Positions 1-64,000 of a stretch of 64,000 nt of DNA are shown piece by piece. The position numbers were made by a program, and so were the translations under genes. How positions within the stretch are numbered: position 1 is the stretch's first letter; each line of letters opens with the position of its first letter. The DNA lies in contig NZ_JACATN010000001.1 in NCBI RefSeq assembly GCF_018603515.1, forward strand, positions 682,001 to 746,000, written 5' to 3'. Below the pieces are notes generated by a model, which ran no database searches, was not told the origin of the DNA, and worked only from the letters and a program-made list of their open reading frames with translations. Source of the stretch: Zobellia barbeyronii. Its GTDB lineage: Bacteria; Bacteroidota; Bacteroidia; Flavobacteriales; Flavobacteriaceae.

Positions 1-405
1 ACCAAATGGCTGGGTAACATGCAGTTCGAAAGTACGAACCCATCAGGTCTAAACTTAACTATAGATGCAGGTCCGGATGACGGTGGCGAAGGAAAAGGAT
101 TGCGACCAAAAGCTTTAATGCTATCCGGTTTAGCGGGTTGTTCAGGACTTGACGTAGCTTCACTTATTAAAAAAATGAAGCTAGAGGTTGATGATTTTCA
201 TATTGAAACCATTGCCAACCTAACTGATGAGCATCCAAAGTTTTATGATGCCGTTACTATCGAGTACCATTTTCACGGAAAAGACTTAGCGGAGAAAAAA
301 TTGCAAAGAGCCGTAGACCTATCTGTAGAAAAGTATTGTGGTGTAATGGAGATGTTCCGTCAATTTGCAACATTAGAAATCAAGACTATTTTTCATAAGG
401 ACTAA
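1..405 (+). CDS. OsmC family protein (5' end outside window)
   Basis: The reading frame is open from the first base, and the residues before the first ATG at 19 (TKWLGN) fit the usual OsmC N-terminus, so the true start lies left of the window. OsmC proteins are small peroxiredoxin-like thiol enzymes that reduce organic hydroperoxides, or are of unknown role. Visible signs are the 'LMLSGLAGCSGLDV' segment with the first conserved Cys and the 'SVEKYCGVMEMF' segment with the second, which is the OsmC Cys pair. About 134 residues are visible, close to the usual 135-140, so little is missing. No partner gene is visible. The family is clear; the substrate is unknown. Confidence 0.85.
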   Translation, partial: TKWLGNMQFESTNPSGLNLTIDAGPDDGGEGKGLRPKALMLSGLAGCSGLDVASLIKKMKLEVDDFHIETIANLTDEHPKFYDAVTIEYHFHGKDLAEKKLQRAVDLSVEKYCGVMEMFRQFATLEIKTIFHKD

Positions 406-477
406 GTTTAAAACCTAAAGTTAAAGCTCAAAATTAAAGTTCAAGAGTTAAACTCGATACTTAAACTTTCACACCCT

Positions 478-2166
478 ATGCGCTGGACTATTAAACCCAA
501 ACCTCAACAGGACGCTATTGACCAATTGGCTAATGCGCTCAAGGTTGATGATTTAGTGGCTCAACTTTTATTACAAAGGGGTATAACTACTTATGAGGCT
601 GCTAAGAACTTTTTTCGTCCAGAGTTAACGCATTTGCATGACCCTTTTTTAATGAAGGACATGAACATTGCGGTAGAACGTATTGAAGAGGCCATTGCCA
701 ATAACGAAAATATTCTTGTTTATGGCGATTATGATGTGGATGGCACCACCTCAGTAGCTTTGGTTTCTTCCTATTTACTAAGCTATTACCCCAACGTTGC
801 CACTTATATTCCAGACAGATATACCGAAGGGTATGGAGTTTCTTTTAAGGGTGTGGATTTTGCCGAAGACAATGATTTCTCGCTTATTATAGCGCTAGAT
901 TGTGGTGTAAAGGCTATTGACAAGGTGGCTTATGCGAAAGAAAAAGGAATAGATTTTATTATTTGTGATCACCACAGACCCGGTAATTCGCTACCAGATG
1001 CTGTAGCGGTTCTTGACCCTAAACGTGATGATTGCAACTATCCATACGATGAACTTTGTGGTTGTGGCGTTGGTTTTAAACTGATTCAAGCATTAGGCTC
1101 TAGGCAAGGAGAAACTATTGAGGACCTCATTCCTTATCTTGATTTGGTTGCTACGGCCATTGGTGCAGATATTGTGCCGATGACAGGTGAGAACCGCGTA
1201 TTGGCCTATTTTGGACTTCAGGTAATTAACACCAATCCTAGAATTGGATTTAAGGCTATCATCAATCAAATAAAAAAATCGGTACTTACTATTACAGATG
1301 TAGTGTTCATTATCGCTCCGCGGATAAATGCCGCTGGCCGAATGGAACATGGGCAACATGCTGTAAACCTGTTGACCGAAACCAATTTCACTCAAGCCGA
1401 AACCTTTGCCGCCCAGATTGAAAAATTCAACATGGACAGACGTGGACTCGACAAAGAAATCACTGTAGAGGCTCTTGAACAGATTCTTGATAATAAAGAA
1501 GAAGAACGTTTTACTTCTGTAGTTTACAGGGATTCTTGGCACAAAGGGGTAATTGGTATTGTGGCTTCTCGCCTTACCGAAACCTATTACCGTCCAACAT
1601 TGGTCTTTACTAAAAGTGGCGATAAGTTAGCAGCTTCCGCACGTTCCGTAAAAGGTTTTGATGTTTATAACGCCTTACAGGGCTGTGCAGATTGCATTGA
1701 ACAGTTTGGAGGACATAAATATGCAGCCGGACTTACATTACTTGAAGAGCAGTTCGAAAACTTTAAAGCACAATTCGAAAAAGTAGTCTCCGAAACCATA
1801 GACCCAAAATTATTGATTCCAGAAATCTCCATAGATGCTCAATTGGATTTCAAAGATATTTCACCAAAACTGATGCGTATTCTAAAACAGTTCGCTCCTT
1901 TTGGACCTGGTAACATGACTCCAACGTTCATGTCCGAAAATCTCATAGATACAGGCTATGCAAAAGGTGTAGGTGAAGATGCTGCACATCTTAAATTAGC
2001 TGCTACGCAAAACGGCATTGGCCCAATAGGTGGTATCGGTTTCAATATGGGCGATAAACTCCCCATAGTGGCCAACAAGAAACCTTTTAGTGCTGTCTTT
2101 TCTCTAGATGAAAATGAATGGCAAGGAAATATCAGCTTGCAAATGAAACTAAAAGACATACAATGA
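478..2166 (+). CDS. recJ: Single-stranded-DNA-specific exonuclease RecJ
   Basis: RecJ is a cytoplasmic 5'-3' exonuclease on single-stranded DNA that acts in recombination, mismatch repair and base excision repair. The 562-residue length is normal. The DHH phosphoesterase motifs are intact: DYDVDGT at residues 84-90 (motif I), DCGV near 141 (motif II) and the DHH triad at 164-166 (motif III). The DHHA1 half has GVIGIVASRL, then SARSVKGFDV and GGHKYAAGL, followed by an OB-like C-terminal region. The ATG at 478 gives the normal N-terminus. Its TGA overlaps the ATG of the next gene (ATGA at 2163-2166), so the two are translationally coupled. Confidence 0.97.
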   Translation: MRWTIKPKPQQDAIDQLANALKVDDLVAQLLLQRGITTYEAAKNFFRPELTHLHDPFLMKDMNIAVERIEEAIANNENILVYGDYDVDGTTSVALVSSYLLSYYPNVATYIPDRYTEGYGVSFKGVDFAEDNDFSLIIALDCGVKAIDKVAYAKEKGIDFIICDHHRPGNSLPDAVAVLDPKRDDCNYPYDELCGCGVGFKLIQALGSRQGETIEDLIPYLDLVATAIGADIVPMTGENRVLAYFGLQVINTNPRIGFKAIINQIKKSVLTITDVVFIIAPRINAAGRMEHGQHAVNLLTETNFTQAETFAAQIEKFNMDRRGLDKEITVEALEQILDNKEEERFTSVVYRDSWHKGVIGIVASRLTETYYRPTLVFTKSGDKLAASARSVKGFDVYNALQGCADCIEQFGGHKYAAGLTLLEEQFENFKAQFEKVVSETIDPKLLIPEISIDAQLDFKDISPKLMRILKQFAPFGPGNMTPTFMSENLIDTGYAKGVGEDAAHLKLAATQNGIGPIGGIGFNMGDKLPIVANKKPFSAVFSLDENEWQGNISLQMKLKDIQ

Positions 2167-2549
2167 AAATAGAACACCTAGCCATATGGGTATCTGACCT
2201 TGAAGCCACGCGGCATTTTTACGAACATTACTTTGGTGCTGTTTGCGGAGAACGCTATCACAATCCAAATAAAAACTTCACTTCTCACTTTCTAAGTTTT
2301 GATGAAGGCTCTCGATTAGAGCTCATGCACAAACCGGAAATTACTAAAGCATCAGATTCTACGGAAGAACATTTGGGCTTTATTCATTTTGCCCTCTCCG
2401 TAGGTTCAAAAGAAAAAGTAGATGCCATTACCGAGCAACTAAGAACTGACGGATTTCAGATTCCTGGTGAACCAAGAACTACGGGAGACGGTTATTATGA
2501 AAGTGTTATCCAAGACCCAGAAGGCAACCGAATTGAAATTACCATTTAA
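2163..2549 (+). CDS. VOC (glyoxalase/bleomycin resistance) family protein
   Basis: The start is placed at the ATG at 2163, which overlaps the recJ stop. A longer frame from 2118 lies inside recJ and has no family homology. The 128-residue product begins MKIEHLAIWVSDLEATRHFY, a classic VOC N-terminus with a metal-binding His, and has a second betaalphabetabetabeta module with LGFIHFALSVGS and the terminal DPEGNRIEI containing the metal-ligand Glu. It is probably a metal-dependent lyase, isomerase or dioxygenase of glyoxalase I fold. The substrate cannot be read from sequence. Coupling to recJ is probably positional only. Confidence 0.9.
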   Translation: MKIEHLAIWVSDLEATRHFYEHYFGAVCGERYHNPNKNFTSHFLSFDEGSRLELMHKPEITKASDSTEEHLGFIHFALSVGSKEKVDAITEQLRTDGFQIPGEPRTTGDGYYESVIQDPEGNRIEITI

Positions 2550-2880
2550 CGGATTTCTTACTACGTAGTCCATCGATAATCCCTTTATAAATTAGGCTTC
2601 TAAGGGTTTTTAATCGTTTGCTCTAAATCAAATTACAAACTCCTTGGTTGGTTTTGATTTCTACAGTCTTTAGAAAGCATATAATTATCACATTTCGCAT
2701 TTAAAAAAGACCCGTTCGTCGATGAAGTGCCCTTTCACAATGAATTCAAGACTTTAAAAAACTGACTGCTCAGTCGGTTTTATGAAATAGTAACCTAAAC
2801 GGCTTTTTGTATTTTAAGCGTACCCTTCATCGGATTATAATAATACCTTTACGGCTTATTTTTAGCGAAAAAGTATTTCT
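2550..2880. other. Gene-free spacer upstream of the MFS gene
   Basis: This 331-bp spacer has no supportable ORF. It contains the palindrome described separately at 2760-2779 and a weak -7-like box TACCTTTA near 2846, about 30 bp before the MFS start. The minus strand near 2550-2630 can be read as a short open stretch resembling a regulator C-terminus, but a stop interrupts it and I do not call it. Confidence 0.5.
2760..2779. promoter_or_regulatory. TetR-type operator-like palindrome upstream of MFS exporter
   Basis: An inverted repeat with 9-bp arms (AACTGACTG and CAGTCGGTT, one mismatch) around a 2-bp centre. GACTG-nn-CAGTC symmetry resembles the operators of many TetR/AcrR repressors. It lies about 100 bp upstream of the MFS gene. 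No TetR gene is in the window, so the repressor would act from elsewhere. The palindrome is seen; the regulator class is inference. Confidence 0.4.
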
Positions 2881-4140
2881 ATGGATCCTTATGCAGCCTT
2901 ACGTTATAAAGAATTCAACATCTTTTTGTTGGTACGGTTTGCTATGGTATTTGCATGGTCTATGCAGTTTATTGTTATAGAGTGGCAAGTATATTCCATG
3001 ACAAAAGACCCTCTTTCTTTAGGTATCATCGGACTTATGGAAGTGATTCCGGCCGTATCCATGGCTCTTTTTGCAGGGCATATTGTAGATCAAAAAGAGA
3101 AACGCAATCTTTTAATAAAATGCATTTTAGGTTTCTCTGTAATCAGTTTTGGGCTCTTTATGCTCAGTTGGCCTTCTATGGAAGATAAGCTAGAAACTAA
3201 AACCATTTTATACGGTATTTACTTTTTGGTTTTCCTAGGTGGTATTGTTCGCTCGTTTCTTGGACCAACCATATTTTCTTTAATAGCCTTAATCGTTCCT
3301 AAGAAAATATATCCCAATGCTGCCACATGGAGCAGTACTACTTGGCAATTGGCTTCCGTTTTAGGACCTGCTTTAGCTGGGTTTTCTATTAGCTGGATTG
3401 GCGTGCATTGGTCTATGTGTCTCATTTTTGGTTTTTCCATAATGGCATTGATATCTCTATTTCAGATTTCGACAAAACCCATTCTTAACCCTAAGATAGG
3501 AGAACCTGTCTTTGAAAGTTTACGAGAAGGACTTCGGTTTGTATTCAGCACCAAAGCTGTATTTGGAGCATTGACTCTGGATATGATAGCCGTACTCTTT
3601 GGTGGTGCGGTAGCGCTTTTACCAATCTTTGCACAAGATATTCTGCATGTAGGCTCAGAAGGCTTTGGTGTTTTGAGAGCCGCACCAGCAGTTGGCGCAG
3701 CACTTACCATGTTGGGGTCTACGCGATTTCCGCTACATAAAAATGCTGGCAAGAAATTACTTTTTGCCGTATTTGGTTTTGGCCTCTGTATGATTGTTTT
3801 TGGCCTATCTACCTACTTCTGGCTTTCAGTAATCGCCTTATTCTTAAGTGGTGCCGTAGATGGCGTTTCTATGATTATTCGTCAGACGATATTGCAACTC
3901 AAGACTCCAGATAACATGCGAGGGCGTGTAGCTTCCGTTAATTCTATGTTTGTAGGGTCTTCTAATGAACTAGGGGCATTTGAGAGCGGGGTAACAGCAA
4001 AATTGATGGGTACGGTAACCGCAGTGGTCTTTGGTGGTGCTATGACTTTAATTACGGTGGGTGCCACAGCTATTGTTTCACCTTCATTTAGAAAACTAGA
4101 CTTACAGAAAGATATTGATGAGCACGAAGCTAATGAGTAG
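2881..4140 (+). CDS. MFS transporter, EntS/MFS_3-like exporter
   Basis: A 419-residue inner-membrane protein with about 12 hydrophobic segments, consistent with a major facilitator. The N-terminal pattern (ALRYKEFNIFLLVRF, then VIEWQVYSMTKDPLSLG and the loop AGHIVDQKEKRN after helix 2) matches the MFS_3 (PF05977) group that includes the enterobactin exporter EntS and macrolide pumps. It is therefore probably a proton-driven exporter of a siderophore-like or toxic compound; the substrate is unknown. The gene stands alone behind a palindrome (2760-2779) that may be its operator. Its 3' end overlaps the convergent lpxH gene by 11 bp. Confidence 0.88.
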   Translation: MDPYAALRYKEFNIFLLVRFAMVFAWSMQFIVIEWQVYSMTKDPLSLGIIGLMEVIPAVSMALFAGHIVDQKEKRNLLIKCILGFSVISFGLFMLSWPSMEDKLETKTILYGIYFLVFLGGIVRSFLGPTIFSLIALIVPKKIYPNAATWSSTTWQLASVLGPALAGFSISWIGVHWSMCLIFGFSIMALISLFQISTKPILNPKIGEPVFESLREGLRFVFSTKAVFGALTLDMIAVLFGGAVALLPIFAQDILHVGSEGFGVLRAAPAVGAALTMLGSTRFPLHKNAGKKLLFAVFGFGLCMIVFGLSTYFWLSVIALFLSGAVDGVSMIIRQTILQLKTPDNMRGRVASVNSMFVGSSNELGAFESGVTAKLMGTVTAVVFGGAMTLITVGATAIVSPSFRKLDLQKDIDEHEANE

Positions 4141-4903
4141 GTTCGTATTTTTCAAGGCTTAGCTTTTCCCCATCAAAAACAGCATAGGTGTAATAATGAA
4201 TCCAATCGCCTAAATTGGTGTATTTTGAATTCTCACCCACCTCTATTTCCATAGGCAAGTGACGGTGACCAAAGATAAAATGGTCATAATGTTCTGTTTC
4301 TAGCTTACGCTTGGCATACTGTACCAACCATTCATTGTCCTCCCCTAAAAACTTGGCATCATCATCTCCTGAAATCAATTTATTCTTCACAGATAGATAT
4401 TTAGCAACTCGTACACCTATATCTGGATGCATCCATCTAAACAGCCATTTAGCAAAAGGGTTGGTAAACACTTTCTTCATGCGTTTAAAACCAACATCAT
4501 TAGGTCCTAGCCCATCTCCATGGCCAACAAAAAAAGAAACTCCGTTTATATTAAACTGCTGTGGTTTATGAAAAACAGGAATATTAAGTTCTTCTTCAAA
4601 ATAACCATCCATCCACAAATCATGATTTCCAACAAAGAAATAAATAGGAATTCCAGAATCGGATATTTCAGCTAGTTTTCCCATTGTACGGGTAAAACCT
4701 TTGGGTACTACGGTTTTATATTCCGCCCAAAAATCAAAAAGATCGCCCATTAAAAAAATGGCAGCGGCATCTTCTTTGATTTCATCTAACCAAGCAACAA
4801 ATTTCTTCTCACGCGGTCGGCTTTCCGCCATAGTTGGCGCACCTAGGTGGTTATCACTGGAAAAATAGACTTTTTTGCCTTGAGGAACGGTAATGGTTTT
4901 CAT
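4130..4903 (-). CDS. lpxH: UDP-2,3-diacylglucosamine diphosphatase (LpxH)
   Basis: LpxH cleaves UDP-2,3-diacylglucosamine to lipid X and UMP in lipid A synthesis, at the cytoplasmic face of the inner membrane. The 257-residue protein has the whole calcineurin-like set: SDNHLG (Asp17, His19), GDLFDFW (Asp54), GNHDLW, GHGDG and GHRHLP. FTRTMGKL and the VGHGDGLGPNDVGFKRMKK segment are typical of the Bacteroidota type. A perfect -7 box (minus-strand TATATTTG, 4911-4918) lies just before the ATG, so the leader is very short. A second, more divergent family member is encoded at 21231-22115. Confidence 0.9.
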   Translation of the reverse strand: MKTITVPQGKKVYFSSDNHLGAPTMAESRPREKKFVAWLDEIKEDAAAIFLMGDLFDFWAEYKTVVPKGFTRTMGKLAEISDSGIPIYFFVGNHDLWMDGYFEEELNIPVFHKPQQFNINGVSFFVGHGDGLGPNDVGFKRMKKVFTNPFAKWLFRWMHPDIGVRVAKYLSVKNKLISGDDDAKFLGEDNEWLVQYAKRKLETEHYDHFIFGHRHLPMEIEVGENSKYTNLGDWIHYYTYAVFDGEKLSLEKYEPTH

Positions 4904-4910
4904 CTGATGT

Positions 4911-4918
4911 CAAATATA
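4911..4918 (-). promoter_or_regulatory. Predicted -7 box of lpxH
   Basis: Minus-strand TATATTTG matches the Bacteroidota TAnnTTTG -7 consensus, 8 bp upstream of the lpxH ATG. No convincing -33 TTTG was found at 19 bp. Confidence 0.45.
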
Positions 4919-4942
4919 ACGAATACCCTTTTTAGGAAGGTG

Positions 4943-5395
4943 TTATTGATTATCGGATGCATACCACTCGGCAAACGAAGTATCGGTCTCTTGAAGTTTT
5001 AGCGAATGTAGACTAATATTTTCTGGAAGTCTAGCGCCTATTTTTTTTGAGAAATCGATGACCATATTCTCACTTGTGGGCTGATAATCTGCCAAAATAA
5101 CGCTGTGCCCTCTATCGGTCAATTCTTTTGCCAACTCTACATGGGGCGTGTTTTTATTAAAAACAGTAGCATGGTCAAACTGGTCCACAATTTCTTCTTT
5201 AACGATTTTTTTCAAATCACCAAAATCGATAACCATACCCTGCTTTACATGGCTTGTATCTGTAATTGGACGACCAATTACCGTTACCGATAATTTATAG
5301 CTGTGGCCATGCACATTTCTACACTTTCCGTCATAGCCGTAAAGCGCATGTCCGGTCTCAAAATTGAACTGTTTGGTGATTCTAATGTTACTCAT
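4943..5395 (-). CDS. queD: 6-carboxy-tetrahydropterin synthase (QueD/PTPS family)
   Basis: QueD converts 7,8-dihydroneopterin triphosphate to 6-carboxy-5,6,7,8-tetrahydropterin, an early step of queuosine tRNA modification, in the cytoplasm. The 150-residue product has the zinc His residues His16, His29 and His31 and the catalytic Cys25 in the CxxxHGH pattern, then VIDFGDLK and the Asp/His relay DQFDHATVFN. The frame can be extended to 5503, but the ATG at 5395 gives the normal family N-terminus (MSNIRITKQFNFETGHAL). A perfect -7 box (TACCTTTG, 5413-5420) lies inside the extension, which rules out the longer start. Other queuosine genes are not in the window. Confidence 0.92.
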   Translation of the reverse strand: MSNIRITKQFNFETGHALYGYDGKCRNVHGHSYKLSVTVIGRPITDTSHVKQGMVIDFGDLKKIVKEEIVDQFDHATVFNKNTPHVELAKELTDRGHSVILADYQPTSENMVIDFSKKIGARLPENISLHSLKLQETDTSFAEWYASDNQ

Positions 5396-5412
5396 GAAAT
5401 AAGATTGTTCTG

Positions 5413-5420
5413 CAAAGGTA
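5413..5420 (-). promoter_or_regulatory. Predicted -7 box of queD
   Basis: Minus-strand TACCTTTG is a perfect TAnnTTTG match 17 bp upstream of the queD ATG. It decides the start choice for queD. Confidence 0.5.
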
Positions 5421-5482
5421 TTCAATTTGTAAAACCAATTCGTTTTAAGATTACATTTGCCGGCTTTTAAATTTTGTCCTAA

Positions 5483-6124
5483 GTGGAAGAACTGTATAAT
5501 CAATTAGACTTTGCGGTGAAACCGCATTACGAAAAAATAATTTCTGATATCCTAGAAAACGGCTACAGTGTAGTTGATGATTTACTTTCCCCTGTCACTG
5601 TGAACGCCCTGCGTGCAGACCTTTTAGAGAAATATGAAGATGACTTGTTTAAAAAAGCAGCCATTGGAAACCGACTAAACGAGGTAATCCAAACCGGTAT
5701 ACGAGGTGATTTTATTCTTTGGATGGATGAAAATGTAATAAATACCAGCCATAAATTTTTCTTTGACCGCATTAATGATTTAGCCTCTTATCTTAATAGA
5801 ACCTGTTTTCTTGGCATTATGAGAAAAGAATTTCATTACGCCGTTTACCCTGAAGGCAAATTTTACGCAAGACATCTGGACACTTTCCAAAATGATGACC
5901 GACGAAAACTTTCTATTGTCTGCTATTTAAACGAAGATGACTGGCAACCTGAACACGGTGGCGAATTAGTACTTTATCTAAATGGAGAAAATGGTGAAAT
6001 ACCAAAAACCATTTATCCGCTTCCTGGCAGAGCTGTAATTTTTGAAAGTCGAGATATAGAGCACGAAGTGAAGCCTGCAAAACGCGAACGGCTGAGCATT
6101 ACTGGCTGGTTAAAAACCCGCTAA
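5483..6124 (+). CDS. 2OG-Fe(II) oxygenase, prolyl 4-hydroxylase-like
   Basis: A 213-residue cytoplasmic protein of the 2-oxoglutarate/Fe(II) dioxygenase superfamily. The facial triad is visible as His131-x-Asp133 (ARHLDTFQ) and His194 (IEHEV), and Arg203 (RERLSITGW) is the likely 2-oxoglutarate-binding residue. The CYLNEDDWQPEHGGEL segment is typical of the P4Hc (PF13640) group. These enzymes hydroxylate protein or small-molecule substrates; which one here is unknown. The start is GTG at 5483, because no ATG gives a fuller N-terminus. It is divergent from queD across 87 bp. Confidence 0.85.
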   Translation: MEELYNQLDFAVKPHYEKIISDILENGYSVVDDLLSPVTVNALRADLLEKYEDDLFKKAAIGNRLNEVIQTGIRGDFILWMDENVINTSHKFFFDRINDLASYLNRTCFLGIMRKEFHYAVYPEGKFYARHLDTFQNDDRRKLSIVCYLNEDDWQPEHGGELVLYLNGENGEIPKTIYPLPGRAVIFESRDIEHEVKPAKRERLSITGWLKTR

Positions 6125-6144
6125 TCCATTTAAATAAAGGGAAA

Positions 6145-6258
6145 CTACCTCCTATACCTTCTTTTTGTGCGAACGCGATTTACAAAGTATATAACTACTA
6201 CAAAAAGAGCGAGAAGTGGAAAAACAAGGTCGCCATTCAGGAAATCTAAAATATTCAT
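6145..6258 (-). CDS. Small single-span membrane peptide, 37 residues
   Basis: This short frame runs from ATG at 6258 to TAG at 6145 and encodes MNILDFLNGDLVFPLLALF followed by VVVIYFV and a very basic tail (NRVRTKRRYRR). That is an acidic outer end, about 16 hydrophobic residues and a positive cytoplasmic end, an ideal small membrane protein with N-out/C-in topology. It occupies most of the 179-bp gap between the 2OG oxygenase and the crotonase gene, ending only 20 bp from the former. No function can be given. It might be a stress or envelope microprotein. Chance is possible for so short a frame, but the composition is strikingly membrane-like. Confidence 0.5.
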   Translation of the reverse strand: MNILDFLNGDLVFPLLALFVVVIYFVNRVRTKRRYRR

Positions 6259-6303
6259 AACTGAGATTTAAAAAAGTAAAACGTTAACGGCAGTCGGTTA
6301 TTG

Positions 6304-7071
6304 TTATTTTTTGAATTTAGATAATGCATTACGGGTAAACTCTGAAAGTACCAACCTACCCGTAATAGCAGCGCGCTCTACCAAAAGGTTATTCCAATGG
6401 TCCGTACCCTGCCAAAGTGCTTTCTTCCATTCTTCAATGGCTTCTGGATTGTAATCGGCTAGTTTTTGTACATGAAAATCTAGCTCCTTATCCAATTCCT
6501 TTATATCATCAAAAACTTTAGAAAAGAGTCCCTTTTCTTGTGCCCAATAGGCACTCTTCCATTCGGTAGGTGCCAATGAAAGCTCAGAAATAGCGGCCGT
6601 TCCTATTTTTCGTTCCACAGCTGGAGCAATGACTAACGGAGCAATACCAATAGTAAGCTCGGACAACCGTATTGATGCCGCCTCAGATGCATACACATAG
6701 TCGCATGCAGCTGCGAGACCAACACCACCACCCACTGTTTTGCCTTGAACACGACCAATAATGACCTTTTTACATTTGCGCATGGCATTGATTACATTGG
6801 CAAAACCACTAAAAAACACCTTGCCCTCTTCTAAATTAGAAACCGCCATAAGTTCATCAAAAGATGCACCTGCACAGAAAGCGCGGTCTCCTTCAGATTT
6901 CAATATAATAACAGAAATATCATCATTATTAGAGAGTTTATCAACCTCCGCAGTCAAACGGCCCAATAGCTCAGCAGTAAAAGAATTGCTGGCCGGATGA
7001 CCAAACTCTATAGTGGCTATCTTATTATCAATTTTGATGTAAAGACTTCCGTTTTCTCGGGTGGTTCCCAT
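6304..7071 (-). CDS. Enoyl-CoA hydratase/isomerase family protein
   Basis: A 255-residue crotonase-fold protein. The oxyanion-hole segments GDRAFCAGASFDEL (near residue 62) and GKTVGGGVGLAAACDYVYAS (near 110) are present, as is LSELTIGIAPLVIAP, which holds the likely catalytic Glu. It probably hydrates or isomerises an acyl-CoA. It stands alone without other beta-oxidation genes, so the pathway is unclear. A perfect -7 box (TACATTTG, 7093-7100) in the gap to the MATE gene indicates its own promoter. Confidence 0.87.
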   Translation of the reverse strand: MGTTRENGSLYIKIDNKIATIEFGHPASNSFTAELLGRLTAEVDKLSNNDDISVIILKSEGDRAFCAGASFDELMAVSNLEEGKVFFSGFANVINAMRKCKKVIIGRVQGKTVGGGVGLAAACDYVYASEAASIRLSELTIGIAPLVIAPAVERKIGTAAISELSLAPTEWKSAYWAQEKGLFSKVFDDIKELDKELDFHVQKLADYNPEAIEEWKKALWQGTDHWNNLLVERAAITGRLVLSEFTRNALSKFKK

Positions 7072-7092
7072 AATTGTGATTTAAATGTTGAA

Positions 7093-7100
7093 CAAATGTA
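7093..7100 (-). promoter_or_regulatory. Predicted -7 box of crotonase gene
   Basis: Minus-strand TACATTTG is a perfect TAnnTTTG box 21 bp upstream of the ATG at 7071, inside the 38-bp gap after the MATE stop. Confidence 0.45.
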
Positions 7101-7109
7101 TCATCAAAA

Positions 7110-8444
7110 TTAATTGTTTTGCACTAGAGGCCGAAACTTTCTGATAAACTTAACGACCAGAGCACCCCCACGGATGACCATCCACACGGTAAAGGCAATC
7201 CAGATTCCGTATAAACCTAAATTCATGTACTTTCCTATAAAAAGAACAGGAACAAAGCCTAAAAAGGTAGCTGCCAACAGCGTGTTTCGGAGGAATTTCA
7301 TTTCGCCCATCCCTTTAAAAATTCCGTCAAAAATAAAGGCAACGGTATTCATGGGCAAACCTAGAATAACAATAAAAAATATGGCATAAAAAGCGTTAAG
7401 CACTACTGTTTCCTTAGAAAAAATAAGACCTATAGGTTTATAAAATAGAAAGCCGGCCACCATTAATATTACACTTACTAGCAAGCCATACAGCATTATC
7501 TTTTTTGCCAATTGCCACAAACCCTTGTAATTTTTCTCCCCCAAAAGCCTACCGCCCATAATATTTCCGGCAGCGGAATACCCATCAATAAAAAAGGCGG
7601 AGAACAGCCATATATTGATAGCAATAGTATGTGCACCAATAAATTTAGGGCCCAGTTGCGTTGCCTCACGAACCGCCAATATCAATGCCGTATTTAATGC
7701 CAAAGCACGAACGAACAGATTAAGACTCATGACCACCAACCTACCCAACTCATCATGAACCGGTAATTTTAATTTAAGACTAATATCTGTCTTGGTAACC
7801 AGAAGTACAAAGGCCATAACTGCCATGATTCCCTGTGCCAAAAGACTTGCCCAAGCCGCTCCTTCTAAATACATGGGTTTAATAAACCCTTCTATTCCGT
7901 AAACAAAGGCAAAATCCAGTCCAACATTTAGAACGGCCCCAACAATAGCAATCAGCATGGGATAGTAGGTATTCTGTAACCCGCGAAAAATACCCATAAC
8001 GGCAAACACAAAAAGTGTGAGCGGAAAGCCCCAAACCCTTATAGAATAGTAAGAAACGCAATACTCTAGAATCTTGCCTGTGGCATTAAGCAGTTCAAAA
8101 ATATCTTTGACGATAAAAATAGTAGACAACAGAACGACAATACTCAACCCTATATTGAGAAAGATGGCTTGCGCCGGCAACGTTTTTACCTCTTCTATAC
8201 GTCCGGCACCTAAATATTGAGAAATAATGGCCGATATAGCACTACGCGTCTGACCTAAAATCCATATTAACATGGAAAGAAAAGAACCAACAATACCCGC
8301 TGCAGCTAACGATTCTAGTCCATCTACAGGAATATTACCCACAATAGCCGTATCCGTAATGGACAACAGCGGTTCTGCAATACCTGCAATCGTTGCTGGT
8401 ATCGCTAATTTATTAATGGACTTAAAATTGATTTCGGCCTTCAA
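7110..8444 (-). CDS. MATE family efflux transporter
   Basis: A 444-residue inner-membrane protein with about 12 hydrophobic helices in two homologous halves, the MATE layout. The N-terminus IPATIAGIAEPLLSITDTAIVG is the classic MATE helix 1 region, and GYSAAGNIMGGRLLG in the second half matches the DinF-like branch. These are Na+ or H+ antiporters that expel cationic drugs. It is followed by the crotonase gene, which has its own promoter. The GNAT gene ends 10 bp upstream, so the two may be co-transcribed. Confidence 0.92.
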   Translation of the reverse strand: MKAEINFKSINKLAIPATIAGIAEPLLSITDTAIVGNIPVDGLESLAAAGIVGSFLSMLIWILGQTRSAISAIISQYLGAGRIEEVKTLPAQAIFLNIGLSIVVLLSTIFIVKDIFELLNATGKILEYCVSYYSIRVWGFPLTLFVFAVMGIFRGLQNTYYPMLIAIVGAVLNVGLDFAFVYGIEGFIKPMYLEGAAWASLLAQGIMAVMAFVLLVTKTDISLKLKLPVHDELGRLVVMSLNLFVRALALNTALILAVREATQLGPKFIGAHTIAINIWLFSAFFIDGYSAAGNIMGGRLLGEKNYKGLWQLAKKIMLYGLLVSVILMVAGFLFYKPIGLIFSKETVVLNAFYAIFFIVILGLPMNTVAFIFDGIFKGMGEMKFLRNTLLAATFLGFVPVLFIGKYMNLGLYGIWIAFTVWMVIRGGALVVKFIRKFRPLVQNN

Positions 8445-8454
8445 GGGGCCAAAA

Positions 8455-8955
8455 TTACAACACTAATTCATAACAATGAAAGGGATGCTCGCTCTGTTTG
8501 GGAAAGAAAATATCGCCCAGACGCTCAAAACCTCTAGTCTCATAAAATTTCTGGTTTCGCTTATTTTGGCTAAAAGTATCTAGCCGTACCGAAGCAAATG
8601 AATTTTTGCGCGCATAATCTTCCGCAAAGGTCATCAGTTCTTGGGCGTAGCCCTTACCTTGTAAATCAGGATGTACCGAAACTCTATGTATGTAAATATT
8701 CTTGTCCGATGGCGTTAACCACTCAATAGGCACATATTCTTCGTCCATTAGTGTGGAGAGGACAATAGTGCCAATTATTTGTCCGTCTTCTTCCAAAACA
8801 TACAGCTCTCCTCGTTCAATATCTAACTGAAAAGCCTCTTTATTTGGGTAATCTTCGTTCCATTGGTAAATACCATTTTTAATCATTGCAGCGGCACATG
8901 CTCTAGTAATGTTGAGAATTTCAGGTATTTCCGATAACTTTGCTGACCTTACCAT
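8455..8955 (-). CDS. GNAT family N-acetyltransferase
   Basis: A 166-residue acetyl-CoA-dependent transferase with the GNAT fold. The acetyl-CoA loop is seen as RVSVHPDLQGKGYAQEL (Q-x-x-G-K-G) near residues 93-108, followed by RLDTFSQNKRNQKFYETRGF, the typical motif B end. The acceptor cannot be predicted. It precedes the MATE gene on the same strand with a 10-bp gap and is divergent from the Usp gene. Confidence 0.92.
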   Translation of the reverse strand: MVRSAKLSEIPEILNITRACAAAMIKNGIYQWNEDYPNKEAFQLDIERGELYVLEEDGQIIGTIVLSTLMDEEYVPIEWLTPSDKNIYIHRVSVHPDLQGKGYAQELMTFAEDYARKNSFASVRLDTFSQNKRNQKFYETRGFERLGDIFFPKQSEHPFHCYELVL

Positions 8956-9005
8956 TTTTAGAATACTATTTTAATTGTAAATTTAAACGATAAATCCAAT
9001 AACAT

Positions 9006-9806
9006 ATGAAACATATACTAGTACCCATAGGTATTTCTCCCGATGCACACCAAACTTTACAATACGCTGTTGATTTTGCTGAGCAATTTGGTTCTCGAAT
9101 TTATGTAATGGAAGTTTTTAATGTTTCTGTGGGAGCTGGTAAAAGTTTGGCCAACGTTACTAAAAAAGTAGCAGAAAGCGGAAAAGAACGATTAAAAGAA
9201 GTAATTGATAAAATTGATGCGAAAGGCGTTAATATCACTATTGCCACATATAACGGCAGTATTGTAGATGGTTTAAAGGATATAGATAAAGAACTAGGGA
9301 TAGATCTTATTATTATGGCTCCAAGAAGTAATGATGTTACCGAAGAATTATATCTAGGAAACACTTCTGGGAAAATTATTAAACAGACAGATATACCAAC
9401 TTTAATAGTTCCTAAAGGCAGCGTAATGACACCGCCAAAAACTATTTTAACGGCTTTTAAATCAGGTATTCTTAAAAGAAACCGTATTCTGAACCCATTA
9501 TTGGATATCAAAAAGAAGTTTGGCTCTACTGTAAACTTACTTTTAGTAAAAACACCAGGTTACTCCGATGATGATTTACGAATAAATACCGCATTGATGG
9601 ATGCGAGTTCGCAAATAACAATGACAGAAGCTCCTACTACCTATCTTGGCGTACTAGAGCGTTTTGAATCTCAGCAACCAGATATGTTATGTGTTTTTAG
9701 ACACAAAAGGGGGTTCTTCAAAAAACTTTGGGAAAAGAATACCATACAAAAATCTGAATTTTCATCCCGAGTTCCTGTACTTGTACTGAGCGTAAAAAAG
9801 GATTAA
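9006..9806 (+). CDS. UspA-domain universal stress protein
   Basis: A 266-residue protein with a full Usp domain at residues 1-140 (start MKHILVPIGISPDAHQTL) and a more divergent second half that reads as a degenerate Usp repeat. The ATP-binding signature GxxG-x9-G(S/T) is not kept: where it should be the sequence is MAPRSNDVTEELYLGNTSGK, with the first glycines replaced. It therefore probably belongs to the non-ATP-binding type. Usp proteins help cells survive starvation and stress. It is monocistronic, followed by tRNA-Ala. Confidence 0.85.
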   Translation: MKHILVPIGISPDAHQTLQYAVDFAEQFGSRIYVMEVFNVSVGAGKSLANVTKKVAESGKERLKEVIDKIDAKGVNITIATYNGSIVDGLKDIDKELGIDLIIMAPRSNDVTEELYLGNTSGKIIKQTDIPTLIVPKGSVMTPPKTILTAFKSGILKRNRILNPLLDIKKKFGSTVNLLLVKTPGYSDDDLRINTALMDASSQITMTEAPTTYLGVLERFESQQPDMLCVFRHKRGFFKKLWEKNTIQKSEFSSRVPVLVLSVKKD

Positions 9807-9880
9807 ATAGGCAGCAGTAATTACTTGGCTCACAATTTTGATACTTAGTATAAAAGTATTTTCTTTACGCCAGCCTAAAA

Positions 9881-9957
<77 letters not shown>

Positions 9958-9991
9958 AAAAAACCATCAATTTTTTATTGATGGTTTTTTT
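9958..9991 (+). terminator. Intrinsic terminator of tRNA-Ala
   Basis: A 10-bp perfect stem (AACCATCAAT/ATTGATGGTT, 9962-9971 and 9977-9986) with a T5 loop and a T-run. The flanking A and T runs make it possibly bidirectional with the convergent sugar transferase gene. Confidence 0.8.
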
Positions 9992-10008
9992 ATTTATATG
10001 ATATCGTA

Positions 10009-11361
10009 TTAATATGCCTTTTCCTCTCCTCGTACCGCATTGATTACCGTCGAGAAAATAATACTTAAATCAAGGCCTAAAGACCAGCTTTCTGTATAAA
10101 ATATATCTAACCGAATACGATTCACGATATCTGCTTTTTTAATAATTTCTCCACGATACCCTTTAATCTGTGCCAGACCAGTAACACCTGGTTTTACAAA
10201 ATGTCGTACCAAATATTTATCTATGGATGTTTCGTACTTCTCTGTATGCGACTCCATATGTGGTCTTGGACCAACAACACTCATCTCTCCAAGAAAAACA
10301 TTAATAAATTGTGGCAGTTCATCAATGCTAGTTTTACGCAGTATTTTGCCTAAACGAGTAACCCGCATATCATTTTTAGTCGCCATAGCCGTATTAGCTT
10401 CTTTATTCACCGTCATGGATCTAAATTTATAGCACCAAAAAGCCTTTCTGTTTACACCATTTCTTTTTTGCTTGAATAACAACGGCCCTTTAGATTCAGA
10501 TTTCATTAAAACGAATAATAATGGAGTAAGCCATGATAGGACCGTAAGAATAACAAACGATGAAAAAACAATATCAAAAGCTCTTTTTATAACTGGTGCA
10601 TAATCTAACTCAAGAGGAGATTTCCTCATCGCTAGCACAGGTATTGTATCGTACAGTTGAATTGACATAGACCGAGAAAAAATTTCTTTGTTGTCTGGGA
10701 TAATCATCAATTTCTTAAGATTGTTATCTGCAAAGGTTACTAAATACTCGAGCTCTTTTTTTGATAATTTTGAAGCAATACAATAGATGTAGTCAATGTC
10801 ATTTTCAAGAATATATTTAAAAGAATCGTTCATCTTCCCCAAATAAGTAGGGCTCCCAGAAGTACGGTCATCAAAAAAGCCTTTATATCTATAACCAAGT
10901 TCCGGCTGGTCAAAAACCTTTCTTATTTTTTTTAAATTTCTATCCCTTCCTACGACCACCACATTTCTGAAGTTACCACCGTACAATCTATATTTTGTTC
11001 TAATCCAATAGAAAAATGACCTGTAAGCTGTTAAAAAAAAGCAAATAATAAGGAAGACCGAAGCACGATATTCAAAAGTATAAACACCATTATTTTTAAA
11101 ACCATAAAGCGCGAAGTAGGATAGTCCAAAAAGGCCTAGCAACTTAAAATATCTAGCAATATTGGTTTCAAACCGTTCCCTTCGCTCTGTAGGATAATAG
11201 TTGAAACTAAAGGTAATGATGAGCCAAGCTAAATTATAATAAAGCACATTACTCCCTGCCAGATATGTTGCCGGCGTCATAAAGTAAAGAACACTATTGA
11301 TTATAAAAAGATGTACAAGAACAGAGAAAGGAATAACTAGCAAAGACTTTTTCATAAGCAT
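10009..11361 (-). CDS. Polyprenyl-phosphate sugar-1-phosphate transferase (WcaJ-like)
   Basis: This protein starts a lipid-linked exopolysaccharide or glycan unit by moving a hexose-1-phosphate from a nucleotide sugar to undecaprenyl phosphate at the inner membrane. The 450-residue product has four N-terminal hydrophobic helices, a CoA-binding-like middle region (VVVVGRDRNLKKIRKVF), and a C-terminal PF02397 domain with KRAFDIVFS, a further helix, KQKRNGVNRKAFWCYKFRSM, DELPQFINVFLGEMSVVGPR and GVTGLAQIKGYRG. The start may be ATG 11361 or the second ATG at 11355. No other polysaccharide genes are beside it, so the product glycan is unknown. Confidence 0.92.
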   Translation of the reverse strand: MLMKKSLLVIPFSVLVHLFIINSVLYFMTPATYLAGSNVLYYNLAWLIITFSFNYYPTERRERFETNIARYFKLLGLFGLSYFALYGFKNNGVYTFEYRASVFLIICFFLTAYRSFFYWIRTKYRLYGGNFRNVVVVGRDRNLKKIRKVFDQPELGYRYKGFFDDRTSGSPTYLGKMNDSFKYILENDIDYIYCIASKLSKKELEYLVTFADNNLKKLMIIPDNKEIFSRSMSIQLYDTIPVLAMRKSPLELDYAPVIKRAFDIVFSSFVILTVLSWLTPLLFVLMKSESKGPLLFKQKRNGVNRKAFWCYKFRSMTVNKEANTAMATKNDMRVTRLGKILRKTSIDELPQFINVFLGEMSVVGPRPHMESHTEKYETSIDKYLVRHFVKPGVTGLAQIKGYRGEIIKKADIVNRIRLDIFYTESWSLGLDLSIIFSTVINAVRGEEKAY

Positions 11362-11887
11362 GAATTTTTCAAGTTGAAAAAATAAATAGTTTGCACTATC
11401 ACCTACAATAATTGTCGTCTACCTCGTGATAATATATTGGCCCCGGTTAAAGCTCAATCATATTATTTTGCACTTGAATAGACTTTGGCAAAAAATGAAT
11501 ACGTAATGAGTTCAAATAAAAAAACATGGGGGAAATAAATTTAGAAAATCCATATCAAGCCATCGCAAGCTTAATACTTTTTTCTATACGTAACATAAGT
11601 AGGTGTGCTTATATGACTTAAAATAAGTACATATTTATCAGATATTGAAGCAATTTGAAGAGTTGTTTTTAACGTTATGGAGATATCAATGCATATTCAT
11701 CAATACAACACAGAAAAACGTAGGAATTATTAAAATAAGAAGTCAGTATTCTAATATGAGACATAAAATAGCCTACAAAATCAGAGATTCTATAATTAAC
11801 ATTTCATTAAGAAATTAAGAGAGGTGTTGCTACGTTGGGGATGAACACATGAAAACCTATTTTTTTAGGTAATAGCCAAGGAAATTA
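11362..11887. other. 526-bp AT-rich gene-free region
   Basis: No supportable gene. It carries the leader of the sugar transferase gene at its left end. A near-perfect inverted repeat lies at 11611-11635 (ATATG ACTTA AAA TAAGT A CATAT). A 31-codon frame starting at ATG 11526 has no recognisable features. At the right end a weak hairpin (ACCTA/TAGGT, 11855-11870) may end the minus-strand permease transcript. The region is unusually long for this compact genome. Confidence 0.4.
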
Positions 11888-13147
11888 TTAGTTTGCTTTT
11901 CTTATTTCCTTCCAATTTAAGAGGGTGTATATTAACCCTCCTAACAAAAATGAATCTATAAAATAGGCGTGGGTCAATTGAAAGATCTCTAAATAGGTCA
12001 AAAAAGTGATACCAGAACTTACAACCCAACTAATTAGAGCTGCAGGTTCCCAATCTGTAATTTCGTTCAGCTCATACCGTTGGTTTTTTACCCAGAAAAA
12101 ATTGATGATATAAATTGCTGAAATCGATGGGGCGAGAACACCTAACAAATTTAGAAAATCGAAAAGGTATTGCGAGAATTCTAGCAATGCCAAGCCAATA
12201 CCCAAAACACTTGCAATAATTACTATTTTTTTAAATGACCACTCTGTCTTTATCGTAGAGAATGTCAATACAGTTGAGTACAGATTACTAGCATTACCGA
12301 CCCAAGTAGATACCAGTAAAAGAGCGAATGCAGGTAAAATTAAGCCGAATTCCTGCATCACCTTAATAATATCAACTTCCCCTGTTTGTATAGATGGTAT
12401 GGCACTAAATGTCAAAGCCAACGGAAACCCAATGGTAATACCTAAAACAGCAATCATACTTTGCTTGTCATTATAGATAAATCTAGAAAAGTCTGCCATC
12501 ATTACAGGAAAAAGTATAGAAGAGCCTATCAATATAGAAATAGCTTCGAACAGCGTCATCTTCGGATTTTCTGGTACCCAATCTAACAGCTCTTGAAAAG
12601 ACATTCCGTTTTCAAATGAAACGTAAATCACGTAGCATAAAAAAAGCGTCAAAAATGGCACGGCTATATTCGCTAGTTTTTCTAGACTTTTAATACCAAA
12701 GAAAGTGGTCACCGTAATTAAGGCACCCATAACAATTACAATTGGCCATTTTGGTAATTGTAGTGATAGGGTATTGAGGGCAGTATCTACTACGGCAACA
12801 GATAAAAGTTCTAGCGCTACAGAAAACCAACCCAAAAGGGTAATACCGAAAATAAAATTTATGATTTTTGCTCCTTGTTTTCCAAAACTAAAATGGAGAA
12901 TCATGTATGTAGACAGTCGCGAACGATTACCAATTTTGGTGGTAATTAAACACATAATGGTCAGCACCAAAGTTGAAAGTCCGAATGCCCAAAGAGCATT
13001 CTTAAACCCCACACTCAAAGCTACCTCAGAACCTAAATATAAAATAGGTAATGTTAGCCCTGTACCTGCAATAATAACAGCAATTAACCACCCAGATGTA
13101 AAGTCTTTCGACTGTACTTTTGTGTTGGTATATTGGTTATCTGCCAT
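11888..13147 (-). CDS. NCS1 family permease (CodB-like), copy 2
   Basis: A 419-residue inner-membrane protein with about 12 hydrophobic helices, related to NCS1 nucleobase-cation symporters such as CodB. Diagnostic stretches are TLPILYLGSEVALSVG in helix 1, IGNRSRLSTYMILHFSFGK after helix 2, and the central PVMMADFSRFIYNDKQ. Family members carry cytosine, purines, hydantoins, allantoin or related cyclic N-compounds. It is the last gene of the operon, 22 bp after pepD, and is clearly paralogous to the permease at 14613-15881. The two copies probably differ in substrate. Confidence 0.87.
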   Translation of the reverse strand: MADNQYTNTKVQSKDFTSGWLIAVIIAGTGLTLPILYLGSEVALSVGFKNALWAFGLSTLVLTIMCLITTKIGNRSRLSTYMILHFSFGKQGAKIINFIFGITLLGWFSVALELLSVAVVDTALNTLSLQLPKWPIVIVMGALITVTTFFGIKSLEKLANIAVPFLTLFLCYVIYVSFENGMSFQELLDWVPENPKMTLFEAISILIGSSILFPVMMADFSRFIYNDKQSMIAVLGITIGFPLALTFSAIPSIQTGEVDIIKVMQEFGLILPAFALLLVSTWVGNASNLYSTVLTFSTIKTEWSFKKIVIIASVLGIGLALLEFSQYLFDFLNLLGVLAPSISAIYIINFFWVKNQRYELNEITDWEPAALISWVVSSGITFLTYLEIFQLTHAYFIDSFLLGGLIYTLLNWKEIRKAN

Positions 13148-13169
13148 TGTATTTATGTATTAAAACGAA

Positions 13170-14612
13170 TTATAAGTTCTTTAATATTTCGGTAAGAAAC
13201 TTCCAGAATTTTTGTGTTGAACTAATTTGCAATCGTTCTTCTGGTGAATGGGCTCCTAGAATATTAGGGCCAAAAGATATCATTTCCATATCAGGATATG
13301 TGCCAGATAATATACCAGTTTCTAAGCCTGCATGTATAGACTTCACTGCGGGTTTTACTCCATTTAATTTTTCGTAAATAGCTACTGCCGCATGTAAAAG
13401 CTCACTATCAGGGCGAGGTTCCCAACCAGGGTAAGGTCCTATTTCAAGTACGTCACTTTCATTGAAAATACCTGTAATGGTTTCTATAATTTCTAAACGC
13501 TCTTTATCTACCGAGCTTCTCGCATGACAGGCAATCGTATACCTACCTCCTTCTAATTTAATAATAGAAATACTGTTAGAGGTCTGTACCAAATCTGGCA
13601 TTTTAGGGGTAACTCTATATACCCCGTTCGGTATCGATAGTAAACCGGAAAGCAAATAATCATGTGCATCCTTGCTCATTACAGATAGCGTAGTTGCCGT
13701 TTTTGTAGTCGTAATCGTCAATGCCGAATCTGTTGCAGCATACTGCTGTCTACTCTTACTTTCTAAGGCTTTCAGTTCACTTATAAATTCATCTAATTCT
13801 GTGGTTGGTATCGCAACTACAGCGTTACAATCTCTAGGTATTACGTTGGTTAACGTACCACCGTGTACAGACTGTATTCTACATTCTAACTTAGCAGTGA
13901 GTTCTTGTAGGCATTCTGCCATTACTTTAATAGCGTTGGCGCGATTAAGGTGAATATCTACACCCGAATGACCCCCAATTAAATTACCTACAGTTATGGT
14001 TTGCATTTCATAGGCAGCAGCGTTTAAAGTTTCTGTAGCGTAAGTTCCCTTAATTTCTACATCGGCACCGCCAGCGCAACCTATGGTTATTTCATCATCT
14101 TCTTCAGAATCAAGATTTAGTAGTATTTTACCCTTTAATTGTTTGTTGGTCAATGCCATGGCACCTGTCATTCCCATTTCTTCATCTATGGTAAAAAGCG
14201 CTTCTATCGGCGGATGAACCAAGTCGTTTGAAGATAATACGGCCATTATTGCAGCAGAACCTATACCATTATCTGCACCTAATGTGGTTTCTTTGGCCTT
14301 TACCCAATCTCCATCTATGTACATTTCAATACCTTGGGTAGCAAAATCAAATTTAGATCCAGCTTCCTTTTGGTGTACCATATCTAAGTGACCTTGTAAT
14401 ACAACAGTTTTATGATTTTCTTTTCCTGCGGATGCTGGTTTTTTGATTATGACGTTGCCTATATCATCCACTATGGTTTCCAAACCCAATGAGTTCCCAA
14501 AGGCAATCATGAATTGAATGATTTCTTCTTCTTTGGTGGATGCCCTAGGAATTGAGTTAATTGACTCGAAATGTTGCCAAATGGCATTAGGTTTTAAATC
14601 GTTAAGAACCAT
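13170..14612 (-). CDS. pepD: Aminoacyl-histidine dipeptidase (PepD, M20 family)
   Basis: PepD is a cytoplasmic di-zinc dipeptidase with broad activity on Xaa-His and other unusual dipeptides such as carnosine. The 480-residue length is standard. Metal and catalytic motifs are visible: QGHLDMVHQ (His and Asp), LGADNGIGSA (bridging Asp), TIDEEMGMTGA (catalytic Glu-Glu), LNLDSEEDDEITIGCAGG, and C-terminal IHAGLETGI (His). Its ATG abuts the TAA of the upstream permease with no gap, so it is translated as part of the operon. Being placed between two permeases suggests the transported compound is a peptide-like amide. Confidence 0.93.
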   Translation of the reverse strand: MVLNDLKPNAIWQHFESINSIPRASTKEEEIIQFMIAFGNSLGLETIVDDIGNVIIKKPASAGKENHKTVVLQGHLDMVHQKEAGSKFDFATQGIEMYIDGDWVKAKETTLGADNGIGSAAIMAVLSSNDLVHPPIEALFTIDEEMGMTGAMALTNKQLKGKILLNLDSEEDDEITIGCAGGADVEIKGTYATETLNAAAYEMQTITVGNLIGGHSGVDIHLNRANAIKVMAECLQELTAKLECRIQSVHGGTLTNVIPRDCNAVVAIPTTELDEFISELKALESKSRQQYAATDSALTITTTKTATTLSVMSKDAHDYLLSGLLSIPNGVYRVTPKMPDLVQTSNSISIIKLEGGRYTIACHARSSVDKERLEIIETITGIFNESDVLEIGPYPGWEPRPDSELLHAAVAIYEKLNGVKPAVKSIHAGLETGILSGTYPDMEMISFGPNILGAHSPEERLQISSTQKFWKFLTEILKNL

Positions 14613-15881
14613 TTACTTTATTATTTTTTTAAGGATAAGGTATAAGATGAAAGCCACTAAAAAGGAATCGAAAAATGAAATGGTAGTTAATGTCATATAA
14701 TCGTATGCACCTAAATAGGCCACAATACAGGCTACGATCCAACTAATACCAGCTGCTAAGTCAAAATTAGGAAGGCTGTCAAAATCTTTTAAATCATAAT
14801 TTTGCTTTTTCACAAAAAAGAAATCCGCAATAAAAATAGCCGATACTGGCGGAATGAAAATACTCGAAATATTAAGGAAATCGATAAAATAGCCGGTAAC
14901 TCCTGCAATTGCCAAAATAGTACCGATAGCACTTGCAACAAGCCCTATACGCCAATTACCCTGTTTTGTAAAAATTGTGGAAAAGGTAAGTACTGTAGAA
15001 TATAGATTTGCAGAATTGGTTGTCCAAGTCGAGAATATTAAAATAAGTAAGGCTGGTAGCGTTAAGCTTAAGCCTATCATAATTTTCATAATATCGATTT
15101 CACCAGTAGTCAAACTTGGTATACCACCTGCCAATAATACAATTGGGAACCCAATGGCCAAACCCAAAACTGCCAATAAACTATCTTTATCTGTTCTTGC
15201 GAATCGAGAATAATCTGGCATAAGCACGGGAGTCAATATCGCCATACCTACCACGGCAGAAATGGCTTCTCGAATTCCTATTCCGCCAGAACCTTCAAAT
15301 GCAATTATAACATCCCACTCGCTTCCTCCTAAAGAGGTAAACAGTACAAACACCATAAATATGAGTAGTAACGGTACCGAGATATTAGATAACTTTTCCA
15401 TTGCCTTAATACCGTAAAGTGCCGTCAATGTCATTAAAGCACTGCCGATTAAAATACTTATCCAGGCGGGAAAATTCCATCCTAATAACTGTGTAAAGGC
15501 ATCGTTTAATGAGGTTCCGAAGATTTCAATAGTTACTGCATACCAGCCTAATAGTGTTACACCTACAATGACATTTATGAGTTTTGCCCCCATTTTACCA
15601 AAAGGAAAATGCAACAGCATATAGGTAGATAAGCGTGTACGGTTACCAATTACAGCGGTAATACCACATAGCACACTAAGCACAAGACAGACACCTACAA
15701 AAATCCAAATAGCGGTACTCATACCTACAGATTGGGTTACTTCTGCACCTAAAAACAGTACGGGAAGCGTAATACCAATACCAACGATAATACCAGCGAT
15801 ACGAAGACCATGAACGGTCTTTTCTTCGGGTACTTTCGTTCTGGAGTAATCGTCGTTTCCCTGTTCTGCTTCAATTGACAT
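14613..15881 (-). CDS. NCS1 family permease (CodB-like), copy 1
   Basis: A 422-residue inner-membrane protein with about 12 hydrophobic helices. It shares with copy 2 the segments GNRTRLSTYMLLHFPFGKMG, VTLLGWYAV and PVLMPDYSRFARTDKDSLLA, so the pair comes from duplication within the operon. Family knowledge points to import of a cyclic N-containing compound with a cation. It starts 2 bp after the M29/NicX-like gene and runs directly into pepD, so the three are certainly one transcript. The substrate is unknown. Confidence 0.87.
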   Translation of the reverse strand: MSIEAEQGNDDYSRTKVPEEKTVHGLRIAGIIVGIGITLPVLFLGAEVTQSVGMSTAIWIFVGVCLVLSVLCGITAVIGNRTRLSTYMLLHFPFGKMGAKLINVIVGVTLLGWYAVTIEIFGTSLNDAFTQLLGWNFPAWISILIGSALMTLTALYGIKAMEKLSNISVPLLLIFMVFVLFTSLGGSEWDVIIAFEGSGGIGIREAISAVVGMAILTPVLMPDYSRFARTDKDSLLAVLGLAIGFPIVLLAGGIPSLTTGEIDIMKIMIGLSLTLPALLILIFSTWTTNSANLYSTVLTFSTIFTKQGNWRIGLVASAIGTILAIAGVTGYFIDFLNISSIFIPPVSAIFIADFFFVKKQNYDLKDFDSLPNFDLAAGISWIVACIVAYLGAYDYMTLTTISFFDSFLVAFILYLILKKIIK

Positions 15882-15883
15882 AG

Positions 15884-16936
15884 TTATGCGCCTATTAGTT
15901 TCTCTGCTAAAGGTTTTAAATCTGGATGCGTATATACGCCATCTTCAACAATCTGTACATCATCAAGGTAAATACTTACTTTACCCACAATACCATCAAA
16001 ATGAGATTTAGCTACTTGACCTAACGGAGGCATATCCATCGGACTTGTATGACCGAAGCCAAAATCTACGCCACCCCACACACGTTCGTCTTCTACAACC
16101 TCTCCTCGCATTTTACGAATACTAGGGTTAAGACCAAACATATTATGCGATATTTTGTACATATTAGGATCGTTGAATGATGCAAGGTACTCCTTAAATT
16201 TCTCTGCCTCTGCGGGCGTACCCTTTACATCAGCAATCTTACTATCTTTCATTACAAATTCTATTCGGTTATCGGTACCGTAAACATTTGCATTCATTAA
16301 AAGATCAAAAACAATGGTGCCATTCATGCTTTCTATCTTAGGAACCATGTTTACATACCCCGGAGCGGTACCAAATTTAGGCATAGAGAAGTCGCCATCG
16401 TCAATATCAAACGTATAATTTAGGTCAATGTCATAAGATACATCTGTACCATTATCGCTAGTAATGCGAATTGTTTTACACTTCAAAACCATGTCACGGA
16501 CCTTATTAAGCATTTCACCTAGATCTGCTACTTTGTATCCTGTAAAAGTTCTTAAAAGGGATTGCACGCTAGAGTCGGCAATAATTAAATAACGTAACCT
16601 TTTGTTATTTTTAAAAGCATTCTCCCAAATATCAGAATATAAAAGGATGGTGGAATTACACTCCAACCAAACGTCTACATTACTTAAAGCTCCAGTTAAA
16701 GCCTCTGCTGGCCAATCTTTCATACCTGCTTGCCCGTCTTTTTCTGCTTTAGGCATCCAGATTAATAAAGGTTTACCTCCAACGGCATAAACCGCCTCGG
16801 CAAATGCGTTCATAAGTAAAGGGTCGTTACCTGAATCTGCTGTTATAGCAACTGATTCCCCTGCTGTTACTTTAAACATATCTTGCATGATTACCTTGGC
16901 TACCAAGGCACGTTCTAAATTGTAATTGGTGCTCAT
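15884..16936 (-). CDS. M29 aminopeptidase / NicX-like metalloenzyme
   Basis: A 350-residue protein of the fold shared by thermophilic (M29) aminopeptidases and 2,5-dihydroxypyridine 5,6-dioxygenase NicX, which has the same length. Candidate metal ligands are His264, Glu284 (DERVWGGVDFGFG), His296 and the His312-x-Asp314 pair (KSHFDG). The usual M29 ligand His in the DENaaCHlAlG region is not kept, so it is not a standard M29 peptidase. It may cleave an amide or open a ring. It lies 70 bp after the TonB receptor, behind a hairpin terminator, and leads the permease-pepD-permease cluster. The family is likely; the reaction is unknown. Confidence 0.65.
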   Translation of the reverse strand: MSTNYNLERALVAKVIMQDMFKVTAGESVAITADSGNDPLLMNAFAEAVYAVGGKPLLIWMPKAEKDGQAGMKDWPAEALTGALSNVDVWLECNSTILLYSDIWENAFKNNKRLRYLIIADSSVQSLLRTFTGYKVADLGEMLNKVRDMVLKCKTIRITSDNGTDVSYDIDLNYTFDIDDGDFSMPKFGTAPGYVNMVPKIESMNGTIVFDLLMNANVYGTDNRIEFVMKDSKIADVKGTPAEAEKFKEYLASFNDPNMYKISHNMFGLNPSIRKMRGEVVEDERVWGGVDFGFGHTSPMDMPPLGQVAKSHFDGIVGKVSIYLDDVQIVEDGVYTHPDLKPLAEKLIGA

Positions 16937-16954
16937 ATGTATTTTTATTTTGTT

Positions 16955-16988
16955 GAAAAAAAGAGTGCAGAAAATTCTAACTACACTC
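16955..16988 (-). terminator. Intercistronic terminator after the TonB receptor gene
   Basis: On the minus strand, GAGTGTAG and CTGCACTC (forward 16963-16970 and 16981-16988) form an 8-bp stem with one G-U pair, followed by a T7 run. It lies between the receptor stop and the next ATG and would reduce transcription of the four downstream genes. Confidence 0.65.
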
Positions 16989-17006
16989 CCATTTATTGAA
17001 AAGTTA

Positions 17007-19364
17007 TTAGAAGCTTACTGAAACCGAAGCACCATAGGTGGCCGGTCTTCCTCTCCATCCAAGATCATCAAAGGCACCAAATAAAGAGCTTGGTACATAC
17101 TCCGTATAATACTGTTTGTCTAAAATATTATTCCCCCAGATGGTGAATTTTACGTTGTCAAAAGAAATGGATGCTCTGGCATCCAAAAGTTGATAAGCAC
17201 TTGTAGTAAAAGCATCAGAATTATTTTCATCCCAATAGGTCTTACCTGTACTATTTAAGTTGATACTACCATCAAAGTTTACTTTTTCGGTCAGTGCAAA
17301 ACTAGACTCTAAGCCTATGTTAAAGTTGTTTTGAGGCACAAAGGGAGTCTTTTTTCCGTTAAAAACATTCAAATTTGTAGCTGTACCATCTGCACCACCA
17401 GTGGTTCCGCCTTCCGTAATTTCAGAATCTACAAAACCATAGTTAGCTAATAAATCTAAATACTTAGACAATCTAAGTTTTGCATCTAACTCAAAACCTA
17501 TGATTCTACTCTTATCATAGTTATAGTTACCAGGGTAAAATGTATCTAGATCAAATATGTACTGCTGCTGATTAGAAAAATCAGTGTAAAAAGCAGATCC
17601 GTTCAGAATAAAGCGGTTGTTCCACATTGATGTTTTAAAACCGAGTTCAAAATTATCGGTCAGTTCATCTTCAAAATCCCTATTAAAACGATCGGTTACT
17701 GCGGGATTAAATCCACCTGTTCTGTATCCTCTACCGTAGTTAGCATATATTAAAGCATTTTCTGTAGCTTGATATGATAAGGAAGCTTTTGGCTGTATAA
17801 CATTGTTAGAACGGTCAAAGGTATCCCCAGACAAACCGTCTTCTTGTTTAAATGTGTCATTGTCATAACGGAAACCTGCAGAAGCAGTAAGCTTATCAGT
17901 TAATTTATAATCAATAAAACCAAATACCGCATAAGTCGTTGTTGTATTTACTACGTCTGCAGCAATACCATAAAAAAGTTGGTTTAAATCAAAATCTCTA
18001 TTAAGTCCGTCTTGGAAAAAAGGCTTTTCTATATCCTGATAAAAACCACCTGCGCTCCAGTTAATTTTACCTTCCGATGCTACATTGCTTAATCGTAGTT
18101 CTTGATTAAAAGTTCTTGTTTCAGCAGTTTCTCCCTGAGTAAAATCATCAAAAGGTGTGAAATCTAAATCTCCACTTAATGATCTATCAACATAGTTATA
18201 CGAGGTAATACTTTGAATCTTAACCTTACCGGGAGTATAGTCCAAAGAAAGGCTTCCAAATGCATTTCTAATATCCGATTTACCTGGCTCATCATGATTT
18301 ATAACATTATTGCCTTTTTCAGGATCAGGAGAAAGAGGACCACCTGGAGCACCGTCAACAAATACATTGCTTGTAGGATTTACAGAATAGTAAGCCGCTC
18401 CTCCACTTACATCTATAAATTGCATCGTGGCGCTAGCCTTGAAATTATCTGTTATTCTTGCAATAATTTGTCCCCTAGCATTGAATTCTCTAGAAAAATC
18501 TACTTTTTCATCATCAAATTCATTGGTCAATAGACCATCAAAGTTCTTGAACTGTGTAGAAAGACGGTAGAATACCTTATCCTTTTTAATTGCACCCGAA
18601 GAAACAAACTGCGTTAATAGCGCATTGGCATTTCCATATCCTAAGGTTAGATTGTTCTTAGTAGTATTTACAGGCTCTTTAGAGTAAATATTAATGGCCC
18701 CACCAATAGCATTCTTTCCGTAAAGTGCACCTTGTGGTCCTTTTACGATTTCAATCAATGCCAAATCGAACAATTCTTGGTTCAACAAACTAGGATCAGG
18801 AATGGTAACCCCATCTATTACAAATGCAACCGGTGCATCTGCGTTTCGTATTTGAGGAATACCTCTGACCGTTAAAAAATTAATACCGGCAGCTTGTGAG
18901 CTGTTCAGTTTTAAGTTAGGAACCAATTTAGCAAAGTTGGTAACGTTATTAATTCCGTTTTTTTCGATGCCTTCTGCATTTAATGCGGTAACCGACTCAG
19001 GAATAGACTGTACAGATTCCGTACGTTTTCTTGCACGTCCTACCACACCGGCAAAACCTGTTACTTGTACACCCTCTAATTGTTGGGCGTCTTCCTCAAG
19101 AACAACATTAAGTACATTGCTCTCCTTTAATGGAATCTCTATGGTTTTGAATCCTATATAAGAAAACACTAACGTAGATTGGCCATTTACGGCTATTTCA
19201 AAACTTCCGTTAAAATCTGTTGTAACACCATTAGAAGTGCCTTTTTCTACAATATTAACTCCTGGCAAAGGCTCACCATCAAAGTTTACTGTACCACTTA
19301 AGGTACGTTCTTGACTCCAACTTATAATTGGAATCAACATTAAAATAAATAGTAGTTTTTTCAT
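17007..19364 (-). CDS. TonB-dependent outer-membrane receptor
   Basis: A 785-residue outer-membrane active transporter. Order of parts: signal peptide (residues 1-17, cut near SWSQ), CarboxypepD_reg-like domain (RTLSGTVNFDGEPLPGVNIV, residues about 20-95), plug domain (about 100-230, with IEIVKGPQGALYGKNAIGGA), and a 22-strand barrel ending in a typical terminal aromatic (SVSVSF). There is no SusD partner, so it is not a classic polysaccharide locus; it resembles the FecA/BtuB size class. Being first in the minus-strand cluster with permeases and peptidase genes, it probably imports their substrate into the periplasm. Confidence 0.92.
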   Translation of the reverse strand: MKKLLFILMLIPIISWSQERTLSGTVNFDGEPLPGVNIVEKGTSNGVTTDFNGSFEIAVNGQSTLVFSYIGFKTIEIPLKESNVLNVVLEEDAQQLEGVQVTGFAGVVGRARKRTESVQSIPESVTALNAEGIEKNGINNVTNFAKLVPNLKLNSSQAAGINFLTVRGIPQIRNADAPVAFVIDGVTIPDPSLLNQELFDLALIEIVKGPQGALYGKNAIGGAINIYSKEPVNTTKNNLTLGYGNANALLTQFVSSGAIKKDKVFYRLSTQFKNFDGLLTNEFDDEKVDFSREFNARGQIIARITDNFKASATMQFIDVSGGAAYYSVNPTSNVFVDGAPGGPLSPDPEKGNNVINHDEPGKSDIRNAFGSLSLDYTPGKVKIQSITSYNYVDRSLSGDLDFTPFDDFTQGETAETRTFNQELRLSNVASEGKINWSAGGFYQDIEKPFFQDGLNRDFDLNQLFYGIAADVVNTTTTYAVFGFIDYKLTDKLTASAGFRYDNDTFKQEDGLSGDTFDRSNNVIQPKASLSYQATENALIYANYGRGYRTGGFNPAVTDRFNRDFEDELTDNFELGFKTSMWNNRFILNGSAFYTDFSNQQQYIFDLDTFYPGNYNYDKSRIIGFELDAKLRLSKYLDLLANYGFVDSEITEGGTTGGADGTATNLNVFNGKKTPFVPQNNFNIGLESSFALTEKVNFDGSINLNSTGKTYWDENNSDAFTTSAYQLLDARASISFDNVKFTIWGNNILDKQYYTEYVPSSLFGAFDDLGWRGRPATYGASVSVSF

Positions 19365-19483
19365 AAGTGACTGGCTTAGATGAACATTGGATTATTTTAT
19401 AAAAGTATGAGACACACATTCTTATCAGTTATTTATCGTTATTAAAACATTATTTCATAATTTTAAATAATAAATTGGAATTT

Positions 19484-20713
19484 ATGAAAAAACAGGAATT
19501 TTTTGGATTACCCCTTACGGCTGCATATTTTGAAATTTTCCTAGATGAATTAGAGGAAACCTTTAAAAAAAAGCATGGAATAAAAGAGATACCGAAATCT
19601 ATGCAATTTTATGGGTACGGAAATTACGATTCTGAGAGACCAAACCTTAAAGAAGACCTAGAGCATATTGGAAGTGATTTTATTAATGGAAAGTACCTTT
19701 ATGACAAGGTTAGAGACTTTAGAAAAGGAAAACCGATTATTAAACTCAACCAATATTACAAATCTGTATTGCTTTTGTATTTGGGATACGACTCCGTAGA
19801 AAGTTTTCTTGACGAAAACAGATTAGAGGGTTTAAAGGAGAAAAAGCAGCATGCTCTACTCTACGATGAAACTGCCAATAAAACCTATTACTATTTGAAT
19901 TACTATTCTGGTGAAGATGACATTATATTAAAAGGAGAAACCACCGTTTCTAACAACTGGAAGAAAATTAAACATACCTATGTCTACCCCCAAGAAGATG
20001 GTTCAACAAAAGAACACTACAACTTTGGAAATATCATAAGAAGAGAAGATACACTTCATATATCTTCCAAAACACTACTTGACGGAAAATTGGTAGAAGG
20101 GGCAAGTGAGATATACTATATAGGTCATAGCGAGCCTTCAAACGTAAAATACTTAATTGGCACCTATTGTACTTTTGACATCTATACAAACACAGTGGCA
20201 GGGCAAAGTATTCTTGAACGGTGTGAATCTAAGGAAGATATGGAGGAAAAATCTAAAGACCCCCATATCCCTCCTTATATTGCTATGGAAGTCAGAAACA
20301 AGCGTATTGTAAACAAAAGTATTGTTCCAAAACATTTTCTAGAAATTTCAGATGAAAGTCCGTATGCTTCAATTTATGAAAGTCTGGCTGGCTCATATAC
20401 GTTAACTTTCTTTTTTCCTGATGGTTTTATAGAAAAGCTCCATTTCAAAATATTACCTACCAATTATAAAATGGTAGTTCAGACAGAGAATGTCTACTTT
20501 GAGAAAGACAATATGGATTTACTTAACAAAGGGTCCGTAGTTCATTTTAACTTGGATTTATCTGGCATTATTGCTTTTGACCACGTAGATATATATTTCA
20601 AAACCTACTTTCTAAAAGATGATAGCGAAAAACAAGACGGTGTTTTTAGCGGAATAGATAATGAGAACAGATTGGTTAGTGGATCAGTAACTATCAATTT
20701 TAATAAATCTTAG
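19484..20713 (+). CDS. Protein of unknown function, 409 residues
   Basis: I do not recognise this protein. The ATG at 19484 is preferred over an in-frame TTG at 19475. There is no signal peptide or membrane segment, so it is probably cytoplasmic. The first ~110 residues are helical and charged and end in LNQYYKSVLLLYLGYDSVE, reminiscent of an N-terminal module common in Bacteroidota proteins that ends in a 'YLGY' pattern. Residues about 125-400 are rich in beta structure with many aromatic residues. It is divergent from the TonB receptor gene across 119 bp and may sense or regulate that operon, which is only a guess. Confidence 0.75.
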   Translation: MKKQEFFGLPLTAAYFEIFLDELEETFKKKHGIKEIPKSMQFYGYGNYDSERPNLKEDLEHIGSDFINGKYLYDKVRDFRKGKPIIKLNQYYKSVLLLYLGYDSVESFLDENRLEGLKEKKQHALLYDETANKTYYYLNYYSGEDDIILKGETTVSNNWKKIKHTYVYPQEDGSTKEHYNFGNIIRREDTLHISSKTLLDGKLVEGASEIYYIGHSEPSNVKYLIGTYCTFDIYTNTVAGQSILERCESKEDMEEKSKDPHIPPYIAMEVRNKRIVNKSIVPKHFLEISDESPYASIYESLAGSYTLTFFFPDGFIEKLHFKILPTNYKMVVQTENVYFEKDNMDLLNKGSVVHFNLDLSGIIAFDHVDIYFKTYFLKDDSEKQDGVFSGIDNENRLVSGSVTINFNKS

Positions 20714-20849
20714 AAGGCTAGATGCTGCATACAAAAATTATCAGACCGTACTTCTTGCTTTTACGGTTTACATCAGCCTATAGTTTACATAATGATAGCT
20801 TGATATTAAGTTAACTTTTTAACGACAGCTTTTAACGAATTTTGCACTG

Positions 20850-20919
20850 TGATTATTTGAGTTAATCTAGTTTGAGTTAGTTTAGTAAACCGATGCACGT
20901 CTCATGCATCGGTTTTTTC
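20850..20919 (+). ncRNA. Possible ~70-nt small RNA
   Basis: A GAATTTTG box (20837-20844, one mismatch to TAnnTTTG), with a T-run about 17-19 bp upstream of it, is followed after about 40 nt by a strong terminator. The stretch between has no coding sense and contains repeated GAGTTA units. It could equally be the 3' UTR and terminator of the 409-residue protein gene, 175 bp upstream. Expression data would decide. Confidence 0.3.
20887..20919 (+). terminator. Strong intrinsic terminator
   Basis: A perfect 10-bp stem AACCGATGCA/TGCATCGGTT (20888-20897 and 20905-20914) with a 7-nt loop and a T6 run. Confidence 0.85.
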
Positions 20920-21108
20920 TTGTTTAAAATACAGTACTCCTGTTCAAATCATTGTCTACGGACAATTTCAATAGTAGCTTAAAGAAAAGACAGAACACCT
21001 CTACAGCACCAATTTTGAAATGTAAAGATTAACTAACAAATTGTTAATCTCCAGTTTACGGTCTATTCAACTAAAAGCAGAACCTTTATCCAAACTTGTT
21101 TTCTAATT

Positions 21109-21234
21109 ATGAAGATAGTTATCATCTACCTATCGACCCTAGTGGCAAACCTTCTAATCTCACAACTTAGAAGTTACTTTTCGCCCTTAAAATTCAAGAA
21201 AATTAGAAAGCACAGCCAGCAATTTATACAATGA
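21109..21234 (+). CDS. Small membrane peptide, 41 residues
   Basis: This frame runs from ATG 21109 to TGA 21232-21234 and overlaps the ATG of the phosphoesterase gene (ATGA), a clear sign of translational coupling. The product starts MKIVIIYLSTLVANLLISQL, one hydrophobic span, and ends in a basic tail (FKKIRKHSQQ). It may anchor or regulate the next enzyme at the membrane. No family is recognised. The overlap with the next start and the membrane-like composition support it being real. Confidence 0.55.
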   Translation: MKIVIIYLSTLVANLLISQLRSYFSPLKFKKIRKHSQQFIQ

Positions 21235-22115
21235 AAAAAAGACCTGTTGATATTGTTGTCATTTCAGACATACACCTTGGCACTTACGGTTGCCACGCAA
21301 AAGAGCTCATCCAATATCTAAAATCAATAAACCCAAAGCAAGTAGTCTTAAACGGAGATATTGTAGATATCTGGCAGTTCAATAAACGATACTGGCCCAA
21401 ATCTCATATGAAGGTGGTAAAGCTCATAATGGAGTGGATTACCAAGGGCGTAAAAGTGCACTACATTACCGGTAATCATGATGAAATGATGCGCAAGTTT
21501 TCCGGATTTAATCTAGGTTCTTTTAGCATTGTTAACAAACTGGTATTACCGGTTCATGGCAAAAAGGCCTGGATTTTTCATGGGGATGTTTTTGATGTTA
21601 CCATGCAACACTCCAAATGGCTGGCTAAACTGGGAGCTATAGGATATGACACCCTCATACTCATAAACAGTGGGGTAAACTTCTGTTATAAGAAGTTAGG
21701 AAAAGGTCCTGTTTCCATGTCTAAAAAAATAAAGAACAGTGTGAAATCTGCCGTGAAGTTCATTAATAATTTTGAACAAACTGCAGCTGATATTGCCATA
21801 GAGAACGAATTTGACTATGTCATCTGTGGGCACATTCATCAGCCTGAAATCAAATCTATTGAAACAGATAACGGTTCTGTAATGTATCTAAATTCTGGAG
21901 ATTGGATTGAAAACCTCACCGCGTTAGAATACGTTAAAGGCGAATGGACATTATATAGATATGAGGATGACAAGCACATTCAAGTTCATAATTCAGACAG
22001 TAATGACCACGTTGAAATGTTGGAGAAAAAAGAGCTTTTTCAAAGTTTAATGGCGGAATTCAATGACATGGTAACATCAAAAGTGAGCAAAGACCAACCT
22101 CAAAACACACATTAG
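21231..22115 (+). CDS. UDP-2,3-diacylglucosamine diphosphatase-like metallophosphoesterase
   Basis: A 294-residue calcineurin-like enzyme with all metal motifs: SDIHLG, NGDIVDIWQ, GNHDEMM, FHGDVFD and CGHIHQPE. It belongs to the LpxH/YbbF-related group, but the window already has a clear LpxH at 4130-4903. This one probably acts on another lipid or nucleotide-sugar diphosphate. It is peripheral to the inner membrane or cytoplasmic; no signal peptide. It is directly followed, with no gap, by a glycosyltransferase gene, a pairing that suggests glycolipid metabolism. Confidence 0.85.
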   Translation: MKKRPVDIVVISDIHLGTYGCHAKELIQYLKSINPKQVVLNGDIVDIWQFNKRYWPKSHMKVVKLIMEWITKGVKVHYITGNHDEMMRKFSGFNLGSFSIVNKLVLPVHGKKAWIFHGDVFDVTMQHSKWLAKLGAIGYDTLILINSGVNFCYKKLGKGPVSMSKKIKNSVKSAVKFINNFEQTAADIAIENEFDYVICGHIHQPEIKSIETDNGSVMYLNSGDWIENLTALEYVKGEWTLYRYEDDKHIQVHNSDSNDHVEMLEKKELFQSLMAEFNDMVTSKVSKDQPQNTH

Positions 22116-23129
22116 ATGAAAGTACTCTATGCTATACAGGGCACTGGAAATGGGCATCTAAGTAGGGCCCGAGATATTATTCCCGCTTTACAGAGAAAAA
22201 ATGTTGAGCTAGATATATTGGTCAGCGGTACCCAAGCAGACATTAAGCTGCCTTACCCTATAAAATATCAACTAAGTGGTTGGAGTTTCATTTTTGGAAA
22301 GAAAGGCGGTGTTGATATGTGGCGCACCTACTTAAAAACAAATGCCGCTAGAATTAACAAGGAAATTAAAAGTATTCCTGTGGCGGAATATGATTTGGTC
22401 ATAAACGATTTTGAACCTATATCTGCGTGGGCCTGCAAAACTAAGAACTTGCCATGTGTTGCTCTTAGTCATCAATCCGCCGTTTTATCTCGCCATGCTC
22501 CTAAACCGAAGCAAAAAGACCATCTGGGAAAAATTATACTAGAAAAGTATGCGCCCTCTACTTCCCAATATGGATTTCACTTTAAGAATTATGACGATAA
22601 CATATTTACACCCATCATTAGACAAGATGTAAGGTCTATAAAAACAACCCCTGGAGAACATTACACAGTTTACCTTCCTTCCTATAGCGATGAAAAAATC
22701 CTAAAAATGCTCTCGAATATTAAGGATGTAAAATGGCAAGTATTCTCAAAGCATAACCAGAAAGAGTTTATCTCAAAGGACATAACCATTAGCCCCATCA
22801 CCAACGAAGCTTTTGTTCATAGTATGGCAGAAAGTAAAGGTGTTCTCTGTGGTGCTGGGTTTGAAACCCCTGCCGAAGCTTTATATATGCAAAAGAAATT
22901 ATTGGTTATTCCTATGAAAGGCCAATATGAGCAGCAATGCAACGCAGCAGCATTAAAGGATATGGGAGTACCCGTAGTCAAATCACTAAAAATAAAACAT
23001 CTAGACAAAATCAAAAATTGGGTCTATACGGATACTAAGATAGAGGTAAACTACCCTGACCTTACAGATGAGATAATTGAATCCGTTCTAGAAGAATCTT
23101 TAACGTTCAAAAAAGACAAACAGTTTTAA
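22116..23129 (+). CDS. MurG-like glycosyltransferase (GT-B fold)
   Basis: A 337-residue protein with the N-terminal glycine loop AIQGTGNGHLSRARDIIPAL found in MurG and MGDG/glycolipid synthases, and a C-terminal nucleotide-sugar site CGAGFETPAEALYMQKKLL followed by PMKGQYEQQCNAAAL. That architecture fits glycosyltransferase family 28 and related enzymes that act on lipid acceptors at the cytoplasmic membrane face. It starts directly after the TAG of the phosphoesterase and ends directly at the GH1 start. Donor and acceptor are unknown. Confidence 0.83.
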   Translation: MKVLYAIQGTGNGHLSRARDIIPALQRKNVELDILVSGTQADIKLPYPIKYQLSGWSFIFGKKGGVDMWRTYLKTNAARINKEIKSIPVAEYDLVINDFEPISAWACKTKNLPCVALSHQSAVLSRHAPKPKQKDHLGKIILEKYAPSTSQYGFHFKNYDDNIFTPIIRQDVRSIKTTPGEHYTVYLPSYSDEKILKMLSNIKDVKWQVFSKHNQKEFISKDITISPITNEAFVHSMAESKGVLCGAGFETPAEALYMQKKLLVIPMKGQYEQQCNAAALKDMGVPVVKSLKIKHLDKIKNWVYTDTKIEVNYPDLTDEIIESVLEESLTFKKDKQF

Positions 23130-24545
23130 ATGACGCATACAAGTGAGCAATCAAACTTTGATTTGCAACCTGAAGATTTTGGAGAAGATTTTGTTTGGGG
23201 TGTTTCTACCGCTGCTTATCAGATTGAAGGAGCCCACGAAGCTCACGGAAAAGGAATATCTATTTGGGATGAGTTTGTAACTAAGAAAGGAACCATTTTT
23301 GAAAATCAGCATGGACAAATAACCTGTGATTTCTACAATAAGTATAAAGAGGATATTCTTTTAATGAAATCGATGAATATTGATCACTTTCGGTTTTCAT
23401 TGTCCTGGTCTAGAATACTACCAGATGGGACAGGAAAGGTTAATCCACAAGGAATAGCATTCTACAACGACGTTATTAATTTTTGTCTAGAATGTGGTGT
23501 TACCCCTTGGGTAACCTTATACCATTGGGACTTGCCTCAAACCCTAGAAGACTTGGGGGGCTGGACCAACAGAAAGGTTTTAGAATGGTTTGAAGCTTAT
23601 GTGAAAATTTGCAGTAAGCATTTTGGTGATCGTGTAAAGCACTGGATGGTACTTAACGAACCCATGGTATTCACCGGAGCAGGATATTTTTTAGGTGTAC
23701 ACGCACCAGGAAAAAAAGGGCTTAGAAATTTTATACCTGCTATTCATCATGCAGTTTTGTGCCAAGCTTTAGGAGGAAGATTACTGCGTAAAATGGTGCC
23801 TGGTGCAATAATAGGAACCACTTTTTCATGTTCTCAAATTACGCCACGATCAAATAGTAAAAAAGACCTTAAAGCAGCTGATAAGGCAGATACCCTTTTA
23901 AACCGACTTTTTATTGAACCTAGTTTGGGTCTTGGCTACCCGGATGAAAGTATTCCTGTATTACGAAAAATAAAGAAATATGAAAAACCAGAAGATGCTC
24001 AAAACAGTATTTTTGATTTTGATTTCATAGGTGTACAAAATTATACCCGAGAGGTCGTTAGACATAGTTATACCGTGCCTTATCTAAGAGCCAAAATCGT
24101 AAAAGCTTCCGACAGAAATGTCCAAACCACATTAATGGACTGGGAAGTTTACCCACCTAGCATCTATGAAATGTTGAAAAAATTCAACGCTTACGAAGGT
24201 GTGAAAAAAATACTGATTACCGAAAATGGAGCTGCTTTTGAAGACAGTTTGAAAGATGGAAAAGTTAACGATTTAGAGCGAACTTCCTATATCCAGAATT
24301 ATCTAAAACAAGTGCACAAAGCCAGTTCAGAAGGAGTGAAAGTATCTGGATATTTTGTTTGGACCTTCACCGATAATTTCGAATGGGCCGAAGGGTATTA
24401 CCCTAGATTCGGTTTGGTACATATCAATTTTAAAACTTTAAAACGGACCATTAAGGCCTCTGGAAAATGGTATCGTGATTTTTTAAGAAAGAAAGAACAA
24501 AAGGAAGTTTTTAAAACCAAAAAAACCGATGTCCCCATCGGCTAA
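23130..24545 (+). CDS. Glycoside hydrolase family 1 (beta-glucosidase-like)
   Basis: A 471-residue (beta/alpha)8-barrel enzyme. The N-terminal signature FVWGVSTAAYQIEGA is diagnostic of GH1. The acid/base Glu sits in WMVLNEPMVF and the nucleophile Glu in ILITENGAAF; the sugar-binding FVWTFTDNFEWAEGY is intact. It has no signal peptide, so it is cytoplasmic, and works on beta-glucosides or galactosides or as a transglycosidase. It lies last in the operon with a lipid-type glycosyltransferase. GH1 enzymes such as plant SFR2 remodel glycolipids, so a role on the operon's own product is conceivable. It ends before a large terminator. Confidence 0.95.
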   Translation: MTHTSEQSNFDLQPEDFGEDFVWGVSTAAYQIEGAHEAHGKGISIWDEFVTKKGTIFENQHGQITCDFYNKYKEDILLMKSMNIDHFRFSLSWSRILPDGTGKVNPQGIAFYNDVINFCLECGVTPWVTLYHWDLPQTLEDLGGWTNRKVLEWFEAYVKICSKHFGDRVKHWMVLNEPMVFTGAGYFLGVHAPGKKGLRNFIPAIHHAVLCQALGGRLLRKMVPGAIIGTTFSCSQITPRSNSKKDLKAADKADTLLNRLFIEPSLGLGYPDESIPVLRKIKKYEKPEDAQNSIFDFDFIGVQNYTREVVRHSYTVPYLRAKIVKASDRNVQTTLMDWEVYPPSIYEMLKKFNAYEGVKKILITENGAAFEDSLKDGKVNDLERTSYIQNYLKQVHKASSEGVKVSGYFVWTFTDNFEWAEGYYPRFGLVHINFKTLKRTIKASGKWYRDFLRKKEQKEVFKTKKTDVPIG

Positions 24546-24690
24546 ATAGTATTCAAGCTAATTCGAGTAAGAACGTATGCCAGATAGCGCAAGACAAAGA
24601 TGTCTCTTATTCATGTCCTTGTCGTAATCATAAGATTAGGGCTTTATTACTTTTATGTAAAGTAATCTTGCTACTTAGCAAAAACTAGAA

Positions 24691-24743
24691 AGACCTATTT
24701 CTTGGTTATGTTACTATAAACATCTCCAAGAAATAGGCCTTTT
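24691..24743. terminator. Bidirectional terminator between GH1 and TRAP genes
   Basis: Perfect 12-bp arms CCTATTTCTTGG/CCAAGAAATAGG (24694-24705 and 24726-24737) around a 20-nt loop that itself holds an ATGTT/AACAT stem, with a T-run at 24740-24743. It lies between convergent operons. Confidence 0.75.
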
Positions 24744-24761
24744 ATCTACTAACCCGTTATT

Positions 24762-26057
24762 CTATAAATCAAATAAGCTTGGCAACCATAAACTAAGCTG
24801 CGGTATATACGTTACCAATAATAGTGCTATTACCATAGCTATAAACAGCGGTAACAGCGGTTTTATCACCTTTTCTATGGTTGTATTGGCAATACCAACC
24901 CCAACAAAGAGTACAGAGCCCACAGGTGGTGTACAGAGACCAATACAAAGATTTAAAACCATGATGATTCCAAAATGTACTGGATCTAATCCTAATTTGG
25001 TCACAACAGGTAAAAAGATAGGTGTGAAAATCAATACTGCTGGCGTCATATCCATAAAAATACCCACGAATAACAACAGTAAGTTGATAATCAGAAGTAT
25101 GACAATTTTATTGTCGCTGATACCAAGAAGCCCTGAACTAATCTCTTGTGGTATATTCTCATATGATAACGCCCAAGACATACTCATAGAAGCCCCAATT
25201 AGTAACATTACGATGGCAGTGGTAGAAGCAGAGTCCAATAAAATTTTTGGAAGTCTCGGAAGTGATATTTCCCTGTAGAAAAACCCTAATAACATACTAT
25301 ACAATACCGCAATAGCTGATGCTTCTGTTGCTGTAAAAATACCAGCTACAATACCCCCAATAACTACTACCAGCATGAAAAGACTTGGTAATGCATCCAC
25401 AAAAGTTTTAAAAACCTCTTTTAACGTGCTACGTTTCCCTACTTTATAGCCCTTTTTCTTAGCCCAAAACGAAGCAATTATCATCAAGAAAAGTCCTGTA
25501 AGAATACCCGGAATATACCCTGCTAAGAACAATGCAGCAATAGAAGCCCCACCACTTGCCAAAGAATAGACGATAAGTACATTACTAGGAGGAATAATAA
25601 GACCTGTAGTAGCTGCAGTGATGTTCACGGCCGCACCAAATTCCCTAGAATATCCTTCTTTTTCCATTTCAGGTCCCAAAATACTTCCCATTGCGGAAGC
25701 AGCTGCCATAGCGGAGCCGGCAATGGCCCCCATTAGCATAGCGGAAACAATATTAATTAGTGCTAAACCACCGGGTAAGGAGCCCACCAAAGTCTTTGCA
25801 AAAGCAATCAAACGGTGTGCGATTCCTCCTTTATTCATCAGCTCACCCGAAAGAATAAACAAGGGTATGGCTAAAAGGGCAAAACTATCTAGACCTGTGC
25901 CTATTCGTTGAGAAACTGTCGTAAATGCTGGTAACACAGGAATGCTTACTAACATGGTAAGAACAGATGATATGGCAATACTCCACGCAACGGGAGTTCC
26001 TATGGCCAATAGAACTACAAAACTCAGGACCAAAACTATAATTGGTAAATACTCCAT
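24762..26057 (-). CDS. TRAP transporter large permease (DctM family)
   Basis: A 431-residue inner-membrane protein with about 12 helices, the ion-coupled channel subunit of a TRAP transporter. Typical stretches are ALLAIPLFILSGELMNKGGI, PGGLALINIVSAMLMGAIAG, AAVNITAATTGLIIPPSNV and LCIGLCTPPVGSVLFVGVGI. It works with DctQ and the periplasmic DctP to take up an organic acid driven by Na+. The neighbouring uxaC points to hexuronates. It is the last gene of the four-gene operon. Confidence 0.95.
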   Translation of the reverse strand: MEYLPIIVLVLSFVVLLAIGTPVAWSIAISSVLTMLVSIPVLPAFTTVSQRIGTGLDSFALLAIPLFILSGELMNKGGIAHRLIAFAKTLVGSLPGGLALINIVSAMLMGAIAGSAMAAASAMGSILGPEMEKEGYSREFGAAVNITAATTGLIIPPSNVLIVYSLASGGASIAALFLAGYIPGILTGLFLMIIASFWAKKKGYKVGKRSTLKEVFKTFVDALPSLFMLVVVIGGIVAGIFTATEASAIAVLYSMLLGFFYREISLPRLPKILLDSASTTAIVMLLIGASMSMSWALSYENIPQEISSGLLGISDNKIVILLIINLLLLFVGIFMDMTPAVLIFTPIFLPVVTKLGLDPVHFGIIMVLNLCIGLCTPPVGSVLFVGVGIANTTIEKVIKPLLPLFIAMVIALLLVTYIPQLSLWLPSLFDL

Positions 26058-26062
26058 AATAC

Positions 26063-26521
26063 TTAGTCTTTAAGAAGGTCAGAAATTTTATAATAGATAA
26101 TTAGCACGCCGCTAATAGGAATCACAAGGTAAACAAGAGATAATGGCACTTGTAAAGCAGGAGAGTGTTGGTCCAATACGTGAGTAATATAAACCAATCT
26201 TGAACCGCCAATAACTAAAGCTCCAAGACTAAATAGAATCACTAACCAATGCACTATTAACTGTAATTTCTTTTGTGTACCCTGGCTAAAACGTTTTGGC
26301 AATACATCAATTGCTACGTGTAAATTTTTACCTGATACGTATGCGGCTCCTAAAATTCCAACCCAAATCATTAGGTATCTGGCCAGCTCATCTGTAAATG
26401 AACTTGGTGAACCCAATAAAAACCGACTGAACACCTGCCACAGTACGTTTAAGACCATAATTCCCATTATAGTAACGAGAAAATAGGCCAACACTTTGTC
26501 AATGTTTTTCCTTAATTCCAT
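26063..26521 (-). CDS. TRAP transporter small permease (DctQ family)
   Basis: A 152-residue inner-membrane protein with four hydrophobic helices, the small subunit of the TRAP transporter. DELARYLMIWVGILGAAYVSG is the core DctQ motif with the conserved Glu-x-x-Arg. It lies 5 bp before dctM and 1 bp after dctP on the minus strand. Confidence 0.95.
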   Translation of the reverse strand: MELRKNIDKVLAYFLVTIMGIMVLNVLWQVFSRFLLGSPSSFTDELARYLMIWVGILGAAYVSGKNLHVAIDVLPKRFSQGTQKKLQLIVHWLVILFSLGALVIGGSRLVYITHVLDQHSPALQVPLSLVYLVIPISGVLIIYYKISDLLKD

Positions 26522-26522
26522 A

Positions 26523-27503
26523 TTATTTGGTTGCTTGTATTTCTTGAATCAATTTGTAGATAACTTCGTCGTCCTTGTATTTGTCAAACGAGTCTTTTAT
26601 TTTTTCTGAAAAAAGCGTTTTATCCGGTCTGATAATTTCAACACCCGCTTTTTCCACTTCGGCCAGAGCTTCATCTTCGGCTTCTCCCCATAATTTTCGT
26701 TGGTAACCAACTGAACCATCAACAGCTTTTTTTAACCATCCTTGTTCTTCTTCCGAAAGGCTATCCCATAAATGAGTTCCTGCTAATAGTACATCTGGTA
26801 GTACGGTATGTTCGTCTAAAGTGTAAAATTTACAAACCTCGTAGTGTCTAGAAAGATAGAAACTAGGCGGATTATTTTCTGCTCCATCTACCACACCCTG
26901 TTGCAATGCGGTGTACAATTCACCCCAAGAAATAGGTGTTGGCGAACCTCCAAGATCCTTAACCATGTCCATAGCAGTAACACTCTCCATCACCCTTATT
27001 TTTAATCCCGCAAGATCATCTGGGTTGTTAATGGGTCTGTCTTTGGTGTAAAAACTACGGCTTCCCGCATCATAATATCCTAGCCCTTTAAGCCAGTACT
27101 GTTCTCCGTCATTTAATAGCTCTTGTCCAATAGGTCCATCAAGCACATCAAACGAATGTTGTCTGTCCCTGAAAAGGAACGGCAAGCCTAAAACTTTCAT
27201 TTTTGGCGCAAAGTTCTCAAGTGTACCTACGGACACTTTAGTCATATCTAAACTTCCTATTTGAAGCAATTCAAGACATTGGCGCTCGGTGCCCAATTGT
27301 TGGTTTGGATAAATTTCCAATAGCATTTTGCCGCCAGAAAGTTCCTTTAGATCCTCACCCATTTTCATCATGGCCTTATGCACAGAATGATTAACATCCA
27401 GCCCATGGGCCAAACGAATAGTACGATTTCCTTCAAGCTGGCCACAGCCGTTCATCATAAGCAAGCCGACACAGAAAAAAACAAATTTTAGATTCAATTT
27501 CAT
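26523..27503 (-). CDS. TRAP transporter solute-binding lipoprotein (DctP family)
   Basis: A 326-residue periplasmic binding protein. A lipobox (LMMNGC, Cys20) marks it as lipid-anchored, unusual for Proteobacteria but usual in Bacteroidota. The DctP fold is shown by GEDLKELSGGKMLLEIYPNQ, LGTERQCLELLQIGSLDM, LAGLKIRVMES (with the carboxylate-binding Arg) and GVVDGAENNPPSF. It probably binds a hexuronate, as suggested by uxaC 12 bp upstream in the same transcript. Confidence 0.95.
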   Translation of the reverse strand: MKLNLKFVFFCVGLLMMNGCGQLEGNRTIRLAHGLDVNHSVHKAMMKMGEDLKELSGGKMLLEIYPNQQLGTERQCLELLQIGSLDMTKVSVGTLENFAPKMKVLGLPFLFRDRQHSFDVLDGPIGQELLNDGEQYWLKGLGYYDAGSRSFYTKDRPINNPDDLAGLKIRVMESVTAMDMVKDLGGSPTPISWGELYTALQQGVVDGAENNPPSFYLSRHYEVCKFYTLDEHTVLPDVLLAGTHLWDSLSEEEQGWLKKAVDGSVGYQRKLWGEAEDEALAEVEKAGVEIIRPDKTLFSEKIKDSFDKYKDDEVIYKLIQEIQATK

Positions 27504-27515
27504 ATAATAATCAAA

Positions 27516-28913
27516 TTAGAGATCAAAGTACTCCTTAGCATTATTGTAGCAGATATTCTGTATCATTTTACCAATCCATTCCATATCGTTAGGCAATTCT
27601 CCTTTGGCCATTTCATTGCCAAAAAGATTACAGAGAATACGTCTAAAATATTCATGTCTAGGAAAGGAAAGGAAACTTCTAGAATCCGTCAACATTCCCA
27701 CAAAACTGCTTATTAGGCCCATGTTAGAAAGGGTATTGATTTGCTCTATCATACCATCTTTTTGGTCTAAAAACCACCAACCGGAACCCCATTGAACTTT
27801 ACCTTTTACACTACCATCATTAAAATTACCCGCCATTGTTGCCATTAGAGCATTATCACGCGGATTCAAATTATACAGTATTGTCTTAGTAAGTTTGTCT
27901 TTGCTATCTAACGTATCAAGAAATTTAGATAGACTTTCTGCTTGGGTATAATCTCCAATAGAATCCCAGCCAGTATCCGGACCAAGTTCAGATAACATTC
28001 TTGAATTGTTATTACGCAAAGCACCTAAGTGGAACTGTTGTACCCAACCAAATTCATGATAGGTTTCCGAAAGATATAGTAAGATGGCACTCTGGAACTT
28101 TGTTGCTTCTTTTCGGGTAATCTTGCCTCCATCTCTTCGTTTCTTGAAAATTGACTTTACTTCTGACTCCGTAAAGTCTTCTGCATATAGATGCGAAAGT
28201 CCGTGGTCGCACACGAAACAACCGTTAGAATTAAAAAATTCGATACGATTCCGCAATGCATCACAAAGCTGATCATACGTAGTAATATCAGACTTTGAAG
28301 CCTTCTCCAAGCTATCAATATATTCATTGTACGTTTCACTTTCAATTAGAATAGCTTTATCCGGTCTAAAGGCCGTACTTACTTTGGTCGTGAAGTCGCT
28401 TTTTGCCAACTGCTGGTGATACTCTAAGGTATCCGTTGGGTCTTCAGTAGTACAAAGCATATTTACATTCATCTTACTAATCAACCCCCTAGAAGTAAAT
28501 TCTGAAGATTGTAACATTTCTGTGGTGGCATCGTAAACTGCAGATGCATTTTTTCCGCTTAATGTATCAGTTATCCCAAAATATCTTGAAAGCTCAAGGT
28601 GCGTCCAATGGTACAGCGGGTTTCGCATGGTATGCGGAACAGCTTCCGCCCACTTCACAAACTTTTCCTTATCGGTAGCATCTCCTGTAATATACTTTTC
28701 ATTAATACCAAGAGTTCTCATTGCCCTCCATTTATAATGATCCCCATCAATCCAAGCTTTGGTAATATTTCCAAAAACCCGATTCTCCGCTAAGTCTTTT
28801 GGCGGAAGATGATTATGGTAATCTATTATAGGCATTTTAACAGCATACTCATGATAGAGCGACTGCGCTTGCTTACTCTCTAGTAAGAAATTATCGTCTA
28901 AAAATTTCGTCAC
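27516..28913 (-). CDS. uxaC: Glucuronate isomerase (UxaC)
   Basis: UxaC isomerises D-glucuronate to fructuronate and D-galacturonate to tagaturonate in the cytoplasm, the entry step of hexuronate catabolism. The 465-residue length is normal. Amidohydrolase-fold metal ligands are seen in the opening motif MPIIDYHNHLPPKDLAENR (His-x-His) and later in FVCDHGLSH. It is the first gene of the operon, ahead of the TRAP genes, behind a 305-bp control region with palindromes. The later steps (UxaB/UxuB, UxaA/UxuA, KDG kinase) are not in the window. Confidence 0.96.
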   Translation of the reverse strand: MTKFLDDNFLLESKQAQSLYHEYAVKMPIIDYHNHLPPKDLAENRVFGNITKAWIDGDHYKWRAMRTLGINEKYITGDATDKEKFVKWAEAVPHTMRNPLYHWTHLELSRYFGITDTLSGKNASAVYDATTEMLQSSEFTSRGLISKMNVNMLCTTEDPTDTLEYHQQLAKSDFTTKVSTAFRPDKAILIESETYNEYIDSLEKASKSDITTYDQLCDALRNRIEFFNSNGCFVCDHGLSHLYAEDFTESEVKSIFKKRRDGGKITRKEATKFQSAILLYLSETYHEFGWVQQFHLGALRNNNSRMLSELGPDTGWDSIGDYTQAESLSKFLDTLDSKDKLTKTILYNLNPRDNALMATMAGNFNDGSVKGKVQWGSGWWFLDQKDGMIEQINTLSNMGLISSFVGMLTDSRSFLSFPRHEYFRRILCNLFGNEMAKGELPNDMEWIGKMIQNICYNNAKEYFDL

Positions 28914-29218
28914 TTGTTATAGTTTTTACTTGGGTTATATTATTCTTTGAAATACGATTCTGCATTATATTTCAAACAACCTCAAGCCTCTAAAATAGGT
29001 TTCTATTCTGGTATTGACAAGAAAAATTATAGAATCAACACTCAGGCATCTAAGTGGATGCAAATATTAACAATTTTGGTTGTTAAAATTGCATAAATAG
29101 TATCGATAGAATGATTTTACCCCCTTTTTAGAACGGACAACTTCTTATTTAAGAAAAGAATAACGTCCAAGACTTCTTCTTCAATCTTTATAGATTTAAT
29201 TTTATAAAAAAGAACGAT
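28914..29218. other. Divergent regulatory region between uxaC and the SDR gene
   Basis: A 305-bp region without an ORF. It must hold the promoters of the uronate operon and of the divergent SDR gene. A nested palindrome at 29059-29093 is described separately. No perfect TAnnTTTG box was found for either gene. Confidence 0.5.
29059..29093. promoter_or_regulatory. Palindromic operator candidate for uronate genes
   Basis: Three nearly concentric inverted repeats: TGCAA/TTGCA at the outside (29059-29063, 29089-29093), TTAACAA-n6-TTGTTAA (29067-29086), and CAATTTT/AAAATTG (29071-29077, 29085-29091). Such symmetry suggests a dimeric regulator of LacI or GntR type acting on uxaC-dctPQM or the SDR gene. 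The regulator gene is not in the window. Confidence 0.45.
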
Positions 29219-29929
29219 ATGAATTTAAATGATAAAGTAGTTTATATAACAGGAGGCTCAAAAGGGATAGGGTACGGTGTTGCTGTAAAATTATTAGAAG
29301 AAGGAGCTAAAGTGGCCATAAGTGGAAGGACCCTAAATACAGTTCAGGAAGCTGCAAAACAACTCAACGCAGAGAACCGCGTTCTTGCTTTGGCTTCTGA
29401 TGTTTCAAAACACGGCGATGAAAAGGCTGCCGTTCAAAAAATATTGGACAAATGGGGTCAGTTAGATGTTGTCGTTGCGAATGCAGGTGTAGGTCATTTT
29501 GCTCCCGTAGATGAGCTTACAGAGGATGCTTGGCACCAAATGATAGATACTAACCTTAGTGGTGTTTTCCATACGCTAAAAGCCTCGGTTGAAGCTTTAA
29601 AAAAGTCAAAGGGATATTATATTACGCTAGCAAGTTTGGCCGGCACAAACTTTTTCGCATCCGGAGCCGGTTACAATGCTACTAAATTTGGAGTAGTAGG
29701 TTTTACGCAAGCGGTCATGTTAGACTTGCGCAAGTATGACATTAAGGTTTCTACAATTATGCCAGGTTCTGTTTCCTCTCATTTTGCAGGTAACGAACCA
29801 GACGAAAAAGATGCTTGGAAAATACAACCTGAAGATATTGGCGAACTTGTAATAGACTTATTAAAAATGAACCCACGTACCCTGCCAAGTAAAATTGAGG
29901 TGCGACCTACTAGGCCTGATAAAAAATAG
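29219..29929 (+). CDS. Short-chain dehydrogenase/reductase (SDR)
   Basis: A 236-residue NAD(P)-dependent oxidoreductase of the classical SDR type. Cofactor motif TGGSKGIG (residues about 12-19), structural NAG (VVVANAGVG), catalytic Ser in TLASLAG and YNATK (Tyr-x-x-x-Lys) are all present. Arg37 (SGRTLN) favours NADP. The substrate is unknown. It is divergent from uxaC and may share the operator there. It ends 20 bp from the convergent addB-like gene. Confidence 0.9.
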   Translation: MNLNDKVVYITGGSKGIGYGVAVKLLEEGAKVAISGRTLNTVQEAAKQLNAENRVLALASDVSKHGDEKAAVQKILDKWGQLDVVVANAGVGHFAPVDELTEDAWHQMIDTNLSGVFHTLKASVEALKKSKGYYITLASLAGTNFFASGAGYNATKFGVVGFTQAVMLDLRKYDIKVSTIMPGSVSSHFAGNEPDEKDAWKIQPEDIGELVIDLLKMNPRTLPSKIEVRPTRPDKK

Positions 29930-29949
29930 AATTCCTACCGGGTTGGGAG

Positions 29950-32706
29950 TTATACTTCCTTCTCCTCAAACGGAACTTCAATATTACAAATTTCAGTAAT
30001 TAGGGCGGTGAGCTCTGTATAAAATAGGGAAAGAGTTTCTTTCCCTATTTTTGTTTCTTTTTTTGCGCCATTGCCCGCCTTATCCTTTGTAGCAAAATTC
30101 ATTACACCAGAACTCAACTTTTTAAAGGATATAATACCGGCTTCCATAAGTACTTCTGGATTTCCAGAAGCGTACATTGTGGCATAACAGAGCAGTTGAA
30201 AAGCTTTACTATATTTATAATCTGATGTTATGGATGTACCATCTACAATTTCCAATTGGTTCCGTTCAACTCTTCCCGTTTTATAATCTATAATCCGTAA
30301 CGTTCCATCTATTTCATCAATCCTATCTAATTTACCCTTCAGGTTAATAGGGAAGTCTACCGAAGGAATATCTAACGATATCTTAAGATTAGCTTCTAAG
30401 CCTACTATTTTTATTTGATGCTTTTTGACATCTTCTATTTCTAAATTAATGAAGTTCTCTATGTACCGCAAAACTACGTTGAAGGCAATTAGATTTTTTC
30501 CTCTGGAGATATCACCATCTAAATAGGTCTTAGCAAAGTGTTTTTTTACTAGTTCTGCCACTTTCGTTTTGGCATCTACCAGTTTTTCTTCAGTCAAAAT
30601 ACTTCCAATAAAAGGAGTATATAAATCTTCTAAAGTATCATGAACAATAGTTCCAAAAGTATTGGCCGCTATCGTTTCCTCAACCTCAAGCACATCATCA
30701 ATACCAAGTAAATTCCTTTTGTAAAAATCAATAGGGTTTCTAACATAGTTGCTAAGCGATGTAGGCGAAAAACCTTTTAACGCATGTGACTTAATGAGTT
30801 CTAGCAAGCTACTATCTTTCTCAATGGATTCTAAAACATATTGCTTAGGAGATATGGATGGCGATGCTACACTCTCATTAATAATAGAACTTCTGTTATC
30901 ATCCGTGAGCAATTGGTTTATAAGTCTGCTACGCTCTCCTCCTTCTAATACATCTGGTTCCGTGTTATATAGAATATAGATATTTTTAGCGCGCTGCAAT
31001 AACCTGTAAAAGTGATAGGTATAAACAGCATCCTTTTCTTTAAAAGTTGGAAGTCCTAATTGTACTTTTAAATCGAATGGAATAAAGGAATTATTAGATT
31101 TACCTGAAGGTAGTATCCCTTCGTTCACAGAAGTAATAATAACTGTTTCAAAGTCTAGGTTACGACTTTCCAGCATTCCCATTACCTGTAGACCCTCTAA
31201 TGGTTCCCCTTGGAAATCTAGTGTTTCAGAAGATAATAGTTCTCGGTAAAGGCCTAATAAAGATTTAAGGTCGGTTATAAAATCATACTTCTCAACCAAA
31301 TCAGACAATTGGTTGAACAAGTTGAAATATCTATATAGATATTCTAAAGACAGTGCATCCTTTGTATCGTGCAGCTTATCTTTTAGTGCTGTGATTATAC
31401 GCAAGCAATGTTCCAAAATTTCTTTTGGATTAGGAGTCTTTTCATGAAATAGCAGTGTGGAAGCGACGGTACCATACTTTTCCACTTGTTTAATTTGCTC
31501 TGTACCAATATATACCCAATTCTTATTTTTTATGACTTCTTCAATAGACTCTGCCTTGTGATCTTCGTCATCATGTCCTAAAAGTATATGCACATAAGGG
31601 TGTGCTAAAAAGGATAATATGTTCTGATAGAACCAACCTTGCTCGTTCCTATTGATATAAAGGTTTAAAAACTGGTCAAACAAACTGGCCAATGGAATCT
31701 TATTTAAGGGGTAACCCATGGTTACGTTGACCCTTTCAATACATTCAGGTATAGAATTTAAAATTGGGTTTAAAAGAGATTCATCACCCAATACAACGGC
31801 GGTTCGTTTTAAATCAGAAGCCTTTTCATTATGAATACTCTCCAATAAATGTGCTGTATATTTTGCCTGTGAGACGTTCTTAGGCACTCCAACCACGTTA
31901 ATCTTCTTATCTCCTAGATAATATGAGCTTACACCTTTAAGTGCATTCTCCTTAAGATACGGCCACGTTTTTAAATGTTGTCTCAAAAAGAAACCCGCAT
32001 CATGAACCTTATCCTCTAAAAAGTAAGAATCTATATCCCAATAAATATCAGAATTGGCATGATCAAGAATATGTTGTATTATTTTGGTTTCTGCTGTATT
32101 CAAGGCATTGAACCCTATGAATACAAAAAACTTATTTGGATTCTTTTCTAAGTAAGTTTCCAACTCAGAATGGGCTTTACGGTACACCAAACCTTGATGA
32201 CCTAGACCTACACTCAATAACGCTGTATTGAAATTACCATACAATGATTCCAGATTATTCCAAAAACGAAGGTAGTCCTCCATCATTTTGGTCTTTTCCT
32301 TCTGCAGGGACCAATGAGTTAATTCCTGTATTGCAGCTAAATTAGAAAACAGTTTTTTGGCATCAACCAGGTAACGGTCAATTTCATTAAAGTCTTGTAA
32401 AAGGGTTTGTGCCCAATTAGAAAAGCTGTAAAAGCTGTCCTTCTCTTGTGAAGTTTCTTTTAGGTAAGTGTTGTAGAGAATAAAAAGCTGCTGAGTATTA
32501 CTAGCGTAGGATAAACCAGAAATCTGTTCAATAAAGGTTTCAATACTATATATCTCAGGAGCAAAAAAAGTACTATCCGCAGATTTTGCAATGGCATTTT
32601 TAAGGAAAGTACCGGCCCGCTTACTTGGAAGCACAAAAACGATATGCTCGTGCGAACTGTATTTTTCCCATACTTCTTTGACTACTTCTTCTAGAAAACT
32701 CTCCAT
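29950..32706 (-). CDS. addB: PD-(D/E)XK nuclease/inactivated helicase, AddB-like
   Basis: AddB pairs with AddA to resect double-strand breaks to give recombinogenic 3' ends. The 918-residue protein starts at ATG 32706; an in-frame extension to 32733 would read through the ompA terminator. The N-terminal helicase-like part has IVFVLPSKRAGTFLKN in place of a Walker A. FETVIITSVNEGILPSG fits helicase motif IV/V remnants. The C-terminal nuclease domain carries KGKLDRIDE, then LRIIDYKTGRVE (catalytic Asp and Lys). It lies downstream of ompA rather than next to addA, with Kbl and OmpA genes between. Confidence 0.85.
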   Translation of the reverse strand: MESFLEEVVKEVWEKYSSHEHIVFVLPSKRAGTFLKNAIAKSADSTFFAPEIYSIETFIEQISGLSYASNTQQLFILYNTYLKETSQEKDSFYSFSNWAQTLLQDFNEIDRYLVDAKKLFSNLAAIQELTHWSLQKEKTKMMEDYLRFWNNLESLYGNFNTALLSVGLGHQGLVYRKAHSELETYLEKNPNKFFVFIGFNALNTAETKIIQHILDHANSDIYWDIDSYFLEDKVHDAGFFLRQHLKTWPYLKENALKGVSSYYLGDKKINVVGVPKNVSQAKYTAHLLESIHNEKASDLKRTAVVLGDESLLNPILNSIPECIERVNVTMGYPLNKIPLASLFDQFLNLYINRNEQGWFYQNILSFLAHPYVHILLGHDDEDHKAESIEEVIKNKNWVYIGTEQIKQVEKYGTVASTLLFHEKTPNPKEILEHCLRIITALKDKLHDTKDALSLEYLYRYFNLFNQLSDLVEKYDFITDLKSLLGLYRELLSSETLDFQGEPLEGLQVMGMLESRNLDFETVIITSVNEGILPSGKSNNSFIPFDLKVQLGLPTFKEKDAVYTYHFYRLLQRAKNIYILYNTEPDVLEGGERSRLINQLLTDDNRSSIINESVASPSISPKQYVLESIEKDSSLLELIKSHALKGFSPTSLSNYVRNPIDFYKRNLLGIDDVLEVEETIAANTFGTIVHDTLEDLYTPFIGSILTEEKLVDAKTKVAELVKKHFAKTYLDGDISRGKNLIAFNVVLRYIENFINLEIEDVKKHQIKIVGLEANLKISLDIPSVDFPINLKGKLDRIDEIDGTLRIIDYKTGRVERNQLEIVDGTSITSDYKYSKAFQLLCYATMYASGNPEVLMEAGIISFKKLSSGVMNFATKDKAGNGAKKETKIGKETLSLFYTELTALITEICNIEVPFEEKEV

Positions 32707-32711
32707 AGTCA

Positions 32712-32747
32712 AAAATAAAAAAAGCCCTGACAAATGTCAGGGCTTTT
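32712..32747 (-). terminator. Intrinsic terminator of ompA-like gene
   Basis: A perfect 12-bp stem AAAGCCCTGACA/TGTCAGGGCTTT (32721-32732, 32735-32746); the minus-strand T-run lies at 32718-32723. It stands between the OmpA gene and addB. Confidence 0.85.
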
Positions 32748-32767
32748 AAACTTATTTAGTTAGAGAA

Positions 32768-34126
32768 TTACTTTACTAAGTTAATCTCAACTCTTCTGTT
32801 TTCTTTTCTTCCACTTCTTGTGTTGTTAGAAGCGATAGGCTTGTCTTCACCGTAACCGATAGCAGACAATCTGAATTCTTCAATACCTTTTTCTACTAAG
32901 AACTCTTTTACAGAAAGTGCTCTTGACTCAGAAAGGCTTTGGTTCAATTTAGAGCTACCAACGCTATCAGTGTGACCTTCTACTGTAAATTTAGCATTAG
33001 GATACTCTTTTAAGATAGTGATGATGTCAACCATTACAGAAGTAGACTCAGCTTTGATAGAAGACTTTCCTGTATCAAACAAGATAGTTCTAGCATAGTC
33101 ATTCAATTGCTTCTGTACTTCTTCAGTTACTTCAGGACAACCAGCGTTAGCTACTGTACCTGCAACCTCAGGACATTTATCATCTTTGTCTAATACACCG
33201 TCGCCGTCAGCATCAGCCCAAGGACAACCCTTGTTCTCAGCAGGACCTGCTTCGTTAGGACACTCATCGTCACCATCAGCAACACCGTCACCATCAGCAT
33301 CAGGACAACCTGCTAGGTTAGCCAATCCAGCTTCGTTAGGACATTTGTCATCTTTATCAGCAACTCCGTCGCCATCAGCATCAGGACAACCGTTCATTTC
33401 TTTAGAACCAGCTTCGTTAGGACAAGCATCTTTGCTATCTTCGATTCCGTCGCCATCAGCATCAGGACAACCGTTGAAAGCTTCAAGACCAGCAACTTCT
33501 GGACAAGCATCATCTTTGTCATATACACCATCACCGTCAGTATCAGTACCACCAAACTTAACAGAGATACCTGCTAAATGTTGCCAGTGCTTACGACCGT
33601 AATCTTCAAAAGCGTGCTTGTAAGTAGTCTGTACAGTAAGACCAATGTTTTCAGTAAACCAGAAGTTTACACCAACACCACCATTAACAGTACCAGCACC
33701 AATTTCATCAACCCAAGTGTAACCACCACCTACTTCAACGAATGGATCTACAACTTTTTCCTTAAGGAAGTTATATTTGATTGTACCATCTAAAGCGTAG
33801 TGAGAAAGATCATCTACACCAATATCACCTAATTTGCTGATTTTGTTCAAAGATCCTCTTACACCAACGGAAATACCGTCACCTACAGATCTAGACACAC
33901 CAACATAGGAAATAGAAGGAAGAATGTTCCAGTGATCCGTAGCGTTGAAAAGCTCATTACCGAAAGAACTAGTCTGTGTCGGGAAATTGTCATCGCTAGT
34001 CGGGTACACATCTATGGCATTAACTCCGAATTGTACTTGCCATGGATTATTCTCGTCTTGCGCTTGCATGTTGTTGATGCCTACAATAAGGACAGCAACA
34101 ACGAATAATTTGCTAAGATGTTTCAT
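32768..34126 (-). CDS. OmpA-family protein with thrombospondin type 3 repeats
   Basis: A major outer-membrane/peptidoglycan-linking protein. The 452 residues show a signal peptide (1-22, cut after MQAQ), an N-terminal beta-barrel domain (about 25-190), five calcium-binding TSP3 repeats of the DADGDGV...CP type (about 194-325), and a C-terminal OmpA domain (about 335-450; [13 protein letters not shown] and [12 protein letters not shown] bind diaminopimelate). A perfect promoter (TTTG-N19-TACATTTG) lies upstream, as expected for an abundant protein. It is monocistronic with a strong terminator. Confidence 0.96.
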
Positions 34127-34160
34127 GTATTAATTTTTAAGTTTAAGTGTTTATTAGCTG

Positions 34161-34191
34161 CAAATGTAAGTTGTTAAATATTATTAACAAA
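34161..34191 (-). promoter_or_regulatory. Promoter of ompA-like gene
   Basis: On the minus strand, TTTG (forward 34188-34191), 19 bp, then TACATTTG (34161-34168): both Bacteroidota housekeeping-sigma elements at the ideal spacing, about 35 bp before the ATG. Confidence 0.8.
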
Positions 34192-34239
34192 ATCAATTTC
34201 TTATTTTTTTTAACGCATTTAATACCGTAAATAATGCAT

Positions 34240-35433
34240 TTAAACGATTTTTAACTCCTTACCAACGGCAATAAAAGCCTCTATTGCGAGGTCTAAGTGC
34301 TTGATATCATGGGCAGCAGACAGCTGAACACGTATTCTTGCCTTACCTTTTGGCACCACTGGGAAGAAAAATCCTATTACATAAATTCCTTTTTCCAACA
34401 AACGACTAGCCATTTGTTGCGCCAATTTAGCGTCATATAGCATTACGGGCACAATTGCCGATTCACCATCTATAATATCAAAGCCTGCTTTCTTCATTCC
34501 TGCCTTAAAATAGGCTGCATTTTCTTGAACCTTATCACGTAATGAAGTATCGTTTTCTAGAAGTTCAAACACCTTAATAGATGCTCCCACGATAGCAGGG
34601 GCCAAAGAGTTAGAGAATAAATACGGTCTTGAACGTTGGCGTAAAATTTCAATGATTTCTTTTTTACCTGTAGTATAACCACCCATAGCACCACCAAGGG
34701 CTTTACCTAAAGTTCCCGTAATGATGTCTATACGGCCCATAACGTCTTTTTCTTCTAACGTACCTTTTCCTGTTGGCCCTATAAAGCCTGTAGCATGACA
34801 TTCATCTATCATGACCATGGCATCATACTTATCTGCCAGATCGCAAATTTTATCCAAAGGAGCCACAAGGCCATCCATAGAGAACACACCGTCAGTTACT
34901 ATTATCTTAAATCGTGCTTGATCTTCGTTGGCTTGTATCAATTGCTTTTCAAGATCCTGCATATCGCTATTCGCATAACGGTAGCGCTTCGCCTTACATA
35001 ATCTAACCCCATCTATTATTGAGGCGTGATTAAGTGAATCTGAAATAATTGCATCTTCTGCAGATAGTAATGGCTCAAACACTCCGCCATTGGCATCAAA
35101 GGCTGCTGCATATAATATGGTATCTTCTGTACCATAGAAATCTGCTATTTTCTTTTCCAGTTCCTTATGGATATCTTGAGTGCCGCAAATAAAGCGTACT
35201 GAAGACATACCAAAACCATGACTGTCCAATGTATCTTTTGCTGCTTGTATTACTTCCGGGTGAGATGAAAGACCCAAATAGTTATTTGCACAAAAGTTGA
35301 TAACCTCTTCTCCCGTAGAAATTTTAATGACAGCACCTTGAGGTGTTGTTATTATCCTTTCACTTTTATAGAGGCCGTCTTCCTTAATACCGGTAAGCTC
35401 TTTTTCTAGGTGTTCTTTTATTTTTCCGTACAT
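34240..35433 (-). CDS. kbl: Glycine C-acetyltransferase (2-amino-3-ketobutyrate CoA ligase)
   Basis: Kbl cleaves 2-amino-3-ketobutyrate with CoA to glycine and acetyl-CoA in threonine degradation. The 397-residue protein is a PLP alpha-oxoamine synthase with Lys244 as Schiff base ([14 protein letters not shown]), [11 protein letters not shown] with the PLP-binding Asp and His, and [12 protein letters not shown] at the N-terminus. No threonine dehydrogenase gene is in the window. Its ATG is 4 bp after the addA stop, so it is co-transcribed with a DNA-repair gene. Confidence 0.94.
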
Positions 35434-35437
35434 CTTG

Positions 35438-38400
35438 TTATATGAATTCTGGTGTTACTTTTTCGTTTATGTAAACAATAATTTTATTCTCTACAACATA
35501 TCCCATATCTGCTAAGGCATCGGCATAAGAATATAGCTGTTCTTTATATTTAGGATTTGATTTACCCGTTTTATAATCTATAAGTGTTGCCCGCTTTCCT
35601 TTTATTACTATTCTATCTGGCCGTAACATCTGACCAGCAGCAGTAATAATATCTTTTTCATTCTTTATTATACTTCCTTTTTTATAATAGGTATTAAGCT
35701 CAGGATGTTTTACCACACGTTGTAGCTTGCTCCTAACCTCATCTACCTCTTGGTTTTCTATTTCGCCCTGTTGCACCGCTTTCTGTAATGCAGGTTCAAT
35801 ATCATCTTCCGTTTCTATAAAACCTAGTATATAATGTATAAGATTACCTTTTGAAAGCGCAGCCTCCCGATCCGTATCCCAAAGCATTCCGGAACGTGTC
35901 AATATTTTAAAGCTAGACCTGTCCTTATGAGTATAACTATAATCTATTTTCTGTTGCTCCTTAGTTTCATGAATAACCGGAGCCTCCTCTAAATCACCAA
36001 AGCAATAAACCAATTCCTCATCGGACCATAGGTTCTTGCCTTTTAGGTAATCAATAAACAAGCCCGAATAATAATCAGTTTTATGTTCTCCTCTTGCCAG
36101 GTCTTTTTCTGATATAACATAAAGGGCTTTCTCTGCACGTGTTAATGCCACATATAATAGGTTGAGGGCATCAAGCTCCATTTTATGTTCTTCCTCAGAA
36201 TAGATTCGTGCAGCTTCTTCACCGTAATTTTCAACTTCCTTTTTCTCAGTTATAAGGATTTCTTCAAACCCGTCAAAAGCATCGGCATTAAGAGGAAGCC
36301 ATATTTTTTTATCCATCCGCTTATAAATATGCTCATTGGCGAAAGGAAATATCACAATTGGGAATTCTAATCCTTTAGATTTATGGACGGTCATAATCCG
36401 TACCGCATCAATATTATCCGGTGCCGAAATACTAAGTTTCTCTTTCTTCTTTTCCCAAAGGTTTAAAAAGACCTGGACACCAGTGCCTTCCTTTTGTTCG
36501 GTTTCAAGAACAAAATCCATAAAAAAGGTAATATAAGCATCTGAACCTTCCACCAAATTACATTGGCGTATAGCACGCTCCAAGCCATCATAAACTGAGA
36601 GTTGTTTTAGTTCATTAACATCAAGACTATATTCACTTAATAGAAGGTATTCTAAGTTTTTTAGGTTTTCATAGATATATTGATGTCTGTTCTTCCCGTT
36701 TTTTGAAAGAAAGGCCAGTAGATTATAGGCTATCTCCAGATTACTGGGATTACCAATGTACGCTATAAGGTCAGCCAGAAAACGTACTTTTTCACTGCTA
36801 TTTAGCAGTAGGCTTTCAGACGAAATAGTTGGAATTTGCTGTTGCGTAAGAAAATCTGCTAATAATACGCCTTGCCGATTACCCCTTACTAGAATACAAA
36901 TGTCTTCATATCCATATTTTTTTTCAATTACAGTTGCTATGGTATTCAATACCTCTTCGCAATACTGCTCATCCTTAGTTTTATCCTCGTCCTTATCAAT
37001 AAAATTAAGCTGTACCGTTCCGCCTTTTTTAGAATTATAGCCTTGCTGGTTTCCATCTACAAACATGGTATTGTACATGCCGTTGTTCAAAAAAGGACTG
37101 GTAGCTGTAAAAAAGTCGTTATTAAACTTAATAACCTCATCATAACTCCGCCAGTTTGTTGGTAGAGATTCCGTTTGGGCAGGTATTGCAAAAGGACTCG
37201 CCGTCTTATTCACTAAATCCAAAAATTGTTCGGCACGGCCACCACGCCAGCGGTATATTGCCTGTTTAGCATCTCCCACCAAAAACAATGAGCCTTTGTT
37301 TCCCTGCAAATCTTCACCTTCTAAGGCATGACCAATAAGAGGGATAAGGTTATTCCATTGTAATGTTGATGTATCTTGAAATTCGTCAACAAAATAATGG
37401 CGATATTTTTCGCCCAAACGTTCATAAATAAATGGCGCTGGCTGATTTTTTATCTCTTTTGATATTATAGTATTGAATTCTGCAATAGAAAGTTGGTCAC
37501 GCTCATTCTGCAAATTTTTGACTTCCTTTTGTATAGCATTCAAAACCGTTAAGGGTACCAAATTGGAATAGGCATTTTTCAAAAAGGAAAGCTCATAAAA
37601 AGTGTGCTTTATCTTGTTGAAAATTTCTGAAAATTGAGGATGCAAATCATCTAATGTGGCTTTAGTAGCGTCTGCAGTAGACTTGTTGTACAAAACAGCA
37701 TCAGCAAAATTTTGTTTCCAAGCCGCATTAAAATCCATTGTCAAATCCCCAGCAGCAATCTTGTCCATAAACTTTGGAAAATATGCTCCCTTAAAATCCT
37801 TGTACTCTAAGCCGTTTTCATGCATTAGCTGCAACGCTAGAGAAGCAAAACCCACAAGGCTTTCCTGAGCGGCCTTTATACGTGAACGTAAAGTTTTTTT
37901 CAACTCTACAAAATCTTTAATATCCTTGTCTTTTAGGTTTTGTAGGTGCTCCGCATGGTTTTCCCTAAAAAGCAACTTGCCAATGTTCCCAAGATCATAA
38001 GCAATATCCCAGCTTTTATCATCATCTATCTTTTCTAGGGCAAACTCAAGTAAAACCTTTGTCAGCTGCTTATCCGTTCCGGCCCTATGAACCAATTTGG
38101 CCACTGCCTCGTCCAACAATAAATCTGTATCTAAAACAACCTCAAAATTTTGTGGTAGTTTCAAGTCTTTTGCAAAGGTTCTAATTAGCCTATGCGTAAA
38201 CTTATCTATAGTAGAAATATCAAAAAAAGCATAGTTGTGCAGAATCTCTTTTAGCGTTTGTTTGGAACGTTTATGTAGTGTATCTGCATCCACACCCAAC
38301 TCTTTCATCAAATCTAAAAAAAGAGGAGGCGCTTCAGCTTCACTGGCTACTTTACCAAATTTGAACAAACTGTCTAATATTCGGTGTTTCATTTCGTTCA

Positions 38401-38590
38401 CGGCTTTATTCGTAAACGTAATTGCCAAGATTTTACTAAAACGATCACCCGTAGAAAGAACGATTTTAAGGTACTCCTTGGTTAACGTATGCGTTTTTCC
38501 TGAGCCCGCGGAAGCATTGTATATTTTAAAAGTGCTGTGTTCCAAGTGCTTTTTTACGCAAATTACTAATTCTAAAAAGGTTCTTAACAA
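35438..38590 (-). CDS. addA: UvrD-family helicase/nuclease, AddA-like
   Basis: AddA is the helicase-nuclease subunit of AddAB, which unwinds and resects DNA breaks. The 1050-residue protein has Walker [26 protein letters not shown] (Ia), [12 protein letters not shown] (II), [13 protein letters not shown] (III), [15 protein letters not shown] (V), [15 protein letters not shown] (VI) and a C-terminal nuclease motif LIDYKTG. The frame opens with TTG at 38590; a second in-frame TTG at 38545 would give the N-terminus [13 protein letters not shown] normal for relatives and is equally likely. It is divergent from sodB. Confidence 0.93.
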
Positions 38591-38621
38591 ATTATTTGGT
38601 GAATTTGTATGTTAAAAAATG

Positions 38622-38629
38622 TAAATTTG
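38622..38629 (+). promoter_or_regulatory. Predicted -7 box of sodB
   Basis: TAAATTTG, a perfect TAnnTTTG match 35 bp upstream of the sodB ATG. Two upstream TTTG words (38595 and 38604) are at 23 and 14 bp, not the ideal spacing. Confidence 0.5.
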
Positions 38630-38664
38630 AATTCACTAAATTTTAATCTAAAAACATATATAAC

Positions 38665-39273
38665 ATGGCTTTTGAACTACCTAAATTACCTTATGCATAT
38701 GATGCATTGGAACCACATATTGATGCTAGAACAATGGAGATTCACCATACAAAACACCACAACGGTTACACAACCAAATTAAACGGTGCTATTGAAGGTA
38801 CTCCGTTAGAAGGCAAATCAATAGAAGATATCTTAGAGAACTTAGATATGTCTAACGGTGCAGTTAGAAACAATGGTGGTGGTTTTTACAACCATTCTCT
38901 TTTCTGGGAAGTTATGTCTCCTAATGGAGGTGGAAACCCATCTGGCGAACTTGCTTCTGCCATAGACAGCGCTTTTGGTTCTTTTGAAGGCTTTAAAGAA
39001 AAATTTAGCGGTGCTGCAGGTACTCGTTTTGGTTCTGGTTGGGCTTGGCTTTGTGTACACAAAGGAGGTAAATTAGAAATATGTTCTACGCCTAACCAAG
39101 ACAATCCATTAATGCCGGAAACCGGTTGTAGCGGTTTTCCTATTTTAGGTCTTGATGTTTGGGAACATGCGTACTACCTAAACTACCAAAATAAGAGACC
39201 AGATTACATCAATGCTTTTTTCAATGTTATTAATTGGGATAAAGTAGCTGAACTATACGCTGCCAACAAATAA
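38665..39273 (+). CDS. sodB: Superoxide dismutase (Fe/Mn family)
   Basis: Dismutates superoxide in the cytoplasm. The 202-residue protein has the four metal ligands His27, His77, Asp164 and His168 (DVWEHAYY), and the usual opening [27 protein letters not shown] and the position of Gly in the active-site region fit the Fe/Mn superfamily; which metal is used cannot be told from sequence. A strong terminator follows. It is monocistronic. Confidence 0.97.
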
Positions 39274-39310
39274 GAGCAGAGTAAGCGTTCTCTTTAAATA
39301 AAGAAGAATT

Positions 39311-39349
39311 AAAAAACCCATCCTGATTTGCTTCAGGATGGGTTTTTTT
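39311..39349 (+). terminator. Intrinsic terminator of sodB
   Basis: Perfect stem of about 14 bp (AACCCATCCTGA/TCAGGATGGGTT core) with TTTGCT loop and a T7 run. It is about 38 bp after the sodB stop. Confidence 0.88.
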
Positions 39350-39364
39350 GTCTTTTAAAAATAG

Positions 39365-39436
39365 AAAAGGGCGGAGTAAACTCCACCCTTTTCGTCCCAA
39401 ATCTTACCATAAACTTAACCTACTTATGCTATGGCG
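39365..39436 (-). ncRNA. Tandem small RNA, copy A
   Basis: The leftmost and most divergent copy of the array. On the minus strand: -7 box TATTTTAG (39440-39447), 5 bp, then the conserved block from CCATAGC to the TTTGGG word, then the stem GGGTGGAG/CTCCGCCC with a T-run. The stem has a U-G pair on the minus strand, while the plus strand would have a C-A mismatch, so the minus strand is the transcribed one. Confidence 0.55.
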
Positions 39437-39559
39437 ATACTAAAATACTGGTATTGTGGGAAATAAAAAAGAAATATTCAGGGTTTTTTTTCAACTGAAT
39501 TGTTGATAAAAAACATTGAACATGCCTTAAGGCCGCATGTTTACGAGGATTTTGACAAT

Positions 39560-39631
39560 AAAAAAGGCGGAGCATAGCTCCACCTTTTTCCCCAAATCTT
39601 ACCATGAACTTAACCTACTTATGCTATGGTC
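39560..39631 (-). ncRNA. Tandem small RNA, copy B
   Basis: On the minus strand: perfect -7 box TACTTTTG (39635-39642), GAGGA, conserved block CCATAGCATAAGTAGG...ATGGTAAG (39591-39629), then the terminator GGTGGAGC/GCTCCGCC with a T6 run. Again one stem pair is U-G only on the minus strand. The ~200 bp upstream (right) are almost identical to those of copy C. Confidence 0.65.
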
Positions 39632-39805
39632 CTCCAAAAGTACTGCTACATAAGTCATTTAAAAAAGGTTTTGGACAAACGTTCAAAACTCTAGTTGAAA
39701 TACATTTTCGACTAAAATCACTCGCTTTTTGTATAGAAAAATGAAAGTTGAAAAAAGAGGAATATATAAGCGGAGAATGCTTGTTTGAAGAAAGTATAGA
39801 AAATA

Positions 39806-39876
39806 AAAAGGCGGAGTATAAACTCCGCCTTTTCCCCAAATCTTACCATGAACTTAACCTACTTATGCTATGGTCC
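39806..39876 (-). ncRNA. Tandem small RNA, copy C
   Basis: Perfect -7 box TACTTTTG (39880-39887), conserved block 39836-39874, and a fully paired terminator stem GGCGGAGT/ACTCCGCC (39811-39830). It is spaced 246 bp from copy B and 244 bp from copy D. Confidence 0.65.
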
Positions 39877-40049
39877 TCCAAAAGTACTGCTACATAAGTC
39901 ATTTAAAAAAGGTTTTGGACAAACGTTCAAAACTCTAGTTGAAATACATTTTCGACTAAAATCACACGCTTTCTGAATAGAAAAATAGAAAGTTGAAAAA
40001 GAGGAATATATTGTGTGGAGAAATCTTGTTTAGGGAAAATATAGAAAAT

Positions 40050-40121
40050 AAAAAGGCGGAGTATAAACTCCGCCTTTTTCCCCAAATCTTACCATGAACT
40101 TAACCTACTTATGCTATGGTT
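40050..40121 (-). ncRNA. Tandem small RNA, copy D
   Basis: Best promoter of the set: a TTTG word on the minus strand (forward 40151-40154), 18 bp, then TATCTTTG (40125-40132). The conserved block is at 40081-40119 and the terminator GGCGGAGT/ACTCCGCC at 40055-40074. It is nearly identical to copy C downstream of the -7 box. Confidence 0.65.
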
Positions 40122-40312
40122 CTCCAAAGATACAGTGGCATTGATCTATACAAAAACATCTTTGCCAAACTGTACGAAAATCGGTTAAAGAGTTCATCAA
40201 TGAACGATGAATGACCAACACGGTCAAAAAACAAATAAACAAAGAGAATTCTAGATTTTATGGAGAGGTCGTAAAGCGAATGTGGAAATAACTTTACAAA
40301 ATAGCGGAAAAT

Positions 40313-40383
40313 AAAAAGGTGGAGAAATCTCCACCTTTTTGCCCCAAATCTTACCATGAACTTAACCTACTTATGCTATGGCA
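40313..40383 (-). ncRNA. Tandem small RNA, copy E
   Basis: The copy nearest purF. -7 box TACATTTG (40388-40395), conserved block 40343-40381, terminator GGTGGAGA/TCTCCACC: here the variable stem pair is U-A, where copies C and D have C-G and copies A and B have U-G. Flanking DNA is unlike that of the other copies, so it is not just recent duplication that keeps the core. Confidence 0.65.
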
Positions 40384-40441
40384 AGACCAAATGTAATCTG
40401 ACCTCCGCCCAAGCGGCTAAAAAAACGCCAAATAGCCAATA

Positions 40442-40481
40442 TTATCGATGAAATACCTTTATTAGTGCATTTCATCGATAA
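40442..40481. repeat. 13-bp perfect inverted repeat after purF
   Basis: Arms TTATCGATGAAAT (40442-40454) and ATTTCATCGATAA (40469-40481) around a 14-nt loop, 6 bp after the purF stop on the minus strand. There is no T-run, so it is not a standard terminator. It may be an RNA 3'-end stabiliser or a protein site. Confidence 0.6.
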
Positions 40482-40487
40482 GGTTAA

Positions 40488-42386
40488 TTAATACGCGCGT
40501 TCGCTCTTGCCTTCATAAAAGTTAATAAAGGCTCTATTTACTACTCGGTTACCACCCGGGGTTGGGTAGTGTCCGGTAAAATACCAATCTCCTAAATTGT
40601 CTGGACAAGCTTCATGCAGTGCCTCTACGGTTTGGTAGATAATCTCAACTTCTGCGTTAATACCTTCTGGACTTAACAACTCTCCTGTTTTTGCTGATAT
40701 TTCTTCCGCAGTAAATGGCGCATAGAATTCTCTTACGTAATTAATTACATCCGTATCCTTATTATTAACCTGTTTTAAACACTTATCATAAATGTCATCC
40801 ACTATATTCATAGTGAGTCGCTCTTCATGTAAAGCTAGAGCCGCTTTAAAAGCAATAAAGTCTTCCAACTTGGCCATATCAATACCGTAGCAATCAGGGT
40901 ATCTAATCTGCGGAGCAGATGATACAACTATTATCTTTTTTGGAGACAACCTATCTAAAATCCGAAGTATACTTTTCTTTAAAGTCGTTCCTCTTACGAT
41001 ACTGTCATCTATAATAACTAGGTTATCACCTTTCTTTACTGATCCGTAAGAAATGTCATATACGTGTGCAACAAGATCATCTCTGCTACTATCTTGCGTA
41101 ATAAAAGTACGAAGCTTCGCATCTTTAATTGCTACTTTTTCGATTCGCGGACGAACCTCTAAAATTTCATGAAGCTCTTCACTTGTAATTTTTGAACCTA
41201 TAGCAAGTATTTGTTCTTCCTTTCTTTTATTCATGTAATTCTGCGCTTCCCTCACCATTCCAAAAAAGGAGGTTTCGGCAGTATTAGGAATGTATGAAAA
41301 GACAGTATTTTTTATATCGTGATCAATAGACTTCAATATTTGTGGAAAGAGAAGTCTTCCTAATTTCTTTCGTTCTTCATAGATTTCTTTATCACTTCCC
41401 CTAGAAAAATAGATTCGTTCAAATGAACATGCCTTACGCTCGGTAGGCTCTAATATTTCGGTTACAGCAGAAGACCCATCCTTTTTAATAATAATGGCAT
41501 GACCTGGATCAAGTTCTTTAACCTCTTCAAAAGGCACATTAAATACAGTCTGTATAGCAGGACGTTCAGAAGCAACAACGACCACTTCATCATCTTGGTA
41601 ATAATAAGCTGGTCTGATCCCAGCAGGATCTCTAAGTACAAAAGCATCTCCATGACCTAAAAGACCGGCCATAGCATAACCACCATCCCAGTTTTTAGCA
41701 GCTCTTCTTAATATTTTATGAAGTTTAAGACGCTCTGCTATAATGGGTGAAGCTTCTTGTTTTGTATATCCTTCTTTTTTGATTTGCTTGTACAGCTTAG
41801 CAACAGCATCATCTAAAAAATGACCTATTTTCTCCATTACGGTTACTGTATCCGCCATTTCTTTAGGGTGCTGCCCTATTTGAATCAGATTATCAAACAG
41901 CTCATGAACATTGGTCATGTTAAAGTTACCTGCAACAATAATGTTACGATGCATCCAATTGTTCTGTCTTAAAAATGGGTGAACACTTTCAATACTGTTC
42001 TTTCCAAAAGTACCATAACGCACATGTCCTAAAAGCACCTCGCCTATATAAGGAATGTTCTTTTTCTGTGCAGCAACATCATCAACATACTCTGGGTGCT
42101 CCTGAAGTGTTGAGTTTATGCGATCATTAATTTGCGCAAAGATATCCTGTATAGGCTGCTGCGCGATTGACCGCACTCGGCTCATGTAACGTTCACCTGG
42201 AGCAACATCTAATTTAATACTAGCAAAGCCCGCACCATCTTGACCACGATTGTGCTGCTTTTCCATCATTAAGTACATTTTATTAACCCCGTAAAAGGCT
42301 GTACCGTACTTCTCTTTGTAATACTCTAACGGTTTAAGTAACCGTATTACCGAAATACCACATTCATGTTTGATCGCGTCACTCAT
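40488..42386 (-). CDS. purF: Amidophosphoribosyltransferase (PurF), long form
   Basis: PurF transfers the glutamine amide to PRPP, giving 5-phosphoribosylamine, the first step of purine synthesis. The 632-residue protein is longer than the ~500 residues of E. coli and matches the long Bacteroidota form. Cys9 (HECGIS) is the glutaminase nucleophile after propeptide removal; NRGQDGAGF follows. The PRPP motif is VIIDDSIVRGTT. A terminator hairpin (42402-42426) stands between the pfkB-type gene and purF, and no clear promoter follows it, so purF may depend on read-through or on a promoter inside the kinase gene. Confidence 0.94.
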   Translation of the reverse strand: MSDAIKHECGISVIRLLKPLEYYKEKYGTAFYGVNKMYLMMEKQHNRGQDGAGFASIKLDVAPGERYMSRVRSIAQQPIQDIFAQINDRINSTLQEHPEYVDDVAAQKKNIPYIGEVLLGHVRYGTFGKNSIESVHPFLRQNNWMHRNIIVAGNFNMTNVHELFDNLIQIGQHPKEMADTVTVMEKIGHFLDDAVAKLYKQIKKEGYTKQEASPIIAERLKLHKILRRAAKNWDGGYAMAGLLGHGDAFVLRDPAGIRPAYYYQDDEVVVVASERPAIQTVFNVPFEEVKELDPGHAIIIKKDGSSAVTEILEPTERKACSFERIYFSRGSDKEIYEERKKLGRLLFPQILKSIDHDIKNTVFSYIPNTAETSFFGMVREAQNYMNKRKEEQILAIGSKITSEELHEILEVRPRIEKVAIKDAKLRTFITQDSSRDDLVAHVYDISYGSVKKGDNLVIIDDSIVRGTTLKKSILRILDRLSPKKIIVVSSAPQIRYPDCYGIDMAKLEDFIAFKAALALHEERLTMNIVDDIYDKCLKQVNNKDTDVINYVREFYAPFTAEEISAKTGELLSPEGINAEVEIIYQTVEALHEACPDNLGDWYFTGHYPTPGGNRVVNRAFINFYEGKSERAY

Positions 42387-42401
42387 AGTAAATCTATGTA
42401 T

Positions 42402-42426
42402 TAAAAAAGCCCCTAATATAGGGGCG
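42402..42426 (-). terminator. Terminator or attenuator between kinase gene and purF
   Basis: On the minus strand a 7-bp GC-rich stem GCCCCTA/TAGGGGC with ATA-type loop and a T6 run (forward A-run 42403-42408), 17 bp before the purF ATG. Confidence 0.75.
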
Positions 42427-42431
42427 TGTCA

Positions 42432-43358
42432 TTATTTTAATTCTATATCAAACTGGGTCAAGGCCTTAAACTGATGCAGCCTTTTATTGACCTCTTCCTT
42501 TTTTAAGCTCTCCATACGTTCGGTTCCAAATTGTTCTACAGAGAACGATGCTAAATTTGAACCATGTATTACAGCATTCTTCATGTTATTAAAAGAAATA
42601 TCGCCAGTGGCGGCTAAATACCCTGTAAATCCTCCGGCAAATGTATCTCCAGCGCCAGTCGGATCAAAAACTTCCTCTAATGGTAAAGCGGGTGCAAAGA
42701 AAATTTCTTCTTTATGAAACAAAAGCGCCCCGTGCTCCCCTTTTTTGATTACCAAATATTTAGGACCCATTTTCTGAATAGCTTTAGCAGCCTTAACCAA
42801 AGAATACTCATTGGTTAACTGTCTAGCCTCTTCATCATTAATGGTAAGAACATCAATATGCTTAATAACCTCCATTAACTCTGGCAATGCATTATCCATC
42901 CAAAAGTTCATAGTATCTAAAACTATTAACTTTGGTCGTTTTTTCATCTGATTAATAACACTTAGCTGAGTGCTTGGGTGAAGATTGCCCAACATAACCA
43001 CATCTGCATCTTTAAAAGCTTCCGATACTACAGGGTTAAAGTCCGCTAAAGTGTTTAACTCTGTAACTAACGTATCTCTAGAGTTAAGGTCGTTATGATA
43101 CTTTCCTTTCCAGTAAAAAGTTTTTCCACCTTTTACAACCTCCAAAGAACTGAGGTCAATATTCTTGTCCTCTAAAATATTTATATAACTCTGCGGAAAG
43201 TCTTCGCCTACAACAGAAACAATTCCAGATTCTACATTGTATTGAGAGGCCGCCAAACCAATGAAGGTAGCTGCGCCACCCAAAATCTTATCGGTTTTTC
43301 CGAAAGGAGTTTCAATTTCGTCAAAGGCAACAGTGCCTACGATTAGAAGTTTACCCAT
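42432..43358 (-). CDS. PfkB-family carbohydrate/nucleoside kinase
   Basis: A 308-residue ribokinase-fold kinase. N-terminal substrate region GGAATFIGLAAS and the ATP/anion-hole motif DPTGAGDTFAGGF with catalytic Asp are present. It phosphorylates a sugar or nucleoside; position ahead of purF and its resemblance to the adenosine/inosine kinase branch suggest purine salvage, but this is inference. It has a perfect -7 box TATATTTG (43379-43386). Confidence 0.88.
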   Translation of the reverse strand: MGKLLIVGTVAFDEIETPFGKTDKILGGAATFIGLAASQYNVESGIVSVVGEDFPQSYINILEDKNIDLSSLEVVKGGKTFYWKGKYHNDLNSRDTLVTELNTLADFNPVVSEAFKDADVVMLGNLHPSTQLSVINQMKKRPKLIVLDTMNFWMDNALPELMEVIKHIDVLTINDEEARQLTNEYSLVKAAKAIQKMGPKYLVIKKGEHGALLFHKEEIFFAPALPLEEVFDPTGAGDTFAGGFTGYLAATGDISFNNMKNAVIHGSNLASFSVEQFGTERMESLKKEEVNKRLHQFKALTQFDIELK

Positions 43359-43378
43359 GTAAATTTAAGTTTAAGCTG

Positions 43379-43386
43379 CAAATATA
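43379..43386 (-). promoter_or_regulatory. Predicted -7 box of pfkB-type gene
   Basis: Minus-strand TATATTTG, perfect TAnnTTTG, 20 bp upstream of the ATG at 43358. Confidence 0.5.
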
Positions 43387-43559
43387 CGCTTTTGTAACGC
43401 TTTTTCCATGCAAATATACCCTTACAAAAAAAGCCTGCGAGTATTACCTTTTTTAGATTTTACACCCTTTTAAAAAACAGTTATTTATAAAGTTACCTAT
43501 CCTCTAATAAAATAGAGAAAGGCTTTTATATTAAAAAAAAGTGAGAAGTCTGTTTACCG

Positions 43560-44195
43560 CTACTTACGGCCAAAATCTGCTGGTATTTCACCCCAAACTT
43601 TTGTTTCCCATTTTACAACTGGCGTGCTGTATGAATTGTTCTTAAGCCAATCTATGGCTCTGCGAATTAAATCAAAAACTTCTTTGTTCTTTGGGGTTTC
43701 AGGTAATTTGGTGTTGCAGGTTTTTTTACGTACCCAACTCATAGCGGTGCGGGAATCTGTATAGATTATTCGATCACTTTTATTGTTCTTCAAAAAAGCA
43801 AGACCGTGTACGATAGCTAAAAACTCACCTATATTATTAGTACCCTGTGCAAAAGGCCCCTGTCTAAAAAGTTTTTTTCCTGTTTTGGTATCTACTCCTT
43901 GGTACTCCATAATTCCAGGATTTCCACTAGAGGCAGCATCTACCGATATAGAATGATAATTGGGAGTTCCAAAGCGTTGTAGTTGCTCTGGCGTTATTAC
44001 TGGTTTTCCTTTTTTCTTTGCCGTAAAGTCCGCATAATTCCCATTGAAAGCTTTTTTTGCTTTATCAAATGTCTCGAAAGATTTGTATTGAGCTCCTTTG
44101 AAACCACTAATTGCGGCTTTACAAGCTGACCAAGAATCATAAATTCCAGGTTTCTTACCTCTCCAAACCGTATAGAATTTACCTTTTTTCGCCAT
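43560..44195 (-). CDS. rnhA: Ribonuclease HI with viroplasmin domain
   Basis: Degrades the RNA strand of RNA-DNA hybrids. The 211-residue protein joins a caulimovirus-type viroplasmin domain (about residues 3-48, FYTVWRGKKPGIYDSW) that binds hybrids to an RNase HI domain (about 75-210). Catalytic acids are visible in YHSISVDAASSGNPG (Asp), NNIGEFLAIVHGL (Glu) and IIYTDSRTAMSWV (Asp). Its ATG overlaps the purN stop (TAATG), so it is coupled to purN. Confidence 0.95.
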   Translation of the reverse strand: MAKKGKFYTVWRGKKPGIYDSWSACKAAISGFKGAQYKSFETFDKAKKAFNGNYADFTAKKKGKPVITPEQLQRFGTPNYHSISVDAASSGNPGIMEYQGVDTKTGKKLFRQGPFAQGTNNIGEFLAIVHGLAFLKNNKSDRIIYTDSRTAMSWVRKKTCNTKLPETPKNKEVFDLIRRAIDWLKNNSYSTPVVKWETKVWGEIPADFGRK

Positions 44196-44764
44196 TATTC
44201 AACCTCTAATATTTGGGCTATTACCTTGGGAAAATATTCGTATTCAAGTTGATGAACTTTATGTGCGATAGTTTCTGGAGTATCATCTGCGGAAACGGAC
44301 GTTTTTACCTGCCGAATTATCGCTCCCTCGTCGTAATTTTCGTTTACATAATGAATAGTGATGCCAGTTTCGGTCTCATTATTGGCTCGTACGGCTTTAT
44401 GTACATTATCTCCGTACATTCCCTTACCTCCATATTTTGGCAAAAGTGCTGGGTGTATATTTACAATTTTATTTGGGAAATTAGCTATCAGATTTTCAGG
44501 TACTTTCCAGAGGAAACCAGCCAACACTATTAAGTCTGGCTTAAAGGTTTTTAGAATATCAAGTACACAATCTGTCTTATAAAAAGAGTTTCTGTTGAAA
44601 TATAAACCATTAATATTAAGCCTATTACACCTGTCCAAGACTTTTGCTTGTGTTTTATTCGTTAGCACGACAGAAATGTTGACTTCAGAATTTTCTTGAA
44701 AATATTGAACAATATTTTCAACGTTAGAACCTGAACCGGAAGCAAATAATACAATGTTTTTCAT
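44195..44764 (-). CDS. purN: Phosphoribosylglycinamide formyltransferase (PurN)
   Basis: PurN formylates GAR with 10-formyl-THF in purine synthesis. The 189-residue length is standard. LFASGSGSNVENI binds the phosphate; the catalytic Asn-His-Asp set is seen in VNIHPALLPKYGGKGMYG (Asn and His) and NENYDEGAIIRQ (Asp). It is the first gene of a purN-rnh operon and divergent from acpP. Confidence 0.96.
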   Translation of the reverse strand: MKNIVLFASGSGSNVENIVQYFQENSEVNISVVLTNKTQAKVLDRCNRLNINGLYFNRNSFYKTDCVLDILKTFKPDLIVLAGFLWKVPENLIANFPNKIVNIHPALLPKYGGKGMYGDNVHKAVRANNETETGITIHYVNENYDEGAIIRQVKTSVSADDTPETIAHKVHQLEYEYFPKVIAQILEVE

Positions 44765-44882
44765 GTGTCCTTTGACGTTACTGATAGCAAAATATTTCGG
44801 TCAAAAATACCGCTCTTATCCTGAAATTTTATAAATTACAAGACATTTTAACGACAAATAGTGATTTTAGTCCAAAGTTTTT

Positions 44883-44890
44883 TATTTTTG
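44883..44890 (+). promoter_or_regulatory. Predicted -7 box of acpP
   Basis: TATTTTTG, a perfect TAnnTTTG match 33 bp upstream of the acpP ATG. Confidence 0.55.
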
Positions 44891-44923
44891 CAACCAATTT
44901 AATTTTTTAAAAACAATATTATT

Positions 44924-45157
44924 ATGTCAGACATTGCATCAAGAGTAAAAGCTATCATCGTTGATAAATTAGGTGTGGATGAGAACGAAGTAGTAACGGA
45001 AGCTAGCTTTACTAACGACTTAGGCGCAGATTCATTGGATACCGTGGAATTAATCATGGAATTCGAAAAAGAATTTGACATCCAGATTCCAGACGATCAA
45101 GCTGAGAACATCGCAACAGTTGGCCAAGCCATTAGCTATATAGAGGAAGCGAAGTAA
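44924..45157 (+). CDS. acpP: Acyl carrier protein
   Basis: A 77-residue acidic carrier of growing acyl chains in fatty-acid synthesis. The phosphopantetheine serine is Ser37 in [15 protein letters not shown]. It leads the set acpP-fabF-rnc. An attenuator-like terminator separates it from fabF, which would keep ACP in excess. Confidence 0.98.
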
Positions 45158-45183
45158 TCTTTATGATTTCTTGAACAAGATTC

Positions 45184-45227
45184 AAAATTATCCATGTGGT
45201 AACTATTATCGCATGGATAATTTTTTT
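45184..45227 (+). terminator. Terminator/attenuator between acpP and fabF
   Basis: A 10-bp core stem ATTATCCATG/CATGGATAAT (45187-45196, 45212-45221), extendable by A-T pairs, then a T7 run. The loop is 15 nt. Partial termination would set the acpP:fabF ratio. Confidence 0.75.
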
Positions 45228-45270
45228 AATTTACGCTTGACTTATACTAAGTAATCAAAAATTAGGTTCA

Positions 45271-46524
45271 ATGCAATTAAAGCGAGTTGTAGTTACCGGG
45301 TTGGGTGCGTTGACGCCCATCGGGAATAATATTGATGAATATTGGGAAGGTCTTAAAAACGGAAAGAGCGGTTCTGCTCCCGTGACCTATTACGATACTG
45401 AAAAATTTAAGGTGAAATTTGCTTGCGAGCTTAAAAATTTCGACCCTCTTGAGCATTTTGATCGCAAAGAGGCAAGAAAATTAGATAAGTTTGCGCAATA
45501 CGCCTTGGTCTCTTCTGATGAGGCCATACTAGATTCTGGGCTTAACCTAGATGTAGTAGACAAATTTCGTGTTGGAGTTATTTGGGGTGCCGGTATTGGC
45601 GGCCTAGAAACTTTCCAAAACGAAGTGATGAACTTCGCCGAAGGCGATGGTACACCAAGATTCAACCCCTTTTTCATACCTAAAATGATAGCAGATATTG
45701 CTCCTGGGCATATTTCTATTAAACATGGTTTTATGGGACCAAATTATACGACTGTTTCAGCCTGTGCCTCTTCTGCAAATGCTATGATAGATGCCTTAAA
45801 CTATATTCGTTTAGGTCATTGTGACGTAGTAGTTACCGGAGGTAGTGAAGCTGCAGTTACTATAGCTGGTATGGGTGGTTTTGGAGCCATGCACGCTTTA
45901 TCCACGAGAAATGATAGTTACGAAACAGCATCTAGACCATTTGATGCTACTAGAGACGGATTTGTTCTTGGTGAAGGAGCTGGTGCTTTAATTTTAGAAG
46001 AATACGAACACGCCAAAGCGCGTGGTGCAAAAATATATGCCGAGGTTGCCGGTGGTGGCCTTTCGAGCGATGCATACCATATGACTGCTCCACATCCTGA
46101 CGGAATAGGAGTGGTACAAGTAATGAAAAACTGCTTAAGGGATGCCGGTCTAAAACCGGAAGATGTAGACGCCATAAACACTCATGGTACCTCTACACCC
46201 CTTGGAGATGTGGCAGAACTAAAGGCCATTAGTGAAGTCTTTGGCGATCATGCCCCAAACATCAATATAAATTCTACAAAATCGATGACCGGTCACCTAT
46301 TGGGTGCCGCCGGAGCTATTGAAGCTATTGCATCAATTTTAGCTATGCAACATAGTTTGGTTCCGCCAACTATAAACCATACTACGGTAGATGAAAATAT
46401 AGATCCTAAACTAAACCTGACCTTAAACAAGGCTCAAAAACGTGACGTAAAAGTCGCTTTAAGCAATACTTTCGGTTTTGGTGGTCATAATGCCTGCGTT
46501 ATTTTCAAAAAATTTAGCGAGTAA
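45271..46524 (+). CDS. fabF: Beta-ketoacyl-ACP synthase II (FabF)
   Basis: Condenses malonyl-ACP with acyl-ACP in chain elongation. The 417-residue protein has catalytic Cys165 (TVSACASSANAM), the first His in NTHGTSTPLGD and the second in KSMTGHLLGAAGA, plus the C-terminal NTFGFGGHNA. It is followed after 6 bp by rnc, a conserved pair in Flavobacteriia. Confidence 0.98.
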   Translation: MQLKRVVVTGLGALTPIGNNIDEYWEGLKNGKSGSAPVTYYDTEKFKVKFACELKNFDPLEHFDRKEARKLDKFAQYALVSSDEAILDSGLNLDVVDKFRVGVIWGAGIGGLETFQNEVMNFAEGDGTPRFNPFFIPKMIADIAPGHISIKHGFMGPNYTTVSACASSANAMIDALNYIRLGHCDVVVTGGSEAAVTIAGMGGFGAMHALSTRNDSYETASRPFDATRDGFVLGEGAGALILEEYEHAKARGAKIYAEVAGGGLSSDAYHMTAPHPDGIGVVQVMKNCLRDAGLKPEDVDAINTHGTSTPLGDVAELKAISEVFGDHAPNININSTKSMTGHLLGAAGAIEAIASILAMQHSLVPPTINHTTVDENIDPKLNLTLNKAQKRDVKVALSNTFGFGGHNACVIFKKFSE

Positions 46525-46530
46525 TACATT

Positions 46531-47268
46531 ATGGGTTTTCCTTCCAATATATTCAATTCCCATCCTAAAGAGGATGGGGATTTTTTTGGAGGAATCTCTT
46601 CTATTTTGGGTTTTAAACCCAAAAATCTAGATATATACAAAAAAGCCTTTGTACATCGTTCAGCTAATGAAAAGGACAAAGAAGGGAATCCACTAAACTA
46701 TGAGCGTCTTGAGTTTTTAGGCGACTCCATGTTGGGTACTATAATTTCCAAACATTTATACGACGAAGTACCTGAAGGAGATGAAGGCTATCTCACTAAG
46801 ATGCGTTCAAAAATAGTTAGCCGAAAACATCTTAATGAACTCGGTAAAGATTTAGGTCTTATTGACCATGTGAAAAGCCGTATTCCAAAATCTCACTTTG
46901 GAGAAAATATACACGGTAATGTTTTTGAAGCACTAGTTGGTGCTATTTATCTAGACCGAGGCTATAAGTATTGCGAAAAATTTATTAGCCAAAAGGTAAT
47001 AGAACCTTATGTAGATATTGAGCAATTAGAAGGAAAGGTAATAAGCTATAAGAGCCTTGTTATAGAATGGTGCCAAAAGCAGAAAAAAACGTTTGATTAT
47101 GACGTTTATGATGATACCGGAAATGACAGCCTAAAACACTTTGCAGTAAAACTCAGTATTGCAGATACAGTTGTAGCAAAAGCAAGGGCCACCTCTAAAA
47201 AGAAGGCAGAAGAAAGAGCATCAAAAAGAGCATATTATGCGTTACAAGACAAGATGGATAAATCTTGA
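46531..47268 (+). CDS. rnc: Ribonuclease III
   Basis: A 245-residue double-strand-specific RNase for rRNA and mRNA processing. The signature NYERLEFLGDSMLG holds the metal-binding Glu and Asp; VFEALVGAIYLD holds the second Glu. The dsRNA-binding domain is at about 170-242, with KKAEERASKRAYYAL at its end. It would be the natural processor of any structured small RNAs, such as those at 39.4-40.4 kb. It is co-transcribed with fabF. Confidence 0.97.
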   Translation: MGFPSNIFNSHPKEDGDFFGGISSILGFKPKNLDIYKKAFVHRSANEKDKEGNPLNYERLEFLGDSMLGTIISKHLYDEVPEGDEGYLTKMRSKIVSRKHLNELGKDLGLIDHVKSRIPKSHFGENIHGNVFEALVGAIYLDRGYKYCEKFISQKVIEPYVDIEQLEGKVISYKSLVIEWCQKQKKTFDYDVYDDTGNDSLKHFAVKLSIADTVVAKARATSKKKAEERASKRAYYALQDKMDKS

Positions 47269-47378
47269 ATCGTAATTTTATGTAACCAAAATGTTATACT
47301 TTGTTCAAAAATAGCATTAGCCTTGCCTAATCTAGGCGTTGTACGGTATTAATATTATCTTTACCACTTTGTGCCCCT

Positions 47379-47843
47379 ATGGTAGCAGTACATAAAATTA
47401 CGAACGACTTTTACGAAGACTCATTCGATTTAGTTGCATTGCATAGTAGCCTTGAAGATTATTCCATAGCCTATGCTCTTAATCTTCATTTAAAATCGAG
47501 CTTTAAGAGGTCTAATGAAGATCTTGATCTTTCCGGTCATATTACGGTTCCAATTTTTGAATGGAAAGATGATATCAACGATAGGTACTGGACGTTGTTT
47601 ACCAATAACGGTTTAGTAGAGGACACAGCAAACCAAAAAGGGTTGTTTAAGGATGAACCATCATTCACAGCATTCCACATGGTACCCGAACACCGAGATG
47701 TAGACTATTTTTTAAAAATAGAACAAGATGGGTTCATTAATATGGAAAACCTTGTAAGAACACTGCAAAACATACCCAACATTATAACGGCTTACGCAAT
47801 AGAAACTGACAAACTCAAATCTAAGAACAATTTAATTTTTTGA
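47379..47843 (+). CDS. IPExxxVDY family protein
   Basis: A 154-residue protein of a family restricted to Bacteroidota and named after its motif, here with a Val in place of Ile (VPEHRDVDYFLKI, near residue 108). Its function is unknown. Its constant place between rnc and pyk in flavobacteria, 3 bp before pyk, suggests co-expression. A box TATCTTTA (47356-47363) may provide a promoter for the pair. There is no signal peptide. Confidence 0.9.
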   Translation: MVAVHKITNDFYEDSFDLVALHSSLEDYSIAYALNLHLKSSFKRSNEDLDLSGHITVPIFEWKDDINDRYWTLFTNNGLVEDTANQKGLFKDEPSFTAFHMVPEHRDVDYFLKIEQDGFINMENLVRTLQNIPNIITAYAIETDKLKSKNNLIF

Positions 47844-47846
47844 TCA

Positions 47847-49274
47847 ATGCCAAGTAACAAAAAGACAAAAATTGTAGCCACCCTAGGGCCGGCCACAAGT
47901 AAAAAAGAAGTACTAAGAGATATGATGGAGGCTGGTGTGGATGTCTTTCGCATCAACTTTTCACATGCCGATTATGATGACGTTACCGAACGTGTAAAAA
48001 TGATTCGTGAGCTAAACGAAGAAACTGGTCGCAATACCTCTATTCTTGGAGATTTACAAGGTCCTAAGTTAAGGGTAGGTGTTATGGCTAGTGAAGTTGT
48101 AGTTGCCCCTGGCGATGAAATTACGTTTGTAACCGGTGAGCCTTTTGAAGGTACTGCCGAAAGGGTATACATGAACTATGCCGCCTTTCCTCAAGATGTT
48201 AAGCCTGGTGAGCGTATCTTACTTGATGATGGAAAGCTAATGTTTGAAGTTGTTACTACAGATGGAAAATCTGAAGTAAAAACTAAGGTAATACAAGGTG
48301 GTCCGTTACGCTCTAAAAAAGGAGTTAACCTACCTAACACAAATATTTCTTTGCCTGCCTTGACAGAAAAAGATATTAAAGATGCCATTTTTGCCATTTC
48401 ATTAAAGGTTGACTGGATAGCACTTTCATTCGTACGTTTTAGTCAAGATCTTATTGATCTACAGGCGATTATTAAAGAACATGCAGACGAGAAAATTCCG
48501 ATCATCGCTAAAATTGAGAAGCCGGAAGCTGTTGAAAATATAGATAAGATTGTTGCGTATTGCGACGGACTAATGGTTGCCCGTGGTGATTTAGGTGTTG
48601 AAGTTCCTGCACAAGAGGTTCCATTAATTCAAAAACAATTGGTTCTTAGAGCTAAAAAAGCTCGTATACCTGTAATTATCGCCACTCAAATGATGGAAAC
48701 GATGATTACTAGCCTTACACCAACACGTGCAGAGGTAAACGATGTTGCCAACTCTGTAATGGATGGTGCTGATGCCGTTATGTTATCTGGTGAAACATCT
48801 GTAGGTAACTACCCTGTTCAGGTTATTGAAAAAATGACAAGTATTTTGCAAAGCGTAGAAAACTCTGATCTTATTCAAGTTCCTCATGATCCACCGCACA
48901 TTCGTACAAAAAGATATATTACAAAATCTATTTGTTACCATGCTGCTATTATGGCTAATGAAATTAAAGCAAAAGCCATCTCTACTTTAACAAATAGTGG
49001 ATATACTGCTTTTCAGATTTCTGCATGGAGACCAAGCGCACACATTTTAGTGTTTACATCTAATAAACGTATACTTACACAACTGAATCTTTTGTGGGGT
49101 GTTCGTGCTTTCTTTTATGACAAAGATGTTTCTACTGATGAAACTATAGAAGACGTTAATAAAATGGCTTGTGACAAAGGCCTTTTAGAAACAGGAGATA
49201 TGTTAATTAGTTTGGCGGCAATGCCTATGAAAGAAAAAGGTATGGTTAACACTTTACGTGTTACCGAGATATAA
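47847..49274 (+). CDS. pyk: Pyruvate kinase
   Basis: Last step of glycolysis: phosphoenolpyruvate and ADP to pyruvate and ATP. The 475-residue protein starts KTKIVATLGPATSKKEVL, has the catalytic Lys region IPIIAKIEKPEAVENID, the metal-site MVARGDLGVEVP, and VIIATQMMETM. The C-terminal allosteric domain is complete. A 12-bp terminator hairpin follows at once. Confidence 0.97.
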   Translation: MPSNKKTKIVATLGPATSKKEVLRDMMEAGVDVFRINFSHADYDDVTERVKMIRELNEETGRNTSILGDLQGPKLRVGVMASEVVVAPGDEITFVTGEPFEGTAERVYMNYAAFPQDVKPGERILLDDGKLMFEVVTTDGKSEVKTKVIQGGPLRSKKGVNLPNTNISLPALTEKDIKDAIFAISLKVDWIALSFVRFSQDLIDLQAIIKEHADEKIPIIAKIEKPEAVENIDKIVAYCDGLMVARGDLGVEVPAQEVPLIQKQLVLRAKKARIPVIIATQMMETMITSLTPTRAEVNDVANSVMDGADAVMLSGETSVGNYPVQVIEKMTSILQSVENSDLIQVPHDPPHIRTKRYITKSICYHAAIMANEIKAKAISTLTNSGYTAFQISAWRPSAHILVFTSNKRILTQLNLLWGVRAFFYDKDVSTDETIEDVNKMACDKGLLETGDMLISLAAMPMKEKGMVNTLRVTEI

Positions 49275-49295
49275 AAGAAGTAATTTATTATAAAT

Positions 49296-49329
49296 AAAAG
49301 AGAAGTGGTCTTTAAGCCACTTCTCTTTC
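49296..49329. terminator. Terminator shared by pyk and the PAS gene
   Basis: Perfect 12-bp stem AAAGAGAAGTGG/CCACTTCTCTTT (49297-49308, 49317-49328) with an 8-nt loop. The right arm also encodes the last residues of the convergent PAS protein, whose stop is in the loop (49312-49314). Confidence 0.75.
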
Positions 49330-49824
49330 ATAAGCAATATAGTTGACAAGCTTCCCGCGATTATTAAATATAGGCTCTGCCTTTATTCTACAATTGTAAG
49401 TGCTTCCGTCTTTTTTGTAGTTTAAAATAACGGCCTCGAAAGGTGATTTACTTTCGATGGCCGTTTTTATTTCAGCCAAAGTTTCTTGGCTTGTTTCTTT
49501 ACCCTGAAATAATTTAGGGGTCTTGCCTATAATTTCTTCTGTTTTGTATCCTGACATAGAAACCATATTGCTTGTGGCATGTACAATGGCTAGTTTACTA
49601 TTTGTAATAACAACCACTTCTCCACTTTGCAAAGACAAGCTATCTATTTTGCGATAAGACCATCTGTTGCGCTCGGCTATATTCTGTATGAAAATTGCCT
49701 CTTTTCCGTTTTCACACAGTTCATGAAAGTTAAAACTATGAACATCCCATGAAGCCAATGGCACGGGACTAATACTTATTTTACTATAAAACTTGTCTGC
49801 TGCTTCATCGTACGCCTTCATCAT
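49312..49824 (-). CDS. LOV-like PAS domain protein without photoactive Cys
   Basis: A 170-residue soluble protein with a single C-terminal PAS domain (about 62-168). It follows the LOV pattern: GYKTEEIIGKTPKLFQGKET in place of GxNCRFLQG, then NYKKDGSTYNCRI. The flavin-bonding Cys position is Pro103, so it cannot form the usual photoadduct. Residues 1-60 are not recognised. There is no output domain. It may bind flavin or heme for redox sensing, or act as a partner of a kinase elsewhere. A second Met at 49821 is an alternative start. Confidence 0.8.
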   Translation of the reverse strand: MMKAYDEAADKFYSKISISPVPLASWDVHSFNFHELCENGKEAIFIQNIAERNRWSYRKIDSLSLQSGEVVVITNSKLAIVHATSNMVSMSGYKTEEIIGKTPKLFQGKETSQETLAEIKTAIESKSPFEAVILNYKKDGSTYNCRIKAEPIFNNRGKLVNYIAYEREVA

Positions 49825-50002
49825 GTTGGTAGTTAAGTTAACTAACTATGCTCATTTACTTTCCCAATAGTACAAAAAGAGATTTTGTTTAACAAATACT
49901 TGGAATTGTTTAACACGAAAATTTTTTGATTATTAAGATAAGCTCGGTAAGGTTATTCTTAAAAAAGAGACAAAAGTGATTAAATAATCTAACCTGCCGC
50001 AC

Positions 50003-50848
50003 ATGAAATTTGAGTTCAATGATACTAAGTTAGGCTCTCATTTAGGGTTTACCAATGATATTAAAAAGTACCAGAATCAATTTTCAGTAAGCTCAGGAAA
50101 CATTTACATGTTATGGAATAGAAACCAACAACCCCTTAATTTATATATTGATGGGATGGCTATAGAATTATTGCCAGACCAATTGGTCACAACCACCTAT
50201 CTGCAGCACGTTTCATATGAAAAAACGGAATTGCCATTAACCGCTTTTCATTTCAATAGAGAATTTTATTGCATTAATGATCATGATCACGAAGTATCTT
50301 GTAACGGCATCCTATTCTTCGGAACCCAAGATCTTCCTATTATATCTATTCCTCAAGAACAAAAACGAAAGTTTGACACATTATACGAAGTGTTTCAGGA
50401 CGAATTTTCCACTCCCGACGGTATTCAAGGAGATATGCTTCAAATGCTATTAAAACGATTGATTATCATTTGCACTCGTTTAGCCAAAGAACAACTCATT
50501 GTTAAAAAATTGGATAATGATCAAGTTGAAATCATCCGAAAATTTAATGTGCTTGTAGATACTCACTATAAGACCAAGAGAAAAGTTAGCGATTATGCTG
50601 AGCTATTATTCAAAAGCCCAAAAACGCTATCGAACCTTTTTTCTATTTACAACCAAAAATCACCACAGCAGATTATTTTAACCCGTTTAGCTCTGGAGGC
50701 AAAACGGTTGATAAATTTTACGGATAAGCAAAATCAAGAAATTGCCTATGACCTGGGTTTTAATGATCCGGCACATTTTAGCAGGTTCTTTAAGAAAATG
50801 ACGGGTGTTTCTCCTTCTCAATATAGAGAAACAGCCCCAATTTCCTAG
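50003..50848 (+). CDS. AraC-family transcriptional regulator
   Basis: A 281-residue DNA-binding protein: an unrecognised N-terminal sensing region (cupin-like, residues about 1-150) and a C-terminal double helix-turn-helix domain (about 175-278) with VSDYAELLFKSPKTLSNLF and IAYDLGFNDPAHFSRFFKK. It probably controls the genes just downstream (His-rich peptide, AhpD-like protein, cupredoxin-like protein), which lie in the same direction. Confidence 0.9.
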   Translation: MKFEFNDTKLGSHLGFTNDIKKYQNQFSVSSGNIYMLWNRNQQPLNLYIDGMAIELLPDQLVTTTYLQHVSYEKTELPLTAFHFNREFYCINDHDHEVSCNGILFFGTQDLPIISIPQEQKRKFDTLYEVFQDEFSTPDGIQGDMLQMLLKRLIIICTRLAKEQLIVKKLDNDQVEIIRKFNVLVDTHYKTKRKVSDYAELLFKSPKTLSNLFSIYNQKSPQQIILTRLALEAKRLINFTDKQNQEIAYDLGFNDPAHFSRFFKKMTGVSPSQYRETAPIS

Positions 50849-50942
50849 TAACGGGAAATTTCTACAAGCGGTCGGGCAATCCCGCCTAACAAACAACTTC
50901 ACTTACTTCTCATCTTTGCAGTGTAATTAAAAACAACGCAAG

Positions 50943-51095
50943 ATGAAACTAAAACATATATCACTTTTTAATCTTATTGAGATATTCTCACGTCCTACTA
51001 GACAACTACAAACCGTAGACGTGCAAACGCACTGTGAACAAAAACATCACCATGATTTTTATTGTGATGCCCAACAATCTCACCCAAAATTTTAA
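50943..51095 (+). CDS. His/Cys-rich small protein, 50 residues
   Basis: A complete frame from ATG 50943 to TAA 51093-51095. The second half carries the sequence HCEQKHHHDFYCDAQQSH, with two Cys and five or six His, a likely metal-binding patch. A box CATCTTTG lies about 23 bp upstream of the ATG, one base off the -7 consensus. It sits between the AraC gene and the AhpD-like gene, 80 bp before the latter. No family recognised. It could hold copper, zinc or nickel for the neighbouring redox proteins. Confidence 0.5.
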   Translation: MKLKHISLFNLIEIFSRPTRQLQTVDVQTHCEQKHHHDFYCDAQQSHPKF

Positions 51096-51175
51096 AATAA
51101 TAACAAACTAATAATTGTCATTGACCAAAGCGATAAGGAATCGCTCTTAGTATATGACGCAATATCTAAAAGATT

Positions 51176-51724
51176 ATGAGCAAATTTAATGTACCCACAA
51201 GAGAAGAAGTAAGTAAAAGCAACCAAGCAATTTTTGACAATTTAGAAAAAGCTGTTGGATTTGTACCCAATCTTTACGCTACTTACGCTTATTCAGAAAA
51301 TGCATTGGCAAATTATTTAGCATTGAGCAATGCTAATACATCTTTAAATGCCAAGCAAAAAGAAGTAGTTAACCTAGCAGTAAGTCAGGTGAACGAATGT
51401 AGTTACTGTCTTGCAGCACACACAGCAATTGGTAAAATGAATGGTTTTAGCGATTCAGAAATTCTTGAGCTTAGAGCAGGGAAAGCTTCTTTTGACAACA
51501 AACTAGACGCCCTTGCCAGTTTTGCTAAAAATGTAACAGAAAACCGTGGTGCAGCAGATGATGCAGTGGTTGAAAACTTTTTAAGCGCAGGATGGACAAA
51601 AGAAAACCTAGTAGATACTATTGTATTGGTTGGTGACAAGACTATCTCTAACTATTTGCACAAAACTACTGATGTACCCGTAGATTTTCCAGAGGCAGCC
51701 CCATTACAAGTTGTTGAAGCATAA
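51176..51724 (+). CDS. Carboxymuconolactone decarboxylase (AhpD-like) family protein
   Basis: A 182-residue all-helical protein of the CMD family. The AhpD active site is visible: Glu63 (QKEVVNLAVS), then Cys75-x-x-Cys78 with His82 (ECSYCLAAH). Such proteins reduce peroxides using lipoyl or thiol partners. Cytoplasmic; no signal peptide. It probably belongs to an oxidative-stress group with the AraC regulator upstream. Confidence 0.92.
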   Translation: MSKFNVPTREEVSKSNQAIFDNLEKAVGFVPNLYATYAYSENALANYLALSNANTSLNAKQKEVVNLAVSQVNECSYCLAAHTAIGKMNGFSDSEILELRAGKASFDNKLDALASFAKNVTENRGAADDAVVENFLSAGWTKENLVDTIVLVGDKTISNYLHKTTDVPVDFPEAAPLQVVEA

Positions 51725-51833
51725 ATATACATCCTGTGTAATATATAGTTGCGCAGGGTTACTAATCAAATTTTAATATTGAATTCCATTTAACAATCCG
51801 TCTTTTCAAAACAAAAGACAAAAATTAAAAATT

Positions 51834-52223
51834 ATGAAAAATATAATAGCAGCAGTAGTATTGGTATTTACAGTAGCATTCTCAGCAAATGCCCAGAACG
51901 AAATAAGCAAAAAAGATGTCAAAACAATTGCCTTAGAGCAAACTCCAGGTGAGTTTACCAAAAAGCAACTTACCGTTACTCCAGGTACTTATGTTTTTGA
52001 AATTGCCAACAAAGGTGTTGGTCACGATGTTGGTTTTGTTCTTGTAAAGAAGGGTGAAGATATTAGCAAGCCTGAAAACCATATTCAGACTGCTTATGTA
52101 ACAGAAGTTGTTGCAACAGGTAAAACACAATCGTCTAAACCTACTGTATTGGAAGCTGGAGAGTATGTATATTTCTGTCCTATGAACCCAACTGCTACTG
52201 ACAATACTATTCTTGTACAGTAA
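51834..52223 (+). CDS. Cupredoxin-like periplasmic protein with incomplete copper site
   Basis: A 129-residue exported protein: signal peptide (1-20, cut after SANA), then a plastocyanin-like beta-barrel. Candidate copper ligands are His64 (GVGHDVGF) and Cys115 (YFCPMNPT). The second His normally found a few residues after the Cys is absent, and no Met follows at the usual distance except Met117. It may bind copper differently or have lost it. It is followed by a strong terminator. Confidence 0.82.
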   Translation: MKNIIAAVVLVFTVAFSANAQNEISKKDVKTIALEQTPGEFTKKQLTVTPGTYVFEIANKGVGHDVGFVLVKKGEDISKPENHIQTAYVTEVVATGKTQSSKPTVLEAGEYVYFCPMNPTATDNTILVQ

Positions 52224-52259
52224 TTGGCATACAGCCAAATTCTGAAAACTTTAGAGCAT

Positions 52260-52293
52260 AAAAAAAAGGGAACCTTTTCAGGTTCCCTTTTTC
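52260..52293. terminator. Bidirectional terminator
   Basis: Perfect 12-bp stem AAAAAGGGAACC/GGTTCCCTTTTT (52263-52274, 52281-52292) with a 6-nt loop and A/T runs on both sides. It serves the cupredoxin-like gene and the convergent small lipoprotein gene. Confidence 0.85.
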
Positions 52294-52313
52294 CTATTTG
52301 TGTTGCAACAAAC

Positions 52314-52472
52314 TTATTGGTTATCTTCCAATTTGATCACTTCAGTTCGTGCATCGTTGTTTTCCTCTTCTAGCTCATCGGCAATGTCTTCCAATTCAGA
52401 TTTTACACTACATGAAAAGGCAGTCATAGATACAAAAGCAAGTAAAAATAATTTAGCGAATAAAGGTTTCAT
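52314..52472 (-). CDS. Small lipoprotein, 52 residues
   Basis: A complete minus-strand frame (ATG at 52472, TAA at 52314-52316). It has a lipoprotein signal (MKPLFAKLFLLAFVSMTAFS then Cys21) and an acidic, coiled-coil-like mature part of 31 residues (ELEDIADELEEENND). It is likely an envelope-bound peptide of unknown role. The terminator at 52260-52293 follows directly, which supports it being a real gene. A box TATATTTA may serve as its -7 element. Confidence 0.7.
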   Translation of the reverse strand: MKPLFAKLFLLAFVSMTAFSCSVKSELEDIADELEEENNDARTEVIKLEDNQ

Positions 52473-52648
52473 AGGTCAAAAGGTTTGGGTTATTAAATAT
52501 ATCTACAATCTAAAACACAGATAGATAGGGAATATTGTACCACTCATCGAAAAGTTAAAAACTGTTAAAACGAGTTGTCTACTTTTACGCGGCACAATTT
52601 TTGGATTTATTTGTGAGTTAAAATGGTGCTTCAGACCCCTCGTATTAG

Positions 52649-52656
52649 TAATTTTG
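52649..52656 (+). promoter_or_regulatory. Predicted -7 box of the PF06695-like gene
   Basis: TAATTTTG, a perfect TAnnTTTG match 19 bp before the GTG start at 52676. Confidence 0.5.
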
Positions 52657-52675
52657 CCCGTTCAAAAAAATAGTT

Positions 52676-53134
52676 GTGATTATAGATTTTGTTATTGCCA
52701 TATTATGGAGTATTTCTCCTTTCGGAGAAGCCAAGGTAGGCATACCTTATGGTCTGCTCAATGGCCTTAATATCTATTTGGTGTTTATTTTTTGTTTTGC
52801 AGCTAACGTACTTGTCTTTCCTTTAATGATGTTCTTTCTTGAGAAGATAAATCGTTATTTCTTGAAATGGGATTTTTATAAAAAATCTGCCATATATGTT
52901 GCTCGAAAAGCAAAAGTAGGCTCGGGCGATAAAATAAAACGTTACGGATTTTGGGGCCTTATCTTTTTTGTGATGATTCCTTTCCCTGGCACAGGAGTAT
53001 ATGCAGGCAGTATAGCTTCTTATCTTTTCAAAATTGAAAAAACAAAGGCTTTTTGGGCTAATACTATTGGTATTTTTCTTTCGTCGCTAATTGTTTGGTC
53101 AGCTACTTTGGCTTCTATGAAAGGCATGGGCTAG
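52676..53134 (+). CDS. Small multidrug export-like membrane protein (PF06695 type)
   Basis: A 152-residue inner-membrane protein with four or five hydrophobic segments. The motifs WSISPFGEAKVGIPYGL and IPFPGTGVYAGSIASYLF are typical of the small multi-drug export (PF06695) family, which is distantly related to SNARE-associated/DedA-like transporters. The true substrate is not known. It starts at GTG 52676; a perfect -7 box lies just upstream. It is convergent with the Gre-like gene, 15 bp apart. Confidence 0.83.
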   Translation: MIIDFVIAILWSISPFGEAKVGIPYGLLNGLNIYLVFIFCFAANVLVFPLMMFFLEKINRYFLKWDFYKKSAIYVARKAKVGSGDKIKRYGFWGLIFFVMIPFPGTGVYAGSIASYLFKIEKTKAFWANTIGIFLSSLIVWSATLASMKGMG

Positions 53135-53149
53135 AAGATCTCTTTTATA

Positions 53150-53605
53150 TTATTTTATTTCTACAATTTTTATCTCTTGCCCGTTGAAGACCACGGTATC
53201 TCCTATTTGTTTTCCAAAAAGTATTTTAGCAATTGGGGTAGCTGCAGAAATACAATACATGGTTTTATTATGTGCTTTATACTCACCTGCAGAAATGGCC
53301 AGAAAATAATCCGTTTTTGAAGTAACCACCCAACTACCCAAGCCAACCACGGCAGTATTACTCTCTTTGGGCACTTTGGATAATACTTGTTTCATCTTTT
53401 CTGCTTCGGCCAATTGCTGACCTAACTTTTCGCGCTCCAACTGCAACATAGCACGTCCGGTTTCATGTTTGTCTCCAGCACTACTTTTAGTTTCTGAGGT
53501 CAAAGACGTTTGGATATCCGCTATATTTTTTTGAATTCTAGTAATTCGTTCGGCCACAAAAGTGGCACAAAATTGATGTAGCTCCTCTTTTTCTGTCATA
53601 TTCAA
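53150..53605 (-). CDS. GreA/GreB-type transcription elongation factor-like protein
   Basis: A 151-residue protein with an N-terminal coiled coil (about 10-85, highly charged) and a C-terminal FKBP-like Gre domain (VVGLGSWVVTSKTDYFLAIS, then ISAATPIAKILFGKQIGD). Gre factors rescue backtracked RNA polymerase through acidic residues at the coiled-coil tip; here the tip region (SETKSSAGDKHETGRAML) holds Glu and Asp. The start may be the second Met at 53599. It is sometimes mislabelled in databases as a 3-oxoacyl-ACP synthase. Confidence 0.85.
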   Translation of the reverse strand: MNMTEKEELHQFCATFVAERITRIQKNIADIQTSLTSETKSSAGDKHETGRAMLQLEREKLGQQLAEAEKMKQVLSKVPKESNTAVVGLGSWVVTSKTDYFLAISAGEYKAHNKTMYCISAATPIAKILFGKQIGDTVVFNGQEIKIVEIK

Positions 53606-53760
53606 TTAATACAAAACCTATTTCATCTTTTCTAGTAAGCATTCATCGTTACTTGTGATTTACAAATTACAAGGAAATTAGTTAAAGCAGCTATTATAGT
53701 TCATTTGACAAACAACAAGACATTTGCTTAGCTCTAAGCGTATTTCCTCCATTTCGCCAC

Positions 53761-54876
53761 CTATTCCGTTAAATCTGCTAAATCTTTCCCTATGGCGCTT
53801 CCTATAGCGATACCCATGCCTCCCAAGCGAACTCCACAATACACATGGTTAGAAATTTGTTTAAGAATAGGCTTCTTCTGATGACCGGTGCCCATTATAC
53901 CACTCCATCTCCGGTCTATTTGGTGGGGGGTGTTTGGCAGAATGACTTCTCTCAGTAATTTATCTAAATGGTCATGAATTTGTTTAGAACATCCAAAGTG
54001 GTCGGTTTCTTCTCCTTTAAAGTCTAGGTTTCTTCCTCCTCCAAATAAAATACGATTACCTACATTTCTAAAATAATAATAACCTTCATCAAAATGGAAA
54101 GTGCCTTTTACAGCTAAGTTTTCAATAGGCTCTGTAATCAACACTTGTGCTCTTGCTGGTTTGACTTCTTCATTTATCAAGTTGGCTGCGAAGCCATTAG
54201 TCGCAATCAGTAATTTCTTGGTTTTGAATTCAAATAGATTGGTTTTAACATCTACTCCCGCTACCTCTTCAGAAAAACCTTCAACTGTAATTGAATTCAA
54301 TATTTTGATACCTGCCTGATGGACCAATTGTAATAACGCGTTCATCATTTTACCCGTATCCAATTGTCCTTCAAAAATATTGGTAATATAATTTTCTTTC
54401 ACCTTATTGAAACCGAAGGCATTTGGCCCCAAATGAAATGCATCTGAACCATAAACCGATTTTAAAAGGCTGTTGATTTCGGCAAGCCGATTTTCACATT
54501 TCTGATAGAGTTCAGTTGATGATTTTAGAAATAATTCATGACCACCATGAACCTGAAAATCCATAGTGTCATCACCAACATTCTTACGAAGTAATTGAAT
54601 ACCCTTCCAACGCTGCTCTACCAACGCGACTATTTCTTCCTCACTATGCCGCTCTAAGTCTGATAAAACCTCGGAAATACTGCCAAAACAAGCAAAACCA
54701 GCATTTTTAGTGCTCGCGCCTTGCGGCAGAAAGCCTTTTTCTAAAATCAGAATTTTCGCCTTAGGGAAACGCTTATGAAGCTGTAAAGCACAATTAAGTC
54801 CTACGATACCACTACCAACGATAGTGAAATCTATGTTAGACAACCATGTTTTATATTCCCAATAGCTTAAATTCAT
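53761..54876 (-). CDS. FAD-dependent oxidoreductase (DAO family)
   Basis: A 371-residue flavoprotein of the D-amino acid oxidase/glycine oxidase fold. The ADP-binding motif TIVGSGIVGLNCALQL lies near residue 18, followed by ILEKGFLPQGASTKNAGFAC, where the Ser-Thr-Lys-Asn part contacts FAD. The C-terminal part has GVRLGGMGIAIGSAIG. It oxidises an amino acid or amine; the substrate is unknown. It follows the accC terminator and stands alone. Confidence 0.88.
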   Translation of the reverse strand: MNLSYWEYKTWLSNIDFTIVGSGIVGLNCALQLHKRFPKAKILILEKGFLPQGASTKNAGFACFGSISEVLSDLERHSEEEIVALVEQRWKGIQLLRKNVGDDTMDFQVHGGHELFLKSSTELYQKCENRLAEINSLLKSVYGSDAFHLGPNAFGFNKVKENYITNIFEGQLDTGKMMNALLQLVHQAGIKILNSITVEGFSEEVAGVDVKTNLFEFKTKKLLIATNGFAANLINEEVKPARAQVLITEPIENLAVKGTFHFDEGYYYFRNVGNRILFGGGRNLDFKGEETDHFGCSKQIHDHLDKLLREVILPNTPHQIDRRWSGIMGTGHQKKPILKQISNHVYCGVRLGGMGIAIGSAIGKDLADLTE

Positions 54877-54886
54877 TTTTTTGTAT

Positions 54887-54918
54887 AAAAAAACCTCAAT
54901 ATGTATATTGAGGTTTTA
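54887..54918 (-). terminator. Intrinsic terminator of the accBC transcript
   Basis: Long stem AAAACCTCAATAT/ATATTGAGGTTTT (54890-54902, 54905-54917) with A-run to the left, i.e. a minus-strand T-run. It lies between accC and the oxidoreductase gene. Confidence 0.8.
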
Positions 54919-54921
54919 TTC

Positions 54922-56274
54922 TTAGTCCGCTGGCGGAGGATCCATTTTAAAGTCATCCATAAATGCCGTGGTGTAATTACCTGCCAGATAATCTGGATGA
55001 TCCATTAACTGCCTGTGAAACGGAATAGTTGTTTTGACACCTTCTATAACGAATTCATCTAATGCTCTTTTCATTTTATTGATAGCCTCTTCACGCGTCT
55101 GCGCAGTGGTTATCAATTTTGCTATCATAGAATCGTAGTTAGGGGGAATACTGTAACCGCTGTATACGTGAGTATCCATACGAACACCATGCCCACCTGG
55201 TATGTGCAAAGTCGTTATTTTACCCGGAGAAGGCCTAAAGTTATTGTAAGGGTCTTCTGCATTAATTCTACACTCTATAGAATGTAGTTTAGGTAAATAG
55301 TTTTTACCTGAAATAGGCACACCGGCAGCAACTAGAATTTGCTCACGAATTAAATCGTAATCAATTACTTGTTCTGTAATAGGGTGCTCTACTTGGATAC
55401 GGGTGTTCATTTCCATGAAATAGAAATTTCGGTGTTTATCTACCAGAAATTCTATTGTACCTGCACCTTCGTACTTTATAAACTCAGCAGCTTTAACCGC
55501 TGCTACACCCATTGCATCCCGAAGTTTATCGGTCATGAACGGTGATGGAGTTTCTTCCGTTAATTTTTGGTGTCTACGTTGTATAGAGCAATCTCTTTCT
55601 GAAAGGTGACAAGCTTTGCCGTATTGATCTCCAACAATTTGAATCTCAATATGTCTTGGCTCTTCAATTAATTTCTCCATGTACATGCCGCCATTTCCAA
55701 ATGCAGCAGTAGCTTCTTGAACCGCGCTTTCGAAAAGATCTTGCATATCCTCTTCTTTAAAAACAGCACGCATACCTTTACCACCACCACCTGCAGTTGC
55801 TTTGACCATAACGGGATAACCCATTTTCTTCGCAACCTTAATAGCATCGGCAACATCTTTCAACAAACCATCGGAACCTGGTACCGTAGGAACACCGGCC
55901 TCTTTCATAGTTTTCTTAGCAGAAGACTTATCCCCCATACGATCTATATGTTCGCCAGAAGCTCCAATAAACTTAATATCGTGCTCTGCACAAATCTTAG
56001 AAAATTTAGAATTTTCTGAAAGAAATCCGTAGCCTGGATGAATAGCGTCAGCATTTGTAATTTCTGCCGCTGCAATTATATTAGGTATTTTTAGGTACGA
56101 CTCACTACTTGCAGCCGGACCAATACATACAGCTTCGTCAGCAAAACGAACATGCAAACTCTCCTCATCTGCTTTAGAATAGACCGCAACGGTTTTGATA
56201 CCCATTTCCTTACAGGTTCGTATAACACGAAGCGCAATCTCTCCCCTATTTGCAATTAATATTTTCTTGAACAT
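54922..56274 (-). CDS. accC: Biotin carboxylase subunit of acetyl-CoA carboxylase
   Basis: Carboxylates biotin on AccB using ATP and bicarbonate. The 450-residue protein has an intact N-terminal start [20 protein letters not shown], the ATP-grasp loop [17 protein letters not shown], and [13 protein letters not shown]-like active site ([15 protein letters not shown]). It is the last gene of the fabH-accB-accC run, 84 bp after accB. Confidence 0.98.
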
Positions 56275-56358
56275 ACTTTTTCAATTTAAATTCCAAAATC
56301 TAAGTACCAACAATTTATTCCCGCTAGGGAAAACTTATTTGGGATTCAGAATTTATAT

Positions 56359-56850
56359 TTATGATGGATCTACCAAAAATAAAGGCTGATCAAACTCTAC
56401 AGGAGAAGAATCATCTACCAAAACCTTTACGATTTTACCAGAAACTTCAGATTCAATATCATTAAAAAGTTTCATAGCTTCAATAACACAAAGCACATCT
56501 CCTTTTCCGATAGTACTACCTACCTCAACAAAAACGCTTTTATCCGGTGATGGCTTTCTGTAGAAAGTACCGATGATAGGTGATTTGATAGTAATATATT
56601 TGGAATCTTCTTCTTTTTCAGCTTTTGCTGCATCTCCTGAGGCTCCTTCAATATTTTGAACGGGAGCTTGTTGAGAAGGCATCATTTGAGCTTGCGGCAT
56701 AGGGATTTGCTGCACGTAGGTTGTTTCGTTTCCAGAATCTGCAGTACCTGTTTTAATGGTGATTTTTAAATCCTCCATTTCCAACTTTACTTCACTGGCA
56801 CCTGATTTTGCTACAAACTTGATCAGGCTTTGAATTTCTTTAATATCCAT
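56359..56850 (-). CDS. accB: Biotin carboxyl carrier protein
   Basis: A 163-residue carrier with biotinylated Lys127 in CVIEAMKLFN. The N-terminal helix region (1-35), a flexible Pro/Gln/Met-rich linker (about 48-72) and the C-terminal biotinyl domain are all present. It lies 33 bp after fabH and precedes accC in the same transcript. Confidence 0.98.
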   Translation of the reverse strand: MDIKEIQSLIKFVAKSGASEVKLEMEDLKITIKTGTADSGNETTYVQQIPMPQAQMMPSQQAPVQNIEGASGDAAKAEKEEDSKYITIKSPIIGTFYRKPSPDKSVFVEVGSTIGKGDVLCVIEAMKLFNDIESEVSGKIVKVLVDDSSPVEFDQPLFLVDPS

Positions 56851-56883
56851 GGAATGTTGTTTATTTAAGTGATCGGTATTTAT

Positions 56884-57876
56884 TTAGTAAGCCCATTTTA
56901 GGTAAATGGAACCCCAGGTGAAACCTCCGCCAAAAGCAGCAAAGACAAGGTTATCTCCTTTTTTAAATTTACTTTCAAAATCGGCCAATAACAACGGTAA
57001 GGTAGCCGATGTAGTGTTGCCGTATCTTTCTATGTTCATTAGAACCTTAGAATTGTCGAGTCCCATTCTATTGGCAGTCGCATCTATGATTCTTTTATTA
57101 GCTTGATGCGGAACCAACCAAGAAACATCTGTATCTTCTAGATTGTTGCGCTGCATAATTCTTTCGGCTACATCTGCCATATTAGAAACTGCAAATTTGA
57201 ACACTGTTTTACCTTCTTGGTAAATAAAGTGTTTTCTATTTTTAACCGTTTCTTCTGTGGCTGGCATTAATGAACCTCCAGCATCCATACCTAAGAATTG
57301 TCTTCCTGTACCATCTGATCTTAGATATTCATCTTGCAATCCTAGACCTTCTTCGTTTGGCTCAAACAATGCCGCACCGGCACCATCACCAAATATAATA
57401 CATGTAGTACGATCCGTATAATCTATTATTGAGGACATCTTATCTGCCCCTATCAATAAAACTTTTTTATACCTGCCAGATTCTATATAACTCGCAGCAG
57501 TAGACATACCGAACAAAAAGCTGGAGCACGCTGCTAAAAGATCATAGGCAAATGCATTTACCGCTCCAATTTCCGATGCTACAAAAGCAGCAGTAGACGC
57601 TACCATGCTATCTGGAGTTGCAGTGGCAATGATTACCAAATCAATTTCCTTTGGGTCAATATTTTTCTTTTGAATAAGATCTTCTGCAGCCTTGATAGCC
57701 AAATATGAAGTTCCTTCTCCTTCTTCGGGCTTTAATACCCTTCTTTCTTTAATTCCTGTTCTAGAAACAATCCATTCATCATTGGTATCCACCATTTCTT
57801 CCAACATATTGTTGGTCATGACAAATTTCGGAACATATCCTCCTACAGCCGTAATTGCTGCTGTTGTTTTACTCAT
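56884..57876 (-). CDS. fabH: Beta-ketoacyl-ACP synthase III (FabH)
   Basis: Starts fatty-acid synthesis by joining an acyl-CoA to malonyl-ACP. The 330-residue protein has catalytic Cys117 (LLAACSSFLFG), His in WLVPHQANKRI and Asn in YGNTTSATLPL. It follows rpmF, from which a strong terminator (57996-58025) separates it, and leads accB-accC. Confidence 0.97.
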   Translation of the reverse strand: MSKTTAAITAVGGYVPKFVMTNNMLEEMVDTNDEWIVSRTGIKERRVLKPEEGEGTSYLAIKAAEDLIQKKNIDPKEIDLVIIATATPDSMVASTAAFVASEIGAVNAFAYDLLAACSSFLFGMSTAASYIESGRYKKVLLIGADKMSSIIDYTDRTTCIIFGDGAGAALFEPNEEGLGLQDEYLRSDGTGRQFLGMDAGGSLMPATEETVKNRKHFIYQEGKTVFKFAVSNMADVAERIMQRNNLEDTDVSWLVPHQANKRIIDATANRMGLDNSKVLMNIERYGNTTSATLPLLLADFESKFKKGDNLVFAAFGGGFTWGSIYLKWAY

Positions 57877-57995
57877 CTTAAAGTCGATTTGATATCAGAA
57901 AGCCTCAAAAATGCCTCAAAATTGGTGAAAAATAATCAATTTTCATCAATTTTTCCTGTAAAACTATGCGTTTTTGAGATTTGAGTACTAGAAAT

Positions 57996-58025
57996 AAAAA
58001 ACTCCCGTCATTAAATACGGGAGTC
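57996..58025 (-). terminator. Intrinsic terminator of the yceD-rpmF transcript
   Basis: 8-bp GC-rich stem ACTCCCGT/ACGGGAGT (58001-58008, 58017-58024), loop of 8 nt, minus-strand T6 run at 57995-58001. It follows rpmF by about 30 bp. Confidence 0.82.
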
Positions 58026-58056
58026 GTTTTATTCATTAATAAGATAACCGTAACGT

Positions 58057-58254
58057 TTATGCTTCGGCTTCCTCAGTCTTATCGATCAAAATTTGACCTT
58101 TATAATATAATTTTCCTTCATGCCAATGTGCTCTGTGGAACAAGTGGATTTCACCAGTAGTTGGGTCAGTAGCCAAAGTTGGTGCTACTGCTTTGTAATG
58201 TGTTCTTCTTTTGTCCCTTCTGGTTCTCGATATTTTTCTCTTAGGATGTGCCAT
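58057..58254 (-). CDS. rpmF: Ribosomal protein L32
   Basis: A 65-residue basic protein of the large ribosomal subunit, beginning [20 protein letters not shown]. The zinc-ribbon cysteines of some L32 proteins are absent ([11 protein letters not shown] instead), i.e. the Cys-minus type. It is coupled to the yceD gene 7 bp upstream. Confidence 0.97.
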
Positions 58255-58261
58255 TTAAAAC

Positions 58262-58786
58262 TTATTTATCCGTTAACAGTTTCTTTAATTCGTCCCATCT
58301 GGGATCACTTTCTTTTTTCTTTTCCTTAGGCTGCAATTCTTCAAGCTTTTTTAATGCTTCCGATTGCAATGTACCATCTAATACCCCTGGGTGAATTCTT
58401 TTTTGCGGTACGGCCAACACTAACATTTCGTATACGTATTGTGCAATATTGACCTGATGTTCTCTATGGGGTATAATCAGAATCTCATCATCATCATCAT
58501 TAAACTCATCCCCAAACTTGACTACGAGTTCCAAATCTGCCTCAATAGGCTGATCAAAAGGTTCGTTGGTCAGGTCGCAATTTACATTAACCGTGCCTTG
58601 GGCTTTCATCTCTAACTCGAGCATTGTGCTCGTTTTATTCAACACTACAACTAAATTAATGCTTGCTGCATTAAAATCGTCATACCCAAAAGATTCAAAG
58701 AACGGGTTATCAATCGTATACTCAAATTCGTGTTTTCCTTGTCCTAATCCAGAGAAAGGAATGTTAAACTCCTTTTGCTTCATCAT
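58262..58786 (-). CDS. YceD/DUF177 family protein
   Basis: A 174-residue acidic protein of the YceD family, which occurs beside rpmF in most bacteria and has been linked to 23S rRNA or ribosome processing. The CDLTNEPFDQPIEADLELVV segment and the polyaspartate stretch (EFNDDDDEI) are typical. The start is placed at the ATG at 58786; an upstream GTG at 58807 is possible but relatives start near KEF. A full promoter lies upstream. Confidence 0.9.
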   Translation of the reverse strand: MMKQKEFNIPFSGLGQGKHEFEYTIDNPFFESFGYDDFNAASINLVVVLNKTSTMLELEMKAQGTVNVNCDLTNEPFDQPIEADLELVVKFGDEFNDDDDEILIIPHREHQVNIAQYVYEMLVLAVPQKRIHPGVLDGTLQSEALKKLEELQPKEKKKESDPRWDELKKLLTDK

Positions 58787-58827
58787 TTCAACACTATTTT
58801 TATACACCGCCAGATTAAAGGCGGGTG

Positions 58828-58857
58828 CAAAGATACTATTATTTAATAAACTTACAA
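58828..58857 (-). promoter_or_regulatory. Promoter of yceD-rpmF
   Basis: On the minus strand, TTG (forward 58855-58857), 19 bp, then TATCTTTG (58828-58835): both core elements at ideal spacing, about 42 bp before the ATG at 58786. Confidence 0.7.
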
Positions 58858-58945
58858 CCCTTTTTTAATTGGAATTCAATAAGTTCGCCTATCTTATAGA
58901 CCTTTTCTTGAAATTAAAAGGGCTCGCTAATAGAAAAACATGCCT

Positions 58946-59992
58946 TTAGCGTCTAATTCGCTGCTTCTGTAAAGGGTTCTTAGTAAGCTCCATATACTCT
59001 TTTCTATTCTTAAAAATTTGCAATGCCGTAAAAACTGCCTCTTTAAAAGAGCTAGGATCTGCCTTGCCTTTACCAGCAATTTCATAGGCTGTTCCATGAT
59101 CTGGAGATGTTCTTACTTTAGATAAACCTGCCGTAAAGTTCACTCCTTTACCAAATGACAATGTTTTGAACGGTATAAGACCTTGATCATGATAAGCCGC
59201 TAAAATGGCATCAAAGTTTTTGTAAGCATCAGAGCCAAAGAAACTATCTGCAGAATAAGGACCGAAAACCAAATGTCCTGCATCTGACATCTCTTTAATG
59301 ACCGGTTTTAAGACCTCATCATCTTCTTTACCGATAATACCGTTGTCTCCGCTATGTGGATTAATACCTAACATAGCCACCTTTGGAGCGCGTATGCCAA
59401 AATCCATCTGTAAAGACTTCTCTATGGTGCGCACTTTATCTCTAATCAATATTGCATTTATAGCTGCCGAAACATCTTTCACCGCAACGTGATCAGTTAA
59501 CAAACCTACCTTAAGCTCGTCCGTTACCATGAACATCAAACTTTCGCCTTCTAGTTCTTGAGCTAAAAAATCTGTATGCCCTGGAAATTTAAAATCCTCG
59601 GCTTGAATGTTATTTTTATTAATAGGCGCTGTAACCAACGCATCTATGGTATCGTTCTTTAATGCATCAACTGCTGCTCGTAAAGACTGAATGGCATATT
59701 TACCCCCTTCTTCGGTAGCTTCGCCAAAATTGATTTTAGGAATTTCTTTCCATACATTAACCACATTTATCTTACCATCTACTGCTTTTGAAGCATCAGC
59801 AATACCGTGATAATTAATATCAAGATTCAATTCTTTTTTCTGAAAAGAAATAGTTTTGTTTGATGCAAATATAACCGGCGTACAAAAATCCAGCATACGG
59901 GCATCTTCAAAAGTCTTGAGTACTACCTCACAACCTATTCCATTCAAATCACCTATAGAAATACCCAGTTTAATTTTTCCTTCTTCCTGCAT
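58946..59992 (-). CDS. pdxA: 4-hydroxythreonine-4-phosphate dehydrogenase (PdxA)
   Basis: Oxidises 4-phosphohydroxy-L-threonine in the DXP-dependent vitamin B6 pathway. The 348-residue protein has the opening KLGISIGDLNGIGCEVVLKT, metal ligands in FPGHTDFLAQ and AAYHDQGLIPFK, and NPHSGDNG. The other B6 genes are not in the window. It is divergent from ribE across 59 bp. Confidence 0.97.
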   Translation of the reverse strand: MQEEGKIKLGISIGDLNGIGCEVVLKTFEDARMLDFCTPVIFASNKTISFQKKELNLDINYHGIADASKAVDGKINVVNVWKEIPKINFGEATEEGGKYAIQSLRAAVDALKNDTIDALVTAPINKNNIQAEDFKFPGHTDFLAQELEGESLMFMVTDELKVGLLTDHVAVKDVSAAINAILIRDKVRTIEKSLQMDFGIRAPKVAMLGINPHSGDNGIIGKEDDEVLKPVIKEMSDAGHLVFGPYSADSFFGSDAYKNFDAILAAYHDQGLIPFKTLSFGKGVNFTAGLSKVRTSPDHGTAYEIAGKGKADPSSFKEAVFTALQIFKNRKEYMELTKNPLQKQRIRR

Positions 59993-60001
59993 CTTATTCT
60001 T

Positions 60002-60009
60002 TACCTTTG
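60002..60009 (+). promoter_or_regulatory. Predicted -7 box of ribE
   Basis: TACCTTTG, a perfect TAnnTTTG match 42 bp upstream of the ribE ATG. No FMN riboswitch is visible in the short leader. Confidence 0.5.
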
Positions 60010-60051
60010 CCTAATAATATAGGGTACAAAACTACTTAAATTTAACGGAAC

Positions 60052-60648
60052 ATGTTTACGGGCATTATTGAAACTTTAGGCGAAATACAACAATTAGAAA
60101 AAGAAGGCAGTAACCTTCATATTACGGTGAAGTCTCCGCTGACATCAGAACTCAAAATTGATCAGAGCGTTGCGCACAATGGTGTATGCCTTACCGTTGT
60201 TTCTTTAGATGAAAACACCTATACCGTAACTGCTATTGACGAAACTTTGCAGAAAACTAATCTAGATGAATTAAAAGTAGGTGAAAAGGTAAACTTGGAG
60301 CGCGCCATGATTCTTGGTTCTCGTCTAGACGGCCACATCGTTCAAGGCCATGTAGACCAAACTGGAACCTGCAAAGCCGTTGAAGAAAAAGACGGCAGTT
60401 GGTTTTTTACTTTTGAATATGATGCCGGAACAGGGAACCCTACTATTGAGAAGGGCTCCATTACTATTGACGGCACAAGTCTTACCGTTGTGAATTCAGG
60501 AAAGAACAGTTTTAGCGTTGCCATCATCCCCTACACTTACGAACACACGCGCTTTAACTCATACAAGGTAGGTACTGTTGTAAACCTTGAGTTTGATGTT
60601 ATTGGTAAGTATGTAGCAAAGTTGATGTCTTATCAGAATAACGCTTAA
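60052..60648 (+). CDS. ribE: Riboflavin synthase alpha chain
   Basis: Converts two 6,7-dimethyl-8-ribityllumazine molecules into riboflavin. The 198-residue protein has the invariant N-terminus MFTGIIETLG and two lumazine-binding repeats, each ending in a VAHNGVCLTV- or IDGTSLTVV-type motif, with HIVQGHVDQTG between. It is monocistronic and convergent with the transglutaminase-domain gene 1 bp away. Confidence 0.96.
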   Translation: MFTGIIETLGEIQQLEKEGSNLHITVKSPLTSELKIDQSVAHNGVCLTVVSLDENTYTVTAIDETLQKTNLDELKVGEKVNLERAMILGSRLDGHIVQGHVDQTGTCKAVEEKDGSWFFTFEYDAGTGNPTIEKGSITIDGTSLTVVNSGKNSFSVAIIPYTYEHTRFNSYKVGTVVNLEFDVIGKYVAKLMSYQNNA

Positions 60649-60649
60649 A

Positions 60650-63600
60650 TTATTTTTTACCTGAAAAACTAACTTTAGTTTCCTTCTTGTTTTTCTTAAA
60701 GCCAATAAGCTGTTGTTTAGCATCTAAAGCCGCCTTTACGTAGGCCTTAAAGTCTTTGTAATCACTTGCGGCAATACGCTCTTTTGAGGTTTTAGCTTCA
60801 ATAGTAATATGCAGCTCGCTTTCTTTGGCTAACTCATAATCGATTTTAAAATGATGTTTTTGAAAACTGTAATCCGCACTTTCAGGGATTTCAACAAAAC
60901 GCTCATCACCTTTTAGTTTGATTACATAGCTAGACTTATAGACATCTGCATTTTCGTAAAGCAAATAGTCAATAGGGAAAGCACGTTCATCATCTTGAAT
61001 AATTGAAGTATTATAAGCATTGTTCACCGCTGGAATACGAAACACCTTCATACTCCCAATTTCATCTAACTTTTCGTTTACCGTCAAATTTGATGTATAT
61101 TTCAGAACAGGAGCCCTAAGCTCATAATTAATATGATGTATGCTATCAAAAGTAAAATCTTCTGTTATTCTACTTTTAAAATCATCCGTAATACTCTTTT
61201 TTACCACTTCGTAATTGTCTTCCTTAAAAATAGCGGCATAGTGAGAATTGATGCTTCCTCTTAAAGCCGATTCTATTTTTAACTGATGAGAACCATCACC
61301 TATAACATACTCCATATTACTCTCCAGCACTGTAGTCGTATGATCAATATCCTTTAGTTTATAAATACCTTTCTTAACATCTTTCAGCCATTTATTAGGG
61401 ATATCCAAAGCCGTAGCACTTTCTAAACTAGTAGGTACTGACTTATAAGGCATGTTATTATCAGTTAGCTCCAAATACTGAGGTTTACCATCTATAAACA
61501 CTTTAGCTATACAGTGATTAAAATCTTGACTAGGCAACACCATTGTACTTTCTCCATAATCTGAAGTAAGCACTAAAACTAAATGCGATTTTAAACCCGC
61601 CATTTGAGCTAGCGTAACATACAACGTTGAAAAATCTTTACAATCACCCAATTTAGATTTTATAGTTTTTGAAGGTCTTTGCGGAACAAAACCACTTTGT
61701 CTAAAACCTACATGGCTATAGCTAAAGTTCTCCATAATATAATAGTAGATCTTGGAAGCCTTTTCGTCTTCTGATAACCCATCGCTTCCTGAAGGGAAAA
61801 TGGTTTTAAACGCTTCTTGAACATCAGAATTCATAACAATCTGGGGGCGTACTAAATCTGAATACCAATTGGCAATATCATCCCAAGAGCCTATTGTGCT
61901 TACATGTACATAGCTAGCTACATCACTAAGACTTGGCATGAAGTTTTCCTCAGGTGTTAATTCTTTCTGGTCAATGGTTTCCCACTCATGATAAACATAA
62001 TCATCTATATTTCGCTTTTGATACGCTACTTCACCATTAAGGGTTTTAGTAGTGAACTTTTTATCCTTGGGCACCAAAATCTTTAAAGTATTTTTATGGA
62101 TAGGGTGAAAAGAATCAAACTGAAAATAATCTACATGGTCTTTATAAAATCGTCCGCTATTGGCATAGCTGCTTTCATAATCTACATAAATGATATCTCC
62201 TATCTCTAAGTTATTAAAAACAATACTAGAACCACTTTTTGAGGCCGGAACTATTTTTTTGTTCGGCTTAACGATTTCAGATTTAGTAATGTGATAGTTA
62301 CCACTAAGACCTAGATTTACTTCCTTTAAAGATTCTATACCACTATCGCTAGTAATTTCAACCACGTAACGCGTCTGGGATTTTCCACCACCTTCTGGAT
62401 ACAGCTGAAGCAAGCTTTCATCTAGCAAATAATTATAGCCATAGTTACCTATTACACCTTTATCTCTATTTTTGGCCATGAATTCATATATATCCGGCGT
62501 CGCTACTTCTTCAAAATAATTTTTACCATTAGAGAGGTCATCTATTTTCTTTCGTAACGAAGTATTTGCCCCATTATGTTTCAATGACTTTTTATACCAA
62601 CCCAAAGCTTCTTTTTTCTTTCCAGATTGCTCAAGAGCAGTTCCTTTTAATTCCATGGCAACAAAAGAGTACGGGAAGTTTTTAAGCATCTGGTCTATGT
62701 AAGGCAGAGACTCTTCATACTTCTTGTATTCATGCTGATACGCTATGTAATCTGATAAGTAAATATTATCATGATCCACCAAATTGTAACGTTTTTCAAA
62801 AAGAGCCAAAGCTTCTTTTTTTCTATCTTGTTTATTGTAAAAACCAGCAAGCGACTGCAATGCGCCATAGTCAAAATAGGTATCATCAATCTCTTCAAGT
62901 ATTTTTATCGCCTTATCATCTTCATTCAAATAAGCCGAATAAATATTGAGATAAACCTTTAAAATACTAAGCTGATCCTTATAGTTTTCAGTAATTTTTT
63001 TTAAGGTTTCTTTTACCGCAGACTTGTCTTCTTGCCTGATATTCAGTAATAATTGAGCAGATTTTTTCAAAATATCCATATCTGTCGAAGCAGAAAATTC
63101 TTCTACAAAACCTTCAAATTCTGGTAAAGGCAGTTTAAACAGTTCTCTAGAATCTTCAAAGCGATAGATGTAAGACAAATAATATTGCTCGTCATCGCTT
63201 TCTATATTTTTCTGAAGTTCTTTAGCAGAAGTATAGTCCTTTTCTTTTGTGTAGCATTCAATAAGATATTTTCTTAAAAACGAGCTTTCAGGATATGCAT
63301 CTATCCAAGGTTGCAATGTTTCCTTGGCCTCATTAAATTTGGAATTCCTTAAATAGGCACTTACCAAACACACCGTATTGAAAAAATTGTTCGGGTCTTG
63401 CTTTAACCTGTTCTGAAAAAATTCTTCTACCGAATGCGGAAGTTCTTTGGGAGCAATAGCTTCTATTGAACTTTTTTTATAGGCACTTGGAGCTGCGTTA
63501 TATTTTAAATCGTTGAAAGCATTACCTTCTTCGTCCGTAATTCTAACAATGAAATAAGCAATCCCACTTTGATCGGCACTTTTAACCAAGAGACGGTTAT

Positions 63601-64000
63601 TACCAGAAGGAAGATTTACCAAAACATTATAGGCATCCATATCCGTTATACCATCATTAGTATTTTCATAGATCAATACATCATTTAACCACACTCTGGC
63701 AAAAGATGAACTTCCTAAGCGCACTACAGCTTTTTTAGCAGTTGGGTTTGTAATAAAAGTCTGGGCGTAATTTACGCCGCCACCATACTCCGAGTGGTTA
63801 GAATAATATTGATATGCATCTTTCTCACGACCTCTTTGGTCATACCAATTAACGAATCCGTTGCTGTTGGCATTAAAGTCCGTTGTAGAAGTTACATTCT
63901 TTTCAGGAGCATATTCCGTAGCCAAACCACTACCGTTTAAATTCTCGAAACTTCCACAAAATTGCCATGCTTTAATAGCTGGTATAGCATTATTCAGTTG
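60650..64000 (-). CDS. DUF3857/transglutaminase-domain protein with TPRs (5' end outside window)
   Basis: The frame stays open to the right edge; the residues before the first in-frame TTG (63925) continue sensibly (AWQFCGSFENLNGSGLATEY), so the start is beyond the window. At least 1117 residues are visible. Order: a jelly-roll-like N-terminal part, TPR-type helices in the middle (about 150-480 of the visible chain), DUF3857 (about 500-660), then a transglutaminase-like core with Cys in SKLGDCKDFSTLY, His in FNHCIAKVF and Asp in LELTDN. These proteins are common in Bacteroidota, probably periplasmic, and of unknown role. Confidence 0.9.
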   Translation of the reverse strand, partial: QLNNAIPAIKAWQFCGSFENLNGSGLATEYAPEKNVTSTTDFNANSNGFVNWYDQRGREKDAYQYYSNHSEYGGGVNYAQTFITNPTAKKAVVRLGSSSFARVWLNDVLIYENTNDGITDMDAYNVLVNLPSGNNRLLVKSADQSGIAYFIVRITDEEGNAFNDLKYNAAPSAYKKSSIEAIAPKELPHSVEEFFQNRLKQDPNNFFNTVCLVSAYLRNSKFNEAKETLQPWIDAYPESSFLRKYLIECYTKEKDYTSAKELQKNIESDDEQYYLSYIYRFEDSRELFKLPLPEFEGFVEEFSASTDMDILKKSAQLLLNIRQEDKSAVKETLKKITENYKDQLSILKVYLNIYSAYLNEDDKAIKILEEIDDTYFDYGALQSLAGFYNKQDRKKEALALFEKRYNLVDHDNIYLSDYIAYQHEYKKYEESLPYIDQMLKNFPYSFVAMELKGTALEQSGKKKEALGWYKKSLKHNGANTSLRKKIDDLSNGKNYFEEVATPDIYEFMAKNRDKGVIGNYGYNYLLDESLLQLYPEGGGKSQTRYVVEITSDSGIESLKEVNLGLSGNYHITKSEIVKPNKKIVPASKSGSSIVFNNLEIGDIIYVDYESSYANSGRFYKDHVDYFQFDSFHPIHKNTLKILVPKDKKFTTKTLNGEVAYQKRNIDDYVYHEWETIDQKELTPEENFMPSLSDVASYVHVSTIGSWDDIANWYSDLVRPQIVMNSDVQEAFKTIFPSGSDGLSEDEKASKIYYYIMENFSYSHVGFRQSGFVPQRPSKTIKSKLGDCKDFSTLYVTLAQMAGLKSHLVLVLTSDYGESTMVLPSQDFNHCIAKVFIDGKPQYLELTDNNMPYKSVPTSLESATALDIPNKWLKDVKKGIYKLKDIDHTTTVLESNMEYVIGDGSHQLKIESALRGSINSHYAAIFKEDNYEVVKKSITDDFKSRITEDFTFDSIHHINYELRAPVLKYTSNLTVNEKLDEIGSMKVFRIPAVNNAYNTSIIQDDERAFPIDYLLYENADVYKSSYVIKLKGDERFVEIPESADYSFQKHHFKIDYELAKESELHITIEAKTSKERIAASDYKDFKAYVKAALDAKQQLIGFKKNKKETKVSFSGKK

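Follow-up and report, generated by a model that had tools for sequence, protein, structure and literature searches.

Multicopy small RNAs (sRNAs) of Bacteroidota include FopS of Bacteroides, which comprises 14 paralogous copies with sigma-ABfr promoters and terminators, carries its seed in an unpaired 5′ stretch, pairs near the start codons of outer-surface mRNAs and represses their translation, is tied to RbpB, and is reported as conserved within Bacteroidaceae (PMC11697453). In Vibrio cholerae, the sponge QrrX pairs with a conserved segment of the Qrr sRNAs and has a community and surface link, with Qrr driven by LuxO and QrrX by the LysR protein QrrT (PMC9732341). Among flavobacteria, Rfp18 of Flavobacterium psychrophilum acts on mRNAs of secreted proteins, with which it pairs through its third stem-loop (PMC9723704). 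These accounts are drawn on in part, and the comparisons below extend to those parts. Flavobacteriaceae are a major component of communities in soil, seawater, and fresh water and count pathogens of fish among their members, and to our knowledge few of their RNA regulators have been characterized.

The window analyzed here, a stretch of 64,000 nucleotides from Zobellia barbeyronii, carries five sRNA genes in tandem between a superoxide dismutase gene and purF. The array RNA is like FopS in coming from Bacteroidota, in being multicopy with promoters and terminators, and in its predicted pairing near start codons of surface-protein genes. It is unlike FopS, as far as that source describes it, in standing in tandem at one locus, in having a 5′ hairpin (predicted in 5/5 copies) followed by a linker, in giving strong matches only in Flavobacteriaceae, and in its company of LytTR-type repeats and multi-site sponges; this comparison is by description, the array RNA having no Rfam match at threshold. 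A preliminary description of the locus had likened it to Qrr-type sets, and this holds as an analogy but not as homology, given the absence of an Rfam match and the different promoters: LuxO-dependent Qrr promoters are of the sigma-54 type, whereas the array promoters have TAnnTTTG-type boxes. As with Qrr and QrrX, there are several related sRNAs and putative sponges that would pair with a conserved segment, with a link to the cell surface; unlike what is described for that pair, a LytTR-type repeat stands before the sRNAs as well as before some putative sponges and one or more candidate targets, and five sites were counted in one sponge. Like Rfp18, the array RNA is flavobacterial with secreted-protein mRNAs as candidate targets, but it is predicted to have one hairpin plus a terminator and is set apart by description from Rfp18, with its three or more stem-loops. 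In the parts of the literature covered we found no published description of the array RNA, which could be an unnamed transcript among the sRNAs listed for F. psychrophilum (PMC9723704, Table S8) or F. columnare (PMC5395568).

The reading that we favor as probable is that a LytTR-driven array of base-pairing sRNAs would control translation of surface proteins and be buffered by multivalent sponges. A near-invariant sRNA present in 120/148 genera, with a transcription factor that tracks it, would provide an entry to post-transcriptional control of gliding and of type IX secretion system (T9SS) surface proteins, and the array together with its sponge-like RNAs would be a natural system in which to ask why bacteria balance sRNA copies against sponges.

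The five-copy array

The features of the array are as follows, with bit scores that are given by construction because the same five copies built the covariance model.

38665–39273, plus strand: superoxide dismutase (“sodB”), conserved convergent downstream neighbor; best NCBIfam match of the Mn type
39363–39435, minus strand: small RNA copy 5, nearest sodB; 89.3 bits
39559–39630, minus strand: small RNA copy 4; 98.4 bits
39804–39874, minus strand: small RNA copy 3; 93.2 bits
40050–40120, minus strand: small RNA copy 2; 99.2 bits
40310–40382, minus strand: small RNA copy 1, nearest purF; start predicted at ~40382, terminator to ~40310; 92.9 bits
40488–42386, minus strand: purF, conserved upstream neighbor; named by family search and similarity

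The preliminary description reported five minus-strand copies, each with a −7 box, a conserved block, and a terminator, lying between sodB and purF, and all of this is borne out. The boxes, for copies 1–5 from the purF side, are TACATTTG, TATCTTTG, TACTTTTG, TACTTTTG, and TATTTTAG, and the block occurs as an exact 39-mer five times on the minus strand (39396–39434, 39591–39629, 39835–39873, 40081–40119, and 40343–40381), compared with no match at up to three mismatches in 100 dinucleotide shuffles. The neighbors match dismutase and purF, although both fall under the equivalog model cut-offs, so that their names rest on similarity. In all five copies the predicted fold has a hairpin at the 5′ end, joined by an unpaired linker to the terminator hairpin, with z from −3.9 to −5.1 and none of 200 shuffles equaling the stability of any copy.

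Over 450 upstream regions the promoter consensus, with base frequencies, is T88% A91% n n T99% T92% n G74%, and the array boxes resemble TAnnTTTG, given as the sigma-A consensus of F. psychrophilum in the part of the source used (PMC9723704). Conservation in these regions resumes one base before CCATAGC, and the RNA is therefore predicted to start about there and to be about 70 nt long, as had been proposed. Copy 5 has a promoter, CACAATACCAGTATTTTAG, unlike those of copies 1–4.

A core of ~35 nt, which includes both hairpin arms, is nearly invariant among 454 de-duplicated copies from the family, part of them retrieved by the exact core pattern. When 129 distinct copies were aligned by fitting to the model, the terminator helix showed two-sided changes in 10 of its 12 pairs, with a covariation score reached by 0/500 shuffles, and the 11-pair 5′ hairpin showed no two-sided changes, one-sided changes in two pairs, and rare mismatches in three. 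All five Zobellia copies share the start ATG GTA AGA TTT GGG, but one A of codon 3 is present in 276/454 and missing in 172/454 family copies, which shifts the frame, so that no protein frame is kept, again as first described. Taken together, the core, the terminator covariation, the locus, the lack of a frame, and the absence of an Rfam match at threshold leave independent sRNA genes, each with its own promoter and terminator, as the best, though predicted, reading.

A comparison with Rfam, including Flavo-1, had been suggested as a check. At gathering thresholds, Rfam 15 gave a tRNA alone in the window and no match in the array. A permissive search of positions 39300–40500 returned 98 matches, all of which were rejected as family identities because every one was below its cut-off, and Flavo-1 was absent from them. 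The array RNA represents a highly conserved and apparently unnamed RNA family of Flavobacteriaceae.

Distribution and locus conservation

The five copies are the only ones in their own genome, and the array was present in 9/9 genomes of the genus that were searched. A wider model search, also proposed earlier, matched 121/149 Flavobacteriaceae genomes (120/148 genera), mostly in the purF–sodB gap, under strict filters by which some weak matches were lost. An order-wide sample of 196 genomes gave a strong match in 26/30 family genomes among those listed, matches of 29–38 bits in eight genomes outside the family, and none in 142 genomes, while strong matches in a phylum-wide sample of 247 genomes were found solely in Flavobacteriaceae, with seven others at 30–35 bits. 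We took the matches outside the family (29–38 bits) as terminator-like chance matches. The exact 21-mer of the core was found in at least 117 stretches in named genomes, including Maribacter, Aquimarina, Winogradskyella, and Flavobacterium.

Among 209 loci, some sharing a genome, purF was upstream on the same strand in 189; in 171 the dismutase followed downstream in the opposite orientation. Both flanks were present in 158 and neither in seven. Clusters of one, two, three, four, five, and six copies numbered 44, 42, 31, 17, 10, and 1, respectively, among the 145 clusters that remained after de-duplication and showed both flanks; the median copy spacing was 209. Tandem, near-identical copies could also be a functionless repeat or a mobile element, but this explanation has next to no chance and is already contradicted by the fixed purF–sodB place across genera, by the retention of a promoter and a covarying terminator, by the lack of further copies in the genome, and by the lack of any exact match of the core 21-mer in the viral contig collection.

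The upstream repeat and a probable LytTR regulator

A feature that the preliminary description did not mention is a phased 20-bp direct repeat of the GCATTTCATCNAA type upstream of the promoters of copies 1–4 and of most copies elsewhere. Its half-sites, TTNRWCNAA, start 20 bp and sometimes 21 bp apart, and a tandem repeat with at least 15 of 18 positions occurs in 334/450 upstream regions versus 46/450 that were mononucleotide-shuffled. LytTR sites are described, in the portion of the source covered, as two 9–11-nt repeats with 11–13 spacer nt, and in Escherichia coli the YpdB protein binds repeated GGCATTTCAT (PMC4847170); the spacing of the array repeat agrees with that description. A position weight matrix (PWM) built from 306 upstream regions located the following sites in the window.

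39663–39702, minus strand: LytTR-type tandem site upstream of copy 4; 28.2 bits
39907–39946, minus strand: LytTR-type tandem site upstream of copy 3; 28.2 bits
40153–40192, minus strand: LytTR-type tandem site upstream of copy 2; 23.0 bits
40416–40455, minus strand: LytTR-type tandem site of copy 1, weak and 1 bp farther upstream than in copies 2–4; 16.7 bits
44844–44883, plus strand: LytTR-type tandem site before an acyl carrier protein gene; 24.3 bits

The upstream region of copy 5 scores 0.4 bits and is without the repeat. The distance from site to core is 42–43 bp in the 11 site-bearing copies listed. Sites of at least 15 bits precede single copies in 35/44 clusters, first copies in 79/101, middle copies in 85/99, and last copies in 53/101, rates that carry some circularity, the PWM having been built from selected regions of this kind; other upstream regions in the same loci gave none (purF 0/109, dismutase 0/167, pfkB-type kinase 0/58, and fabF 0/31). 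A AATACCAGTA promoter is found in 42/101 last copies versus 1/244 other copies, and the last copy, copy 5 in the window, would be driven by a separate promoter. By eye, the interval from purF to copy 1 contains an inverted repeat, TTATCGATGAAATGC...GTATTTCATCGATAA, at about 40435–40485 on the minus strand, whose two arms resemble half-sites in opposite orientation.

On its own, the tandem pattern shows no enrichment in the genome (18 matches versus 24 for the reversed control), and for this reason regulon candidates were kept only if intergenic and of high PWM score, which left the acyl carrier protein gene (acpP) and locus L289 (loci and genomes are designated here by L and G numbers). The acpP gene, named by eye at 44924–45157 on the plus strand, has the upstream site in 11/35 related loci in addition to the window and is a possible, if unexpected, member of the LytTR regulon.

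The genome encodes 14 LytTR proteins. For comparison, 16 family genomes were sampled, eight with the sRNA and eight without it and most of them small, and 30/48 LytTR matches were fetched. In a tree of 44 proteins, Zobellia L262, L263, and L270 belong to a clade of 10 proteins (support 100/99) with members from 7/8 sampled sRNA-bearing genomes and none, among the 44 proteins, from an sRNA-negative genome; the eighth sRNA-bearing genome, G067, has an L262 ortholog by profile search. Seven of the 10 genes, not including L263 and L270, lie between S6 (rpsF) and priA and one lies beside priA, with S6 and priA confirmed by family search at L262, L331, and L334, and priA at L335. Like YpdB and AgrA, the orthologs combine receiver and LytTR domains, and they would act on direct repeats about two helical turns apart with half-site GCATTTCAT, compared with GGCATTTCAT of YpdB (PMC4847170, in part). 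Unlike YpdB and AgrA, the gene stands beside rpsF and priA, no kinase gene was seen in the 3-kb loci, and the aligned receiver position that we take to be the phospho-acceptor Asp is S, T, or E in 6/10 proteins (L331, L334, L335, L340, L343, and L263). Our search found no literature on a LytTR gene with rpsF and priA. Autoregulation was considered and rejected: the best site in 14 LytTR loci scored 13.2 bits and none reached 15.

A LytTR profile run over the 149 genomes was bimodal (E ≤2e-85 or ≥2.6e-71). Counting genomes as independent, 117 had both sRNA and LytTR ortholog, four the sRNA only, two the LytTR only, and 26 neither (Fisher 1.2e-22); in genomes at least 90% complete the corresponding counts were 108, 0, 1, and 17. 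All four sRNA-only genomes are <90% complete, and the LytTR-only genomes are G017 and G119, the latter 64% complete. In 99%-complete G017 the ortholog is kept and the model finds no sRNA, which may have diverged or been lost.

This pattern could be because certain lineages lost both genes together while the repeat serves another DNA-binding protein. Such shared loss would fit with the often small size of sRNA-negative genomes and with co-occurrence statistics that ignore kinship, but we consider it quite unlikely, as G032 and G138 are sRNA-negative yet large and complete with other LytTR proteins, G040 and G126 are likewise with other LytTR proteins by weaker profile matches, and small genomes that keep the sRNA keep the L262-type LytTR. 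In G053, G099, and G144 the single PF04397 match falls within the L262 clade and is the sole LytTR protein, and in all three the sRNA promoters have the repeat, 42 bp ahead of the core; that of G053 is a double ATGCATTTCATCTAAAAAA. The geometry and half-site of the repeat also fit LytTR sites as described (PMC4847170, in part). Most likely, then, a LytTR-type response regulator, the L262 ortholog without an adjoining kinase, would bind the 20-bp repeat and turn on copies 1–4.

Complementary stretches

The sRNA has two conserved segments available for predicted pairing, the hairpin loop with the 3′ arm (AGUAGGUUAAGUU) and the linker (GAUUUGGGG). The preliminary description had put forward the loop UAAGUAGG for target searches, which is indeed part of the first segment, and had missed the linker; it foresaw neither sponge RNAs nor LytTR-type control. 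The 11-mer ACTTAACCTAC, complement of the loop side, has three matches in the genome outside the array, all of them outside genes: one precedes a PorP/SprF gene, another the gene for a T9SS type-B protein, and the third lies in a sponge-like stretch. As a bare sequence it is not enriched (three matches versus 10 for the reversed control), and neither is the bare repeat; the case rests on position and conservation.

The sponge-like noncoding stretch contains CCCCAAATC-N7-GAACTTAACC, which matches the complements of the two sRNA segments in collinear order, together with further sites and promoter-like and terminator-like parts; it was read in seven Zobellia genomes and assigned by position in two more. 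Four such two-module stretches occur in the genome, with duplexes of −34 to −37 kcal/mol and 0/300 shuffles as strong. For five sponge-like stretches the duplexes were −34 to −39 kcal/mol, as strong as none of 300 shuffled sRNAs and none of 296–299 random stretches of the window. Across the 149 genomes, the two-module pattern gave 13 matches in nine genomes versus one reversed-control match, and the CCCAAATC pair 62 matches in 44 genomes versus eight in seven for the reversed control. The pair was found in 44/121 sRNA-positive versus 0/28 sRNA-negative genomes (Fisher 1.9e-5, genomes counted as independent), a contrast that is partly one of genome size because sRNA-negative genomes are often smaller and the seven reversed-control genomes are all sRNA-positive too.

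Among the matches of the pair, 54 places were examined: 39 were intergenic and 15 coding, in loci that were 80% ORF-covered, and the median duplex was −33.7 kcal/mol for intergenic versus −25.3 for coding places. A site of at least 15 bits was upstream of 10/39 intergenic versus 0/15 coding places, a modest excess (Fisher 0.046). The coding matches, and L314, were taken as chance. The sponge pattern was also present in 55 IMG/VR viral contigs; it was set aside there because, by rough estimate, chance alone could give as many.

The resulting class comprises predicted transcripts with complementary stretches, mostly intergenic, many multi-site, and several with promoter-like or terminator-like flanks. 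Several genera share a sponge form in which a LytTR-type repeat is followed by at least two tandem sites that are nearly antisense to the sRNA. By masking, L395, L400, L408, L474, L386, and L313 have three to five sites, five being the maximum, L476 and L404 have two, and L479 has one, compared with at most three for shuffled sRNAs; these counts leave out L475, L320, L319, and L318, for which masking gave 0, probably because it stops at duplexes of >60 nt. By eye, the multi-site sponge seems to stand at one conserved place in L404, L395, L400, L408, L474, L386, and L313, and similar sequence, of the ATTCATG-TATA ... GCATGAAT type, follows it.

The Zobellia-type sponges score <15 bits upstream. 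Their promoters have a second direct repeat, TTCACAACA twice ~21 bp apart, which ends at a TAATTTAG-like box and lies ~90 bp before the first sponge site (L317, L320, L321, L318, L319, L316, L315, and others). A different regulator is therefore likely, which suggests a second input to the Zobellia-type sponges.

RNAs present in several copies can act by titrating a protein, as in CsrB and RsmZ, where RNA copy number sets the amount titrated. The array RNA could similarly act mainly by binding a chaperone or regulator through its invariant hairpin and linker, with copy number setting the titrated amount, which would account for a ~35-nt core with both arms nearly invariant, beyond the need of the pairing segments alone, and for the lack of two-sided changes in the 11 pairs of the first hairpin. 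A protein decoy would not be expected to have intergenic stretches and leaders that are complementary, in collinear order, to two of its segments, and these occur in sRNA-bearing genomes only, and we regard this explanation as distinctly improbable; protein binding on top of base pairing is possible. Under the base-pairing reading, the intergenic RNAs with up to five complementary sites would titrate the sRNA as sponges and set a threshold for its action.

Candidate targets and the proposed circuit

The sRNA would pair through its loop and 3′ arm and its linker with leaders of exported, T9SS-related surface-protein mRNAs. In Zobellia, the PorP/SprF gene (Pfam and NCBIfam above cut-off) has a complementary site about 14–24 nt before its ATG, read in seven Zobellia genomes and by position in two; its duplex is weak, with 8/300 shuffled sRNAs and 14/299 random stretches of the window pairing as well. 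The leader of the T9SS type-B protein gives −34.6 kcal/mol, with 0/300 shuffles as strong, and is preceded by a tandem repeat of 22.5 bits; orthologous leaders were read in G001 and G006. In other genera, L310, L311, and L312 have duplexes of −28 to −32 kcal/mol, with 0/300 shuffles as strong and with two, zero, and one random stretches, respectively, of 297–298 pairing as well.

Sites lie within about 40 nt of the start codon or across it in L289, L290, L311, and L312, and 130 and 185 nt before it in L310 and L383. An alternative that bears on this is that the sponge-like RNAs are the true regulators and the array RNA their decoy, or that the surface mRNAs are activated, not repressed, by pairing. 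Base pairing is symmetric, two protease mRNAs decrease on loss of Rfp18 in the part of the report covered (PMC9723704), and the L310 and L383 sites are far from the usual position for repression, all of which would suit this alternative. It is nevertheless unlikely: the array RNA is found in 121/149 genomes versus at most 44 and nine for the two sponge patterns, chance matches included, which makes it the more constant partner, and the sites in L289, L290, L311, and L312 are close to or across the start codon. That sRNA pairing would hinder translation of the surface-protein mRNAs is the sign of control that we infer as most likely.

By score, the tandem repeat accompanies ten sponge-like places and one target or more; by eye it is seen at four further targets, and for this reason one regulator may drive all of them. 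A single LytTR protein driving the sRNA, sponges, and some surface genes may form a feed-forward loop with a threshold. An extended version, which is possible but somewhat short of an even chance, is a family-wide circuit of three layers in which an orphan LytTR protein, often with its phospho-acceptor replaced, would directly activate the sRNA array, the sponges, and the targets, and in which RNA stoichiometry, not phosphorylation, would select among T9SS-exported adhesins and glycan-active proteins.

The repeat in target promoters was identified by score in L289 and by eye in the others; L311, L312, L469, and L486 have half-site-like repeats upstream by eye, none of them reaching 15 bits. 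Among the candidates from genera other than Zobellia, L311 matches an NCBIfam pectate-lyase model below cut-off and has a cadherin-like domain, L469 has CBM96, L486 is chondroitinase-B-like, L310 has FG-GAP, L383 has DUF11, and L312 matches no family. By eye, L311, L469, L486, and L312 look like lipoproteins.
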